From positions 1 through 49,969 of the forward strand of contig JAEFAM010000009.1 of NCBI GenBank assembly GCA_016287565.1: a DNA stretch of 49,969 nt, read 5' to 3'. The position numbers were made by a program, and so were the translations under genes. Position 1 is the first letter of the stretch, and the number at the start of each line of letters is the position of its first letter. The notes under the pieces were generated by a model. It did no database searches. It was not told the origin of the DNA and worked only from the letters and a program-made list of their open reading frames with translations. The stretch comes from Clostridia bacterium (GTDB lineage Bacteria; Bacillota; Clostridia; UBA1212; UBA1255). Positions 1 to 49,969 of the stretch are shown here, piece after piece.

Positions 1-755
1 TCGGCGAGGGGAACGGACTCGTGTTCGAACGGGCGGTGCGGAGGATGCCGGGTGAGCTCCGGATCCTCCGAGGGCTTGCCCTTGGCGCACAGGTGTATCA
101 GGGTGCACTTCTCGGTGAGGGCGCCGATGTTGGAGCGGATGGCCTCATTGATGGCCGCGGACCCGATGCTGCCGCCCATTATCATTATCACCGGTTTGTC
201 GTCGAATCCCAGTGCCTCTTTGGCTGCAGCGGCGTTGCCCCTGAAAAGCTCCTCGCGTATGGGAGTCCCGGTAAAAACGCCTTTTCCTCCCGGTATCTTG
301 TCCACGGTATCGGGGAAGGTGGTGCATACCGCCGTGGCGTACTTGGAAGACATCTTGTTTGCCAGCCCCGGCGTGATGTCGGATTCGTGGCAGATCACCG
401 GTATCTTCTTTTTCGCGCAGGCCCTGACCACGGGTACGGAGACGTATCCGCCCTTGGAGAAGAGCACTTCGGGCCGGATCTGTTTGACCACTTTTTTCGC
501 GTCCTTCATGCCTTTCAGCACTCTGAACGCGTCTTTTATGTTTTCCACCGACAGGTATCTTCTGAGCTTTCCGGAATGGATGCCGTAGTATTTTACGTAA
601 GGCAGTTCTCCGATTATCTGCTTTTCGATGCCCTCGAAAGATCCTACGTAACTGATCTCAGCCTCGGGATAATCTTTGTGGAGCACTTTAATGAGCGCCA
701 CGTTGGGAGTGGTGTGTCCGGCGGTCCCTCCGCCGGTAAACATTATCTTTTGCAT
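1..755 (-). CDS. murG: MurG, UDP-GlcNAc:lipid I N-acetylglucosamine transferase (5' part only)
   Basis: About 251 N-terminal residues of a protein that is normally 350-370 residues long; the C-terminal part lies beyond the left window edge. The N-terminus MQKIMFTGGGTAGHTTPN (glycine-rich loop, residues 8-14) is the MurG N-domain signature. Further on HESDITPGLANK and FTGTPIREELF match the family's membrane-face and inter-domain segments. MurG adds GlcNAc to lipid I on the cytoplasmic membrane face to make lipid II for peptidoglycan. The start is the ATG at 755. No good Shine-Dalgarno stands next to it; AGAGG lies about 16 bases upstream. It follows the mutarotase-dehydrogenase gene by 47 bases on the same strand, so co-transcription is possible. 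Identification is from motifs and is firm. Confidence 0.93.
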   Translation of the reverse strand, partial: MQKIMFTGGGTAGHTTPNVALIKVLHKDYPEAEISYVGSFEGIEKQIIGELPYVKYYGIHSGKLRRYLSVENIKDAFRVLKGMKDAKKVVKQIRPEVLFSKGGYVSVPVVRACAKKKIPVICHESDITPGLANKMSSKYATAVCTTFPDTVDKIPGGKGVFTGTPIREELFRGNAAAAKEALGFDDKPVIMIMGGSIGSAAINEAIRSNIGALTEKCTLIHLCAKGKPSEDPELTRHPPHRPFEHESVPLA

Positions 756-802
756 AGTTTTTAAACGTCAGCCTCTTCTTTCACCTTTATTGTATCTTTC
801 GG

Positions 803-2809
803 TCAGTCCAGCCTGTTTAGTTTTCTCCCGGAATTGAAAGCTGAAATGTTCTTTGCAACCGCTTCGATGAGCCTTATCCTCGCGGCCTGGGCAGCCCAGC
901 CGATGTGGGGAGTGATGACGGTGTTGGGAGCTTTGAGAAGGGGATTGTCCGGCTTCGGAGGCTCCGTTGACAGCACGTCGAGTCCGGCTCCGGAAAGTTT
1001 GCCGCTCTTTAACGCGTCTGCCACCGCCTGTTCGTCTATAACGCCGCCCCGCGAAGTGTTGATGAGTATGGCTCCGTCCTTCATTATTGACAGCGCTTCT
1101 TCGTCGATATAACAGGCGGTCTTTTCGGTGAGCGGCAGGTGCAGCGTCACGATGTCGGACTTTCTCAGAAGCTCGTTCCTTGACACGAACCTGGCGCCTT
1201 CGGGTAGCTCTTTTTCGCTTCTGGAATGCACCAGCACTTTCATGCCGAACGCCCTGGCGATCTCGCAGACTCTGCTGCCGATGGCTCCGTAGCCTATGAT
1301 GCCCAGAGTCGAACCCGCCAGCTCTTTAATTGGAGAGACGGTAAAGCAGAAATCATCCGAATCGCACCAGTCTCCGTCCTTTACCGCCGCGTCGTGCGCC
1401 GCCGCTTTTTCGCACAATTCAAGTATCAGTGAGAAGGTGAGCTGGGCAACGTCTTCGGTGCTGTATCCGGGAACGTTGGTCAACGCGATCCCTCTCTCTG
1501 AAAGGGCCTCCCGGTCAACTGCGTTTGCCCCCGTGGAGAGCAGCCCCACGTACTTCACGCCGTCGAATTCTTCTATAAGCTCTCTGTCGAGCACGCACTT
1601 GTTCGTGATGACCACTTCCGAGCCCCGAATGCGCCTGAGCACGTCTTTTCTGGCGGTCCTGTCGTAGATATCTGCTCTGCAGATCTTGTAGAGCGGATCC
1701 CAGGATATGTCTCCGGGGTTGGTGGTATGGCCGTCAAGCACCGTGGCTTTCACGGGCGTGTCGAAGGCGAACACCGTGGTGTATTCTTTAGTCTCTCCGG
1801 CTTTGATCACCGGAGAAGGCCATTCGGGATGATTTACGGAATCGGGATAGAACTGGGTCTCGAAACAGATGGCGCATCTGCGGCCGTACACCTGGCCCAC
1901 TTTTCCCTTAAGTCCGTCTTTTACATAATTTGCGGAATACAGCTGGATGCCGGGAAGGTCCGTGGACACGCTCATACGGACGCCCGTGGAGGGGCCGTAG
2001 AGTTCCGCGGCTCTCAGCACCGTACCGTCGCCTTTATAGTCTCTTACAAGGAAGTTGTGGTCGATGCCGCAGCCTGCCTGAAGGTTCGAATCGGTCTCTT
2101 CTTTCTTCAATACGTTGTCCAGCTTGGTCCAGACGCGCATGTCCAGGGCGCCCCTTACGGACTGAAGCGTGCCCAGGGGGATGCACTCGTCGTTTACGGG
2201 GGTGAATCTGTCGGCGTAGAGCTTTATCTCGTTGTCCCCGATGTACGCTCTGGAAGGGCCGTTCATATTGAAGTAGGAGTGGTTGGTGGGATTGAACAGG
2301 CTGTCTTTGTCCACGGCGCAGGAATAAGTTATCGTCAGCTGGTTTTTATCGTCGAAAGCGTATTTTACCTTGACGGTCATGTGGCCCGGATAGCCCTGGT
2401 CCATATGAGGGGAGTCCCAGGCGAGGGTAACGGAATTATCGGTCTCTTCGACGACAGAGGCGATCCTTTCGCTGAAGCTGCCGTCGCCGCCGTGAAGATG
2501 GTTCTCGCCGTTATTCTTTTCCACCGAATAGTTGACGCCGTCCAGCGTGAACCTGCCGCCTGCGATCCTGTTGGCGAACCGCCCCACGAAAGCTCCGTAG
2601 TAGGCGTCCCTGTTCTTGAGATAGGGGGAAAGACGCTCGAATCCGATGACCACGTCGACGAGATTGCCGTTTCTGTCAGGCACGCAAAGGGAACGGATGA
2701 TGCCTCCGTAATCCAGCACGTCCACAAAGGCTCCGGATTTGTTCTTTATCCTGAAGCAGTTGACAGTCTTTCCGTCTTTCGTATAATCGAAAACTTTCTT
2801 GCTGAGCAT
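803..2809 (-). CDS. Fused aldose 1-epimerase (GalM) and D-2-hydroxyacid dehydrogenase
   Basis: A 668-residue protein made of two complete enzymes. Residues 1 to about 350 are a galactose mutarotase: GRFANRIAGGRF, the catalytic-His segments ENHLHGG and FNPTNHSYFN, and the catalytic-Glu segment CFETQFYPDS. From residue 353 (VKATVLDGHT) a D-2-hydroxyacid dehydrogenase of the glycerate-dehydrogenase type begins, with Rossmann motif GIIGYGAIGSRV and the catalytic Arg, Glu and His in INTSRGGVIDE, LSTEPP and TPHIGW. There is essentially no linker, and the second half begins at a GTG codon (1753) where a free-standing dehydrogenase would start, without a nearby Shine-Dalgarno. Start ATG 2809 has GAGGGTGAT upstream. 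GalM interconverts sugar anomers; the partner reduces or oxidises 2-hydroxy acids. The substrate of the second half is not determined by sequence alone. Confidence 0.9.
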   Translation of the reverse strand: MLSKKVFDYTKDGKTVNCFRIKNKSGAFVDVLDYGGIIRSLCVPDRNGNLVDVVIGFERLSPYLKNRDAYYGAFVGRFANRIAGGRFTLDGVNYSVEKNNGENHLHGGDGSFSERIASVVEETDNSVTLAWDSPHMDQGYPGHMTVKVKYAFDDKNQLTITYSCAVDKDSLFNPTNHSYFNMNGPSRAYIGDNEIKLYADRFTPVNDECIPLGTLQSVRGALDMRVWTKLDNVLKKEETDSNLQAGCGIDHNFLVRDYKGDGTVLRAAELYGPSTGVRMSVSTDLPGIQLYSANYVKDGLKGKVGQVYGRRCAICFETQFYPDSVNHPEWPSPVIKAGETKEYTTVFAFDTPVKATVLDGHTTNPGDISWDPLYKICRADIYDRTARKDVLRRIRGSEVVITNKCVLDRELIEEFDGVKYVGLLSTGANAVDREALSERGIALTNVPGYSTEDVAQLTFSLILELCEKAAAHDAAVKDGDWCDSDDFCFTVSPIKELAGSTLGIIGYGAIGSRVCEIARAFGMKVLVHSRSEKELPEGARFVSRNELLRKSDIVTLHLPLTEKTACYIDEEALSIMKDGAILINTSRGGVIDEQAVADALKSGKLSGAGLDVLSTEPPKPDNPLLKAPNTVITPHIGWAAQAARIRLIEAVAKNISAFNSGRKLNRLD

Positions 2810-2848
2810 ATGATCACCCTCTGTGCACTACGGGATATTTCCTGCGGG

Positions 2849-2878
2849 ATTATATCACAATTTTGCCCTTTAGGGCAA
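2849..2878 (-). promoter_or_regulatory. Promoter of the galM fusion gene with an overlapping inverted repeat
   Basis: On the minus strand, TTGCCC (2873-2878) and TATAAT (2849-2854) are separated by 18 bases. The -35 box is one arm of a perfect 6-bp inverted repeat, TTGCCC-TAAA-GGGCAA (2863-2878), which could be an operator for a repressor. The promoter is well supported by the consensus -10 and its position; the operator role is inference. Confidence 0.6.
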
Positions 2879-2963
2879 TACCGTCCGGAGGGCCGGTAAA
2901 ACCGCCGGTCAACGCCTGCGTCGACGCGCTTCCCGGACCGCTGCGGAATATGCTCCGGGCGGT

Positions 2964-2992
2964 TTGACACGGCAGGCGAAGGATGGTAGAAT
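2964..2992 (+). promoter_or_regulatory. thrS promoter
   Basis: A consensus -35 TTGACA (2964-2969), a 17-base spacer and TAGAAT (2987-2992) stand about 90 bases before thrS. This leaves a leader of roughly 80 bases, too short for a T-box, and I see no T-box sequence in it. The leader contains GC-rich self-complementary segments but no clear terminator. Confidence 0.75.
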
Positions 2993-3080
2993 ATGCGCCG
3001 TGAACGGAACCGTCAACGGGGCCCGAAGGGGCATTGACCGGACGCCGTAAACCGTTTAAAGCGGAAAAGAGGATTTTTTT

Positions 3081-4868
3081 ATGAAAGCGATCTACAACGA
3101 CGGCCACGTCGGAGAATTACAGGATGCGGCCGAGGAACTGCACGTTCTTCGCCACAGCGCCGCGCACATAATGGCTCAGGCCATAAAGCGCCTTTATCCC
3201 AACGCGGATTTCGCGTACGGCCCCGCCAATGAAAAGGGTTTCTATTATGACGTGGATTTCGGCGATACCAAGATATCCGACGACGATCTTCCCAGGATCG
3301 AAGAAGAGATGCGGCGCATCATCAAAGAGAACCTGCCCATCAAGCCCTTCGTGCTTCCCAGGAACGAAGCCATAGCGCTTATGGAACAGCGGGGAGAAAA
3401 GTATAAAGTTGAGCATATCGGAGACCTGCCCGAGGACGCGGTCATCAGCTTCTACCAGCAGGGCGAATATATCGATATGTGCGTGGGACCCCATCTCACT
3501 TACACCAAAGGCCTCAAGGCTTTCAAACTGCTTGGGCTCTCCGGCGCGTACTGGAAGAATGACAGCAACAACACCATGCTTACCCGCATAAAGGGCACCG
3601 CTTTCAAGACCAATGAAGAACTGGAAGCCTATATGGTGGAACTCAGGGAAGCGGAGCTTCGCGACCACCGCAGGATCGGCAGGGAAATGAGTCTGTTCAT
3701 GACCGACGACCTGGTAGGAAAAGGCCTGCCCATGTTCCTTCCTAAAGGCTATACCGTATGGCAGGAACTGGAAAAATACATCAAGGAAAAAGAGCGGGCG
3801 CTGGGATACCAGCACGTCATGACGCCCTGCGTCGGTACCGTGGATCTCTACCGCACCAGCGGTCACTGGGACCATTACAAGAACAACATGTTCCCGGCAA
3901 TGGAAGTTGAAGGGGAGAGCTTCGTGCTCCGTCCCATGAACTGCCCTCACCATATGATGATCTACGCCAACCGCGCCCATTCGTACCGCGACCTTCCCAT
4001 AAGGATAGGCGAGATCGCCCACGACTTCAGATTCGAAGCCAGCGGAACGCTTAAGGGCATCGAGCGCGGCCGCCATTTCTGCCAGAACGACGCCCACCTG
4101 TTCGTGACGCCGGAGCAGATAAAGGACGAAGTGGGAAAAGTGGTAGACCTGATCTTCGACGTCTATAAAGATTTCGGCATCACCAACTACCGCTGCGTGC
4201 TTTCTTTAAGAGATCCCGAGGACAAGGTCAAATACCATCAGGACGACGAGATGTGGAACAAGGCCGAATCGGCGCTCCGCGAAGTACTGGTGGGACTGGG
4301 CATCGAATTTACGGAAGAGATCGGCGAAGCCGCGTTCTACGGGCCCAAGCTGGACGTCAACGTAAAGCCTGCCATCGGAGCTGAGATCACGCTTTCCACC
4401 TGCCAGCTGGACTTCTGTCTGCCTGCCAAATTCGACCTCAAATACACCGATAAAGACGGCGAGAAGAAGACGCCCGTCGTGCTCCACAGAGCCATCCTCG
4501 GATCCATCGACCGCTTCATGGCGTACATCATTGAGGAGACCAAGGGCAAGTTCCCGGTCTGGCTGGCTCCCGTGCAGGTCAAAGTATTGAGAGTTTCCGA
4601 GAGATTCTCCGATTACAGCGAGATGGTGTACGACAAGCTCGTCGCCGCCGGTGTCAGAGCGGAACTTGACGACCGCAACGAGAAGATCGGCTACATGATC
4701 AGAGAAGCTCAGGTAGTCGACAGAGTGCCTTATATGGTCATCATAGGCCAGAAGGAAGTTGACGACGGCAATATCTCCATCCGTCTCAGGGACAACACGG
4801 AGACCGTTACAATGGGTATCGACGAGTTCATCGAAAAGGTGACTGGGGAGATCAAAAACCGCAAATAA
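3081..4868 (+). CDS. thrS: Threonyl-tRNA synthetase lacking the TGS domain
   Basis: Charges tRNA-Thr with threonine in the cytoplasm. The 595 residues begin close to the editing domain: the zinc-binding HSAAH of that domain is already at residues 25-29, so the roughly 60-residue N-terminal TGS domain of most bacterial ThrRS is absent. Class II motifs follow: FRFEASGTLKGIERGRHF (motif 2, with A in place of the usual D, and GRHF instead of VRGF). The catalytic zinc ligands lie in MNCPHH, NDAHLF and LHRAILGS. The C-terminal anticodon-binding domain (APVQVKVLRVSE onward) is complete. ATG 3081 has AAGAGGA 7 bases upstream. It converges on the CARF nuclease gene with only 14 bases between stops. 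Confidence 0.95.
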   Translation: MKAIYNDGHVGELQDAAEELHVLRHSAAHIMAQAIKRLYPNADFAYGPANEKGFYYDVDFGDTKISDDDLPRIEEEMRRIIKENLPIKPFVLPRNEAIALMEQRGEKYKVEHIGDLPEDAVISFYQQGEYIDMCVGPHLTYTKGLKAFKLLGLSGAYWKNDSNNTMLTRIKGTAFKTNEELEAYMVELREAELRDHRRIGREMSLFMTDDLVGKGLPMFLPKGYTVWQELEKYIKEKERALGYQHVMTPCVGTVDLYRTSGHWDHYKNNMFPAMEVEGESFVLRPMNCPHHMMIYANRAHSYRDLPIRIGEIAHDFRFEASGTLKGIERGRHFCQNDAHLFVTPEQIKDEVGKVVDLIFDVYKDFGITNYRCVLSLRDPEDKVKYHQDDEMWNKAESALREVLVGLGIEFTEEIGEAAFYGPKLDVNVKPAIGAEITLSTCQLDFCLPAKFDLKYTDKDGEKKTPVVLHRAILGSIDRFMAYIIEETKGKFPVWLAPVQVKVLRVSERFSDYSEMVYDKLVAAGVRAELDDRNEKIGYMIREAQVVDRVPYMVIIGQKEVDDGNISIRLRDNTETVTMGIDEFIEKVTGEIKNRK

Positions 4869-4882
4869 AAAACAGACAGATA

Positions 4883-6154
4883 TCAGTCGTGAAGTTCGTC
4901 GATGAACTTCCTGACCGTTCTGGCAATAGCGTTTCTGAATTCTTTCAGAGAAAGAGACTGCACGTCATCGATAAGCATGATGTGCATTTCTTTTGCCCTT
5001 TCTTTGACGGGCTGGAAGGCGGTCTTGGATGATACCAGCATCGCCAGGGCGTATTTTCCGCCGAAATGCTCCGCCATGGTCTTGATCTCGTAAAGATATT
5101 CTTTCGTGGGCTCCGTGTTTTTGCAACTCACGAACACGGGAACGTATCCGTACATCATGGTGACGTCCAGCTCGTTGGTGGGATCGGAGCCCTGTTTCGA
5201 TATCACGCCGTTGACGTCAAGCAAGACCTTGGTGTAGCATTCTCTGAACATGCCGGTGCCGGAAGCCGCCAGGGCGGTGTACATCTCCAGCGCGGTGCCC
5301 GAAGAGACGTACAGCTCCTCGGTCACGGCAGAATCCCTGAGTCGGTATTTAAGCGTGTTGTCGTCCATGGAGTAGTCGCTGACTATGCCGCGCTTTTTAA
5401 GCCTTGACATTATGCGTTCGGCGGTGACCTTTTCGCCGGACTTGGAGAATCTCCGGGAGATATAGCCTTCCTCGTCTTTCTCGATGCCGTTGACGTAGGA
5501 AATGGAGCAGAAGCGGTTCCAGTCCGCGGCCAGGTCTTTCAAGGCGTTCCAGACTCTCAATATCTCGTACCGTTTCCGGTCCATGATGCCGCTGAACTCT
5601 TCGGGCCAGGTGCCTATGACCAGGCCTCCGTAGAGGCGGATGATGTCGGAAAAAGAGAAGAGCACGCCGCCGTTGTTGACCTCGCCGGCTTCATTCTCTT
5701 TATTGTCCCCGGAACCTTTTTTGGAACTCATGGCCAGGGAGACGGAACCGGCGATCACGTCCGAAACGTGTGCGGAAAAAGCGTTGCCCTGATATCCGGA
5801 CAAAAACATGCCGAGCGCCGCGATGAATATCTCGTCTCCGCCCGTAAGGTCAACGTCGAACACGGATTCCGGGAACTTTTCCGGCAGCCCCGACAGCGCC
5901 TTCACCGCCGCGTCAATGCTTTTCTCCTCCGCCTCTTCGAAAACCAATTCGATACCGGTCCTGCCGGAGATGACAGAGCTCATAACGCGCCTTTTCGCGG
6001 GATCCGGATCCGAATCTTTAAAGCATAAAAATACCAGCTTATCGTACCTGCCTATCTCGAGAGATACGATATTCTCCAGCGCGTCGTTGTCGTATAATTC
6101 AACCAGTATCCTGTTCATCCCGACCGGCTTATCCTGCTTTCCCGAAGGCCGCAC
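4883..6154 (-). CDS. DUF1887 family CARF-domain nuclease (Card1/Can2-like), orphan
   Basis: A 423-residue protein with the layout of the DUF1887 / Card1 family, whose known members are nucleases switched on by cyclic oligoadenylate from type III CRISPR systems. Residues about 13-150 form a CARF-like Rossmann domain with the ligand-loop motif DLTGGDE (102-108). A winged-helix segment follows at about 210-280 (AERIMSRLKKRGIVSDY). The C-terminal PD-(D/E)XK fold has GTALEMY (286-292) and the metal/catalytic residues of ELD (328-330) and SCK (343-345). No cas gene or repeat array is visible in the window, so the activator is unknown. Start: GTG 6154 has GGAG 8 bases upstream; the internal ATG at 6118 is where the CARF domain proper begins and is an alternative. 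Family assignment is from motifs; catalytic activity is inferred. Confidence 0.85.
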   Translation of the reverse strand: MRPSGKQDKPVGMNRILVELYDNDALENIVSLEIGRYDKLVFLCFKDSDPDPAKRRVMSSVISGRTGIELVFEEAEEKSIDAAVKALSGLPEKFPESVFDVDLTGGDEIFIAALGMFLSGYQGNAFSAHVSDVIAGSVSLAMSSKKGSGDNKENEAGEVNNGGVLFSFSDIIRLYGGLVIGTWPEEFSGIMDRKRYEILRVWNALKDLAADWNRFCSISYVNGIEKDEEGYISRRFSKSGEKVTAERIMSRLKKRGIVSDYSMDDNTLKYRLRDSAVTEELYVSSGTALEMYTALAASGTGMFRECYTKVLLDVNGVISKQGSDPTNELDVTMMYGYVPVFVSCKNTEPTKEYLYEIKTMAEHFGGKYALAMLVSSKTAFQPVKERAKEMHIMLIDDVQSLSLKEFRNAIARTVRKFIDELHD

Positions 6155-6179
6155 CTCTCGTGCTCCGGCCCGTATATAT

Positions 6180-7220
6180 TCAGTCTATATAGCCTTTTCG
6201 CCTAAACAGCTTTTCGCAAGCTTTGTATATTACGGCGATCACGTATGCCTGCAGCGAGCACACTATGATCTCTTCCGCCAGCCTGGGCAGCCAGTAGACC
6301 ACGAAAGGCGCCTTTATGCCGTAAAGTTCGATCAATATCTTCGAGTTTATAGTGGTGACGACGATGCCCGAAATGAGGATCGAGAACAATATCTTTATGA
6401 AAACGTCATTGTCCTTCTTAAGCGCTTCGGGATCTTTCTTCTTTGCCCTCAGCCTGAGAAGTGTCTTCACGCCCATAAATATCAGTCCGGCGGCGCCTAC
6501 GGCGGCAATGCCGATGCCTGCAAGATTCGCGTTGGTGGCAAAGCTTTTCTGGTACGTCTTGGCGCCTTTGGAGGATGTCAGCATTCCTACGAATTTCGTG
6601 GGCGCTCCCACTTCTCCGGCTTCGATCCTTGTCGTCATATTGTCTTTTTCCGGAATGTCTTCGGTGTGAGCGATGATGCCGTGGGTGATGCCGTCACGGT
6701 TCAGAGACACGGTGACGCTGAGGCCGAACACCAGGAAGAAGCACATGATGCCTAAAAAGATCCATCTGGCGGCTTTCGCCAGGCCCCTGCCGGACTTTTT
6801 GAAAAGCAGCCAAAGCAGGCCTTTCAGGAAGCCTCCCACGAAGCCCATCAGCGTGAACAGGAAATTGTAGTCCCCCGTGGGTTTCATAAAGAAGCCCAGC
6901 AGGTCCGTGAGCGCGGAAGTGATGCCTCCGTAAAGGGGTCCGAAGAGGATGGCGGGGAAGGCGGTGAATATGCCCGCGAACCCGAACCTGAGGCCGTTGG
7001 AGCCCATGAGAGGCAGTTCGATGGAAAAGTATTTGAGCGCCAGCGCGAAAGCGAGCATCATGGCGGTGATGCTCATTTTTTCGGTGCGTTTTCTTGCGTC
7101 CTGCTTAAGCTCGGCTTTGTTGGCGCCGGGACTTTTGAGCATCATCCTGTATTGCATGATGAGATTGATCAGGATGCAAAGCAACAGAGAATCGATAACG
7201 ACGACTATAAGGACTACCAT
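6180..7220 (-). CDS. folT: FolT-like ECF transporter S component (folate) with a large insertion
   Basis: Probable substrate-binding membrane subunit of an energy-coupling-factor transporter for folate. The core (residues about 50-150) has the S-component pattern LRFGFAGIFTAFPAILFGPL followed by GGITSALTDLLGFF, and helices resume near 270-340. FolT proteins are usually about 170-200 residues; this one has 346. It carries an extra N-terminal membrane helix (2-24) with a basic linker, and an inserted stretch (about 172-268) containing a polar, probably extracytoplasmic segment and another hydrophobic helix. The folate assignment rests mainly on the tetrahydrofolate riboswitch directly upstream. 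No ECF ATPase or T-component genes are in the window, consistent with a shared energising module elsewhere. Start ATG 7220 has GGGGAGA upstream. Confidence 0.82.
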   Translation of the reverse strand: MVVLIVVVIDSLLLCILINLIMQYRMMLKSPGANKAELKQDARKRTEKMSITAMMLAFALALKYFSIELPLMGSNGLRFGFAGIFTAFPAILFGPLYGGITSALTDLLGFFMKPTGDYNFLFTLMGFVGGFLKGLLWLLFKKSGRGLAKAARWIFLGIMCFFLVFGLSVTVSLNRDGITHGIIAHTEDIPEKDNMTTRIEAGEVGAPTKFVGMLTSSKGAKTYQKSFATNANLAGIGIAAVGAAGLIFMGVKTLLRLRAKKKDPEALKKDNDVFIKILFSILISGIVVTTINSKILIELYGIKAPFVVYWLPRLAEEIIVCSLQAYVIAVIYKACEKLFRRKGYID

Positions 7221-7283
7221 AATAAAAATCTCCCCGGAATTGATTCGTCAGGAGAGCGTCTGCGTTTTCGTATGGCAACGGTT

Positions 7284-7378
7284 TGCAGCGGATGAGATGT
7301 GCCGCGGAACCTTCCGGCTCCGTCCGGGGACTCTACTCCCATTCCCCGATGAAGACGACCGTCAGGCACACCTGCTCT
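7284..7378 (-). promoter_or_regulatory. Tetrahydrofolate (THF) riboswitch
   Basis: On the minus strand this segment follows the class I THF aptamer element by element. The 5' arm GCAG-GTGTGCC pairs with GGCACA and CTGC at the 3' end; the conserved internal-loop strand CATCCGC precedes the closing stem. A hairpin GGGG-AATGGGAGTAGAG-TCCCC carries the conserved GAATGGGA loop, and a second ACGGAGC...CCGCGG arm follows. It starts within a few bases of the predicted transcription start. Downstream, TCTCC (within 7240-7262) can pair with the folT Shine-Dalgarno GGAGA, suggesting that bound folate hides the ribosome-binding site. Aptamer identity comes from recalled consensus, not a covariance-model search. 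Confidence 0.85.
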
Positions 7379-7390
7379 GATAACGGGTCA

Positions 7391-7419
7391 ATAATAACGC
7401 AAAAAGGGGCGGTTGTCAA
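7391..7419 (-). promoter_or_regulatory. folT promoter (upstream of the THF riboswitch)
   Basis: TTGACA (7414-7419), 17 bases, TATTAT (7391-7396) on the minus strand. The -35 hexamer lies in the loop of the aldolase gene's terminator hairpin and the terminator T-tract forms part of the spacer. Transcription would begin just before the riboswitch. Confidence 0.75.
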
Positions 7420-7430
7420 TGACGCGCCCC
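7401..7430 (-). terminator. Rho-independent terminator of the aldolase gene
   Basis: Minus-strand GGGGCG (7425-7430), a 13-base loop, CGCCCC (7406-7411), then five T (7401-7405). It stands about 50 bases after the aldolase stop codon and overlaps the folT promoter. Confidence 0.7.
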
Positions 7431-7481
7431 GTATTCTCAGTTCATATTTTTAATCTTTTCTAACGCTTTTGCAGACTGTTT

Positions 7482-8318
7482 TTAAGCTTTTCCCGCGCAG
7501 CCGAACAGTTCGAGCTTCTTTTTGACCTCGGCCTTGATGGCTTCCGTCTTCCGCTGCCTGAGCGAAAGGTAATCGAGCCCTTCCGCGATGCCCTCGCGCA
7601 TTGCCGCCAGGCCTGCCAGGCAGAGGTCGGTGTGGATGTTGACCTTCGTGATGCCGGCTTCGATGGTATTGCGGAAATCCTGATTCGACAGTCCGGAACC
7701 GCCGTGCAGGACAAGGGGAGTGTCCAGCGCCGCCCGGATCTCTTTCAGGCGGCCGATATCCAGTTTGGGCTTTGCCTTGTACACGCCGTGGGCCGTTCCG
7801 ATGGCGATTGCCAGCGCGTCAACGCCGGTCGCCTGCGCAAATTCTACGGCTTCTTCAGGCGTAGTATACATATCCCGGACCTCTCCGTCGCCCGTTGCCG
7901 CCAGCCCCACGTGGCCGATCTCGCCCTCTACGCTGGCGCCGAAGGCGTGGCAGATGCGAACGATCTCCGCGGTGTCTCTGAGATTGTCCGCTTCCGCGCC
8001 TGCAGAGCCGTCGTACATAATGCTTGTAAAGCCGAGTTTCAGCGCTTCTATGCAGCGCTCAAACGTCAATCCGTGGTCGAAATGCACCACTACCGGAACG
8101 CTTGCGCGCTTTGCCGCGGCGATCATGGAAGGTGCGATCAGTTTCAATTCTCCATATGGAAGCAATACCTGCGCGGTGCCTACGATCACCGGCGAACGCA
8201 ATTCTTCCGCGGCGCCGATCACCGCTTCCAGCATATCCGAATCCGTAGCGTTGAACAGCCCTACTGCATAGCGGCCTTTCTGCGCTTTATCAAGGACGTC
8301 GATAAGATTGGTGAGCAT
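7482..8318 (-). CDS. Class II (zinc) ketose-bisphosphate aldolase
   Basis: A 278-residue TIM-barrel aldolase of the fructose/tagatose-bisphosphate class II family, close to the usual 280-305 residues. HFDHG (79-83) supplies the catalytic Asp81 and zinc ligand His82. Further metal ligands are Glu131 or Glu133 in EGEIGHVG, His177 in GTAHG and His205 in VLHGGSG, the last also contacting substrate phosphate. It reversibly cleaves a ketose bisphosphate into dihydroxyacetone phosphate and an aldehyde. Fructose- versus tagatose-bisphosphate preference cannot be decided from sequence by eye. The start is ATG 8318 with a weak AAAGAA upstream. It is monocistronic by position, with its own promoter and terminator. 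Confidence 0.88.
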   Translation of the reverse strand: MLTNLIDVLDKAQKGRYAVGLFNATDSDMLEAVIGAAEELRSPVIVGTAQVLLPYGELKLIAPSMIAAAKRASVPVVVHFDHGLTFERCIEALKLGFTSIMYDGSAGAEADNLRDTAEIVRICHAFGASVEGEIGHVGLAATGDGEVRDMYTTPEEAVEFAQATGVDALAIAIGTAHGVYKAKPKLDIGRLKEIRAALDTPLVLHGGSGLSNQDFRNTIEAGITKVNIHTDLCLAGLAAMREGIAEGLDYLSLRQRKTEAIKAEVKKKLELFGCAGKA

Positions 8319-8399
8319 ATTATCAAATTCTTTCTGTCAATTAGATATCGGCTCTTTCGGGCGGTGGACAACATCCGGCTCCGCGGGCAAGGGCGCTTT

Positions 8400-8428
8400 C
8401 TTATACCACAATCGAAAGGATTTTTCAA
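8400..8428 (-). promoter_or_regulatory. Promoter of the aldolase gene
   Basis: TTGAAA (8423-8428), 17 bases, TATAAG (8400-8405) on the minus strand, leaving a leader of about 75 bases. The remaining gap toward 8510 shows nothing recognisable. Confidence 0.6.
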
Positions 8429-8510
8429 ATACGTCTCATACGCACGTGGAACCTGCGTCGATCTTACGGTAACGATACGAACGTGACCGTGCGTTTCGGT
8501 AATAAGTTGA

Positions 8511-9266
8511 TCAAAAGATCGGGATCTCCCAATACAGTTCGCCTGTTTTATGATTCAGCGTTGCGGCAAAAGTTTCGTTTTGAGAGTCCGACTCCCGCAT
8601 AAGGTAAGAAAGGTGAACGATCTCGTCATCGGAATTGACCCAGGCGGCCACCCAGCCGTCAAGATAATATAAAACGTTGTCCTTCCTGAGCGTTGAGCTG
8701 CCCAGCAAAGCTTCGATATCTTTCACGGCGAGTTGTCCACGTTGAAACGATCTCAGCTCATCCTGCACGCGGGCGAGCGCGGTATTACCTGCTTCGGACA
8801 GTGTCAATTCCGGGTCGATATCATCTCTGAATTGCCGAGTGTTATAGATCGTACGGAGCTGCTGTTCTCCGTCGGCCTGTTCTTCGATGGTGCAGCTGCG
8901 CCTGAGATCGGAAAATTCGAATATCACCGTACGCGTTTCGGTCTTATACACGTCTCTGTAATTTGCGGTAGTGAAATAATCCTGATTTTCCCGTTCCGAA
9001 AGATCTGAATCGAGCTGACGGTATCCGTCTTCGTCTCTTTCGCCCAGCAGTTCAATGAGCTGTTCCCGGCTGAGCAGTTTCAAATCCAATAGTTCGGAAT
9101 CGTTTTCAAGCATGATATTTCGCCGCTCTGATACGGACAGGTCCTCCTGCTTAGACGAGTTGTTTTTATTGTTGTTTTTTACAGCCACGGCAAAAACGGT
9201 GATCGCGGATATGGCGAGTGCAAATGCAACCGCTGCGGTAACGATGATAATTACACGGTTTTTCAT
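8511..9266 (-). CDS. Membrane-anchored hypothetical protein
   Basis: A 251-residue protein I do not recognise. The N-terminus MKNRVIIIVTAAVAF begins a single hydrophobic segment (about residues 3-28) that acts as an uncleaved anchor or signal peptide. A short Asn/Lys/Ser-rich linker follows, then a polar, acidic extracytoplasmic domain of about 200 residues ending in TGELYWEIPIF. That C-terminus recalls PepSY-like domains, whose last strand often reads as a variant of GEIL, but I cannot support the match further. The start is the ATG at 9266: AGAAGG lies 9 bases upstream, and a GTG three codons earlier is part of that ribosome-binding site and so unlikely. It has its own promoter and no obvious partner gene. 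Confidence 0.7.
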   Translation of the reverse strand: MKNRVIIIVTAAVAFALAISAITVFAVAVKNNNKNNSSKQEDLSVSERRNIMLENDSELLDLKLLSREQLIELLGERDEDGYRQLDSDLSERENQDYFTTANYRDVYKTETRTVIFEFSDLRRSCTIEEQADGEQQLRTIYNTRQFRDDIDPELTLSEAGNTALARVQDELRSFQRGQLAVKDIEALLGSSTLRKDNVLYYLDGWVAAWVNSDDEIVHLSYLMRESDSQNETFAATLNHKTGELYWEIPIF

Positions 9267-9333
9267 AAAAAGCACCTTCTTTCAACCATAAAAATTCTCA
9301 TTACGTATGTAAAGCCTGTCTTTACTCGTTTTT

Positions 9334-9361
9334 ATTATAATACGTTGTTTTTTTTTTTCAA
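9334..9361 (-). promoter_or_regulatory. Promoter of the membrane-anchored hypothetical gene
   Basis: TTGAAA (9356-9361), 16 bases, TATAAT (9334-9339) on the minus strand. The spacer includes an 11-base run of A, a length-variable tract that could alter promoter spacing. Confidence 0.65.
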
Positions 9362-9466
9362 CTGCAGATCGAAAACACTGTGAGGATGATCTTGGGAAGA
9401 AACGGATCATACAGATCGACTTCGCATATCCGCATACCGGGCGTGCACGCCGCAAGTCCGTTTCGC

Positions 9467-9495
9467 TTGTAAAAACCGCTTCGGTATGTTAAAAT
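9467..9495 (+). promoter_or_regulatory. Promoter of the signal peptidase gene
   Basis: TTGTAA (9467-9472), 17 bases, TAAAAT (9490-9495), with the transcript expected to begin about 45 bases before the GTG start. Confidence 0.55.
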
Positions 9496-9548
9496 CAAAA
9501 GAGTGGACTGTTTGTCAGAAACAGACGAAATAGGAAGGCGAAGATTCA

Positions 9549-11429
9549 GTGGGATCCGATAAAAAAAAGAAAGAAAATAAACTGCTGCGGTTTTTCGGAT
9601 TCGGCGTACGCGACGACGGAGAAGAGGGAACATCCCCTCCGGAAGCCGCGAGCGTCAACGCTTATTCTGACCAGGATCCGGAAGACAGCCGCTTCGACAG
9701 CGACTGGAAGCCTTTCGTTGACTTTTCCGACGAGGAGGTTGTGTTTGATGACAATGACGAAACGGAATTCTTTGAGGAAGAGGGGCCGCTCCTTAGTGTC
9801 CCGGAAGATAAAGAAGCCGATAATAAAATCGATGAAGAAAAAGATACGCCGGAACAGTATGCTGAGCACGGCGAAGACGCTGATAGTCTCGGTGAGAGCC
9901 AGGCACTCCACGACGGTGGCGGCGAACAAGCTGAGGAAGGACCTGAAGAAACTCAAGGAGACGGACTTCTCGAATATAGTGGTGACTCCGGAGATGGTGG
10001 AACAGAGGAAAGCTTTGGCCGCGGAGGAAGCGGAAACGCTGAAGAAGAGCGCGGAAGCGCCGGAGACGGAAACTCCGAAGAAGAGTCCGGAAACGGAGAA
10101 GCCGGAGAAAGACCTGAAACGGAAGAGGCGGAGACCGTCGCTTTCGAAAGGGGAGAAGACGAAGTCGGCGAAAGGATAAGCGACCTGGAAAAACTCTTCG
10201 GAGAACTCGAAATAGACGACGGCGTCGCGGACGAGGCGGCGGAAGCCGAAAAAGCCGTTCCTGAAGACGAAGATGACGACGGAGAGGACAGCGCGGATTT
10301 CGGCGGAGAAGAGATCGACGTCAGCGGCGGAGAAAGCTTGTCCTGGAACAGGAAGAGCTTGAGGATCGCGGCGGAAAAGACCGGAGCCAGGATCGTTGTC
10401 GACGACGACGTGATGACGGCTGTCACGGCCGGGTATATTGACCGGAACAAATTTAACGAAGAAAAGCAGAAAATTGCCGCGGCCAACGAGGCCGGTGAAG
10501 ATATATCGCTGCTCATAAAAGAAGCGGAGAAAAAAGCCTCTCCTGCGGCAGTCCCTGACGAATCCGCGGTCAGGATCTCCGACAACGCTTTTAGAAAGAT
10601 ACTTGACACGCTTGGCGACGAGGACGCGGAAGTCAACGCCCTGACGTCGGACGATACCGGCGATGGCAACGTACCCGCGGAGCGCGGCGCTGAAACGCCT
10701 GAAGGAGAGGCTTCTTCCGGCGGCAGCGGCCTGACCGACGGCGAAAACGCCGAGGAGCCCGAGAGGGACGAAGAACTTCTGGACTACGACGACGTATTCC
10801 AGGACGATCCCGGCGTCACCAGGAAAAAGACCAGAAAAAAGAAGATACTCGCAGTCGTAAAAGAGGCCGTCAAGAGCGTCCTCCTGTTCCTGGGCGTGTT
10901 TATCGTATTCATCTTCTGCTACCTGACTTTCACGGTATATTGCGTCCGCAACAATCACGTTATAGGATCGTCGATGGAACCCACGCTCCACAACGGAGAC
11001 GAAGTCCGTTCCTCCCTGATGCCCTACGTTTTCGGCAAGCCCAAAGTAGGAGACATCGTTATCGTGGACACCGACCGCATAGGGAAGGGCTTCAGCTTCT
11101 TCGAAAGGATCGGAGACGTACTCAGAAGCAACGAGGGCCTATCCAAGATGTTCTTTAAAGGGCAGGAGGAAGACGTGCTGTGGATCAAGCGCGTGGTGGC
11201 CGTAGGCGGAGACGTAGTGGAGTTCAGAGACGGTCAATTCTACCGCAACGGAGAGCTCGTGACCGAAGATTATATCTACGACCAGACCGTGGTCACGTAC
11301 CCCAACGGCGAGAAGATCGAAGTGCCTGAAGGCTACGTGTTCGTAATGGGTGACAACCGCAACGTGAGCCAGGACAGCAGGGAGATCGGCGTCGTACCGA
11401 TCTACGCGCTTACCGGAAGAAAAATGTGA
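9549..11429 (+). CDS. lepB: Signal peptidase I with a long acidic N-terminal extension
   Basis: A 626-residue protein. Only the last ~190 residues are the type I signal peptidase that cuts secretory signal peptides at the outer membrane face. One transmembrane helix lies at about 437-462, preceded by RKKTRKKK. Then come SSMEPT with nucleophile Ser475, WIKRVVAVGGD with general base Lys547, and MGDNRNVSQDSRE (the box E signature). The preceding ~430 residues are cytoplasmic by topology, low-complexity, rich in Glu, Asp and Gly, and without a recognisable fold apart from a more ordered patch (about 270-360). Typical Gram-positive enzymes have 170-200 residues. Start is GTG 9549 with GGAAGG upstream. 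Codon use suggests that positions about 9859-10117 were once read in the +1 frame (see findings). Confidence 0.88.
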   Translation: MGSDKKKKENKLLRFFGFGVRDDGEEGTSPPEAASVNAYSDQDPEDSRFDSDWKPFVDFSDEEVVFDDNDETEFFEEEGPLLSVPEDKEADNKIDEEKDTPEQYAEHGEDADSLGESQALHDGGGEQAEEGPEETQGDGLLEYSGDSGDGGTEESFGRGGSGNAEEERGSAGDGNSEEESGNGEAGERPETEEAETVAFERGEDEVGERISDLEKLFGELEIDDGVADEAAEAEKAVPEDEDDDGEDSADFGGEEIDVSGGESLSWNRKSLRIAAEKTGARIVVDDDVMTAVTAGYIDRNKFNEEKQKIAAANEAGEDISLLIKEAEKKASPAAVPDESAVRISDNAFRKILDTLGDEDAEVNALTSDDTGDGNVPAERGAETPEGEASSGGSGLTDGENAEEPERDEELLDYDDVFQDDPGVTRKKTRKKKILAVVKEAVKSVLLFLGVFIVFIFCYLTFTVYCVRNNHVIGSSMEPTLHNGDEVRSSLMPYVFGKPKVGDIVIVDTDRIGKGFSFFERIGDVLRSNEGLSKMFFKGQEEDVLWIKRVVAVGGDVVEFRDGQFYRNGELVTEDYIYDQTVVTYPNGEKIEVPEGYVFVMGDNRNVSQDSREIGVVPIYALTGRKM

Positions 11430-11523
11430 TTTCTTAATAGATCCGTGTTTGAAAAAAGCGCCCGCGGGAGAAGCAACATAAAGAAGAAACAAACCCACTC
11501 TGACATATTTCGATTTTAGAAGC

Positions 11524-11615
11524 TCGGCGAAACCGAATTTAGCTTGCGCAGCAAATTTAGCTCGCCGTTCACGGCGAATATAGCTGCGGTGTACTTCCTT
11601 ACGAAGTACACCGCA
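11524..11615. repeat. Array of four hairpins joined by an ATTTAGC spacer
   Basis: Four perfect inverted repeats in a row: TCGG-CGAAA-CCGA (11524-11536), TTGC-GCA-GCAA (11544-11554), TCGCCGT-TC-ACGGCGA (11562-11577), and a 13-bp stem with a 5-base loop (11585-11597 / 11603-11615). The three spacers are 7 bases each: ATTTAGC, ATTTAGC, ATATAGC. The array fills the gap between the convergent signal peptidase and pepF genes. The regular layout suggests a repeated intergenic element rather than a simple terminator; the last hairpin has no immediate T-tract. Confidence 0.75.
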
Positions 11616-11660
11616 ACGGCCAGGCGCTTTCTTTGTTTTAAACGTTTTTATCTATCCGGT

Positions 11661-13469
11661 TCATCCGACGAGCTTTTCCATTTCGTCCACAAGTTCTCCG
11701 AACAGTTTCAGCGCGCTGTTGACCGGATCCGGCGTGCTCATATCGACGCCCGCGATCTTCAGAAGCGAAATGGGATCCGCGCTGCCGCCGGAAGACAGGA
11801 ACTTCTTGTAATCGCGCACGGCCGTTTCTCCCTCGGAAAGGATGCGGTTGGCGATCGCCACAGCCGCCGAGAAACCGGTAGCGTACTGGAACACGTAGTA
11901 GTTGTAGAAGAAGTGAGGAATCCTTGCCCATTCGAGACCGATGAGCTCGTCAGAAAGCATTGACGGACCGAAATACAGCTTGTTCAGCTCGTAATATTTG
12001 TCACAGAGCAGATCGGCGGTGAGAGTCTCGCCGGCTTCGCTCTTCTGGCCCATGAACAGTTCGAATTCCGCGAACATCGTCTGGCGGTACACGGTGCCTT
12101 TAAACTGGTCGAGGAAGTGGTTGATCAGGTACGCGCGCTCTTTTGGCTCGGCGGTCCTGGAGAGCAGGTATCTCATCAGCAGAACTTCGTTGACGGTGGA
12201 GGCAACTTCCGCTACGAAAATGACGTAATCGGCGGTGCATACGGGCTGGTTCTTTGTGCTCAGGTAGCTGTGCATGGCGTGGCCAAGCTCGTGCGCGAGC
12301 GTGAACTGGCTGTCCAGATTGTCCTTGTGATTCAGCAATACGTAGGGATGAGGCCTGGGAAGCCCGGAAGAATATGCGCCGGAGCGTTTGCCCTTGTTCT
12401 CGTATACGTCGATCCAGTGATCTTTAAAGGCGGTTTTCAGTACGGAGGTATAATCTTCGCCCAGGACCTTCAAAGCGTCTAAAACGGTCGATTTCGCGGC
12501 TTCAAAGGGTATCTCCGCGTCAACGTCCGCTACCACCGGCGTGTACACGTCGTACATATGCAGTTCGTCCACGTTCAGCAGACGTTTGCGCAGGTCAACG
12601 TACCTGTACATCTTGTCCAGATTGTCGTGCACCGCCCGGATCAGATTGGTGTACACCTCCACCGGCACCTCGGTACGGTCAAGCGCCGCTTCGAGGGTGT
12701 TGCCATATTTCCTGGCGCCGGCAAAGAACCTCAGCTGCTTGAACTGTCCGTCCAGCGTGGCGGCAATCGTATTCTTAAACTCGCCCAGACGGTTGTAGTA
12801 CGTCTCGAAAGCGTTCTTGCGGAGCACCCGGTCGGAACTCTCCAGCAGCAGAGTCAGAAGTCCTCCTGTAAGCGTGTGCCGGACGCCCTCGCCGTCAACT
12901 GCGTCGGGATAGGTCATATCGGCGTTCCTGAGAATGCCCGCGATATTGTCCGGGCTGTCAGCCATCTCTCCGGCGGAAGCCAGCAGCTGTTCCTCGCCGG
13001 CAGACAGGCAGTGGGCTTTCCTGCGGCGGATCTTGTCGATGGGCCTCTTGTATTCCAGCAGTCCCGGCTCTTCTTTGTAGAAACGCTCCATTGTCTCGTC
13101 GTCGATGGCCAGGATCTCCGGTACGGAGAAAGCGGCGGCGCCTTGGAGCGCGACTATTACGCCCATAGCTTTTCCGCGCATATTTTGGTAAAAACCGTTG
13201 CCAGTGTCCTGGTCGCCGGAGAGGCTCGCGTATCCGTATACCGCTTCGGCTTTAAGGGAGATCTCGTCGTCTTTCCTGAAATATTCCAGCAGCTTTCCGG
13301 CGCTCGAACCCAGCTTGCCTCTGAACTCCGCTATCTCGGAAACGACGTTCTGAAGTTCCGTATATGCGGCCTCCCAGGCGGCGTCGTCGGGGAAGATCGG
13401 AGTCAGATCCCAGGTGTATTTCGGGTCAACGTCCTTGCGTTCGGGTATTGCTTTGGCTGTTTTACTCAT
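11661..13469 (-). CDS. pepF: Oligoendopeptidase F (M3B metallopeptidase)
   Basis: A 602-residue cytoplasmic zinc peptidase that cleaves short peptides. The metal-binding HELGH is at residues 393-397 (LAHELGHAMHSY). Other family segments are the N-terminal KYTWDLTPIFPDDAAWE, SGLPRPHPYVLLN before the active site, and FFYNYYVFQYATGF near the C-terminus, which lines the substrate cavity. Length and domain order are normal. Start ATG 13469 has GGAGG 7 bases upstream. It is divergently transcribed from the transposase-domain gene, the two sharing a short intergenic region, and converges on the signal peptidase gene across the hairpin array. Confidence 0.94.
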   Translation of the reverse strand: MSKTAKAIPERKDVDPKYTWDLTPIFPDDAAWEAAYTELQNVVSEIAEFRGKLGSSAGKLLEYFRKDDEISLKAEAVYGYASLSGDQDTGNGFYQNMRGKAMGVIVALQGAAAFSVPEILAIDDETMERFYKEEPGLLEYKRPIDKIRRRKAHCLSAGEEQLLASAGEMADSPDNIAGILRNADMTYPDAVDGEGVRHTLTGGLLTLLLESSDRVLRKNAFETYYNRLGEFKNTIAATLDGQFKQLRFFAGARKYGNTLEAALDRTEVPVEVYTNLIRAVHDNLDKMYRYVDLRKRLLNVDELHMYDVYTPVVADVDAEIPFEAAKSTVLDALKVLGEDYTSVLKTAFKDHWIDVYENKGKRSGAYSSGLPRPHPYVLLNHKDNLDSQFTLAHELGHAMHSYLSTKNQPVCTADYVIFVAEVASTVNEVLLMRYLLSRTAEPKERAYLINHFLDQFKGTVYRQTMFAEFELFMGQKSEAGETLTADLLCDKYYELNKLYFGPSMLSDELIGLEWARIPHFFYNYYVFQYATGFSAAVAIANRILSEGETAVRDYKKFLSSGGSADPISLLKIAGVDMSTPDPVNSALKLFGELVDEMEKLVG

Positions 13470-13527
13470 ATTTTGCCTCCGAAAGTGAAAATTTCTTTTT
13501 GGAATTCTATCATATTTCCGGCAAATT

Positions 13528-13536
13528 TGCTATAAT
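13528..13536 (+). promoter_or_regulatory. Extended -10 promoter of the IS5-type domain gene
   Basis: TGCTATAAT (13528-13536) is an extended -10 element without a recognisable -35 box. The longer string TTTGCTATAAT also occurs before the GlsB gene near 35522-35532. Confidence 0.5.
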
Positions 13537-13573
13537 GTGATCAATAATATTATTTGCCCGGGAGGTCGACGCG

Positions 13574-14041
13574 ATGGATTCCAGACGCAGTTTTACCGAT
13601 ATCGAGTACAGTATGAGAAAACAGACCGGAAAAAGGGAAGAGCTCCTCTTGCGCCTTGACGCGATAATGCCCTGGGAGGAACTGACCGGTTTTATTAAAC
13701 CGTACTATCCCTCGGGAAGGCGCGGCAGGCCCGTGAAGCCCCTCGACGTGATGCTTAAAATGTACCTGCTCCAGCGCTGGTTCGGCCTTTCTGCTGCAGG
13801 CATGGAGAGCCAGGCGTACGACAGTTACGCCTTCAGAAAGTTTATCGGCGTAAGTTTCCTGGAGGAACAGATCCCGGACGCCAACACTCTTTCCAGATTC
13901 AGAAGGCTTCTTAAAAAGAACGGGCTGGAAGAGAAGATAGACGGTACCGTGGACGCGGCCATCACCGAAGCCGGCATCAAACTTACTCCCGGCAGCGTGG
14001 TGGAACCCTTTATAAGGCCTCTGCGCAAGAAAAGCAAATAA
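13574..14041 (+). CDS. Solo N-terminal (DUF772) domain of an IS5-type transposase
   Basis: A 155-residue protein matching only the N-terminal domain of IS5/InsH-like transposases: RRSFTDIEYSMRKQTGKREELL, MPWEELTGFIKPYYP, GRRGRPVKPLDVMLKMYLLQ and DANTLSRFRRLLKKNG. It stops at ITEAGIKLTPGSVVEPFIRPL, where IS5 has GTLVDATII with the first catalytic Asp; here that position reads Glu and the DDE catalytic core is missing. No terminal inverted repeats are evident. The gene has a good ribosome-binding site (GGGAGG, 8 bases before ATG 13574) and an extended -10 promoter, and shows no internal stop. It is either a truncated insertion-sequence remnant or a domesticated DNA-binding/dimerisation domain; the intact expression signals favour the second without proving it. 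Confidence 0.8.
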   Translation: MDSRRSFTDIEYSMRKQTGKREELLLRLDAIMPWEELTGFIKPYYPSGRRGRPVKPLDVMLKMYLLQRWFGLSAAGMESQAYDSYAFRKFIGVSFLEEQIPDANTLSRFRRLLKKNGLEEKIDGTVDAAITEAGIKLTPGSVVEPFIRPLRKKSK

Positions 14042-14122
14042 CAGACAATATAACAGGATAATTAGATCCGGCCTGTCGCAGACCCGCTTATCCGCCACTG
14101 ACAGCGAAGGAGATGAACCCAT

Positions 14123-16120
14123 ATGCCTCCCGGACCTGACAATAAAGTCAACGACCAGTACAAGGTCCCGAAACCCAAAAATCTGAAGGACGTGCCCCGA
14201 TTTCTCAAGGAGGTCGTCGGCTCCTTCTCCAAAAGAATGTTCTACATCCTGAAACTCGTCTGGGAAGTGAGCCCGGGCATACTGTTTCTGATGGCTTTTA
14301 TGGCGGTCTTCAACGGCGTGATGCCGGTGATCGGATCCCTGATCGGGAAAGAGCTTCTCAACAGCCTGGCCAAATCCTATTCCGGCCAGATCACCGAATT
14401 CAAACTGATAATGACGCTGCTCATATTCCAGTTCGCCTATTCGCTGATCAACAGCGTGGTGAACCGGCTGGACGGCACCGTGATCCGCATCTCCGGAGAG
14501 CTGGTATCCAACCACATAAAGCAGAAGATAATGAACAAGGCCAAGGAAGTCGACCTGGCCAGTTTCGACAGCCCCGAGTTCTACGCCAAGATGGAGAACG
14601 CCAACAGAGAAGCGGGCAACAGGCCTATCCAGGTCCTTAACGCCACTTTCTCCATTGCCTCGGCGCTGATCAGCATCATATCGTTCATCATCGTTCTGGC
14701 GGCCATCGGAGCCATACCAGTGCTGCTGGTGATACTCGTTGCCATCCCGTCCACCATCATCAATTTCGTGTACCGGCGCAAGAACCACAATTACGTTTTC
14801 CGCCGCAGCAAGGACCGCCGCCAGATGAGCTATTATTCCGAGGTCATCGTCAATAAAGACATGGTCAAGGAAGTCCGCATGCTGGGGCTGGCGGACAATT
14901 TCATCGGCCGCTACAACGACGTTTTCCGCCGCTATTTCAAGGGCCTGAAAAAACTGATCGTGGAAGAGTGCCTCTGGAACATCGGCGCCACTTTATTGTC
15001 CACCGTGGTCAACTGCGTGCTGTTCGTATTCATTGCCAGAGGCGTTTTCGAGGGGCGCTACGAGATCGGTTACTACTCGCTGTATACGGGAGCGCTGAAC
15101 TCCATTGCCGCCGGCATCGCCACGCTGATCACCACCACCGCCAACATTTATGAAGGGACGCTGTTCATCAACAACCTCATCGCGTTCATGGAAGAAAAAG
15201 CTTCCGTCACGCCTATCCTCGACGTTCCGCTTCAAGTGGAGCGGGGCATCGGCCACACCATCGAATTCAGAGACGTGTCCTTCCATTATCCGGGGATTGA
15301 GCGCAACGTTATCAATCACATAGATCTGACCATACACGCAGGGGAAACGGTGGTCATTGTAGGCCTCAACGGCGCCGGAAAGACCACGCTGATCAAGCTG
15401 CTCACCAGGCTTTACGACCCCACGGAAGGCACGATATACCTGGACGGCCACGACATCAGAGAATACGATCTGGAGAGTCTTTACGACCTGTTCGGTATCG
15501 TGTTCCAGGACTACGGAAAATACGCCGTGTCGGTACGGGACAATATCATGTTCGGCGAAGTGAATTCCGAGATATCCGAAGAGCGGGTGAGGGACGCGGC
15601 CAGGGCCAGCAACGCTTCCGACTTTATCGATGCGCTGCCGGACAACTACGACACGCCTCTTATGCGGACCTTCGAGGAGAACGGCATCGAGCTGTCCATC
15701 GGCCAGTGGCAGAAGCTGGCGATCGCCCGCGCATTCTATTCCAAATCCGACATACTGATACTGGACGAGCCCACGGCCTCGCTGGACCCCATGGCGGAGC
15801 AGGAGATATTCAACCAGTTCGACGAGCTCAGGAGCGACAAAACGTCGATATTCGTCTCTCACCGCCTGTCCAGCGCCACCACCGCCGATACCATACTGGT
15901 GCTTCAGGACGGCCACATCATCGAGTCGGGCAACCACTCTCAGCTTATGAATAAGAAAGGGGAGTATTACAAGCTCTTCTCGACCCAGGCTGCCAGGTAT
16001 CTGACTCCGGTAGATCCGGATGATACGGTCCCGGAAGGCGGCAATGAAAACGCGGGAGGCAGCCGGCCAACCTTCCCGAATCCCAACGTGGCGCTTCCGC
16101 ACAATTCCAGCCACACCTGA
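14123..16120 (+). CDS. ABC exporter, fused membrane and ATPase domains
   Basis: A 665-residue half-transporter expected to work as a homodimer in the cytoplasmic membrane. Residues about 45-340 form the six-helix transmembrane domain, and about 365-620 the nucleotide-binding domain. The latter has Walker A GLNGAGKTT (Lys420), signature LSIGQ (524-528), Walker B ILILDEP (Asp548-Glu549) and the switch His in SHRLS. A proline- and asparagine-rich tail of ~35 residues follows. The cargo is unknown; no peptide precursor, peptidase domain or accessory protein lies next to it. ATG 14123 has AAGGAG upstream. It follows the IS5-type domain gene by about 80 bases without a visible terminator, so they may be co-transcribed. 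Confidence 0.9.
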   Translation: MPPGPDNKVNDQYKVPKPKNLKDVPRFLKEVVGSFSKRMFYILKLVWEVSPGILFLMAFMAVFNGVMPVIGSLIGKELLNSLAKSYSGQITEFKLIMTLLIFQFAYSLINSVVNRLDGTVIRISGELVSNHIKQKIMNKAKEVDLASFDSPEFYAKMENANREAGNRPIQVLNATFSIASALISIISFIIVLAAIGAIPVLLVILVAIPSTIINFVYRRKNHNYVFRRSKDRRQMSYYSEVIVNKDMVKEVRMLGLADNFIGRYNDVFRRYFKGLKKLIVEECLWNIGATLLSTVVNCVLFVFIARGVFEGRYEIGYYSLYTGALNSIAAGIATLITTTANIYEGTLFINNLIAFMEEKASVTPILDVPLQVERGIGHTIEFRDVSFHYPGIERNVINHIDLTIHAGETVVIVGLNGAGKTTLIKLLTRLYDPTEGTIYLDGHDIREYDLESLYDLFGIVFQDYGKYAVSVRDNIMFGEVNSEISEERVRDAARASNASDFIDALPDNYDTPLMRTFEENGIELSIGQWQKLAIARAFYSKSDILILDEPTASLDPMAEQEIFNQFDELRSDKTSIFVSHRLSSATTADTILVLQDGHIIESGNHSQLMNKKGEYYKLFSTQAARYLTPVDPDDTVPEGGNENAGGSRPTFPNPNVALPHNSSHT

Positions 16121-16144
16121 GACGCCTTTGACGTAAAAAAAAAC

Positions 16145-16200
16145 TGCCGCTTCGCGATCGGTCCCGATGGGACGCCTTCATCGGCGAAGCGGCATTTTTT
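16145..16200. terminator. Bidirectional terminator between the ABC exporter and the phosphoribosyltransferase gene
   Basis: TGCCGCTTCGC (16145-16155) pairs with GCGAAGCGGCA (16184-16194), followed by a T-run on the plus strand. A run of A before the stem gives a T-tract for the minus strand, suiting the two convergent genes. Confidence 0.85.
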
Positions 16201-16238
16201 ATAAGCACGCAAGAGGCGGCTTTATTTTAGAACGGTCA

Positions 16239-16793
16239 TTATGCTTTGACTTTCCCGTCTGCGTCGAACAGGGGAAGCTTCTCCAGATAGATTATGTCGT
16301 CTCTGTCTGCGGCTTCGCCTTCCGCCAGCACGGCCATACGGGCAACGATATTGCCCCCGGCTTCATTGACCAGTTTTTCCACTGCCAGCAGGCTGGCTCC
16401 GGTGGAGATGACGTCGTCGATTATGATGACCCGCTTTCCTTTCATTTTTGCCGCGTCAACAGCGTCCATATACAGTTTCTGGGTCCCGGCGGTGGTGATG
16501 GAAGTCACGTCTACTTCGAACACGCCCTGCATGTACGCTTTCTTGTTCTTGCGCACCAGCAGGTAATCGTCAAGGCCTTTCTGCCTCGCCATCTCGTAGA
16601 TCAGGGGAATTGCCTTGGCTTCCGGCGCTACCAGATAGTCGAACTCCGGCGCCTTCTTCAGCAGCGCGTCGGCGCAGGCCACGGTGAGCTCCACGTCGCC
16701 GAACATTACGAACGCGCCGATGGCAAGACTGTCGTTAAGTTTACAGATAGGAAGCTCTCTTTTAACTCCTGCTATCGTCATAGGATAAGTCAT
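16239..16793 (-). CDS. apt: Purine (adenine-type) phosphoribosyltransferase
   Basis: A 184-residue type I phosphoribosyltransferase. The PRPP-binding motif is VIIIDDVISTGAS, and APEAKAIPLIYEMA resembles the conserved segment of adenine phosphoribosyltransferases. It would salvage a free purine base with PRPP to the nucleotide in the cytoplasm. The base specificity (adenine, or xanthine/guanine) is not certain from sequence, so the symbol is tentative. I chose ATG 16793 (MTYPMTIAGVKREL) because GGAG lies 8 bases upstream; an ATG 16 codons earlier has no such site. The gene ends at the bidirectional terminator. Confidence 0.8.
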   Translation of the reverse strand: MTYPMTIAGVKRELPICKLNDSLAIGAFVMFGDVELTVACADALLKKAPEFDYLVAPEAKAIPLIYEMARQKGLDDYLLVRKNKKAYMQGVFEVDVTSITTAGTQKLYMDAVDAAKMKGKRVIIIDDVISTGASLLAVEKLVNEAGGNIVARMAVLAEGEAADRDDIIYLEKLPLFDADGKVKA

Positions 16794-16900
16794 ATGATCA
16801 TCTCCGAAATAATATTTAACGAGGGGATTATATACCCGCAAACGTTCGAATTCAACACTTTAAAGGTCGGAAGCTTAAAAGGTTCCGGAACTTAAAAGGT

Positions 16901-18349
16901 TCAGACCTTTCTTATGAAGCGTTTTGCCACCGTATAGTACCCGCCGGCGGCCCTGTGCTCTTCCTTGATGGCCAGCTTGATGGGCCTGTCGTCCTCGAAC
17001 ACGCCCAGCAGCACGGAATATTCACCTTCGGGCAGATCCCTGAGGTCCAAATTGACGTCGAAATCTCCGCTCTGCTCGTACTCCAGATCGTTGACGAAAC
17101 GGCCGGTGCGAAGTTCTCTCACTATATTGCCGTCGGCGCCCGCCACCGCGAACCTGATCTCGTGCTTGTAATACGCCTTTGACCAGCCCTTGTTGGTAAA
17201 CCTGACTTTAACGTGATTGTGCGCGGAAGCGGTAAGCTCCGGGACAACGGCGCTGTCGGCGAAATACCAGTAGCCCAGCCTGTTGGCGCAATATTCCGCC
17301 AGCCACTTGTCCGAAGCCATAAAATCTTCCGGATAGCCGTGGAATCCCGCGAATGTGGCCCTGGAGTTCTTGAGGCATTCCACTATGGTGAGGCCGTTCC
17401 TGTAATAGTCGTCGAACTGGGGGTGGATGTACCAGTAATGGGCGAACTCGATGCAGGAAGGGGCGTTCTGAGACAGCTTTTTAAAGGCTTCCGTAGCCCT
17501 CATAGTATCGTAACCGTTGACAACAGAATAATAGTCGCAGCAGATGGAATCGTCCTGGAGCCCCAGGCCGCGCTCGTAGGCGTAATCCAGCATCTCCTGG
17601 CATTCCTCCGAACCCTTAATTATGCGGCCCACTATGTGGTCGTCGTTCAGGAGCAGGTATTTGTCCGGGAAATATTTGAGATGAAGGTCGATATGCTTTT
17701 TCACCACGTCGATCGGGTATATCTTGGCTTCGCCTTCCACCGTATGACCCTCTCCCCAGGTGCCGTATGTGCCGATGTCGACGATGTCTACTCTCGGATC
17801 GTTGTTGAACCGTTTTCCGAAGGCCTCCATAAACGCTTCCAGCCGCTCCAGATAATATGGGTCTCCGTAGTCCGGCTGAAGCCTGTCGTTCTCCACGTCA
17901 TAGCATTTGGCGCCTTTCTCGAACACGTACCTGGGCGTGGCGGTCTCGGGAACGAAGCTGGTCTCGTAGGTGCATACCCTTAAAGAGAAAGCGTATCCGT
18001 GAGGGCCCCATTCGTCCATGATCCTGTCAAGGAAGCCGAAATCGTACACGCCTTCTTCCTTTTCCGCGTCGGACCAGTCGAATCTGAGATACAGGTGATT
18101 CATGCCCGGGAAGTCCTCCAGGTAATCGCCGGGCTTGACTTTGTTGCGGTAGAGAGGTCCCCGGAAGCCGTTGTCGATAAAATGCCAGAACCATCCTTTG
18201 TGAGGATTCTTAAGCACGGTCTTGTCGTCGGCGATGGGGCGAAGATCGATAAAGCCGTTGATCTTCCGTGGGTCGTCGAACCAGCCGCAGAGCGTTTGCG
18301 CTTCATAGGGGCCGGATCGCGGGGTCTCGTTGGGGAATCCGTAGTTCAT
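16901..18349 (-). CDS. Glycoside-hydrolase-like protein (DUF4832/DUF4874 type)
   Basis: A 482-residue protein resembling bacterial DUF4874-DUF4832 proteins, which have a TIM barrel related to beta-galactosidases and a C-terminal beta-sandwich. Supporting segments are VLKNPHKGWFWHF near residue 45, LYLRFDWSDAEKEEGVYDF, and barrel strands such as VDIVDIGTYGTWGEGH with acidic residues at strand ends. The last ~120 residues (HNHVKVRFTNKGWSK onward) form the sandwich. No signal peptide is present, so it probably acts on carbohydrate inside the cell. Catalytic residues cannot be assigned with confidence. ATG 18349 has AGGAGG upstream and replaces a longer ORF start. A 12-base direct repeat (CTTAAAAGGTTC) lies at its 3' end. 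Confidence 0.7.
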   Translation of the reverse strand: MNYGFPNETPRSGPYEAQTLCGWFDDPRKINGFIDLRPIADDKTVLKNPHKGWFWHFIDNGFRGPLYRNKVKPGDYLEDFPGMNHLYLRFDWSDAEKEEGVYDFGFLDRIMDEWGPHGYAFSLRVCTYETSFVPETATPRYVFEKGAKCYDVENDRLQPDYGDPYYLERLEAFMEAFGKRFNNDPRVDIVDIGTYGTWGEGHTVEGEAKIYPIDVVKKHIDLHLKYFPDKYLLLNDDHIVGRIIKGSEECQEMLDYAYERGLGLQDDSICCDYYSVVNGYDTMRATEAFKKLSQNAPSCIEFAHYWYIHPQFDDYYRNGLTIVECLKNSRATFAGFHGYPEDFMASDKWLAEYCANRLGYWYFADSAVVPELTASAHNHVKVRFTNKGWSKAYYKHEIRFAVAGADGNIVRELRTGRFVNDLEYEQSGDFDVNLDLRDLPEGEYSVLLGVFEDDRPIKLAIKEEHRAAGGYYTVAKRFIRKV

Positions 18350-18468
18350 AATCTGTCCTCCTGGATGTTTCCGATCTGCAGCGCGTTCCGGACGCGGCTG
18401 GATCTGTTCGTTTTGACTGCTGTAATTATATACTAATCTTGAACGGAATTGAACAAACTTTTTTCGTA

Positions 18469-18496
18469 TTGACAAAAATATTTAATAAAATATAAT
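18469..18496 (+). promoter_or_regulatory. Promoter of the VTT-PlsC gene
   Basis: Consensus TTGACA (18469-18474), 16 bases of AT-rich spacer, TATAAT (18491-18496). Confidence 0.8.
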
Positions 18497-18573
18497 GGCC
18501 GTAACGGCTTTTGAAAAATCGCCAGATGACCCGCCGGACGCGCGGACGGGCCTGTTACCGGAGTTTATTTGCA

Positions 18574-20448
18574 ATGAGTAAGAAGACATCGAGAATAATT
18601 ATTTTTGCTTCGGCGGTCATAGCGATAACGCTTTTTGCGCTGTTCTTAAAAGACATTCTCGTACCGTTTATAAAGCTTGAGATCGCCAACGACGTTGACG
18701 GAGCGAAGGAGCTGCTCAGGTCCAGAGGGATACTGGGTTTTCTCACCGTTGCCCTGGTTGAGGCGCTCCAGATGGTGGTCGTATTTATTCCCGCCGAATT
18801 TATCCAGATCTCCAGCGGCCTCAGCTATCCGTTCCCGTTAGCGCTCCTGCTCTGCGACCTGGGCGTGTGCCTGGGGGCAACGATCATTTTCATACTGGTC
18901 CGGACGTTCAAGATCCAGAACGACGCCTACGACAGGCGTAAAAAGACCATCGACAAGATCGCCGGGGCGAAACAGGCAAAAGGGGACAAGAATACGATTT
19001 TATTCATGCTCCTGCTGTTCATAATGCCCCTGATACCTTTCGGAGCCATTTGTTATTACGGTTCCGGAACCAAGATCAAATATCACAAATACATCCTGAC
19101 CGTTGCCGGAGGCGTGATACCTTCCATCGTCACTTCCAACCTGATGGGTTCCGCCGCCAGGGCGTTTATACAGAATTCATTGCCGCTGTGGCTGCTGATA
19201 CTGATAATCGTCCTTCTGGGCGCTCTGCTGCTGACGACGCTCCTGTTCTTCCTTAACAAATATTTCCTTAAAGAGAGCGACGGAACGCCCGATTCTCCCG
19301 TTTTTTCTATGCTTATGAAGCTGAGCGAGATATACTTAAGAGGCCGCCTGAAGTTAAAAGTGGGGAAGCCTTTCCCGGAAGACGTTACGGGCCCCTTCGT
19401 ATTGCTGGCGAACCATCAATGCTTTTTCGATTTCTATCTGGTCTACAAACTCGGGCTCCCTCTGCGACCGGCGTACGTGGCCAACGAATATTACACGCGC
19501 AAGGGCAAGTTCGAGACAAAATGCTCTAAAAAGATGGGTTTCATACCTAAAAAACTGTTTACGTTCGACGCGTCAACTCCTATCCAGATATACAGGACGC
19601 TGCGCAAGGGATACCCGGTGGCGATCTTCCCGGAGGCCAGGATGAGCGTGGACGGGACGACCAATCCGTTGACGGAGGAGAGCGCGGCGTTTTTCAGAAA
19701 GATGGGATACCCCGTTGTCCTCGTCACCATAAAAGGCGCCTATTTCGCCAAACCCAAATGGAGGAAAAAAATATTCAGGTCCGAGGTCGTTGTCAGCGCC
19801 GAAAAGGTGATCAGGCAGGAGGATTTTGCCGCGTACACCGACGAGGAACTGAACGCTCTCATAAGGGAAACGCTATGGAACGACGCCTCGAATGACGGAC
19901 TTAACACCTACCGTCAAAAAAACAAGGCCAGAGGCCTCGAAAACGTGCTTTACCGCTGCATACACTGTGGGAAGGTATATTCTACCATCGGAGAAGGAAA
20001 CGCGCTTAAATGCCGAAATTGCGGCCTTCAGAACCATCTTAACTCCCGCTATCTTTTCGACGAGGAGATCGATGGCAGACCCGGCACGATCTCCGCATAT
20101 TATTCGAAGATCCGCGATATGGAAGAGGCGGAACTGGATACGCTGCGGCTGGAAACTTTAGTGGACACTAAGATCTTCGATAAGAATATGAATCTCCGCC
20201 TGAAAGAAAAAGGGGAGTGCGAACTGACGAAGGAAGGGTTCTCGTACCGCTCCGGCAGCGTCAGCTTTACCGTTCCCGCGAAAGAGCTGGTGGCGCTTCC
20301 GTTCTCCTGCGGAGAAGAATTCGAGACGTACCACAACAACGAACTGTATTATTTCTATCCCGAGAAGGATCCGGTCCAGGCGGTGAGATGGGCTCTTATC
20401 GGGGATATATTGAGGGAGAGGCGTGTGCAAAGTGAAAAGCAGGACTGA
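18574..20448 (+). CDS. VTT (DedA-like) membrane domain fused to PlsC acyltransferase and zinc ribbon
   Basis: A 624-residue three-part protein. Residues about 10-235 are a VTT/SNARE-associated (DedA-like) multi-helix membrane domain, with EFIQISSGLSYPFPLALLL and the later IMPLIPFGAICYYGSGTKI. Residues about 255-440 are a 1-acyl-glycerol-3-phosphate acyltransferase: NHQCFFD (280-286, the NHx4D motif) and FPEAR (352-356). A zinc ribbon follows, with cysteines at 462, 465, 480 and 483, then an acidic tail that resembles a lipid- or ligand-binding module. The likely role is phospholipid synthesis or remodelling linked to lipid scrambling, since VTT proteins include scramblases and undecaprenyl-phosphate flippases; the combination is inference. 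ATG 18574 has GGAG upstream. It overlaps the next gene by 26 bases. Confidence 0.83.
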   Translation: MSKKTSRIIIFASAVIAITLFALFLKDILVPFIKLEIANDVDGAKELLRSRGILGFLTVALVEALQMVVVFIPAEFIQISSGLSYPFPLALLLCDLGVCLGATIIFILVRTFKIQNDAYDRRKKTIDKIAGAKQAKGDKNTILFMLLLFIMPLIPFGAICYYGSGTKIKYHKYILTVAGGVIPSIVTSNLMGSAARAFIQNSLPLWLLILIIVLLGALLLTTLLFFLNKYFLKESDGTPDSPVFSMLMKLSEIYLRGRLKLKVGKPFPEDVTGPFVLLANHQCFFDFYLVYKLGLPLRPAYVANEYYTRKGKFETKCSKKMGFIPKKLFTFDASTPIQIYRTLRKGYPVAIFPEARMSVDGTTNPLTEESAAFFRKMGYPVVLVTIKGAYFAKPKWRKKIFRSEVVVSAEKVIRQEDFAAYTDEELNALIRETLWNDASNDGLNTYRQKNKARGLENVLYRCIHCGKVYSTIGEGNALKCRNCGLQNHLNSRYLFDEEIDGRPGTISAYYSKIRDMEEAELDTLRLETLVDTKIFDKNMNLRLKEKGECELTKEGFSYRSGSVSFTVPAKELVALPFSCGEEFETYHNNELYYFYPEKDPVQAVRWALIGDILRERRVQSEKQD

Positions 20449-21901
20449 AAAGGCCGGGAACGGGGCTTCCGGGAAAAAGGCTCTCATCAACATTTCCAAG
20501 AAGACTTTCATTCAGGTGACGGCGCTGCTGCTGGGCCTGATGGTGCTGTCGATAATACTCACGTACGTTATCCCAAAAGGTGAGTTCGGGACGCTGCCCG
20601 ACGGGGAAGTGGATTATGCTTCTTACACCAGGAGCGAGGACAGGCCGGGAATCAATATTTTCAAGGGCATATTCGCGCCGGTGCTGGTATTCGCCTCAGG
20701 AGACGGATTGACGCTGATAATGCTGTCGCTGTTCCTGCTGATCATTTCCGCCTCTTTCCAGGTGATGAACGACGTGGGAGGCATACAGGCGCTTATAGGC
20801 TCTATTGAACGGCGGTTCAAGAAGAGGCAGAACCTGCTGATAGCGGTGCTGGCGCTGGTGTTTATGAGTTTCGGAGCTTTTCTGGGATTGTTCGAAGAGA
20901 TGCTCCCCATGCTTCCTATCATTACTGCGCTCTGCATAATGCTGGGCCTGGACTCTTTCACCGGTTTCCTGATCTGCATCATTTCGTGCGGTTTCGGATT
21001 TGCCAGCGCCATTACGAATCCTTTTACGGTGATACTGGCTTCAGAAATCATAGGCGTGAATCCCATGCACAATATCTGGTACAGGCTGATAATTTTCATC
21101 GTGATGTACCTGCTGCTGCTCGGGTTCATATTCCTGTACGTAAGAAAGATCCGCAAGGATCCCGATAAGAGCCTGACTTACGCCCACGATCTGGAACTGA
21201 GGAACGTTATGGCGGCGGAAACCGAAGAATCCGGCGGTTCCGATACGGAAGCCAGGACCGGCAGGACCAGATGGATATATACGGTATTTCTTACAGTGAG
21301 TCTTTTACTGATAATCACGTTCTCTTCGGTTCCCGCCCTCAGGAGCTACACCGTGGTGGGGCTGATCGCATACTTCCTGATATTCGGAATAATAGCGGGG
21401 ATCCTGGCGTCGGGCAACGCCAAAAAAGTGTTCAAGAGCTTCCTTAAGGGCCTCGTGGGAGCGCTGCCCACGCTGGTGTTTATCGGACTGGCAGCGTCGA
21501 TCAAATACATTTTCGAGGAAGGCGGCATACTTCCCACCATCGCCAACCAGATCAATACGCTGACCGCCGGGGGCAATAAATTCGCCATCGCGCTCATAAT
21601 CTACCTGATCGTGCTGGTGCTGGAATTCTTCATCTCATCCTCCACGGCCAAGGCGATACTGATCATGGGGCTGCTGGCGGTGGTCAACGTGGGTCTCTCC
21701 AAGGAAATGATGGTGCTTCTGTACACCTTCGGTGACGGCTACACCAACGTGATCTTCCCGACTTCTCCCGTGCTGCTGATATCACTCTCTATGATCGGAA
21801 TGGATTATTTCAAGTGGATCAAAAAGAGCTTCCCGTTGATATTGGTGAACCTGGTATTGGTTATATTGTTCATAATCGCCGGAGTGGCGTTCGGGTATTG
21901 A
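20423..21901 (+). CDS. YfcC-family (DcuC-like) membrane transporter
   Basis: A 492-residue polytopic protein of the YfcC/ArsB-DcuC class, with about 12 hydrophobic helices. Recognisable segments are TALLLGLMVLSIILTYVIPKGEF near the N-terminus, FGAFLGLFEEMLPMLPII, CGFGFASAITNPFTVILASEI, and FFISSSTAKAILIMGLLAVV. Members are thought to move dicarboxylates, amino acids or other small anions across the cytoplasmic membrane; the substrate here is unknown. A hydrophilic loop (about 250-285) separates the two halves. The start may be GTG 20423 or GTG 20432; GGGAGAGG upstream could serve either. The reading frame begins inside the VTT-PlsC gene, implying translational coupling. The hairpin array follows its stop. 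Confidence 0.85.
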   Translation: MCKVKSRTEKAGNGASGKKALINISKKTFIQVTALLLGLMVLSIILTYVIPKGEFGTLPDGEVDYASYTRSEDRPGINIFKGIFAPVLVFASGDGLTLIMLSLFLLIISASFQVMNDVGGIQALIGSIERRFKKRQNLLIAVLALVFMSFGAFLGLFEEMLPMLPIITALCIMLGLDSFTGFLICIISCGFGFASAITNPFTVILASEIIGVNPMHNIWYRLIIFIVMYLLLLGFIFLYVRKIRKDPDKSLTYAHDLELRNVMAAETEESGGSDTEARTGRTRWIYTVFLTVSLLLIITFSSVPALRSYTVVGLIAYFLIFGIIAGILASGNAKKVFKSFLKGLVGALPTLVFIGLAASIKYIFEEGGILPTIANQINTLTAGGNKFAIALIIYLIVLVLEFFISSSTAKAILIMGLLAVVNVGLSKEMMVLLYTFGDGYTNVIFPTSPVLLISLSMIGMDYFKWIKKSFPLILVNLVLVILFIIAGVAFGY

Positions 21902-21922
21902 CGGCGCTCAGCTGATGATGAG

Positions 21923-22053
21923 TGCCCTGACGGGCAAATGATGCCGTTCGCTTTGCTCACTAATGAAGGTAAAAATAATATTCCACAATTAGTCCCGCAG
22001 GGACGACATCATCAGCGCAGCGACATCATTCCATCATTAGCCCCGAATGGGGC
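21923..22053. repeat. Second hairpin array with ATGATG/CATCATT spacers
   Basis: Short perfect inverted repeats, TGCCC-TGAC-GGGCA (21923-21936), GTCCC-GCA-GGGAC (21992-22004) and GCCCC-GAAT-GGGGC (22040-22053), plus weaker ones around 21943-21960 and 22013-22022. They are separated by copies of ATGATG or its complement CATCAT. The array fills the gap between convergent genes. It resembles the 11.5 kb array in layout but uses a different spacer word. Confidence 0.6.
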
Positions 22054-22093
22054 GGCCTCATTTCGAAGCGGAAGCCATTGCTTTTTGCTTCGA

Positions 22094-22924
22094 TCATCCT
22101 CCGATCCCGCCTATGGAAACGACGTAAGACAGTATGAAATATCTGCCGTCTTTGTAATAATAGATCATCTCAAGAGAATAACTGGAATCTTCTTCCACAA
22201 TGCTGCCTATTTCGCAGCTGCTGTATCCGTCTTCCAAAACGTTGATATTTTCCGGCTTGAATTCGGCTTTCAGGTTTTTAAAACGCTCCAGCTTTCTGTT
22301 AAAAGACTTGAACGATGCGTAACTTCTAAGCAACTCGAGCGCACCCTCCGTGCCGATGGGGTAGTCTCTGTCCTTGTAGCTTTGCTTGATTTCAGGATAG
22401 TTCTTAAGCATGTAATCGGCGCCTTTGTCCCAGTCGGTAAGCATTTTGGAATACTTCTCGTAATCGGGGTCGCCGCTCTTGATTTCGCCGTTCCGAATAG
22501 CGTTCCGGACTTCCGTCATAAATTCGTTGACGGCTTCTTCCGGTTCTATCACGTCGAAATCGTCGCGTATCGCCTCTTCAAGCTCCGGGTCTTTCTCTTT
22601 CAACTCTTCCGCGGTGCCGTATATCAGTTTGGCTTTTTCTCTTGCCTGCTCGTCAGTGAGATCTTCGTAACCGTCCAGTTCTTTTATAAAGGCGATGGCA
22701 AGGAACTCCAGCTGATCGTGCACGTCCTTTATCTTTGAATAGTCGAGATCGTTCCGCAGGAATTCCACGGTCTTATCAACGAGCACCTGCACGGATTCGG
22801 CGCCGGACGGGGAAGGGACCTCCACCACGTCAATGCCTGCAGGCAGGAAATTTCCGCTTTTGCCGCAGGATACGGATACTAAAAGGATGACGATCAAAAT
22901 CGCGAAACATAAGAACCGTTTCAT
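22094..22924 (-). CDS. Hypothetical lipoprotein
   Basis: A 276-residue secreted lipoprotein of unknown role. The N-terminus MKRFLCFAILIVILLVSVSC is a signal peptide ending in a lipobox with Cys20. The mature part is helical-looking and highly charged, rich in Glu, Asp and Lys (for example LTDEQAREKAKLIYGTAEEL), and ends with a beta-looking segment SLEMIYYYKDGRYFILSYVV. No enzyme motif is seen. ATG 22924 has AGGAGG 7 bases upstream, excluding the longer upstream ORF, which runs into lysS. It lies 26 bases downstream of lysS on the same strand and is probably co-transcribed with it. Confidence 0.78.
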   Translation of the reverse strand: MKRFLCFAILIVILLVSVSCGKSGNFLPAGIDVVEVPSPSGAESVQVLVDKTVEFLRNDLDYSKIKDVHDQLEFLAIAFIKELDGYEDLTDEQAREKAKLIYGTAEELKEKDPELEEAIRDDFDVIEPEEAVNEFMTEVRNAIRNGEIKSGDPDYEKYSKMLTDWDKGADYMLKNYPEIKQSYKDRDYPIGTEGALELLRSYASFKSFNRKLERFKNLKAEFKPENINVLEDGYSSCEIGSIVEEDSSYSLEMIYYYKDGRYFILSYVVSIGGIGG

Positions 22925-22950
22925 GTAATTACCTCCTGAAACGCGCTTTA

Positions 22951-24987
22951 TCAATACAGTTTGGCTCCCGCGGGGATGTGGGGATCCAGCTGAAGCAGAT
23001 GCAGCTTTTCTTCTTCTCCTTCTTTGTGGACCGCCGAGATCAGCATACCGCAGGACTCGATGCCCATCATAGGCCTGGGAGGAAGATTGACGATGGCGAC
23101 GCACGTTTTGCCCACCAGCTCTTCCGGCTCGTAGAACGCGTGGATGCCGCTGAGTATGATCCGGTCGCTGCCGGTGCCGTCGTCCAGCGTGAACTTCAGG
23201 AGTTTTTTGGACTTCGGGACAGCTTCGCAGGCCTTGACCTTGACCGCTCTGAAATCGCTCTTGGAGAAGGTCTCGAAGTCCACGAGATCAGTGAAGAGAG
23301 GTTCTATGGCCACGTTGGAGAAATCCGGCTTCTCGGAGGAGATCGCAGGCGCCCCTTCTATAGCGGGTGCAGCGGCGGGAGCTTCCTCGGCATTGCCGGC
23401 GGCCTTATCCTCCGGCTTGTCCGCCTTCCTGGCGTCAAGAGGCTTCATGGTGGGGAAGAGCAGCACTTCGCGTATGGAAGTGGTGTTGGTCAACAGCATG
23501 CACAGACGGTCGACGCCCATTCCCATGCCTCCCGTAGGCGGCATGCCGTACTCCAGCGCATCGAGGAAATCGTTGTCAACGTCGCAGGCTTCGTCGTCTC
23601 CGGCCGCTTTTAAGGCCGCCTGATGTTCGAAACGCTGCCTCTGGTCGATGGGATCGTTCAGTTCGGAGAATGCGTTGGCAAATTCGCTGCCGTTTATGAA
23701 CAGCTCGAAACGCTCGGTGTAGCGCGGATCTTTCGGATCTTTCTTGGCCAGCGGGGAGATGTCCACCGGATGATGCGTGACGAAAGTAGGCTGCACGAAC
23801 TGCTTCTCGCAATATTCCTCAAAGAACAGATTCAGTATGTCGCCGATGCCGTGGCGGTTCTCGTAATGTATCTTGTGCGCGTCGCACAGCGCCCGGGCTT
23901 CTTCAAGAGAGCCGATCTTAGAGAAATCCACTCCGGCGTACTTTTTGACCGCGTCGGTCATGGTGATGCGGGCGAAGGGCGTATCCAGGTCTATGGTCAG
24001 GTCGCCGTAGGGCACCACGCCCGTTCCCAGAACTTCATGGGCGCAATAGCGTATCAGATTCTCGGTGATCTCCATCATGCCTTCGAAATCCGTATATGCC
24101 TGGTAGAGTTCCAGCAGCGTGAATTCCGGATTGTGGCGCGTGTCCATACCTTCGTTCCTGAACACACGGCCGATCTCGTACACTCTGTCCATCCCGCCGA
24201 CGATAAGCCGCTTCAGGTAGAGCTCCAGCGCGATCCTCAGGTACATATCGATGTCGAGCGTGTTGTGGTGCGTGATGAAAGGCCTTGCCGCCGCGCCGCC
24301 GGCAATAGTATGCAGCACCGGAGTCTCCACTTCCAGGAATTCCCGTCCGTCAAGGAATCGACGTATGGCGGAAATGATCCTGGAACGCTTCACGAAAACG
24401 TCCTTGACCTCCGGATTCACGATAAGGTCAACGTATCTCATCCTTGCCCGAAGGTCTTCGTCCTTTAGACCGTGATGCTTTTCGGGAAGGGGACGGAGCG
24501 CCTTGGAGAGCAGCAGGATCTCGGTGCACTTGACGGAGATCTCGCCCTTCATAGTCCTGAAAACGGTGCCTTTGACCCCGATGATATCGCCTATGTCATA
24601 GGTCTTGAATTCGGCGTACTTTTCGTCTCCCAGCTCGTTCAGCCGGGCGTATATCTGGATCATGCCGACCTTGTCCTGTATCTGGGCGAAAGCGGCCTTG
24701 CCCATAACGCGCTTTAAAATGATCCTGCCGGCGATAGACACCGGTACCGGCTCTTTATCGGACAAGGGAAGCCCCGTCTCGTGGTCGTGTTCCGGCTCGC
24801 ATATCTCGTCGAACCGGTCGACTATTTCTGCCGACGTGAACGTGATGTCGTATTTGGTTATCACGTAAGGGTCTTTTCCCGCTTCCTTAAGCGTGTTCAG
24901 CTTGGATCTCATCACTTTCATGAGGTCGCTGAGGCTTTCCGTGTTCTGCTCACGTCCGTTTTCCGGAGCGTTCTTGTTTTCATCCAT
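22951..24987 (-). CDS. lysS: Lysyl-tRNA synthetase with C-terminal tRNA-binding domain
   Basis: Class II LysRS of 678 residues, against about 500 in most bacteria. Residues about 80-170 are the anticodon-binding OB fold. The catalytic domain has motif 2 FRNEGMDTRHNPEFTLLE and motif 3 GMGMGVDRLCMLLT. After an Ala/Glu/Pro-rich linker (about 515-570), the last ~105 residues form a second OB fold of the Trbp111/EMAP-II kind, as at the C-terminus of many MetRS: VDFETFSKSDFRAVKVKACE, LLKFTLDDG and VNLPPRPMMGIESCGML. That module probably raises tRNA affinity. ATG 24987 has GGAGG upstream. It lies downstream of greA on the same strand, a common arrangement in Bacillota. Confidence 0.95.
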   Translation of the reverse strand: MDENKNAPENGREQNTESLSDLMKVMRSKLNTLKEAGKDPYVITKYDITFTSAEIVDRFDEICEPEHDHETGLPLSDKEPVPVSIAGRIILKRVMGKAAFAQIQDKVGMIQIYARLNELGDEKYAEFKTYDIGDIIGVKGTVFRTMKGEISVKCTEILLLSKALRPLPEKHHGLKDEDLRARMRYVDLIVNPEVKDVFVKRSRIISAIRRFLDGREFLEVETPVLHTIAGGAAARPFITHHNTLDIDMYLRIALELYLKRLIVGGMDRVYEIGRVFRNEGMDTRHNPEFTLLELYQAYTDFEGMMEITENLIRYCAHEVLGTGVVPYGDLTIDLDTPFARITMTDAVKKYAGVDFSKIGSLEEARALCDAHKIHYENRHGIGDILNLFFEEYCEKQFVQPTFVTHHPVDISPLAKKDPKDPRYTERFELFINGSEFANAFSELNDPIDQRQRFEHQAALKAAGDDEACDVDNDFLDALEYGMPPTGGMGMGVDRLCMLLTNTTSIREVLLFPTMKPLDARKADKPEDKAAGNAEEAPAAAPAIEGAPAISSEKPDFSNVAIEPLFTDLVDFETFSKSDFRAVKVKACEAVPKSKKLLKFTLDDGTGSDRIILSGIHAFYEPEELVGKTCVAIVNLPPRPMMGIESCGMLISAVHKEGEEEKLHLLQLDPHIPAGAKLY

Positions 24988-25075
24988 GAGGATTTCCTCC
25001 TTAAATAAGGCGACAGCGGTGAACTGACCGCTGCCTCCGTTAAAACTCGTCTGTTTTGAAAGCAGTCGTCAGATA

Positions 25076-25570
25076 TCAGTTTTCCGCGGTTTTTATGTCC
25101 TTGATCACGTATCTGGATTCGCCTGCGGGTGTCTTTACGGTTATCTTTTCGCCTTTGGAGCGGCCCAGTATGGCGGCGCCCACGGGGGACTCGTTGGAGA
25201 TCTTGCCGTTCAAAGGATCGGCTTCGGAAGAACCGACAAGGTAGAATTCGTCTTCTTCGTCGAAGTCGCAGTCGTACAGTACGACGACGTGACCCATCTT
25301 TACGGTGCTGGTATCCGAATCTTCGTCGATCAGCACGTAGTTGGAAAGGATCGCTTCGATCCTGGCTTTTTCGGCCTCGTTCTCGCGCTGGGCTTCCTTG
25401 GCTTCGTCGTATTCGGAGTTCTCGGAAAGGTCTCCGAAACCTCTGGCTATTTCAAGGCGGTTTGCGATCTCGATGGTCTTTTCGCCCTTGAGATAATCTA
25501 AAAGTTCCTGATAATGCTGAAGTCCTGCTTTGGTAAGATGTGTGGGTTTCTCTTTTTTCTTTTCGCTCAT
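25076..25570 (-). CDS. greA: Transcription elongation factor GreA
   Basis: A 164-residue GreA. The N-terminal coiled coil spans about residues 12-80. Its tip, LEIARGFGDLSENSEYDEAK, includes the acidic residues inserted into the RNA polymerase secondary channel to stimulate cleavage of backtracked RNA. The C-terminal FKBP-like domain has SSEADPLNGKISNESPVGAAIL. Length is normal. ATG 25570 has AAGGA upstream. It sits between guaB and lysS on the same strand with short gaps (31 and 88 bases), so the three may form one operon. Confidence 0.95.
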   Translation of the reverse strand: MSEKKKEKPTHLTKAGLQHYQELLDYLKGEKTIEIANRLEIARGFGDLSENSEYDEAKEAQRENEAEKARIEAILSNYVLIDEDSDTSTVKMGHVVVLYDCDFDEEDEFYLVGSSEADPLNGKISNESPVGAAILGRSKGEKITVKTPAGESRYVIKDIKTAEN

Positions 25571-25601
25571 TTGATCAGATCCTTCTTGCTCTTTTTACGG
25601 T

Positions 25602-27110
25602 TTATTTAACGGGTGTGACGTTTTTGTCCTTAAGAATGACGTCGTGTGCGCCGCCTTCTATGATACTGGTGGAAGATACTCTCGTGAGCCTGGCTTCCTT
25701 GTGGAGGGAGGGGATGTCCTTCACGCCAATGTTGCACATGGTGGAACGGATCTTGCCGAGGGTCATATCCAGGTTGTCCCTGAGAGATCCGGCGTAAGGT
25801 ACGTAGGAGTCGACGCCTTCCTCGAAGGAGAGCTTGGCGTTTCCGCCCATATCGTAGCGCTGCCAGTTGCGGGCTCTGTTGGAGCCTTCGCCCCAGTACT
25901 CTTTGTAGTAGTTTCCGCCGATGTTGATCTTGTTGGAGGGGCTTTCGTCGAACCGGGCGAAATATCTGCCCATCATACAGAAGTCCGCGCCCATTGCCAG
26001 CGCCAGCGTCAGGTGGTAGTCGTGAACGATGCCGCCGTCGGAGCAGAGGGGAACGTAAATACCGGTGTCTTTAAGATACTGCTCTCTGGCTTTGTTGACC
26101 TCGATCACTGCTGTGGCCTGGCCGCGTCCGATGCCTTTCTGCTCTCTGGTGATGCAGATGGAACCGCCGCCTATGCCTATCTTCACGAAATCGGCGCCGC
26201 AGTCCGCCAGGTACTTGAAGGAGTCGCCGTCGACCACGTTTCCGGCGCCGACCTTGACCCTGCCGTTGTACTCGGTCTTGATCCATTCCAGCGTGTCTTT
26301 CTGCCACTCTGAATAGCCTTCGGAAGAGTCGATGCACAGCACGTCAACTCCGGCGTTCACCAGTTCGGGCACGCGCTCTTTATAGTCTCGCGAGTTGATG
26401 CCGGCGCCCACCATATAGCGCTTGCTCTCGTCAAGGAGCTCCAGGGGATTCTCTTTATGGGAATCGTAGTCCTTGCGGAACACGAAATTCTTAAGCTTCC
26501 GGTTCTTGTCTATGATCGGGAGGCAGTTGAGCTTGTTTTCCCAGATGATGTCGTTGGCCAGCTTAAGGGAGACGTTCTCGTCGCCGCACACCAGATTCTC
26601 GAAGGGAGTCATGAACTCTTTAACCTTCAGGCTGAGATCCATGCGGCTGACGCGGTAATCCCTGCTGGTGACGATGCCCATGAGCGTTCCGTGAGGCGTG
26701 CCGTCGTCTGTGATGGCGATGGTGGAGTGGCCTTTCTCGTTCTTCAGCCTGAGCACGTCTTCCAGAGTGTCGTCTGGCTTAAGATTCGAGTCGCTGATAA
26801 CGAAGCCGGATTTGTACTTCTTTACTCTCGATACCATTTCCGCCTGGCTGTCGATGGGCTGCGAAACGAATATTAACGACAATCCTCCGCACTTGGCGAG
26901 AGCGATAGCCATCTTATCGTCCGATACTGCCTGCATAACGGCGGAAACGAGGGGGATGTTGATGGAAAGGGGAGAAGTTTCGCCTTCTTTGAATCTTACC
27001 AGGGGAGTCTTCAAAGAGACGTTGGCAGGTGTACAGTCTTTTTTCGTAAGTCCCGGTAAAAACAGATATTCGCTGAACGTGTAAGACGGTTCGTCATAAA
27101 TAAAGGCCAT
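25602..27110 (-). CDS. guaB: IMP dehydrogenase
   Basis: Oxidises IMP to XMP with NAD, the committed step of guanine nucleotide synthesis. The 502 residues start [24 protein letters not shown]-domain pair is inserted at about 100-220. The active-site loop [10 protein letters not shown] carries catalytic Cys319 and is followed by [15 protein letters not shown], a variant of the usual GSICTTR segment that I recall from Bacteroides-type IMPDHs. I chose ATG 27110 because AAGGAGG lies 6-7 bases upstream and the promoter lies between it and the longer ORF start. It is transcribed toward greA. Confidence 0.93.
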
Positions 27111-27122
27111 AGTACCCTCCTT

Positions 27123-27138
27123 GCAAATATATATTTGC
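27123..27138. promoter_or_regulatory. Perfect 16-bp palindrome in the guaB leader
   Basis: GCAAATATATATTTGC reads the same on both strands and lies between the guaB -10 box and ribosome-binding site. Position and symmetry suit an operator for a dimeric repressor. It does not look like the known PurR box, so the regulator is unknown. Confidence 0.5.
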
Positions 27139-27144
27139 TTATAG

Positions 27145-27173
27145 ATTATACTTGTTTTTATTGTCCGCGTCAA
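27145..27173 (-). promoter_or_regulatory. guaB promoter
   Basis: TTGACG (27168-27173), 17 bases, TATAAT (27145-27150) on the minus strand. The -35 box overlaps the stop codon of the P-type ATPase gene. A perfect palindrome lies just downstream at 27123-27138. Confidence 0.8.
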
Positions 27174-30100
27174 TCTCGCTTTTTGTCCTGGCCGCGATCG
27201 TAATTTGCGCGTACGATCAGCGCTCCGGCAACGTACATCAGCGAGTTCAGCAAAAGGACGATATTGTCGATCACGAGCAGCACGCTGCCCCGGGCGAATA
27301 TGCCGCTGACGCCTGTGGTGATCAGTGAGATCACGGTCATTCCCAGAAGTATCATGCCCATAACGAAGGCGATTTTTACCGTCTTCTTAAGAGGGTCTTT
27401 CCACAGGACGTATCCGACAATACCGATGGCGAAATGAAGCACTATCTGGAGTATCGAGACGGCCATACTGAAGCCGCCTGCGAAGCCTATGGAGCGGCCG
27501 GGCTCGTGAAGCTCCGGAAGGTTGTTGAGTAGCTCTATAAATGCCACTATAGACCAGATCACCAGCACTATGCCGGAGGCAAGCATCAGCCTTCTGCCAA
27601 TCCGCCAGGCCCTGCCTTCCTTCAGGTTTTTGAATTCCTTTCTGGCGTAGTTTTCCGCCGCGAACATAATGAGTATGAAGGCGGGGATCGCCACGTACAG
27701 GAACACGCGCAGCAGTATGAAGTTATTGCTGTCCGCAGCGAAATCGTTCAGCACCTGTGAATTCCAGGGCCTGAACATCTCACGGATCAGCTGCGAATCG
27801 AATATGGTCTGTCCCGCTGCGGCGTCGAACCTGATCATATCGGCGCCCACGGTCCTGCCTCCTACGTAGGAACTGGGGACCAGAAGCCCCAGAAAGGCCG
27901 AGACGAACACTACCGCGCCAAGCGTGAAAACTCTGTATTTGTTGAATGGCAGGCAGGTGGCGAACAGTACCACGATGCCGGAGACGGTCATCATCACGGT
28001 CATCATCGTGGCAACGTTGCCGTCCTGGATGAACGGGGCGGCGCCCTGGGCTTTGGGAAGCACGTTGAACAGCACCGGCGTCAATATCGCCACCGCCGCC
28101 AGCACTCCCGCGGCAACCGATTTGGATACGATGTTTTTCATAAACGAACCCTTTATAGGATTCCGCCTGGGCTCCAGAGATATCAGGAAACCGCCGGTGC
28201 CGATCACCGCCGCTTCCAGCATGTAAACGTTCTCCACGTTGTACCACATCTGGCCCTTGGACAGCGGGATCAGGGCGAACGCCAGAATGATCACGGCAAT
28301 GGATTTCATCAGGTAGAGCACAGCGGTCTTCTGGATGTTCCCGATCACCCGGCGGCCCTCTCCCACGACCTCTTTAAGGTGGGAGAAGTCGTTGTCCAGC
28401 AGTACCACGTCGGAGCAGGATTTGGCGGCTTCCGTGGCCTTGGCGAAGGTAATGGAGGAGTCGGACCTGCGAAGCGCGAGGATGTCGTTGACGCCGTCGC
28501 CGGTCATCGCCACTTTGTGCCCCTTTGCCTGGAGCGCCTTTACGAGCGCTTCTTTCTGCTCCGGGGAGACTCTGGCGAAGATCGTATACTCTTCTGCGAG
28601 TTCGGGGATCTTTTCGAGAGGCACGCCCGCAAGAGAAACGTATTTGTCCGCGTTGTCGATGCCGCACATCTGGGCGATCTTGCTTACGGTAAGAGGGTTG
28701 TCGCCGGAAATGACCTTGACTTCCACGTGGTTTTCCTTGAAGAATCTCAGCGTGTCGGGAGCGGTGTCACGGATGTGGTCTTCAATGGCGAAGAACGCAG
28801 CGGGCTCGCCGTCGACGGTGAGCGCCAGCACGCGCTTGCCCTCTTTAGCGCATTCGGTGGAATAATCCAGGCGGCTGTCGTCGGGAGAAAGCAGGTATTC
28901 CGGCGCCCCCATCAGTACCTTTCTTCCGTCCCTGTAAACGAAGCCGGAACATTTGGCCTGGCTGGAGAAGGGAATAGTCTCGCTGACCATTTCCGCAGCG
29001 TTCACTACCGTGCCGAACCGCTGGTATACGGCTTCCATCGTGGCGTTCCTGTCGCCGGCCAGGGCGGTCAGAACAGCGGCGTGCTGCCGGATCTCTTCAA
29101 GAGGCACGAAAGCTTTAACGTCCGTCACGGTCATGGTCCCGTCGGTGAGCGTGCCTGTCTTGTCGAGGCAGACGATATCTACTCTAGACAGGTTTTCGAG
29201 GGAATACAGTTCCTGTACCAGCGTCTTATTTTTAGAAAGCTGGGCAATGGATATCACCAGTGCCACCGAGGTGGTGAGCACCAGCCCGGAAGGGATTATT
29301 CCGATGCCGAAGGATCCGCCGGTCAACAATATCAGCGCCCAGGTGAACGGGTCTTTTAGATCCAGCGCCTGCTCGGTGCCCCATACGGCAGGATCACCGC
29401 CGGTGGCCTTGATCTTCATTGCCAGGGTGACGAATACCGTGACAAGCACGCCGACGAGTATGACGGAAAGCACTTTTATGATCCTGGTGACGGTGGTCAT
29501 CAGCTCCGATTTATGGCGGGAACCGCCTTTGACCTTCTTGGACAATCCCGCAGCGTATGTGTCGTCTCCCACGAACACCGCCCGGCCTTTGCCGCTGCCT
29601 ATGATGACGGAGGAGCCGGACAAAATCCTGTCTCCTGGCACTTTCTTGATATAATCCGATTCGCCGGTAAGCATTGATTCGTCAACCGAAACTTCGCCTT
29701 CCAGCAGGTCGATGTCAGCCGTGGCCTGGTCGCCGGCGGACAGGTAAACCACGTCGTCCAGCACGATCTCTTCCGCGTCCACCGTCCTCAGTTCTCCGTC
29801 TCTTACGACCTTGCTCTTCGTGGCCGTGACGATCCTGAGCTTCTTAATGACTTTGTAACTGTGTATCTCCTGGATGGAACCCATAGCCACGTTCATGACG
29901 GCGGGGATCAGGAAAACGAATTTGGAAAAGCCGAAATACTTGCCCGCCACGTCGGAACGGCCGGTCAGGCAGAAATAGATGATGAAGCCGATGAAGATGG
30001 CGGCGATGATGAACAGGATGGCGTTGAAGAAAGTAAATACGTTGCGCGCTATGATGCTTCCGGGGGTCTTCCAGTTGGGGTCGGTCACTTCGTTGACGTA

Positions 30101-30199
30101 TCCGTTTTCTATCCGTTCCCGGACCTGCGATTCGCTGAGTCCCACGTCCGCAGGGGCGTTGACCCGCTCCAGGTTTATTTTTTCTGCTTTTTTATCCAT
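27170..30199 (-). CDS. CtpE-like P-type cation-transporting ATPase
   Basis: A 1009-residue P-type ATPase of the HAD-IC type that pumps cations across the cytoplasmic membrane. It contains the actuator motif LTGES, the phosphorylation motif CLDKTGTLT (Asp346), and the hinge [12 protein letters not shown]. The fourth membrane helix reads [15 protein letters not shown], closest to the CtpE group (the mycobacterial CtpE is a calcium transporter). It has Ser where many relatives have Glu (IPEGL), so ion choice may differ. The C-terminus has extra membrane helices and a hydrophilic loop near 790-850. ATG 30199 has AGGAAGG upstream. It has its own promoter overlapping the terminator of the preceding gene. 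Confidence 0.88.
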
Positions 30200-30237
30200 A
30201 TCGGACCTTCCTGTCTCAAATCATTTAAGGCAAGTGG

Positions 30238-30266
30238 ATTTTAATATAAAACGGCCGGATTTTCAA
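30238..30266 (-). promoter_or_regulatory. Promoter of the P-type ATPase gene
   Basis: TTGAAA (30261-30266), 17 bases, TAAAAT (30238-30243) on the minus strand. The -35 box lies in the loop of the upstream gene's terminator hairpin. Confidence 0.6.
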
Positions 30267-30277
30267 GTTGTCCGGCC
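30243..30277 (-). terminator. Terminator of the Eis-like acetyltransferase gene
   Basis: Minus-strand GGCCGGA (30271-30277), an 11-base loop, TCCGGCC (30253-30259), then GTTTTATATT. The T-tract is interrupted, so strength is uncertain. Confidence 0.6.
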
Positions 30278-30304
30278 CGGGAAAAGTACGATTTCAAAAC
30301 GTGC

Positions 30305-31408
30305 TCAGAAGTGCTCGAACCAGCCGTTGATCTGTTTCGGAAAGGCGTCCAGCACCTTGTAAGAAGTGTCCGTGACCGTGACGCCGGGAAGGTAAGCGGC
30401 GGTATCTGGATCATACGAGTCATACCCGAATATAAGCTTTGAGAGCGCCTGGGGGGACAATATGATGTCCGGACAGGCATTTTCTACGTCAACTCTTTTT
30501 ACTTTACACCCTCCGTCTCCGTCAACTTCCACAGAGAACGTTCCTCCGATCCCGGGATCTCCGTCGTTCACTCTCAGCGTGAAGCGGCCGCTGCCGGGCC
30601 TGTATCTTGCCATCGACAGCGCTTTTTCCGTATCGAGTACTTTAGCCATTATATCCGGCCTCAGCACGTATTCCGTATGCATATAATTTTTCAAAAACGA
30701 ATCCAGCTCCGGCAACGGTCCCGCGTCGCACACGGTCACTTTTTCCTGCTCGCCTTCGAACATGCGCAGGAAACCCAGAACCTTCGTCAAAGCATCGGGT
30801 GACAGGAAGCCGAGCTGCCGCAGGAACAGTCCGTCGGGATCGCAGCGGTTCACGCCGTCGAAATGCTTTAAATTGTCCAGCTTCACGTGACCTGTTATCT
30901 TATCTCCCTCCAGGAGCACGTACGTTCCCTTAAGGTCGATATTGTCCGCATATTGCCGGAAGAAAAGATTCCGGTTCTTTGAAAAAGCGTCGAAATATTC
31001 GATATATGCGGGGACGAGGTCCGTTGTCAGCGGCTTCATATCCCGGAAGTACGGCACGAAGCTGATGGCGCTTAGTGGGAATGATATTACGAGTGTATCG
31101 CTGACTCGCTCGTAGCCGAACTTTCTGTAGTACGAGAAGGAGAAAGGGTGCAGGATGGCTATGGAGACGCCGTTTTGCAGGGCGAATTTTTCGCCTTCGG
31201 CCATCATTTTTCTCACCAGCCCTATTCTTCTGAACTGCGGTTTCGTCTCGAGGCCGCACAAAGTCAGTACCTGAACGTACCGTCCTCCGAAACGCACGTG
31301 GCGCAGCAGGAACGTTCCTGACGACATTATTTCTCCGTCCCCGGAAACGGCTTTTATTTCGAGCGATCCGGCTTTTTCGTCATTTTTTTTTTCCATGCGG
31401 ATATCCAT
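30305..31408 (-). CDS. Eis-like GNAT acetyltransferase with SCP2-like C-terminus
   Basis: A 367-residue protein with the layout of the Eis family of acetyl-CoA-dependent N-acetyltransferases. An N-terminal GNAT domain carries the acetyl-CoA loop ETKPQFRRIGLVRKMM; next comes IAILHPFSFSYYRKFGYERVSD, highly typical of Eis relatives. A second degenerate GNAT domain follows, and the last ~110 residues form a sterol-carrier-like domain (FTLRVNDGDPGIGGTFSVEV). Eis proteins acetylate amines such as aminoglycosides or protein lysines; the substrate here is unknown. ATG 31408 has GGAG 9 bases upstream. It lies downstream of the DUF1295-GH25 gene on the same strand. Confidence 0.85.
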   Translation of the reverse strand: MDIRMEKKNDEKAGSLEIKAVSGDGEIMSSGTFLLRHVRFGGRYVQVLTLCGLETKPQFRRIGLVRKMMAEGEKFALQNGVSIAILHPFSFSYYRKFGYERVSDTLVISFPLSAISFVPYFRDMKPLTTDLVPAYIEYFDAFSKNRNLFFRQYADNIDLKGTYVLLEGDKITGHVKLDNLKHFDGVNRCDPDGLFLRQLGFLSPDALTKVLGFLRMFEGEQEKVTVCDAGPLPELDSFLKNYMHTEYVLRPDIMAKVLDTEKALSMARYRPGSGRFTLRVNDGDPGIGGTFSVEVDGDGGCKVKRVDVENACPDIILSPQALSKLIFGYDSYDPDTAAYLPGVTVTDTSYKVLDAFPKQINGWFEHF

Positions 31409-31478
31409 TTGAACAGCTCCTTTTTTGATCTTCCGGAGGCACGGCCACCCTTGACCCGGCATGCCCGAAACGACCGGA

Positions 31479-32720
31479 TCACTCGTCCGGATACGCTCCG
31501 AACTCTTCGGCGGTCCCGTTGAAAACGTTCATATCCACGTAACGTTCCTGTCCGGCGTACCCTTTAAGTACGTGCCTGTTGGAATATTGCCAGAAAGTCC
31601 AGTCTGCCGCCTCGGGAACGGGTGAGTATACGCTCCTGTACCACAGATCGCAATCGTCGAAACCGCCTTTCACGATGGTCTCGTAAGACGCCTGATCCAC
31701 GTATATCACAGGCCTCATCCCGTATTCCGACGTCAACTCATCCACCAGGTCTCTAAGCTCTTTTTTGATCTGATCTGCGTCAATATCTTTTACCGACCTG
31801 AACGCGCCGTAATATTCCACGTCGATCACGGGAGGCAGCATTCCGTCAACTCTCTTCACGGCATTGCGGAAGTTTTCCGCCTGCTTAAGGCCGGAAGATT
31901 CGAAACTGAAAAAGTGGTACGCGCCGATCCTGAGCCCTGTACCCGAAGCATCGGCCCAGTTGGCCTCGAAATTCGGGTCAACGTACGCAGATCCCTCCGT
32001 GGCCTTTATGAAAGCGAAAGCGATGCCCTCTTCTGAAAGCGTCTGCCAGTCGACCTCGCCTTGATACCGTGAAACGTCGACGCCCCTTACGGGATACGTA
32101 TTCCTGTCCGGACAATTAAAATGAAGGACGCCGAAATAGAACAGGGCCGCCAGTACTCCCGCAGCTGCAACTACAAGTATAATGGCGGATATAAAGATCG
32201 CTTTCGCCTTTTTATTGCCCTGCTTTTTGGGAGGCAGCAACAGCAGCATCGACGTTTTCTGTTTATATTCTTCGTAATCCTTGCGCCGCTCCGAGTTGTG
32301 CTTTTCCATCATAGGTATCGATACCGTCAGGAATACGGCGATGATGCCCAGAAAGCCAAGGCCCATGTACCATTTTTCGGGGCAGAGCGCCAGGAAATAC
32401 AGGTACATGCCTGTCCAGAAAGACATCTCGCCAAGATAGTTGGGGTGGCGGGAATATTGCCACACCGATATGTCGCAGGTCCGGTTTTCACCTTTGTGTT
32501 CTCTTAAGAATCTGTGTATCGCCCTGTCGGATACGAATTCGAGGACCACCGCCCCTGCCATCACCGCGATGCCGATAACAGAAAGAGGCGCGAAAATGCT
32601 GCGGCGGATGGAGAAGAAGCCGCTGACCAGCCCCAGGTACACCACCACCGTCGGCATCAGCTGTAGCCCGAAAAAGCTGAGCAGCTGGAATAATACCGGA
32701 GGCAGTTTCTCCCTGTACAT
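31479..32720 (-). CDS. C-terminal part of a DUF1295 membrane enzyme fused to GH25 lysozyme
   Basis: A 413-residue open frame. Residues 1 to about 172 are the C-terminal part of a DUF1295 (steroid 5-alpha-reductase/ICMT-like) membrane protein: WQYSRHPNYLGEMSFWTG and the closing ERRKDYEEYKQKTSMLLLLPPKK. A new membrane helix (about 178-200) leads into a GH25 muramidase: RGVDVSRYQGEVDW, AFIKATEGSAY, and the catalytic acidic pair in VIDVEYYG. The GH25 part would face outward and cleave the peptidoglycan glycan strand. ATG 32720 (MYREKLP) has no ribosome-binding site. Upstream in the same frame is the N-terminal half of the DUF1295 protein, cut off only by the TAG at 32754-32756, so this is probably the 3' part of one broken or read-through gene. 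Confidence 0.82.
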   Translation of the reverse strand: MYREKLPPVLFQLLSFFGLQLMPTVVVYLGLVSGFFSIRRSIFAPLSVIGIAVMAGAVVLEFVSDRAIHRFLREHKGENRTCDISVWQYSRHPNYLGEMSFWTGMYLYFLALCPEKWYMGLGFLGIIAVFLTVSIPMMEKHNSERRKDYEEYKQKTSMLLLLPPKKQGNKKAKAIFISAIILVVAAAGVLAALFYFGVLHFNCPDRNTYPVRGVDVSRYQGEVDWQTLSEEGIAFAFIKATEGSAYVDPNFEANWADASGTGLRIGAYHFFSFESSGLKQAENFRNAVKRVDGMLPPVIDVEYYGAFRSVKDIDADQIKKELRDLVDELTSEYGMRPVIYVDQASYETIVKGGFDDCDLWYRSVYSPVPEAADWTFWQYSNRHVLKGYAGQERYVDMNVFNGTAEEFGAYPDE

Positions 32721-32753
32721 ACGGTAGCGCCAGTCCTCGCATCCAAGCCCTTT

Positions 32754-33122
32754 CTAGGTGGCAAGCCAGTTGCCGGTGAGGCGAACCGACCAGATGAGCA
32801 CGAGCAATAAAATGATCGCGGAGTTTACGTTCCAGAGCCTGTATTTGATCATTGCCGCGGTGACCATCACCGGGGGAGCCACGCTCCAGTAGGGATCGTA
32901 TATGGAAACGTCGGAAAAGATCAGCGTGAATATATAAATGACCGCCGTTGCCGATAACGTGAACAGCGCTTCTGCGGCGAACAGGTCATCCACCAGAATG
33001 AAAGGGACGATCCCGATGCCGAATCCCAGAAGATATGCGGCCGCGTCGATAGACAGGCCTTTTCTGAACAGGTCCGGTCTGACGCTTTTTTCAACGTGAT
33101 TTGTCTGTTTTCCGGTTTTCAT
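32754..33122 (-). pseudogene. N-terminal part of the DUF1295 gene, ending at an in-frame amber codon
   Basis: A 122-residue frame from ATG 33122 (GGAGAGATCT upstream) to TAG 32754-32756. It holds the first membrane helices of a DUF1295 protein, including SIYDPYWSVAPPVMV and SVRLTGNWLAT. Intact relatives continue TGNWxxxWKGLGxEDWRYRMYREK; here, right after the TAG, the same frame continues KGLGCEDWRYRMYREK. The TAG therefore stands where TGG (Trp) is expected, a single G-to-A change on the coding strand. Either the gene is broken by a nonsense mutation, or the codon is suppressed. Membrane topology would be truncated without readthrough. Confidence 0.75.
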
Positions 33123-33166
33123 AGATCTCTCCTTCGCTTTTTCCGCCGACGTTTTTCTCGCGGCTT

Positions 33167-33763
33167 TCAGAGTTTGCGCGCAGCCTGCCTGATCGCCTCG
33201 GCGACCTGTTCGGCGCAGCGGCGGTAACCCGTTTCGGTAAGATGCAAAAGGTCGGGGCATTTGTAGAAATATTTGTCCTTCAGGCAGAGAGAGTAGAGGT
33301 CGTTGACCTGCACGCCTTCGCTGTTCATAAATTTGACCGCCGCGTCGTTGTACCTGACGACCCACTCGTTTTTATAGTTGCTGACGGCGCCTTTTTCAGA
33401 TGCGATCCCGGCTCCGAGTTCTTTGGGCAGTATGGGAACGGTGGTGGCAAATATGGGTATCGCACCGTTTTTGCGTATCTCAGCCAGAATGCGGCCGAGG
33501 AAATGTACGTATTCGTCAACGGGATGTATGGCGTCTGTCATGGGCCATTCTTCGTTCATATCCCAGTATCCGTTGTTCCAGTGGACAACGTCGAAATGCC
33601 CCTGATCCTTGAAAAACTGGTTGGCCTGCCAGAGCGTATAAGCGGCGAAGCGGCCGTTGTCGAAATCGTCGTAGACCACTTCGAATTCGCCCTCGAGCAT
33701 CTCTTTTACGTATTCGTCGTATCCCATCCGGATGGAATCTCCCAGCAGCAGTACTCTTTTCAT
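33167..33763 (-). CDS. SGNH/GDSL-type hydrolase
   Basis: A 198-residue esterase-like hydrolase. Block I is VLLLGDSIRMGY with the nucleophile Ser in GDS near residue 9. The block III segment is WNNGYWDM, and the catalytic Asp-His pair is in DLLHLTETGYRRCAEQVAEAI near the C-terminus. Without a signal peptide it is likely cytoplasmic; substrates of such proteins are often acyl or acetyl esters of carbohydrates. ATG 33763 has GGAGG upstream. It lies 44 bases before the DUF1295 gene and follows the chromate transporter pair on the same strand. Confidence 0.85.
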   Translation of the reverse strand: MKRVLLLGDSIRMGYDEYVKEMLEGEFEVVYDDFDNGRFAAYTLWQANQFFKDQGHFDVVHWNNGYWDMNEEWPMTDAIHPVDEYVHFLGRILAEIRKNGAIPIFATTVPILPKELGAGIASEKGAVSNYKNEWVVRYNDAAVKFMNSEGVQVNDLYSLCLKDKYFYKCPDLLHLTETGYRRCAEQVAEAIRQAARKL

Positions 33764-33797
33764 ATTTCGTTCCTCCGTTTCGATCAGGACCCGTTTA

Positions 33798-34361
33798 TTA
33801 CCAGCCGTATGCCAGTACCCCCGCGGCTCCCGCAACACATATCAAAAGTATGGGAGACATCCGCTTTTTAGATATCGTTCTCCATACTAAATACACCGCC
33901 GTCAATGCGATCGTCAATATGACCGCCTTATAGTCCGGCGAAAATTCCGTAACGCCGCCGAAACAGCATCTTAGCACCATCCAGACGCCTGTGGCAAGTA
34001 TCATTCCGGTGACGCAGGCGGTCAATACGCCGATCACCGTTTTGTATATGCCGCGGGAGGCAAGATTTTTCAAGAGAAGCGTCAACAATACCACTATCAG
34101 GAAAGCGGGAAGCGTCACCGCCAGCGTGGCAACGATCGCGCCTGGAACGCCTGCCTTGACGCTGCCAACGTACGTGGCCATATTGACCATAATTGGTCCC
34201 GGGGTGCTCTCGCTGACGGCGATCATATATGAAAGCTTTTCTTCTTCCAGCCATCCGAACTGAAGCACCACGTCCCTTATGAGAGGGATCGCCCCGTAGG
34301 CGCCTCCGAAAGAAAACAGCCCTATCTCGAGAAAACCGATCAACAGTTCCAGGAGGATCAT
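33798..34361 (-). CDS. Chromate transporter subunit (short-chain ChrA), second gene
   Basis: A 187-residue membrane protein of the CHR family, short-chain type. It has GLFSFGGAYGAIPLIRD and SESTPGPIMVNMATYVG, the latter being the family's central motif. Short-chain members come as gene pairs encoding the two halves of the transporter. Its ATG overlaps the stop of the first subunit gene by 4 bases (34358-34361), indicating translational coupling. The substrate may be chromate or another oxyanion; many of these pairs have unproven function. Confidence 0.88.
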   Translation of the reverse strand: MILLELLIGFLEIGLFSFGGAYGAIPLIRDVVLQFGWLEEEKLSYMIAVSESTPGPIMVNMATYVGSVKAGVPGAIVATLAVTLPAFLIVVLLTLLLKNLASRGIYKTVIGVLTACVTGMILATGVWMVLRCCFGGVTEFSPDYKAVILTIALTAVYLVWRTISKKRMSPILLICVAGAAGVLAYGW

Positions 34362-34930
34362 TCGGAAGCCTCCTTTTCCGCTCTTCGCTTTATAAGATAA
34401 ACCACAGTTCCGGTCAATGCCGCCAGAAGCATCAGCACGATCGTGGAAACGCTAAGAGCGAATATATTGATAAGCATCACCGCGGCGAAAGATACCGCCA
34501 GGACAACGGCGTGCAGAGGTTTCCTGTCCATTTTGGACATCAGCCGTATCGAGGCGTCAATGATCAGAATGCCTACGGCGATCTTGATCCCGCGAAACGC
34601 GCTGGCAACCCATTTGATCTCGAGGAACCGGTCGATGAAAAACGATATGATCAATATGATAACGAAAGAGGGGAGTATCACTCCCAGGGTTGCGGCTACG
34701 GCGCCGGGAAGTCCCTTCTTCTTTAGTCCCACGTACGTGGCGCAGTTGATGGCCACAGGCCCGGGAGTGGATTCGGCGATCACCGTTATATGCGCCATTT
34801 CTTCGTGGGTGATCCAGCCTTTTTTTCCGACGCAGATGTTCTCTATCAGCGGGAGCATGGCGTATCCGCCGCCGAAGGTGAAAAGGCCGATCTTCGCAAA
34901 CGTAAGAAAAAGTTCCAAAAGCAGCTTCAT
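34358..34930 (-). CDS. Chromate transporter subunit (short-chain ChrA), first gene
   Basis: A 190-residue CHR-family half transporter: TFAKIGLFTFGGGYAMLPLIE near the N-terminus and ESTPGPVAINCATYVGLKKKG in the middle, followed by several hydrophobic helices. ATG 34930 has GGGA 8 bases upstream; an upstream TTG at 34951 overlaps the preceding acetyltransferase gene and is less likely. It pairs with the downstream chrA half through a 4-base overlap. Confidence 0.88.
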   Translation of the reverse strand: MKLLLELFLTFAKIGLFTFGGGYAMLPLIENICVGKKGWITHEEMAHITVIAESTPGPVAINCATYVGLKKKGLPGAVAATLGVILPSFVIILIISFFIDRFLEIKWVASAFRGIKIAVGILIIDASIRLMSKMDRKPLHAVVLAVSFAAVMLINIFALSVSTIVLMLLAALTGTVVYLIKRRAEKEASE

Positions 34931-34943
34931 ATAATTGTCCCGG

Positions 34944-35393
34944 TCATTCAAGTTCTTTTACGTACAGCCGGTCGGTGCCGCCTCCGTAATTCGTAATATC
35001 TTTCAAGTACGTGTATCCGTATTTTTCATACAGGCCCGTATATTCGGAAGGAATGTAGGTCCTGGTAAAGCCGCACTTTTTAGCATATTCGTTGGCACGA
35101 TCGATCAGCTTTTCACTGATCCTGCGGCCCCTGTATTCTTCCGTCACGAACACGGTGGAGATCCAGGGAAAAATATCCGGGAGAGGGTAGTAATCCGACC
35201 GCATTATCGTTGCCATACCCACGATCCTGCCGCCTGCCATCGCAGCGAAAGGCGTCTCCCAGCCAGTGAAGCCCCATTGCCCGATCAGGCGGGAAACGTG
35301 GTCCCTGACCTCGATCCAGGAACAGCAGTCAACGAAGCTTTTAAGCATATCTTTCAGCTCCGTGCCGTTGTCAACTTTCCTTATCTCGATCAT
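34944..35393 (-). CDS. GNAT family N-acetyltransferase
   Basis: About 149 residues from ATG 35393 (MIEIRKVDNG). The GNAT core is visible: FAAMAGGRIVGMATIM (strands 3-4), ISTVFVTEEYRGRRISEKLI (the acetyl-CoA loop, with RGRRIS in place of the usual Q/RxxGxG/A), and LYEKYGYTYLKD near the C-terminus. The substrate is unknown. The start is uncertain: an open frame reaches a TTG at 35459, and AGGTGAG upstream of another TTG could also serve. It ends 13 bases before the first chrA gene on the same strand. Confidence 0.75.
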   Translation of the reverse strand: MIEIRKVDNGTELKDMLKSFVDCCSWIEVRDHVSRLIGQWGFTGWETPFAAMAGGRIVGMATIMRSDYYPLPDIFPWISTVFVTEEYRGRRISEKLIDRANEYAKKCGFTRTYIPSEYTGLYEKYGYTYLKDITNYGGGTDRLYVKELE

Positions 35394-35523
35394 TTCATCT
35401 TTTGCTTCGTTTCCGGTCAATCCACTCACCTCATCAGGTCCTCTGCATTCCGGCGTCAATTATAACCGATACGGCCCGATAATTCCACCTTTAAAAGGAG
35501 GCGTTGCGAAATAACGAATGATT

Positions 35524-35532
35524 TGCTATAAT
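35524..35532 (+). promoter_or_regulatory. Extended -10 promoter of the GlsB-like gene
   Basis: TTGCTATAAT context with extended TG at 35525-35526 and TATAAT at 35527-35532. The same TTTGCTATAAT string precedes the IS5-type domain gene near 13526. No clear -35 box. Confidence 0.55.
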
Positions 35533-35591
35533 TTGAGCGAAAATTGAGTGCGTAGACAACCAGATCAAGCACTGAAAAGGGGAGGACAAAT

Positions 35592-35837
35592 ATGCTCTGG
35601 AAAATTCTTGTAGCGGTACTTATAGGCGCGCTTTCCGGCTGGATCGCGGGAAAACTTATGAAGAGCGAAGGCAGCCTTTTGCGCAATATCATTCTCGGCA
35701 TCCTGGGCGGCGCTCTTGGCGGCTGGCTGGGCAGCTTTATCGGCATAGGAGGCGGATGGGTGATGAGCATCATTCTGTCTATCGCCGGCGCCTGCCTGAT
35801 CATCTTCCTGTGGAGACTGATCTTTAAGAAGAAGTGA
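35592..35837 (+). CDS. GlsB/YeaQ/YmgE family membrane protein
   Basis: An 81-residue, glycine-rich integral membrane protein with three helices. LIGALSGWIAGKLM, NIILGILGGALGGWLGSFIGI and the basic tail RLIFKKK follow the transglycosylase-associated/GlsB family. Members are linked to general or envelope stress in Gram-positive bacteria, without a known enzymatic role. ATG 35592 has a strong GGGAGGA upstream, and the gene stands alone between its own promoter and terminator. Confidence 0.9.
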   Translation: MLWKILVAVLIGALSGWIAGKLMKSEGSLLRNIILGILGGALGGWLGSFIGIGGGWVMSIILSIAGACLIIFLWRLIFKKK

Positions 35838-35866
35838 TACTTCGAGTTTCATTCAGAACGTAAAAT

Positions 35867-35899
35867 GGCCTCGCCGGACTGAAGGCGGGGCCTTTTTTT
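35867..35899 (+). terminator. Terminator of the GlsB-like gene, possibly bidirectional
   Basis: GGCCTCGCC (35867-35875) pairs with GGCGGGGCC (35884-35892), with one G-T pair, then seven T. The opposite strand ends in ATTTTA, so it may also stop the convergent EamA transcript. Confidence 0.85.
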
Positions 35900-35931
35900 G
35901 TGACTTCAATAAAAGCCGCAGCGTGTCTGTT

Positions 35932-36807
35932 TTATTCCGCAGAAGTCCTCTCGGGCATCAGTTCGCTGACCAGGGCGGCGGCAATTATGAGCGCGGCTCC
36001 GATCCATCCCGCTATGCCCAAAGGCTCTTTTAAGAAGATGACGGAGCACAGTACCGAGACCACGGGTTCCAGATATCCCAGGATCGCCACCGTCTGCACC
36101 GGCAGCTTTGCCATTCCGTTGAAGTAGAAACAGTATGCCACGCCGGTCTGCAGCACGCCCAGCATAAGCACTATGAGGCCTGAACGCAGGTCAGGAAGGG
36201 GAAGCATGCCGCCGCTTTTGATAAGCATATAGGGAAGGACCGTGAGCGCCGACAGAGCCAGCTGCACCGTAGCTCTGTCCATCGCCGGGATGCCCTTCAT
36301 CTTGCGGTTGCAGAAAACGATGAACGCGAAGCAGCAGGCTCCGGACAGCCCGAAAACGATCCCCAGGGGACTTCCTACCTTGCCTCCGATTATCCCAGAG
36401 ACCAGTATGATGCCCACAAGCGCAGCGGCAATGCAGGGGATCTTGCGAGGGTCCAGTTTTTCTTTCAGCACAAGGGGAGTCAGCGCGATCACGATGACCG
36501 GCGCCATATAGTTGCAGAGGCTGGCAATGGCCACCGTGGTGTTGACGTACGCCGCGAACAGGAAGATCCAGTTGAACCCCAGCGCAACTCCCGAGAGCAG
36601 AAGCCAGAGCAGATTGTCCCTCATCGCCCGAAAGTCCGGTTTTTCCCGCCGCGCGAGCCTGAAAAGCAGCAGCACCAGTACGCCTATGAATCCTCTGTAA
36701 AACGCTACCGCCTCGCTGGGCAGGTCGACGAACCGCAAAAACATTCCAATGGTGCCGTAAAGCACCACGGCGATAATAAACAGGATCCGTTCCTTGACCA
36801 GTTTCAT
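35932..36807 (-). CDS. EamA family (DMT) transporter
   Basis: A 291-residue protein with ten predicted helices in two homologous EamA halves: GTIGMFLRFVDLPSEAVAFYRG in the first, and SGLIVLMLGVLQTGVAYCFYF with GYLEPVVSVLCSVIFLKEPLG in the second. Members of this drug/metabolite superfamily export amino acids, metabolites or drugs; substrate unknown. Its ATG overlaps the stop of the upstream HD gene by 4 bases (36804-36807), so the two are translated from one message. Confidence 0.88.
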   Translation of the reverse strand: MKLVKERILFIIAVVLYGTIGMFLRFVDLPSEAVAFYRGFIGVLVLLLFRLARREKPDFRAMRDNLLWLLLSGVALGFNWIFLFAAYVNTTVAIASLCNYMAPVIVIALTPLVLKEKLDPRKIPCIAAALVGIILVSGIIGGKVGSPLGIVFGLSGACCFAFIVFCNRKMKGIPAMDRATVQLALSALTVLPYMLIKSGGMLPLPDLRSGLIVLMLGVLQTGVAYCFYFNGMAKLPVQTVAILGYLEPVVSVLCSVIFLKEPLGIAGWIGAALIIAAALVSELMPERTSAE

Positions 36808-37391
36808 AACGCTCCCGTACCGAGGAGTTCGATATCTCCTGCGTAGGGTTTCATTCCGTCTATGCAGATCCGGGCAACTTCCGAGACGTCCATACCCAGC
36901 ATATCGCAGCCTTTAATGATGAGATCTCTGTCGCACTTGGCCGCAAATTTTCTGTCCTTGAACTTTTTCATAAAACTTTTGACCTCGAGGTCGGAAATGC
37001 CGTTTGGCCGCATTCTGGCGCAGGCCTGTATGATGCCGGTGAGCTCGTCGACGGTGTACAGGCTCTTTTCCATATTCGTTTCCGGCTTTACGTCGGTGCA
37101 GTGGCCGTAGCCGTGGCTCATTATGGCTCTTACGTCCTGTTCGCAGACACCTTCTGTCAGCAGTTCCTTTTCGGTGTGTTTAAGATGTTCGTCAGGATAT
37201 TTTTCGTAATCGTAATCGTGAAGATAACCTACTGCCATCCAATGCTCCCGGTCTTCTCCGAAATGATCCGCCATGGCTCCCATGGCGTACATAACGTTCT
37301 TCGCGTGGATGATGAGGTGGCTTTCGGTCACCCGGGAATCGTTCAATTCTTTTGCTCTTTCAATCGTTAGAGGACTATTTTCGCCATTCAT
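36804..37391 (-). CDS. HD-domain hydrolase-like protein
   Basis: A 195-residue HD protein. ESHLIIHAKNVMYAMGAMA gives the first His, and WMAVGYLHDYDYEKYP the HD pair. The further His residues in IMSHGYGHCTD are consistent with a metal-dependent phosphohydrolase. HD enzymes cleave phosphate esters of nucleotides or second messengers; the substrate here is unknown. ATG 37391 has GGGGT upstream. It is coupled by a 4-base overlap to the EamA transporter gene, perhaps linking hydrolysis and export, though that is speculative. Confidence 0.82.
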   Translation of the reverse strand: MNGENSPLTIERAKELNDSRVTESHLIIHAKNVMYAMGAMADHFGEDREHWMAVGYLHDYDYEKYPDEHLKHTEKELLTEGVCEQDVRAIMSHGYGHCTDVKPETNMEKSLYTVDELTGIIQACARMRPNGISDLEVKSFMKKFKDRKFAAKCDRDLIIKGCDMLGMDVSEVARICIDGMKPYAGDIELLGTGAL

Positions 37392-37428
37392 TGTCAATTA
37401 CCCCGCTAAAAATGAAATTCCGACGGTT

Positions 37429-37458
37429 ATTGTATAAAATCGGCAGAGTGGATTTCAA
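37429..37458 (-). promoter_or_regulatory. Promoter of the HD-EamA operon
   Basis: TTGAAA (37453-37458), 18 bases, TACAAT (37429-37434) on the minus strand. Confidence 0.6.
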
Positions 37459-37501
37459 GGGGGATATCGGCAAAAACGGTACTTATTTGAACAGATCTAC
37501 C

Positions 37502-37530
37502 TTGAAAAACTGCAGTCAATGGTATATAAT
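37502..37530 (+). promoter_or_regulatory. Promoter of the solute-binding lipoprotein gene
   Basis: TTGAAA (37502-37507), 17 bases, TATAAT (37525-37530), leaving a leader of about 60 bases. Confidence 0.7.
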
Positions 37531-37596
37531 CGATTCGACGAACAGATAGAAGCCGGACCGTAATTATCGAAACCGAGCGAGGGAGGTTGACGACAG

Positions 37597-38991
37597 ATGA
37601 AGAAGGACCGGACTAAAAGCATTGCACTGAAGACCGCCGCACTTGTCCTGACCGTGTTTATGATTGCCGGCCTTATGGGTTGCATAGGCAAAAAAGTTCA
37701 GACGGGAGACGTGGACCAGAACGCCACCGTAAACGATCTGAACATACGCGGCACCATTACTTTTACGGTCACCGACGACCTTTCGGAGGCGGACGAGATG
37801 GCGCCCAGAAATATCATAAGCGCCTTTACGAGCAAATATCCGGGCACCACCGTGCTGTTCCAGAAAGGCTCCAGATCTTCGTTTGCCACCCGCATCTCCT
37901 CAGGTGACATAGGCGACGTGTTCTGGGTGGATCCCATCGACTGCACCGAATACCAGAAGACCCACAACGCGCTGATGCCTCTCGACTCTTATCTGAAGCC
38001 GCTTAACATCGACCTGGGCGACGTTTTCACCGGCGCACTGGAATGCGGAAAAGTCGAAGGCAGGCTTTACATGGCTCCCAGAGCCATAGCCGAGCAGATA
38101 CTTATATACAATGCCACGATACTGGAAAGCGCCGGAATAGATTTCGATAATTCATACGCCTATTCCTGGGAAGATTTCAAGGACGTGTGCAAAAGGGTCA
38201 CCGTCATAGAGAACGGAAAAGTGATGCGCTCGGGCGCTTCCCTGAAGATCTGGTGGGAGCCCGTATGGCCAATGTTCTTCCAGGGCTTCGGAGGAGAGTG
38301 GATCAACAACATCGAGCACAAGGTCTCCATAGCCTCCAGCAATGAGGTAATGCAGGGGATCAACGAGATCGTCACAGGCGTTCAGGAAGGCTGGCTGTTC
38401 CCCGAAGACATTTCAGGCCAGATAAACGCCATCAGCTACGGCTTCGGAGACGGTACGGACAATATGGCCTACGTCTGTTTCAAGACCTTCAACGGCATGT
38501 CCTGGCTGTTCACTTACGGAAGGCAGTACGACAATCTCAAGATCGACTGGGATATGTGTCCTTTCCCGGCTTTCCCGAATCACAACGTTTCAACCGGCGC
38601 CACAGGATACGTAGTTTACAACAGGACCGCCAATCCCGATACCGCGGCGGCTTTCGCCCTGTTCTTCCTCACCACCGAAGGGCAGATGGCATACCAGGGA
38701 CAGACCGGCGGCAACGTTCCGGTGCTCAAATCGCTGGCTGAAGAAGACTTCTGGAAGGGCGCCGGGACCGAGTGGACCGACAAGAATTACGCCGCCCTCG
38801 TTTCGTATCCCGACGAGACCAGGCCCTGCAACACGGTGCTTTTCGCTCCCGTTGAGATCGCTGACATCTTCTCCAACGAAAATATGACCAGCGCCTTCGT
38901 AAGGATCATCAACGGCGTCGCAGACGCTCAGACCGTGTTCAATCAGATGGAGAAAAAGGCCAACGAAAAGTGGCAGACTCTGTATAACTGA
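37597..38991 (+). CDS. Extracellular solute-binding lipoprotein (ABC importer type)
   Basis: A 464-residue binding protein. The signal peptide ends in a lipobox, MIAGLMGC (Cys28). The mature part has the two-lobed type I binding-protein pattern: DEMAPRNIISAFTSKYPGTTVLF near the start, AYSWEDFKDVCKRVT in the middle, and TGATGYVVYNRTANPDTAAAF followed by FFLTTEGQMAYQ near the C-terminus, as in sugar-binding proteins. It would bind a sugar or similar solute outside the membrane. No permease or ATPase gene is adjacent, so it depends on distant components or has another role. ATG 37597 has GGGAGG upstream; it has its own promoter and terminator. Confidence 0.87.
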   Translation: MKKDRTKSIALKTAALVLTVFMIAGLMGCIGKKVQTGDVDQNATVNDLNIRGTITFTVTDDLSEADEMAPRNIISAFTSKYPGTTVLFQKGSRSSFATRISSGDIGDVFWVDPIDCTEYQKTHNALMPLDSYLKPLNIDLGDVFTGALECGKVEGRLYMAPRAIAEQILIYNATILESAGIDFDNSYAYSWEDFKDVCKRVTVIENGKVMRSGASLKIWWEPVWPMFFQGFGGEWINNIEHKVSIASSNEVMQGINEIVTGVQEGWLFPEDISGQINAISYGFGDGTDNMAYVCFKTFNGMSWLFTYGRQYDNLKIDWDMCPFPAFPNHNVSTGATGYVVYNRTANPDTAAAFALFFLTTEGQMAYQGQTGGNVPVLKSLAEEDFWKGAGTEWTDKNYAALVSYPDETRPCNTVLFAPVEIADIFSNENMTSAFVRIINGVADAQTVFNQMEKKANEKWQTLYN

Positions 38992-39012
38992 TAATTGACG
39001 TTAATGACGCGG

Positions 39013-39049
39013 GGCGCTCCTGAAACAGTCTCGGGAGCGCCTGTTTTTT
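39013..39049 (+). terminator. Terminator of the solute-binding lipoprotein gene
   Basis: GGCGCTCC (39013-39020) pairs with GGGAGCGCC (39033-39041), then TG and a run of T. Confidence 0.85.
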
Positions 39050-39093
39050 AGGTCCGCGGACAATTACAGGCAAAGGAGAAAGGCCGTCCTTCA

Positions 39094-39732
39094 ATGGATA
39101 AATACGAATTCGGAAACTGGGAAGCTCATATCGTTCTGATTCAGCCGGTCGACGATTACGATCTGGCCGGGATCGAAAACGAATTCAGGACAATACGCGC
39201 AACCACCGGGGCGGATCTCCGCCTGGTTGCCGCCAAGGTACGCGACTGGAACGTTGACCTGTCTCCCTGGGAAGCTCCGGCGGTGTTCGGCAATGAAAAA
39301 TTCGGCAGCGGCGCGCCAGATACTTTGGAAGAATTGCTGGAATTGACCGGAGCACAGGGGAAAACGTATTACCTGGGAGGGTATTCGCTTGCCGGACTTT
39401 TCGCGCTCTGGGCGTCATACCGGACATCCGCTTTTTCGGGGATCGCCGCTGCTTCTCCGTCTGTGTGGTTTCCGGGATTCATAAACTTTGCAAAAAGCTT
39501 GAGACCGCGCTGCAGCGCCGTATATCTCAGCCTGGGCGACAGGGAAGAAAAGACCAGAAACCCGGTGATGGCAACGGTAGGAGACCGGATCCGGGAACTG
39601 TATGACATATTAAAGGCCGCCGGAACGGACTGCGTACTGGAATGGAACCAGGGCAACCACTTTAAAGAGCCTGATATCAGGACGGCGAAGGCCTTTTCAT
39701 GGCTCATAGGGCGGAAAGACTTAACGATTTAA
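39094..39732 (+). CDS. Alpha/beta-hydrolase fold protein, esterase-like
   Basis: A 212-residue cytoplasmic protein with an esterase-D-like hydrolase core. The nucleophile elbow is LGGYSLAGLFALWA (G-x-S-x-x-G). ASPSVWFPGF and YLSLGDREEKTRN resemble the segments after it in Fes/esterase-D relatives, the second carrying a candidate acid residue. NQGNHFKEPDIR gives the C-terminal His. It is shorter than most members at the N-terminus. The substrate is not known. ATG 39094 has AAAGG about 11 bases upstream. It heads a run of plus-strand genes, with the YunG-GNAT gene 25 bases downstream. Confidence 0.78.
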   Translation: MDKYEFGNWEAHIVLIQPVDDYDLAGIENEFRTIRATTGADLRLVAAKVRDWNVDLSPWEAPAVFGNEKFGSGAPDTLEELLELTGAQGKTYYLGGYSLAGLFALWASYRTSAFSGIAAASPSVWFPGFINFAKSLRPRCSAVYLSLGDREEKTRNPVMATVGDRIRELYDILKAAGTDCVLEWNQGNHFKEPDIRTAKAFSWLIGRKDLTI

Positions 39733-39757
39733 AGACAGACGGATGACAGGAGCGAAT

Positions 39758-41089
39758 ATGAAAGAGTATGGTTTTTACGGCTGGGAAACAGCCGACGTAA
39801 GAGAAAGACACGGCCTTACGCCGCGGGATATGTACGATCTGCTTTCTGATATCTGGACCGCCGAGACCTGCGCTCCCAGGATGCGAAGCGGCTGGTCAGA
39901 GCAGAACAAAACTCTCGGTCAATGTTCCATTACCGCTTTCCTGGTGCAGGATCTGTTCGGAGGAGAAGTAAAGGGAGTTCCCCTCGGCGACGGCAATTAT
40001 CATTGCTTCAACGTGGTCGGCGACTGCGTTTTCGACCTTACCAGCCAGCAGTTCGGAGACGTAAGGCTGGACTACTCAGACAGCTGCGAACAGACACGCG
40101 AGGCCCATTTCGCTAAAGAAGAAAAACGGCAGAGATACGAATTGCTTAAGGAGAGGCTGGCTGCTGCGCTTCCGGCGATAATAGAAACGGAAAGGCTGAT
40201 ACTTCGTCCTTTCGTTGCCGCCGATGCCGCGGACATTTTCGAGTATCTGAGATCGCCTCAAGTGAACTGCTTTAACAGTATGAAGCTCGGTTCCGTGGAA
40301 GAGGCCGTTGACGCTGCCAGGAAACGCATGGAGGAAAAAGAATATTATCTTGCCATCGCCCTCAGATCCTCCGGAAAAGTTATCGGAGAGTTGTTCGGTG
40401 AGCCGGAATCCAGCGACCCGGAGGACGAGATAAAAGACACGTTCAGTCCCTGCTGGATGCTGAATGCCGAATACCAGGGAAAAGGATACGCGTTCGAGGC
40501 TGCAGAGGCATATTTCGACTATCTGTTCAGTGATAAAGGCATACGACGCATTTACGCCTATACCGAAGATACAAACCTTCAAAGTCAGAAACTGTGTGAA
40601 AAACTGGGAATGCGCAGGGAAGGACTGTTTAAGGAATTCGTTTCATTCGTCAACGGGCCGGAGGGTACTCCGCGCTATGAAAACACGTATCAATATGCGA
40701 TCCTGAAAAAGGAATGGGAATGCCGTGAAAGGCGCGGACGGACAACGACGGTAAACGATCAGGGAGGTAACGATATGCTTCAATATTGCGAGATATGCTG
40801 CCTTGCGTTCGAGGAAGAACGCTGCCCGAAATGCGGGAGAAAAAGCAAACGGACCGTGGAGCCGGACGACCTGTGTTTCCTCACCGAGAAAGAAATGATC
40901 TGGAGCGGCATGCTGGCGGACGTGCTCCGGCAGAAGGGGATACCGTTCGTCGAAAAAAACGTGCTGGGAGCGGGACTGGCGTTAAGAACGGGCCTGCTGC
41001 TCGAAAGAGTCCGCTTTTACGTACTGTACAAGATGCTTCCCGAGGCCGAGGAGATCGTGGAAGAACTGTTTTCTGCGTCGGAAGACTGA
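39758..41089 (+). CDS. YunG-like domain, GNAT acetyltransferase and zinc-ribbon domain in one frame
   Basis: A 443-residue frame with three parts. Residues about 1-135 resemble YunG: LTPRDMYDLLSDIWTAETC, then GQCSITAFLVQDLFGGEV and CVFDLTSQQFGD. Residues about 140-325 are a RimJ-type GNAT domain (ETERLILRPFVAADAADIFEYL; YQGKGYAFEAAEAYFDYLF; SQKLCEKLGMRREG). The last ~105 residues start MLQYCEICCLAFEEERCPKCG, a zinc ribbon followed by a DUF2007-like helical part. The third part has its own ATG (40775) and ribosome-binding site GGGAGG, and the linker before it (RERRGRTTTVNDQGGND) looks like former intergenic sequence. Thus it could be a separate gene (40775-41089) into which the GNAT frame reads. 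Start ATG 39758 has AGGAG upstream. Confidence 0.78.
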   Translation: MKEYGFYGWETADVRERHGLTPRDMYDLLSDIWTAETCAPRMRSGWSEQNKTLGQCSITAFLVQDLFGGEVKGVPLGDGNYHCFNVVGDCVFDLTSQQFGDVRLDYSDSCEQTREAHFAKEEKRQRYELLKERLAAALPAIIETERLILRPFVAADAADIFEYLRSPQVNCFNSMKLGSVEEAVDAARKRMEEKEYYLAIALRSSGKVIGELFGEPESSDPEDEIKDTFSPCWMLNAEYQGKGYAFEAAEAYFDYLFSDKGIRRIYAYTEDTNLQSQKLCEKLGMRREGLFKEFVSFVNGPEGTPRYENTYQYAILKKEWECRERRGRTTTVNDQGGNDMLQYCEICCLAFEEERCPKCGRKSKRTVEPDDLCFLTEKEMIWSGMLADVLRQKGIPFVEKNVLGAGLALRTGLLLERVRFYVLYKMLPEAEEIVEELFSASED

Positions 41090-41101
41090 CGGAGGCTCCT
41101 T

Positions 41102-41758
41102 ATGTATTTTTCAAAGCACAACAAAGATGTCGTATATATCAATCACTACAGCGGACTTCTGGAAGTGGAAGGCAATGGGCCCCTGCTTCGTGAGGATTCG
41201 GAGGTGCGGCCCGAAAGCGAAAACTGGCAGGAGGATTATAATGTTCTCAGCGTCACAGAGGGGATAACCTCTTTGGAAGAAGGCTATCTGGAATCGTTTC
41301 CCAATATAGATTGCCTGATATTAAGCCGCTCAGTGATCTCGGTCCACGTTTCCGAAGAACTGGAGATGCGGTTCAGAAAGCGCAGGGTACTGATCCGCGG
41401 CGAGTACGAAACGTTTGCGGAAGAATTTGCCACGGAAAAGAAATTGAAGTTTCTCCATTGCGACATCCCGCTGGCTACGGACGTTGACGAGGTACATAAA
41501 GAGAGGGATATAATTACGCTGCGTTTCCACGTGAAAGGGGCTCCGGACATACATCACAACGTGTTTACGCCCGGAAGTTCAGCCGGGAGCTACGGCGGGG
41601 GAGAGTACGCGTCCGAGCTGCCACGAAACTTTTATGCGGGGCTTACGGTGGAAGGATTCGCAGACAGATTCCCGGAGCGGCTGCGGGAGCAGTTGACGGG
41701 CAACGCCATGCTCCGGCGTTTTCTGGAAGCTGCAAACCGACGCGTTTCGAAGAAATAG
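41102..41758 (+). CDS. Hypothetical protein
   Basis: A 218-residue protein I do not recognise. A stretch near residues 49-80 (SVTEGITSLEEGYLESFPNID) resembles one BspA-type leucine-rich unit, but the rest does not repeat. The middle (KKLKFLHCDIPLATDVDEVHKERDIITLRFHV) looks like mixed alpha/beta. A Gly/Ser-rich loop, GSSAGSYGGGEY, precedes the C-terminal helices. No signal peptide or membrane segment. ATG 41102 has GGAGG upstream; it follows the YunG-GNAT gene by 12 bases and is probably in the same operon. Confidence 0.7.
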   Translation: MYFSKHNKDVVYINHYSGLLEVEGNGPLLREDSEVRPESENWQEDYNVLSVTEGITSLEEGYLESFPNIDCLILSRSVISVHVSEELEMRFRKRRVLIRGEYETFAEEFATEKKLKFLHCDIPLATDVDEVHKERDIITLRFHVKGAPDIHHNVFTPGSSAGSYGGGEYASELPRNFYAGLTVEGFADRFPERLREQLTGNAMLRRFLEAANRRVSKK

Positions 41759-41768
41759 CGTGATTATC

Positions 41769-42389
41769 ATGGGTGAAAAGGTATTCGTCAATATCGTCAG
41801 TTGCACAGACCGCTCGGAGTGGCGCACCTGGCTTTCAGCGCATTTCGAATCGGAAACAGAGGCCTGGTTCGTTTTCCCGTCTGCGGATTCCGGAGAGAAG
41901 GGAGTCACGTACAACGACGCCGTGGAAGAAGCGCTTTGCTTCGGCTGGATCGACGGCAGAGCCGGAACTCTGGACGAGACCCACCAGCTGCGACGCTTCA
42001 CGCCTCGCAAAAAAGGCAGCGCGTATTCCAGGCCAAATATCGAAAGGCTTATCTGGCTTGACGGGCAGGGAATGATACACCCCAAGATCAGAGAGTCGGT
42101 AGCGGAACTGATCAAGGAACCGTACGTATACCCGGAAGACATAATTGACGCCGTCAGCCGGGACGCGGAGGTCAGGGCAAATTTCGAAGCGTTTGCAGAG
42201 CCGTACAAACGGATCCGGGTGGCTTATATTGACGCCGCGCGGAAAAGACCGGCGGAGTTCGAGAAGAGGCTTTCGAATTTTATAAAAAAGACGAAAGAAA
42301 ACAAACTGATAACAGGCTACGGAGGCATAGAAAAGTATTACGGACGTTCGGGAAACAGAGCGACGATCATCGAGGATAGACCGGACTGA
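41769..42389 (+). CDS. YdeI/OmpD-associated family protein
   Basis: About 206 residues matching the YdeI family of small cytoplasmic proteins. SEWRTWLSAHFESETEAWFVF is the N-terminal signature, followed by VTYNDAVEEALCFGWIDGR, FTPRKKGSAYSRPNIERLI, and the basic C-terminal helix PAEFEKRLSNFIKKTKENK. Some members are annotated as bacteriocin-protection proteins; the biochemical role is unclear. ATG 41769 is preceded by GAAGAAA; a GTG three codons upstream is the alternative. It is the last gene of the plus-strand run and is followed by a terminator. Confidence 0.85.
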   Translation: MGEKVFVNIVSCTDRSEWRTWLSAHFESETEAWFVFPSADSGEKGVTYNDAVEEALCFGWIDGRAGTLDETHQLRRFTPRKKGSAYSRPNIERLIWLDGQGMIHPKIRESVAELIKEPYVYPEDIIDAVSRDAEVRANFEAFAEPYKRIRVAYIDAARKRPAEFEKRLSNFIKKTKENKLITGYGGIEKYYGRSGNRATIIEDRPD

Positions 42390-42416
42390 ATGTGATACGA
42401 TATCCGGATAGCAGCC

Positions 42417-42444
42417 GCCGGCCTCATTCAAGAGGCCGGCCTTT
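42417..42444 (+). terminator. Terminator after the YdeI-like gene
   Basis: GCCGGCCTC (42417-42425), loop ATTCAA, GAGGCCGGC (42432-42440), then CTTTT: a perfect 9-bp stem. Confidence 0.8.
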
Positions 42445-42534
42445 TATTGCCGCTTCCAGAGCATTCCTCACGGATTTCATACCTACCGTGGGCTCGAACC
42501 TGGCAGCCGGTCTGCTTTATTCTGCCTCGACCGC

Positions 42535-42951
42535 TTATTCCTCTAAAACGGAAGAAGCAAATCCTTTTGCCCTGTTAAGATCGTCAGCGGAGGGAAGCCC
42601 CTTGTTGATGAATATCCAGGACCCGCGGCAATGGAATTCTTTGCCACTGAGCGCTATCCCCAGCTGATCCGCCGCTCTTTTTACTGCTTTCCAGGTGGAA
42701 GCGCCGGACGCGGATGTGTTCATATTTACTATCTCGCCGATGTTGTCCCTGTTTCTGGCAAGGAAATTTTTGACTTCCGCGTCAACGTCTGCGGCGTACA
42801 TCGCGTTGATCAGAAACAGTTTGTCCACGCTTTCGGCAAGGTCGACCGAAACGTCGACGGCTTCTGCGCCGATGGCTTCCGAAACGGCTTTCGCCAGTTT
42901 CAAGGTGTTGCCCTTCTTTGATCTGGTAAAGAATCTTATAGCTGTTTTCAT
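42535..42951 (-). CDS. Flavodoxin-like protein
   Basis: A 138-residue flavodoxin-fold protein. The N-terminal phosphate-binding loop TRSKKGNTLKLAKAV binds the FMN phosphate in this family (T/S-x-x-G-N-T). The alternating strands KLFLINAMYAADVDAEV and VNMNTSASGAST supply the isoalloxazine contacts. It would carry electrons in the cytoplasm; partner unknown. Length is typical of the short single-domain form. ATG 42951 has AAAGGA upstream. It converges on the YdeI-like gene and lies 40 bases downstream of the 483-residue hypothetical gene on the same strand. Confidence 0.83.
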   Translation of the reverse strand: MKTAIRFFTRSKKGNTLKLAKAVSEAIGAEAVDVSVDLAESVDKLFLINAMYAADVDAEVKNFLARNRDNIGEIVNMNTSASGASTWKAVKRAADQLGIALSGKEFHCRGSWIFINKGLPSADDLNRAKGFASSVLEE

Positions 42952-42991
42952 GGTGAGATCCTTTCTGGTCTGTTCCGTTTGATCAGACCCG

Positions 42992-44443
42992 TCAATATCC
43001 GAGGAATTTTTCCAGCTTCTTGTCTGAAAGCAGATCTTCTTTATTCAGTCCGAACGAGTGGCTCGGAACGATCTCCAGGTAGCGGTCCAGGAACTCTTCA
43101 TACGTACCTGCTTCGAAGCAACAGGGGGGGATGAAGAACTCTCTCGATCCGCCGGTCACCCGGTCTCCCGCCTGAACGTTTACCTTGTAGTCGCCTGTGC
43201 GCATTTTCGAGAATATATAATGTTCCAGATGCCATCCGTTCAGGTCTGCGCTGCCGGAGGGGAGCGATCCTATGGGGACCGCGTATTTAGCCACTACATG
43301 ATTGGCTCTCAGCGCTTCGTTCTGATAATCGTGCTCCACGTTTTCTATAAACCTTTCCGCGGAGCTGCAATCCATAACCGTAATATCGTCTTCGTCATCC
43401 AGCCACCTTATGAATTCCCAGTCTCCTTCCACCTGCTTTATCCCGTAATGCCAGCCCCCGGAGACGGTCTTTTCGTCGAGCCAGCGGTAATCTTTTTTTA
43501 CGTTGTCGAAGGCCTTCTTCAGATACACGTCAACGTCAAGGCCGAGCCTGAATTTTACTGCCGGATCGGAGTCCTTTACGGCTTCCGACGTATATTCGCA
43601 CAGATAGTCAATAAATTCGTCGGCGGTATTGCCATCGGTCCATTCCTCGATCACTTTCGAGTCCATAAACGTGCCGTTGTCCTGCCCGAAAACGTATCGT
43701 CCGTGAAGCGGCGTTATAATGTACGGAGTCCGCTTTTTCATCTGTGTAACCGTTGCCCACGGATAATCCCTGCGAAGCTTTTCCAGCGCTTTTTCATAAT
43801 AAACGTTGATATCCGTGCCGTATTTGAATTTTACAGGATCGGTCGAGGGTGATCTGTTAAGTTCTTCTTCGCGCTTTCTTTCTCTTTCCTCTTCTTCCTC
43901 CTGTTCGAACGTGTCGTCGGAACTTAAGGGCGTCCATGCCCATACTTCTTTCATGCTGTGGCTGGCGAGCGCAGGCGCGTATATAAAAGTTCCGCCTTTT
44001 TCACCGGACCACCGGTCCCATCTGCCGGACGCCAGGCATCCGTTATTTAAGATAAGAAGGCAGTACTGTTCGGACTTCGGAAAAGCATTGTCCTTAAATG
44101 ACTTGAAATCTTTGAACCTTACGGTGTAAACGCCCTCGTCCCGGGGCCCGAGATTGATCAGATTTATATCCTCTTCCTCCAGGCAGTTCGTAAGATCGTA
44201 CCGGTCAAGAGAGTGCCATTTCGCCACTTCGGAGACGTCAACGGTGTCTGCCGTTCCGCGTATAAATTTTCCGGCAACGGATCTCTTGTCGCGGTAGTTC
44301 TTTGGTGTCCATTCTCCTCCCGTATACCGGCCGTCCTTTAATTCAAGCAGGCAGAATTCACCGTATTCCGGCATATTGTTTGCTTCCACGTTATGAAATT
44401 CGTTAAAAGAAAGCCGAAGGTTTGAACAGTCGCATTTAAACAT
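42992..44443 (-). CDS. Hypothetical protein with two internal duplications
   Basis: A 483-residue protein I do not recognise. The N-terminal ~180 residues hold a repeated unit: FCLLELKDGRYTGGEWTP and YCLLILNNGCLASGRWDRW. After an acidic/basic coiled-coil-like stretch (EEEEEERERKREEEL, about 185-200) a second duplicated unit follows: VKFKYGTDINVYYEKALEKL and VKFRLGLDVDVYLKKAFDNV, each followed by DYPW or DYRW. The C-terminus (LEHYIFSKMRTGDYKVNVQA onward) is unrelated to these. No signal peptide. ATG 44443 has AAGGGGTGA upstream. Its neighbour upstream is a leucine-rich lipoprotein gene; no functional link is evident. Confidence 0.75.
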   Translation of the reverse strand: MFKCDCSNLRLSFNEFHNVEANNMPEYGEFCLLELKDGRYTGGEWTPKNYRDKRSVAGKFIRGTADTVDVSEVAKWHSLDRYDLTNCLEEEDINLINLGPRDEGVYTVRFKDFKSFKDNAFPKSEQYCLLILNNGCLASGRWDRWSGEKGGTFIYAPALASHSMKEVWAWTPLSSDDTFEQEEEEERERKREEELNRSPSTDPVKFKYGTDINVYYEKALEKLRRDYPWATVTQMKKRTPYIITPLHGRYVFGQDNGTFMDSKVIEEWTDGNTADEFIDYLCEYTSEAVKDSDPAVKFRLGLDVDVYLKKAFDNVKKDYRWLDEKTVSGGWHYGIKQVEGDWEFIRWLDDEDDITVMDCSSAERFIENVEHDYQNEALRANHVVAKYAVPIGSLPSGSADLNGWHLEHYIFSKMRTGDYKVNVQAGDRVTGGSREFFIPPCCFEAGTYEEFLDRYLEIVPSHSFGLNKEDLLSDKKLEKFLGY

Positions 44444-44487
44444 CGTATCTCACCCCTTGGAGCAGGAACGTTATTTGATCGTTTTCG

Positions 44488-45411
44488 TCAGAAATCCGGT
44501 TTTTCACTGTTATATATCACCGCTTTTGTGAGTATCGGATTTTCGTATATGTCGTACTCGCTGACTACGCATTTTATCTTTCCCCATTGGTCCGGCGTTC
44601 CGGCATAATAGATCTGTTCAAGGCCTGAACAGGCGAACGCGGTGTTGTCGATGCTCGTGACCGTTGACGGTATGAATACCTCTTTAAGCGTGATTACGGC
44701 GAAGAACGCGCCGTCTTCTATTATTTCGAGCCCTTCGGAGAAGGCGATCCTTTCTATGCCGGTATCGGTGAAAGCGCAGCTGCCTATATTGTACTTACGA
44801 CCGTCCGTCCCCAGGAAATAGACTTCCTTGAGAGCGTTGCAGTCGTCGAAGGCGTCGCCTTCAAGATCCGTATTGCCGAGGAAAGTGATTTTTTTCAATG
44901 AGTTGCATTCAAAGAAAGCGTTCCATTCGATCTTCGTAAGCGTTGACGGGAACGTTACTTCCTCCAGAGCGGAACAGGTGTTGAACGCATAGTCTTTGAT
45001 GATCTCCAGTCCTTCGCAGAGGGTCACCCTGGCCAGTTCGTGGCAGTCCTGAAAGGCGCAGCTTCCGATCTTTGTTACCGATCCGGGAATATAAACGCCG
45101 GTGATATGTTCATAAACGAATGCGTTGGACCCGATGGCGGTGACGGGCAATCCCTTGTAAACGGAGGGGATGACTATATCTTTATCCTCGCAGATCCCGA
45201 TCCCGGCCACCATATACGAATCCGTCAATTTTACCATCTCTAAGCCTTCGCTGGTCGCAACGCCCTCTTGCGGGACGTTTTCGGTGGCCGGACCCGCCTG
45301 GTTGTTTGGATCTCCAGACGGCAGCGGCGCGCTTTGGTTATCGCAGGCGGATACCGAGATCAGCAGTATCGTTATCAGAAGGAAAACGGCGGATCGTTTA
45401 AAGCGTTTCAT
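44488..45411 (-). CDS. BspA-type leucine-rich repeat lipoprotein
   Basis: A 307-residue surface lipoprotein. The signal peptide ends LLISVSAC (Cys23), followed by a low-complexity Pro/Gly/Asn linker. From about residue 70 there are BspA-like (LRR_5) repeats, for example IPSVYKGLPVTAIGSNAF, YIPGSVTKIGSCAFQDC, FPSTLTKIEWNAFFEC and IPSTVTSIDNTAFACS. Such repeats serve as binding surfaces, often in adhesion. The C-terminus (QIYYAGTPDQWGKIKC) is a typical closing unit. ATG 45411 has AAGGAGA upstream. Confidence 0.9.
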   Translation of the reverse strand: MKRFKRSAVFLLITILLISVSACDNQSAPLPSGDPNNQAGPATENVPQEGVATSEGLEMVKLTDSYMVAGIGICEDKDIVIPSVYKGLPVTAIGSNAFVYEHITGVYIPGSVTKIGSCAFQDCHELARVTLCEGLEIIKDYAFNTCSALEEVTFPSTLTKIEWNAFFECNSLKKITFLGNTDLEGDAFDDCNALKEVYFLGTDGRKYNIGSCAFTDTGIERIAFSEGLEIIEDGAFFAVITLKEVFIPSTVTSIDNTAFACSGLEQIYYAGTPDQWGKIKCVVSEYDIYENPILTKAVIYNSEKPDF

Positions 45412-45469
45412 GTTCTTTCTCTCCTTGGCTGTATCATCAAAACGGTTCCTGTTTTCTGTAAAAATAATT

Positions 45470-46255
45470 CTAGCAGCGGACTTTCAAAACGTCGAGAGTG
45501 TGATTGGACGCTCCCACCAGATCCTGACGTTCGCAGGTCGCAAAATGATATTCCATCCATTTCGCGAAGGTTTCATCGTCCATTTCGTCAAAAAACTCTC
45601 TAAAATAATGCGCCGCGCCGTCTGTTGCCACCAGTTTGATCCTGTCAACAGGGAACCCGGAATCGATCAGCGCAATGTCTTCTGTCCGGACCAGCTCGAA
45701 TATTTCTTTCGGTTCGCTCTTGCAATGCCAGTCGTCCGTCAACAGATCGGTTTTCAAAACGTCGTCGAGATGGTTCCCCAGAAATACGTACTGAATTACA
45801 GTGGGTTCGTTCATACAGTAGGCGACAAGTATATATCCTCCCGGCTTTGTAACGCGCACCGCTTCGGCCAGCGCCTGTTTTTTGTCCTCTAAAGTGTAAA
45901 GGTGGTACATCGGGCCTAACAGCATCGTCACGTCGAAAGATCTGTCCTTAAATACCGACAGATCCAGCGCATTGCCCTGTACGGCCGTGATCGGTTCGCT
46001 GCCGTCAAGTTTCGATCTTAAAACGTCCAGATTGTGCTGCACCAGTTCTACCGCCGTTACGGAATAACCCTCCTTTGCGAGCGCGACGCTGTACCTGCCG
46101 GTCCCCGCGCCTACTTCCAGAACGGTTGGAGAAGCAAACGCGGAAAGGCATTCGTGGATATATTTCATAGTGGTCAGATATTCGACCTGTCCATGCTGTG
46201 ACAGGAGCCGATTCTCTTCGTCTCTGCTGTTGTAGTAATCTTCAAGTAAACTCAT
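45470..46255 (-). CDS. Class I SAM-dependent methyltransferase
   Basis: A 261-residue enzyme. Motif I is TVLEVGAGTGRYSVALAKEGY, the SAM-binding loop, at about residues 38-58. DVTMLLGPMYHLYTLEDKKQAL gives the motif II region, and AVRVTKPGGYILVAYC motif III. The C-terminal region may form a substrate lid. The methyl acceptor is unknown. ATG 46255 has GAGAGG upstream. Gaps to neighbours on the same strand are 57 bases on either side, so it may be part of a short operon with the HD gene. Confidence 0.88.
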   Translation of the reverse strand: MSLLEDYYNSRDEENRLLSQHGQVEYLTTMKYIHECLSAFASPTVLEVGAGTGRYSVALAKEGYSVTAVELVQHNLDVLRSKLDGSEPITAVQGNALDLSVFKDRSFDVTMLLGPMYHLYTLEDKKQALAEAVRVTKPGGYILVAYCMNEPTVIQYVFLGNHLDDVLKTDLLTDDWHCKSEPKEIFELVRTEDIALIDSGFPVDRIKLVATDGAAHYFREFFDEMDDETFAKWMEYHFATCERQDLVGASNHTLDVLKVRC

Positions 46256-46312
46256 TTTTACCTCTCCGGATCGCGGTTCAAATTGGTAAATTTGCCTCTC
46301 GTTTTCAGCTCG

Positions 46313-46966
46313 TCAGCCGAGCACTCGTTCGCTGCGCTCAAGCTGCCCTGCAAGCTTTTCATAAAAAGATACGTAGAATGACAGGCGGGATCTCCAAAGC
46401 TCACCGGCTGTTTTCGTTCCCATTTGCATATCGATCAGTTCGCGCAGCCTGGCAAGGCGTTTCCGGCAATATTGCAGTTTTTCCTCAAAAGTCATACCGA
46501 GAAAACCGTCGCCGCAAAGTGTTTCATGGATCCTGTACACGTCGAAGCGGTCGATGTTGTCCGCGTCACCGACGGAAAGCGCGAAGGGAGTCCTTTCTCC
46601 GTCAAAATCCGCCTTGTCGTCAACGTGGATGGCGATCCCGTAGCAGATGTCGTTGACGCGGTCTTCCGCGAGCCCCAGCTCCGTCAGAAACGGCCGGGCA
46701 ATAATTGCAGCTCGCCGTCCGTGCTCAACCCATCCGCTTTCTTCGAATTCTTCGCAGTAGGATATATCGTGCAGCAGGCAGGCAATGACCATCTCGGTCT
46801 CATTGAATCCTTCTTTCTGCGCGATCTCCCGGCCTATGTTCGCCACCCGGTAAGTGTGCTCTATCCTGTAGGCTTTGGCATCTGGATGCTCGTTCAGGTA
46901 TATGGCTTCGTCGAATTTACACTTTAAAAACGCTTCTGCTTTATCTGTCAATTCCCGGTCAAGCAT
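46313..46966 (-). CDS. HD-domain phosphohydrolase-like protein
   Basis: A 217-residue HD protein. EHTYRVANIGREIAQKEGF gives the first His and VIACLLHDISYCEEF the HD pair. GWVEHGRRAAIIARPFL and CYGIAIHVDDKAD give the later His residues, as in nucleotide-cleaving HD hydrolases. The C-terminal half is helical. The substrate is unknown. ATG 46966 (MLDREL) has GGAGG 8 bases upstream and is preferred to the ATG two codons earlier. It lies just downstream of a vestigial promoter and mini-ORF and of the AT-rich block. Confidence 0.82.
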   Translation of the reverse strand: MLDRELTDKAEAFLKCKFDEAIYLNEHPDAKAYRIEHTYRVANIGREIAQKEGFNETEMVIACLLHDISYCEEFEESGWVEHGRRAAIIARPFLTELGLAEDRVNDICYGIAIHVDDKADFDGERTPFALSVGDADNIDRFDVYRIHETLCGDGFLGMTFEEKLQYCRKRLARLRELIDMQMGTKTAGELWRSRLSFYVSFYEKLAGQLERSERVLG

Positions 46967-47031
46967 GATCATGTCCTCCGCAGATAATAAATCGTCTTTA
47001 TGATTATATCATATTACAAGCCGGTTTAAAA

Positions 47032-47084
47032 TCAGAAAAACCACTCCATCTGTCGATCCTCCTTTTTCTGAAAAAAACATTATA
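47032..47084 (-). promoter_or_regulatory. Promoter, strong ribosome-binding site and five-codon ORF
   Basis: Minus-strand TATAAT (47079-47084), then AAAGGAGGA, then an ATG at 47049 opening a five-codon frame MEWFF before TGA at 47032-47034. It reads toward the HD gene. It could be a short leader peptide, or the front end of a gene whose body has been deleted. Confidence 0.45.
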
Positions 47085-47189
47085 TCACTAAAAGCGATAA
47101 ATGTCCTGTCATTTACTGCTCAGATCTGTCCCGCGAATACCGGCTTGCCGGAATCATTTTTATTCCTGCAAACAGGAATTTGACGTTGT

Positions 47190-47894
47190 CTATTGAATCA
47201 GACTTGTCCGCTCGAATACGCTCTGACACCAGCAAAACATGAGCCGAAATGCCATATCGTAGTCATAATCATCCGGCAATTCTGATAACTCAAGGATGAC
47301 GCGGTCCTCTTCGGATACCTGTTCCTTGAGTTCTCCTTTTCTTACCACAAAAGATCCGCTCTCCAAAAAATGCAGATTCTGGATCAGGAAAAATGCATTT
47401 TTGCATGTTCCGCGAAATGCCGCAATATTCCGTTCCCTGTTCGAATGAATATAGCGATGGCAGAGTTCGTGATACAGATTTCCCAGACTCAGCTTGACGT
47501 AGTTGATCTCGTCTTCCCGTGTTGCGGACGGAAGGAAGTCTTTCAATGCGCCGTACAAATTTTTTGTTGTATGGCGCAGCTGGCAAACCTCAAGAGGATT
47601 CCAACACATCATTTCTTCTCTGCCGCAAATGAACCCGCAGGACTTTTCATCATTTCCGATCCTCTTCAGGAGCTCCCGGTACACGTCCATATCCTCAACG
47701 GAAAAGTCTTCCAGGATGATCATCACGTCTATGTCGCTTTTTTCGGTCGCTTCCTCGCGCATATAGCTGCCTTGAAGTCCGATATACAACAATCGTTCAG
47801 CGAAGGCGTTTTTACACTCGCTAATCAGCTTTTTTATATACTCTTCAACATCAAACATTGTATTCCGTTTCTCCTCGTTAAACTCCCATTTCAT
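47190..47894 (-). CDS. Nucleotidyltransferase-domain protein
   Basis: A 234-residue protein with a pol-beta-type nucleotidyltransferase core: IGLQGSYMREEATEKSDIDV carries the GS loop and the first Asp pair (SDIDV). A helical domain follows, including LSLGNLYHELCHRYIHS and FFLIQNLHFLESGSF. The layout resembles small-molecule nucleotidyltransferases or MNT-type proteins; the substrate is unknown. ATG 47894 overlaps the stop of the upstream gene (ATGA); an internal ATG at 47858 has GAGGAG upstream and could be the real start. It is the last gene of a tightly packed AT-rich operon. Confidence 0.8.
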   Translation of the reverse strand: MKWEFNEEKRNTMFDVEEYIKKLISECKNAFAERLLYIGLQGSYMREEATEKSDIDVMIILEDFSVEDMDVYRELLKRIGNDEKSCGFICGREEMMCWNPLEVCQLRHTTKNLYGALKDFLPSATREDEINYVKLSLGNLYHELCHRYIHSNRERNIAAFRGTCKNAFFLIQNLHFLESGSFVVRKGELKEQVSEEDRVILELSELPDDYDYDMAFRLMFCWCQSVFERTSLIQ

Positions 47895-48391
47895 GGGGCG
47901 TTTTTCTCTGCTTCTGTCCTGATCAGATGCCCTTCCTGTATAGCCGCAAACGTTGCCACAGCGCAGACGATAGTTCCGCTGTAATTCAGATTAATGAATG
48001 ATAACGTCAGCGGAAGCGCAAACAGCAGTATGCCTGTCACTCTGTTCATTACAGTATGTAAAACAACGATCTCCTTTCGGAGAACATACCCGGATATTAG
48101 GTTGATCGCTTTGATTGCAGCAATCACGATGAGCCAGATGATAAGCCATGTCGGGATGTGCAGGATTGGGATCAGCTTTATCAGGCAACAGAGTATCAAA
48201 ACAAAATCAGCGACTGTATCCAGTTTTGATCCAAATTCACTGATGGTTCCCGTCTTCCTCGCTACTGTACCATCTAATATGTCGCTGATTCCCGCAACGA
48301 TGTACAGAGTATAAAACGCTGGTGAAAACCCAGGAAAGAACAGCAAAGCTATACTGCAAACAATTCTAATAGCGGTAATAATATTCGCCAT
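47891..48391 (-). CDS. CDP-alcohol phosphatidyltransferase family protein
   Basis: A 166-residue membrane enzyme with the family signature in SDILDGTVARKTGTISEFG followed by SKLDTVAD (pattern D-G-x2-A-R-x8-G-x3-D-x3-D). It has five or six hydrophobic helices. Such enzymes join an alcohol to a CDP-activated lipid group to make phospholipids. The acceptor (glycerol-3-phosphate or another alcohol) is not clear; it is shorter than most PgsA. ATG 48391 is chosen because MANIITAIRI is the typical N-terminus; a GTG one codon earlier overlaps the VOC gene. It is coupled to both neighbours by short overlaps. Confidence 0.87.
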   Translation of the reverse strand: MANIITAIRIVCSIALLFFPGFSPAFYTLYIVAGISDILDGTVARKTGTISEFGSKLDTVADFVLILCCLIKLIPILHIPTWLIIWLIVIAAIKAINLISGYVLRKEIVVLHTVMNRVTGILLFALPLTLSFINLNYSGTIVCAVATFAAIQEGHLIRTEAEKNAP

Positions 48392-48753
48392 CACACAGGA
48401 GTTCCTACTTCGATCAAATTCCCGTCCGGATCATAAAATCTGACAACTCGTTGCCCCCAGCTGTGTGTCATAAGTCGATTTACATACTCAGTTTTCGGAT
48501 ATAGCTTTTCCAGCTTCTCAACAAAAGCGTCTATATCAGCCTCTTCAAAATACAGTTCCGTACTGTTGCTTCTTGAAGTTATACTCTTTTGCAAAAACAT
48601 CTCCCAGTATTTGGCTTCCTGTAGGTACAATCCTCCTGCCAGTTCCATGTTACCGTCGTTATCATGCAGAAGTTGAAGTCCAAACATGTCATGGTAAAAT
48701 TTCAGAGCGTGGCCGCAGTCTTTAACCACAACAAGCGTTCCTTTATATTTCAT
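48391..48753 (-). CDS. VOC (glyoxalase/bleomycin-resistance) family protein
   Basis: A 120-residue single VOC domain protein made of two beta-alpha-beta-beta-beta units: VVVKDCGHALKFYHDMFGLQL and the C-terminal WGQRVVRFYDPDGNLIEVG, which carries the typical closing metal-ligand Glu. LYFEEADIDAFVEKLEKLYP is the central helix. Substrate unknown; members include glyoxalases, dioxygenases and drug-binding proteins. ATG 48753 has GGAGGAG upstream; a GTG four codons earlier is within that site. First clear gene of the packed AT-rich operon. Confidence 0.87.
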   Translation of the reverse strand: MKYKGTLVVVKDCGHALKFYHDMFGLQLLHDNDGNMELAGGLYLQEAKYWEMFLQKSITSRSNSTELYFEEADIDAFVEKLEKLYPKTEYVNRLMTHSWGQRVVRFYDPDGNLIEVGTPV

Positions 48754-48895
48754 GCTCTCCTCCACAAGCTCCGATTTGTTGATTTCTTTGTCATCAATAC
48801 TACCGTTTCGACGTCGTTTTCGTTGAGCAACACATTGTCATCTGCTTCAGCGTCATAATCTACGAGGAATATAAATCCTATGCGATGCAGGATTA

Positions 48896-49921
48896 TTATT
48901 CAAACCGTATCACTTGCTCATTAGCATCCACTGATGCATTTACACCAAACGGGATAATGCACCTCGGTGTCGCATGACCGATGTTCACATTACAGAGAAC
49001 CGGAATTAAAGGATCATCTATGGCAGATATCAGCAATTCCTTATATTCTTCAGAATACGTTTCATCCATCGGTTTTCCTACCAGCAAGCCGGAAATGTTT
49101 TGAAACACTCCTCTTTCCTTCAGATATTCCAGCGTCTGACGGTACTTCTCAGGAGAAGGTTTTTCTTCACTTGACTCCAGCAAAAGTATATGCCCCTTCC
49201 AGGCATCCGCATTCGGAAAGATGTGGTATTTCTCACATAAGACAGGCATGTCTGCATAGCGTTCGCCATTAAAAATGTCAAATATCGAATCAATACATCC
49301 GCCCAGGATTTTCCCTTCAAATACCGCCGGTCCTTGAAGAAGCTCATACCCTGTGTTTTTGTGCTTTATTCTTGGTTGTCCAATCTGGGTTTCGTCAAAT
49401 GCAGTTCTTTCTTCATACCAGACATCACTTGGATGGATTTCTTTTATCTTCCCTGTCTGGATCAATTCTTCAAAATACTTTTTGCTGTAGGGAAGCATAT
49501 CCGAATCCAGTTCGCAAAGATCGGCCAAAAACGACTGTCCATAGAATGTCTTTATGCCAAGCTTGTGCAGCATCAGATGGTTGATCGTGGTATCCGAAAA
49601 GCCAAGGAATATCTTATCATTTACAGCCTTCTCAAGTTCATCATTTTCGAACAGATAAGGAAGCAAACGATAAGTATCATCTCCGCCGATCGCACACAGA
49701 ATCATATCTACATCAGGATCGGCATATGCATCCAACAGATCCGACGCTCTATCTTCAGGATGCTTTTTAATATACTCTATTCCCTTAAGAGCATTCTTTG
49801 AAAACTTCACCTGTAGTCCCATGGATTCCAACCGCTTAACACCAATCTTCAGTTCATGCGCTGCAAACGTTTCACCGATGATCCCACTTGATAAGCTCAC
49901 AATTTCTACAGTTTTAATCAT
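48896..49921 (-). CDS. S66 family serine peptidase, MccF-like
   Basis: A 341-residue LD-carboxypeptidase/MccF relative. The Ser-Glu-His triad is visible as Ser109 in LGFSDTT, Glu249 in LLLESSEE and His316 in NIGHATPR, with spacing close to that of MccF. LCAIGGDDTYRLLPYL is the upstream oxyanion segment. S66 enzymes either trim tetrapeptide stems of peptidoglycan (LdcA) or cut acyl-sulfamoyl adenylates such as processed microcin C (MccF). The length and lack of a signal peptide fit the cytoplasmic MccF group, but substrate is inferred. ATG 49921 (MIKTVEIVSL) is preferred over an ORF start 7 codons upstream. Confidence 0.87.
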   Translation of the reverse strand: MIKTVEIVSLSSGIIGETFAAHELKIGVKRLESMGLQVKFSKNALKGIEYIKKHPEDRASDLLDAYADPDVDMILCAIGGDDTYRLLPYLFENDELEKAVNDKIFLGFSDTTINHLMLHKLGIKTFYGQSFLADLCELDSDMLPYSKKYFEELIQTGKIKEIHPSDVWYEERTAFDETQIGQPRIKHKNTGYELLQGPAVFEGKILGGCIDSIFDIFNGERYADMPVLCEKYHIFPNADAWKGHILLLESSEEKPSPEKYRQTLEYLKERGVFQNISGLLVGKPMDETYSEEYKELLISAIDDPLIPVLCNVNIGHATPRCIIPFGVNASVDANEQVIRFE

Positions 49922-49969
49922 ATTGTCACCAACACTTCCCATCTGCCGTTACGCTTACCGTTCTCTCTG

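Follow-up and report, generated by a model that had tools for sequence, protein, structure and literature searches.

In most work, CARF domains are regarded as sensing the cyclic oligoadenylates of CRISPR systems. The window analysed here, a 49,969 nt stretch of a gut Clostridia draft genome (143 contigs, 2.65 Mb, 95.9 % complete), encodes a CARF nuclease with no CRISPR locus in view, which raises the question of what signal the protein answers to. A sequence-only reading of the window had assigned the gene to DUF1887 as Card1/Can2-like and had offered two options, dependence on a distant type III locus or response to another signal.

Gene boundaries, family and predicted fold

The open reading frame reported at 4883–6154 on the minus strand was recovered, and the motifs DLTGGDE, GTALEMY, NELD and SCK were all found in its translation. 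Alignment with congeners placed the start at ATG 6118; the upstream GTG at 6154 is not conserved and is merely the first mechanical start. The gene, its domains and its flanking genes are as follows.

3081–4868, plus strand: thrS, convergent conserved neighbour (NCBIfam TIGR00418; synteny)
4883–6118, minus strand: CARF4/DUF1887 nuclease, 411 aa from the conserved ATG start, stop included (ORF, alignment, profile, fold)
4916–5302, minus strand: PD-(D/E)xK nuclease core, approximately residues 273–401 (profile, fold, alignment, Pfam PF09002)
5339–5599, minus strand: middle region of helices and a hairpin, winged-helix-like, approximately residues 174–260 (AlphaFold2 secondary structure only)
5681–6118, minus strand: CARF domain, approximately residues 1–146 (AlphaFold2 secondary structure; alignment with Can2, Card1 and VC1899)
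6180–7220, minus strand: FolT-family ECF transporter S component (NCBIfam TIGR04518, 69.8 bits; synteny)

The family assignment to DUF1887 was borne out by PADLOC, by a PDB profile and by predicted fold. PADLOC CARF4-PDDEXK matched at E=3e-22, covering residues 15–416 of the longer ORF, and Pfam Card1_endonuc (PF09002) was borderline, at 28.3 bits in one search and 25.7 in another against a cut-off of 26.4. A PDB search with the single sequence gave chance-level matches only; a profile built from 21 relatives then resolved full-length matches to Can2 (7e-15), VC1899 (2e-11) and Card1 (6.5e-7). The AlphaFold2 model (pLDDT 88.5, pTM 0.86) matched VC1899 best (Z 29.5, 3.6 Å, 357 residues), followed in order by a Dysgonamonadaceae Can2, Can2 (Z 25.5), Cdn1 (9U49; Z 24.9) and Card1 (Z 22.9). 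Profile and predicted fold thus agree on a single chain with an N-terminal CARF domain and a C-terminal PD-(D/E)xK nuclease, in the Can2/VC1899 fold. A helix plus hairpin at residues 229–260, seen in the AlphaFold2 secondary structure only, is compatible with the winged helix that had been remarked upon. The best PADLOC library matches were the CARF4--CARF_PDDEXK models PDLC01895 and PDLC01881. L227, a member of a sister branch that also carries SCK, matched PDLC01881 at 504 bits. The window protein scored just 77 bits, indicating that these models do not represent its own clade closely. The window protein is a full-length, CRISPR-independent member of the CARF4/DUF1887 fold family.

The founding DUF1887 protein is VC1899 of Vibrio cholerae (PDB 1XMX). 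It resembles the window protein in having the full-length fold, in being a CRISPR orphan, in carrying Asp at the position of Can2 Ser19 and in lacking the cA4 contacts; it differs from the window clade in having ECK, and Arg at the position of Can2 Lys99, where the clade has SCK and mostly Glu or Asp, and the identity is approximately 14 %. VC1899 has been published as a CRISPR orphan in which the cA4 contacts are not conserved, with weak, cA4-independent RNase activity, and was suggested to have been cast adrift from CRISPR (PMC7969007). The sequence-only reading was silent on this published orphan of the same family. As orphan DUF1887 proteins were already known, the novelty here lies in a conserved, re-wired lineage.

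Absence of type III components and of SMODS cyclases

No cas genes were seen among the neighbours read around the gene, as had been noted before, and no CRISPR-like repeat array was found within the window; for arrays elsewhere in the genome, the lack of Cas1 serves as a proxy. Genome-wide searches, which covered the window too, were also empty for the Cas10 palm, Cas1 and RAMP. The same was true across the genus, where each of the three was detected in 0/7 genomes, although the CARF gene was present in 7/7. The SMODS family of CD-NTases (PF18144), the one cyclase family of this type searched for, was found in 0/7 genomes of the genus and 0/28 genomes overall, so dependence on CBASS SMODS cyclases was not supported. 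RyR was likewise undetected in the genus. The DAC (c-di-AMP) cyclase domain, used as a positive control, was found in 6/7 genomes, indicating that genus-wide searches work. Rfam and tRNA scans of the window gave no matches. With Cas10, Cas1, RAMP and SMODS undetected in this genome and its six congeners, dependence on a type III locus elsewhere, as had been proposed, gains no support, within the completeness of the assembly.

We extended the comparison to a class sample of 293 genomes, each at least 90 % complete, in which Cas10 matches were sorted by hand on coverage and score and two were checked by PADLOC. Homologues of the CARF nuclease were patchy, occurring in 39/293 genomes. Cas10 was present in 1/29 genomes with a close relative versus 42/264 others (Fisher p=0.09, a tally that takes no account of shared ancestry), indicating no positive association with Cas10. 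The sole close-relative genome with Cas10 (G177) carries a Cas10d-type locus on a separate contig. In genome G083, a type III-linked homologue adjoins Cas10d and retains TGGTK. A further CARF4 protein was seen beside Cas10d at L223:677-1933 (plus strand); it keeps TGGTK, and 'FSCTT' replaces the usual ECK, so that this CRISPR-linked member has lost the nuclease Lys.

The CARF ligand pocket

Alignment with Can2, Card1 and VC1899 placed Glu7, Asp10 and the TGGDE motif (residues 92–96) at the expected CARF pocket. In Can2, cA4 phosphates are contacted by Ser19, Lys99 and Tyr118 and a base by Thr42 (PMC7969007). The corresponding residues in the window protein are Asp10 (Ser19), Phe33 (Thr42), Glu96 (Lys99) and Val118 (Tyr118), as read from a sequence alignment at approximately 15 % identity. 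These changes extend through the family: among 115 homologues, 91 have Glu or Asp where Can2 has Lys99, 96 have Asp where it has Ser19, and 106 keep Glu7. The sister branch retains Arg or Lys at the Lys99 position. Makarova et al. (2014) read Lys or Arg here as in keeping with binding of a nucleotide, and suggested from its lack in two other families that these recognize different ligands (PMC4012209). As judged from the aligned residues, the pocket pattern is a conserved change and not random loss.

The earlier reading had pointed to comparison of the pocket with Card1, and the pocket proved to differ from a Card1-like one, with the cA4-contact residues not kept. Its alternative of another signal is strengthened accordingly, as these positions have been replaced in a conserved way.

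The nuclease site

Can2, Card1 and VC1899 read NELD...ECK in the PDB profile alignment. SCK was found in 37 of 38 class homologues recovered by profile, within the pattern NE-x-D...SCK, and the window protein reads likewise; the one that departs from it, with ECK, is a kinase-like/RyR-like/CARF fusion (L185, L234). The 80 loci found with a pattern that itself contains SCK provide no independent evidence for it. The core residues of the window protein are Glu278, Glu316, Asp318 and Ser331-Cys-Lys333, of which Glu278, Glu316, Asp318 and Lys333 are invariant in 115/115 sequences. The Mg2+ site of Cdn1, a CARF4 ribonuclease encoded in a type III-B locus, comprises E274, D310, E323 and K325 (PMC12825302); E274, D310 and K325 correspond to E278, D318 and K333, and the metal ligand E323 falls at S331, so its equivalent is missing. 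A complete ExD...ExK metal site is therefore absent, with E316, D318 and K333 kept and the ExK Glu replaced by S331. Loss of ligand-pocket and catalytic residues, which the earlier reading had named as refuting its inference, counts in part against Card1-like behaviour: the pocket differs and one of four metal-site residues has changed from Glu to Ser, while the four invariant residues stand.

Replacement of the ExK Glu could leave the enzyme with little catalytic activity, or none. Cfr10I and NgoMIV are restriction enzymes whose PD-(D/E)xK sites lack the ExK acid and draw a carboxylate from another position ('PD-XXK-E'; PMC551604); they are related to the window protein by fold class alone and serve as precedent for a moved carboxylate only. 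Asp301 is conserved in 102/109 main-branch sequences and missing from the sister branch that also bears SCK, which makes it a candidate only. An acidic residue at 340/341 is a second candidate replacement carboxylate.

Taken with Can2 (7BDV) and Card1 (6WXW-Y), the window protein shares the domain order, the NE-x-D motif, the helix Glu and the nuclease Lys. Can2 and Card1 are activated by cA4 and have ExK, whereas the window protein has SxK and altered contacts and belongs to a genus without detected Cas10. It is Can2-type in architecture and lacks the Cas10, the cA4 contacts and the complete metal site of a Card1/Can2 type III effector. Since the ExK Glu is replaced by Ser and the phosphate-binding Lys and Ser by acidic residues, both family-wide, control by cA4 is unlikely.

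Conservation, selection and genomic context

The gene is single-copy and intact in 7/7 genomes of the genus. Values of dN/dS were 0.05–0.14, consistent with purifying selection, and are rough since dS was high in most pairs; together with the conserved changes described above, they argue against decay. Across the genus, the gene is flanked by thrS and by the FolT-family ECF gene; in the window, the latter shares the strand of the CARF gene and lies 61 bp upstream of it. In some species a further gene separates the CARF gene from thrS, and one contig stops short of the ECF gene. In the tree, the genus and Erysipelotrichia-like genomes together form the closest branch (14 rows, SH-aLRT 100); in the latter genomes, the homologue occupies a different housekeeping locus, beside genes reading as upp and ATP synthase. 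Carriage by phages or plasmids found no support, since scans of viral contigs and of phage and plasmid collections returned no relative.

Distant relatives and the AAA+/RyR/YbjN gene set

Among 74 distant gut Clostridia loci, 17 contained, within 6 kb, a gene for a protein of approximately 1150 aa with Clp-like AAA, FtsH-like AAA and M41 peptidase parts, usually 100–250 bp from the CARF gene and on the same strand. Seventeen of the 74 loci carried a member of a membrane protein family that has TrkA_N/RyR-like parts, nine a RyR protein and nine a YbjN protein. At least five changes of the AAA label are needed on the starred branches, indicating that its association with CARF nucleases recurs. 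Examples of the AAA+ gene beside CARF nuclease, RyR-domain and YbjN genes are L144:11353-15027, L117:11275-14814 and L132:11538-15062. The AAA+/RyR/YbjN/CARF set is possibly an uncharacterised stress or defence cluster of gut Clostridia, and the neighbourhoods of these distant relatives suggest a stress or defence role. The link was not adopted for the window gene itself, as other branches carry the set and RyR was undetected in its genus.

Two large fusions were also observed, each comprising a kinase-like domain, a RyR-like region and a CARF-PD-(D/E)xK nuclease: L233:11018-15139 (minus strand, approximately 1370 aa) with SCK, and L234:6674-11173 (plus strand, approximately 1500 aa) with ECK. 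Pfam supports the kinase in L233 only; the other kinase and the RyR-like parts were read from sequence. The sister branch of SCK nucleases (L227:8841-9968 and relatives L178–L183) mostly carries Arg or Lys at the phosphate position and matches PADLOC PDLC01881; Cas10 was found on another contig in 2/7 of its sampled genomes.

Proposed function and alternative explanations

Our favoured explanation, which we consider fairly probable, is that the gene encodes a chromosomal, vertically inherited, CRISPR-independent CARF-PD-(D/E)xK nuclease answering to a ligand other than cA4. The protein is probably a homodimer like Can2, in which a ligand bound between the two CARF domains would open or assemble the nuclease sites. 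The ligand may be another cellular or infection-linked small molecule in place of phosphate-bound cA4, as conserved acidic residues occupy two of the phosphate-binding positions of the pocket. Glu278, Glu316, Asp318 and Lys333 are the predicted catalytic residues, with Ser331 where Card1, Can2 and Cdn1 have a metal-binding Glu, and another carboxylate (candidates Asp301 and Glu340) may stand in for it as in 'PD-XXK-E' enzymes. The likely role would be self-limiting cleavage of nucleic acids in cells that are stressed or attacked by phage. The setting among housekeeping genes, in a genus without detectable RyR, is also compatible with a non-defence role.

Such a role is central to the alternative of an ordinary nuclease of DNA or RNA metabolism (repair, recombination or RNA turnover) whose CARF domain dimerizes or senses a housekeeping nucleotide. 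Carriage in every genome of the genus, conserved synteny with thrS and the ECF gene, a second housekeeping locus in the Erysipelotrichia-like branch, absence from the phage, plasmid and viral collections and the presence of a c-di-AMP cyclase domain are all in keeping with it. We nevertheless think it unlikely, given the patchy distribution in the class and the recurrent placement of other branches beside AAA+/M41, RyR and YbjN genes or in kinase-like fusions, which is atypical of housekeeping enzymes. The gene could instead be what is left of a type III effector that has degenerated, adrift from CRISPR and with no present function, as suggested for VC1899; the weak cA4-independent RNase activity of that protein and the shared lack of cA4 contacts fit this idea, as does the missing ExK Glu of the window protein. 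Low dN/dS, an intact ORF throughout the genus, invariant catalytic residues and a different yet conserved pocket over 115 diverse homologues make it improbable. Least credible, and in our view very improbable, is a genuine cA4 effector that relies on Cas10 acting in trans, from a mobile element or from a locus missing from the draft. The fragmented, incomplete assembly and the Cas10 locus on another contig in G177 leave some room for it, but the genus-wide lack of Cas10, RAMP and Cas1, the absence of a positive association with Cas10 in the class and the acidic replacements at phosphate-binding positions all count against it.

Beyond the favoured CRISPR-independent nuclease, we tentatively propose that the whole lineage may have switched to a non-cyclic-oligoadenylate ligand and a re-wired SxK site, forming a CRISPR-free signalling effector that is a core gene in this genus and part of an AAA+ protease/RyR/YbjN set in other gut Clostridia. 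A genome that encodes a CARF nuclease need not carry a type III CRISPR system. A conserved lineage that keeps the fold but replaces phosphate-binding residues and one metal ligand, in organisms without Cas10, also opens to direct test the question of which other ligands CARF domains sense, and its many natural homologues allow comparison.

Other genes in the window

Some other ORFs in the window drew attention. The 668-aa ORF at 803–2809 (minus strand) looks like a fusion of an aldose 1-epimerase with a D-2-hydroxyacid (phosphoglycerate-type) dehydrogenase, domain identities that come from reading the sequence, and its cluster is kept at similar length in the genus. At 9549–11429 (plus strand), a 626-aa ORF begins with a long acidic region, and its C-terminus resembles signal peptidase I. 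A 155-aa ORF at 13574–14041 (plus strand) is like the N-terminal part of an IS5-type transposase and is probably a remnant.
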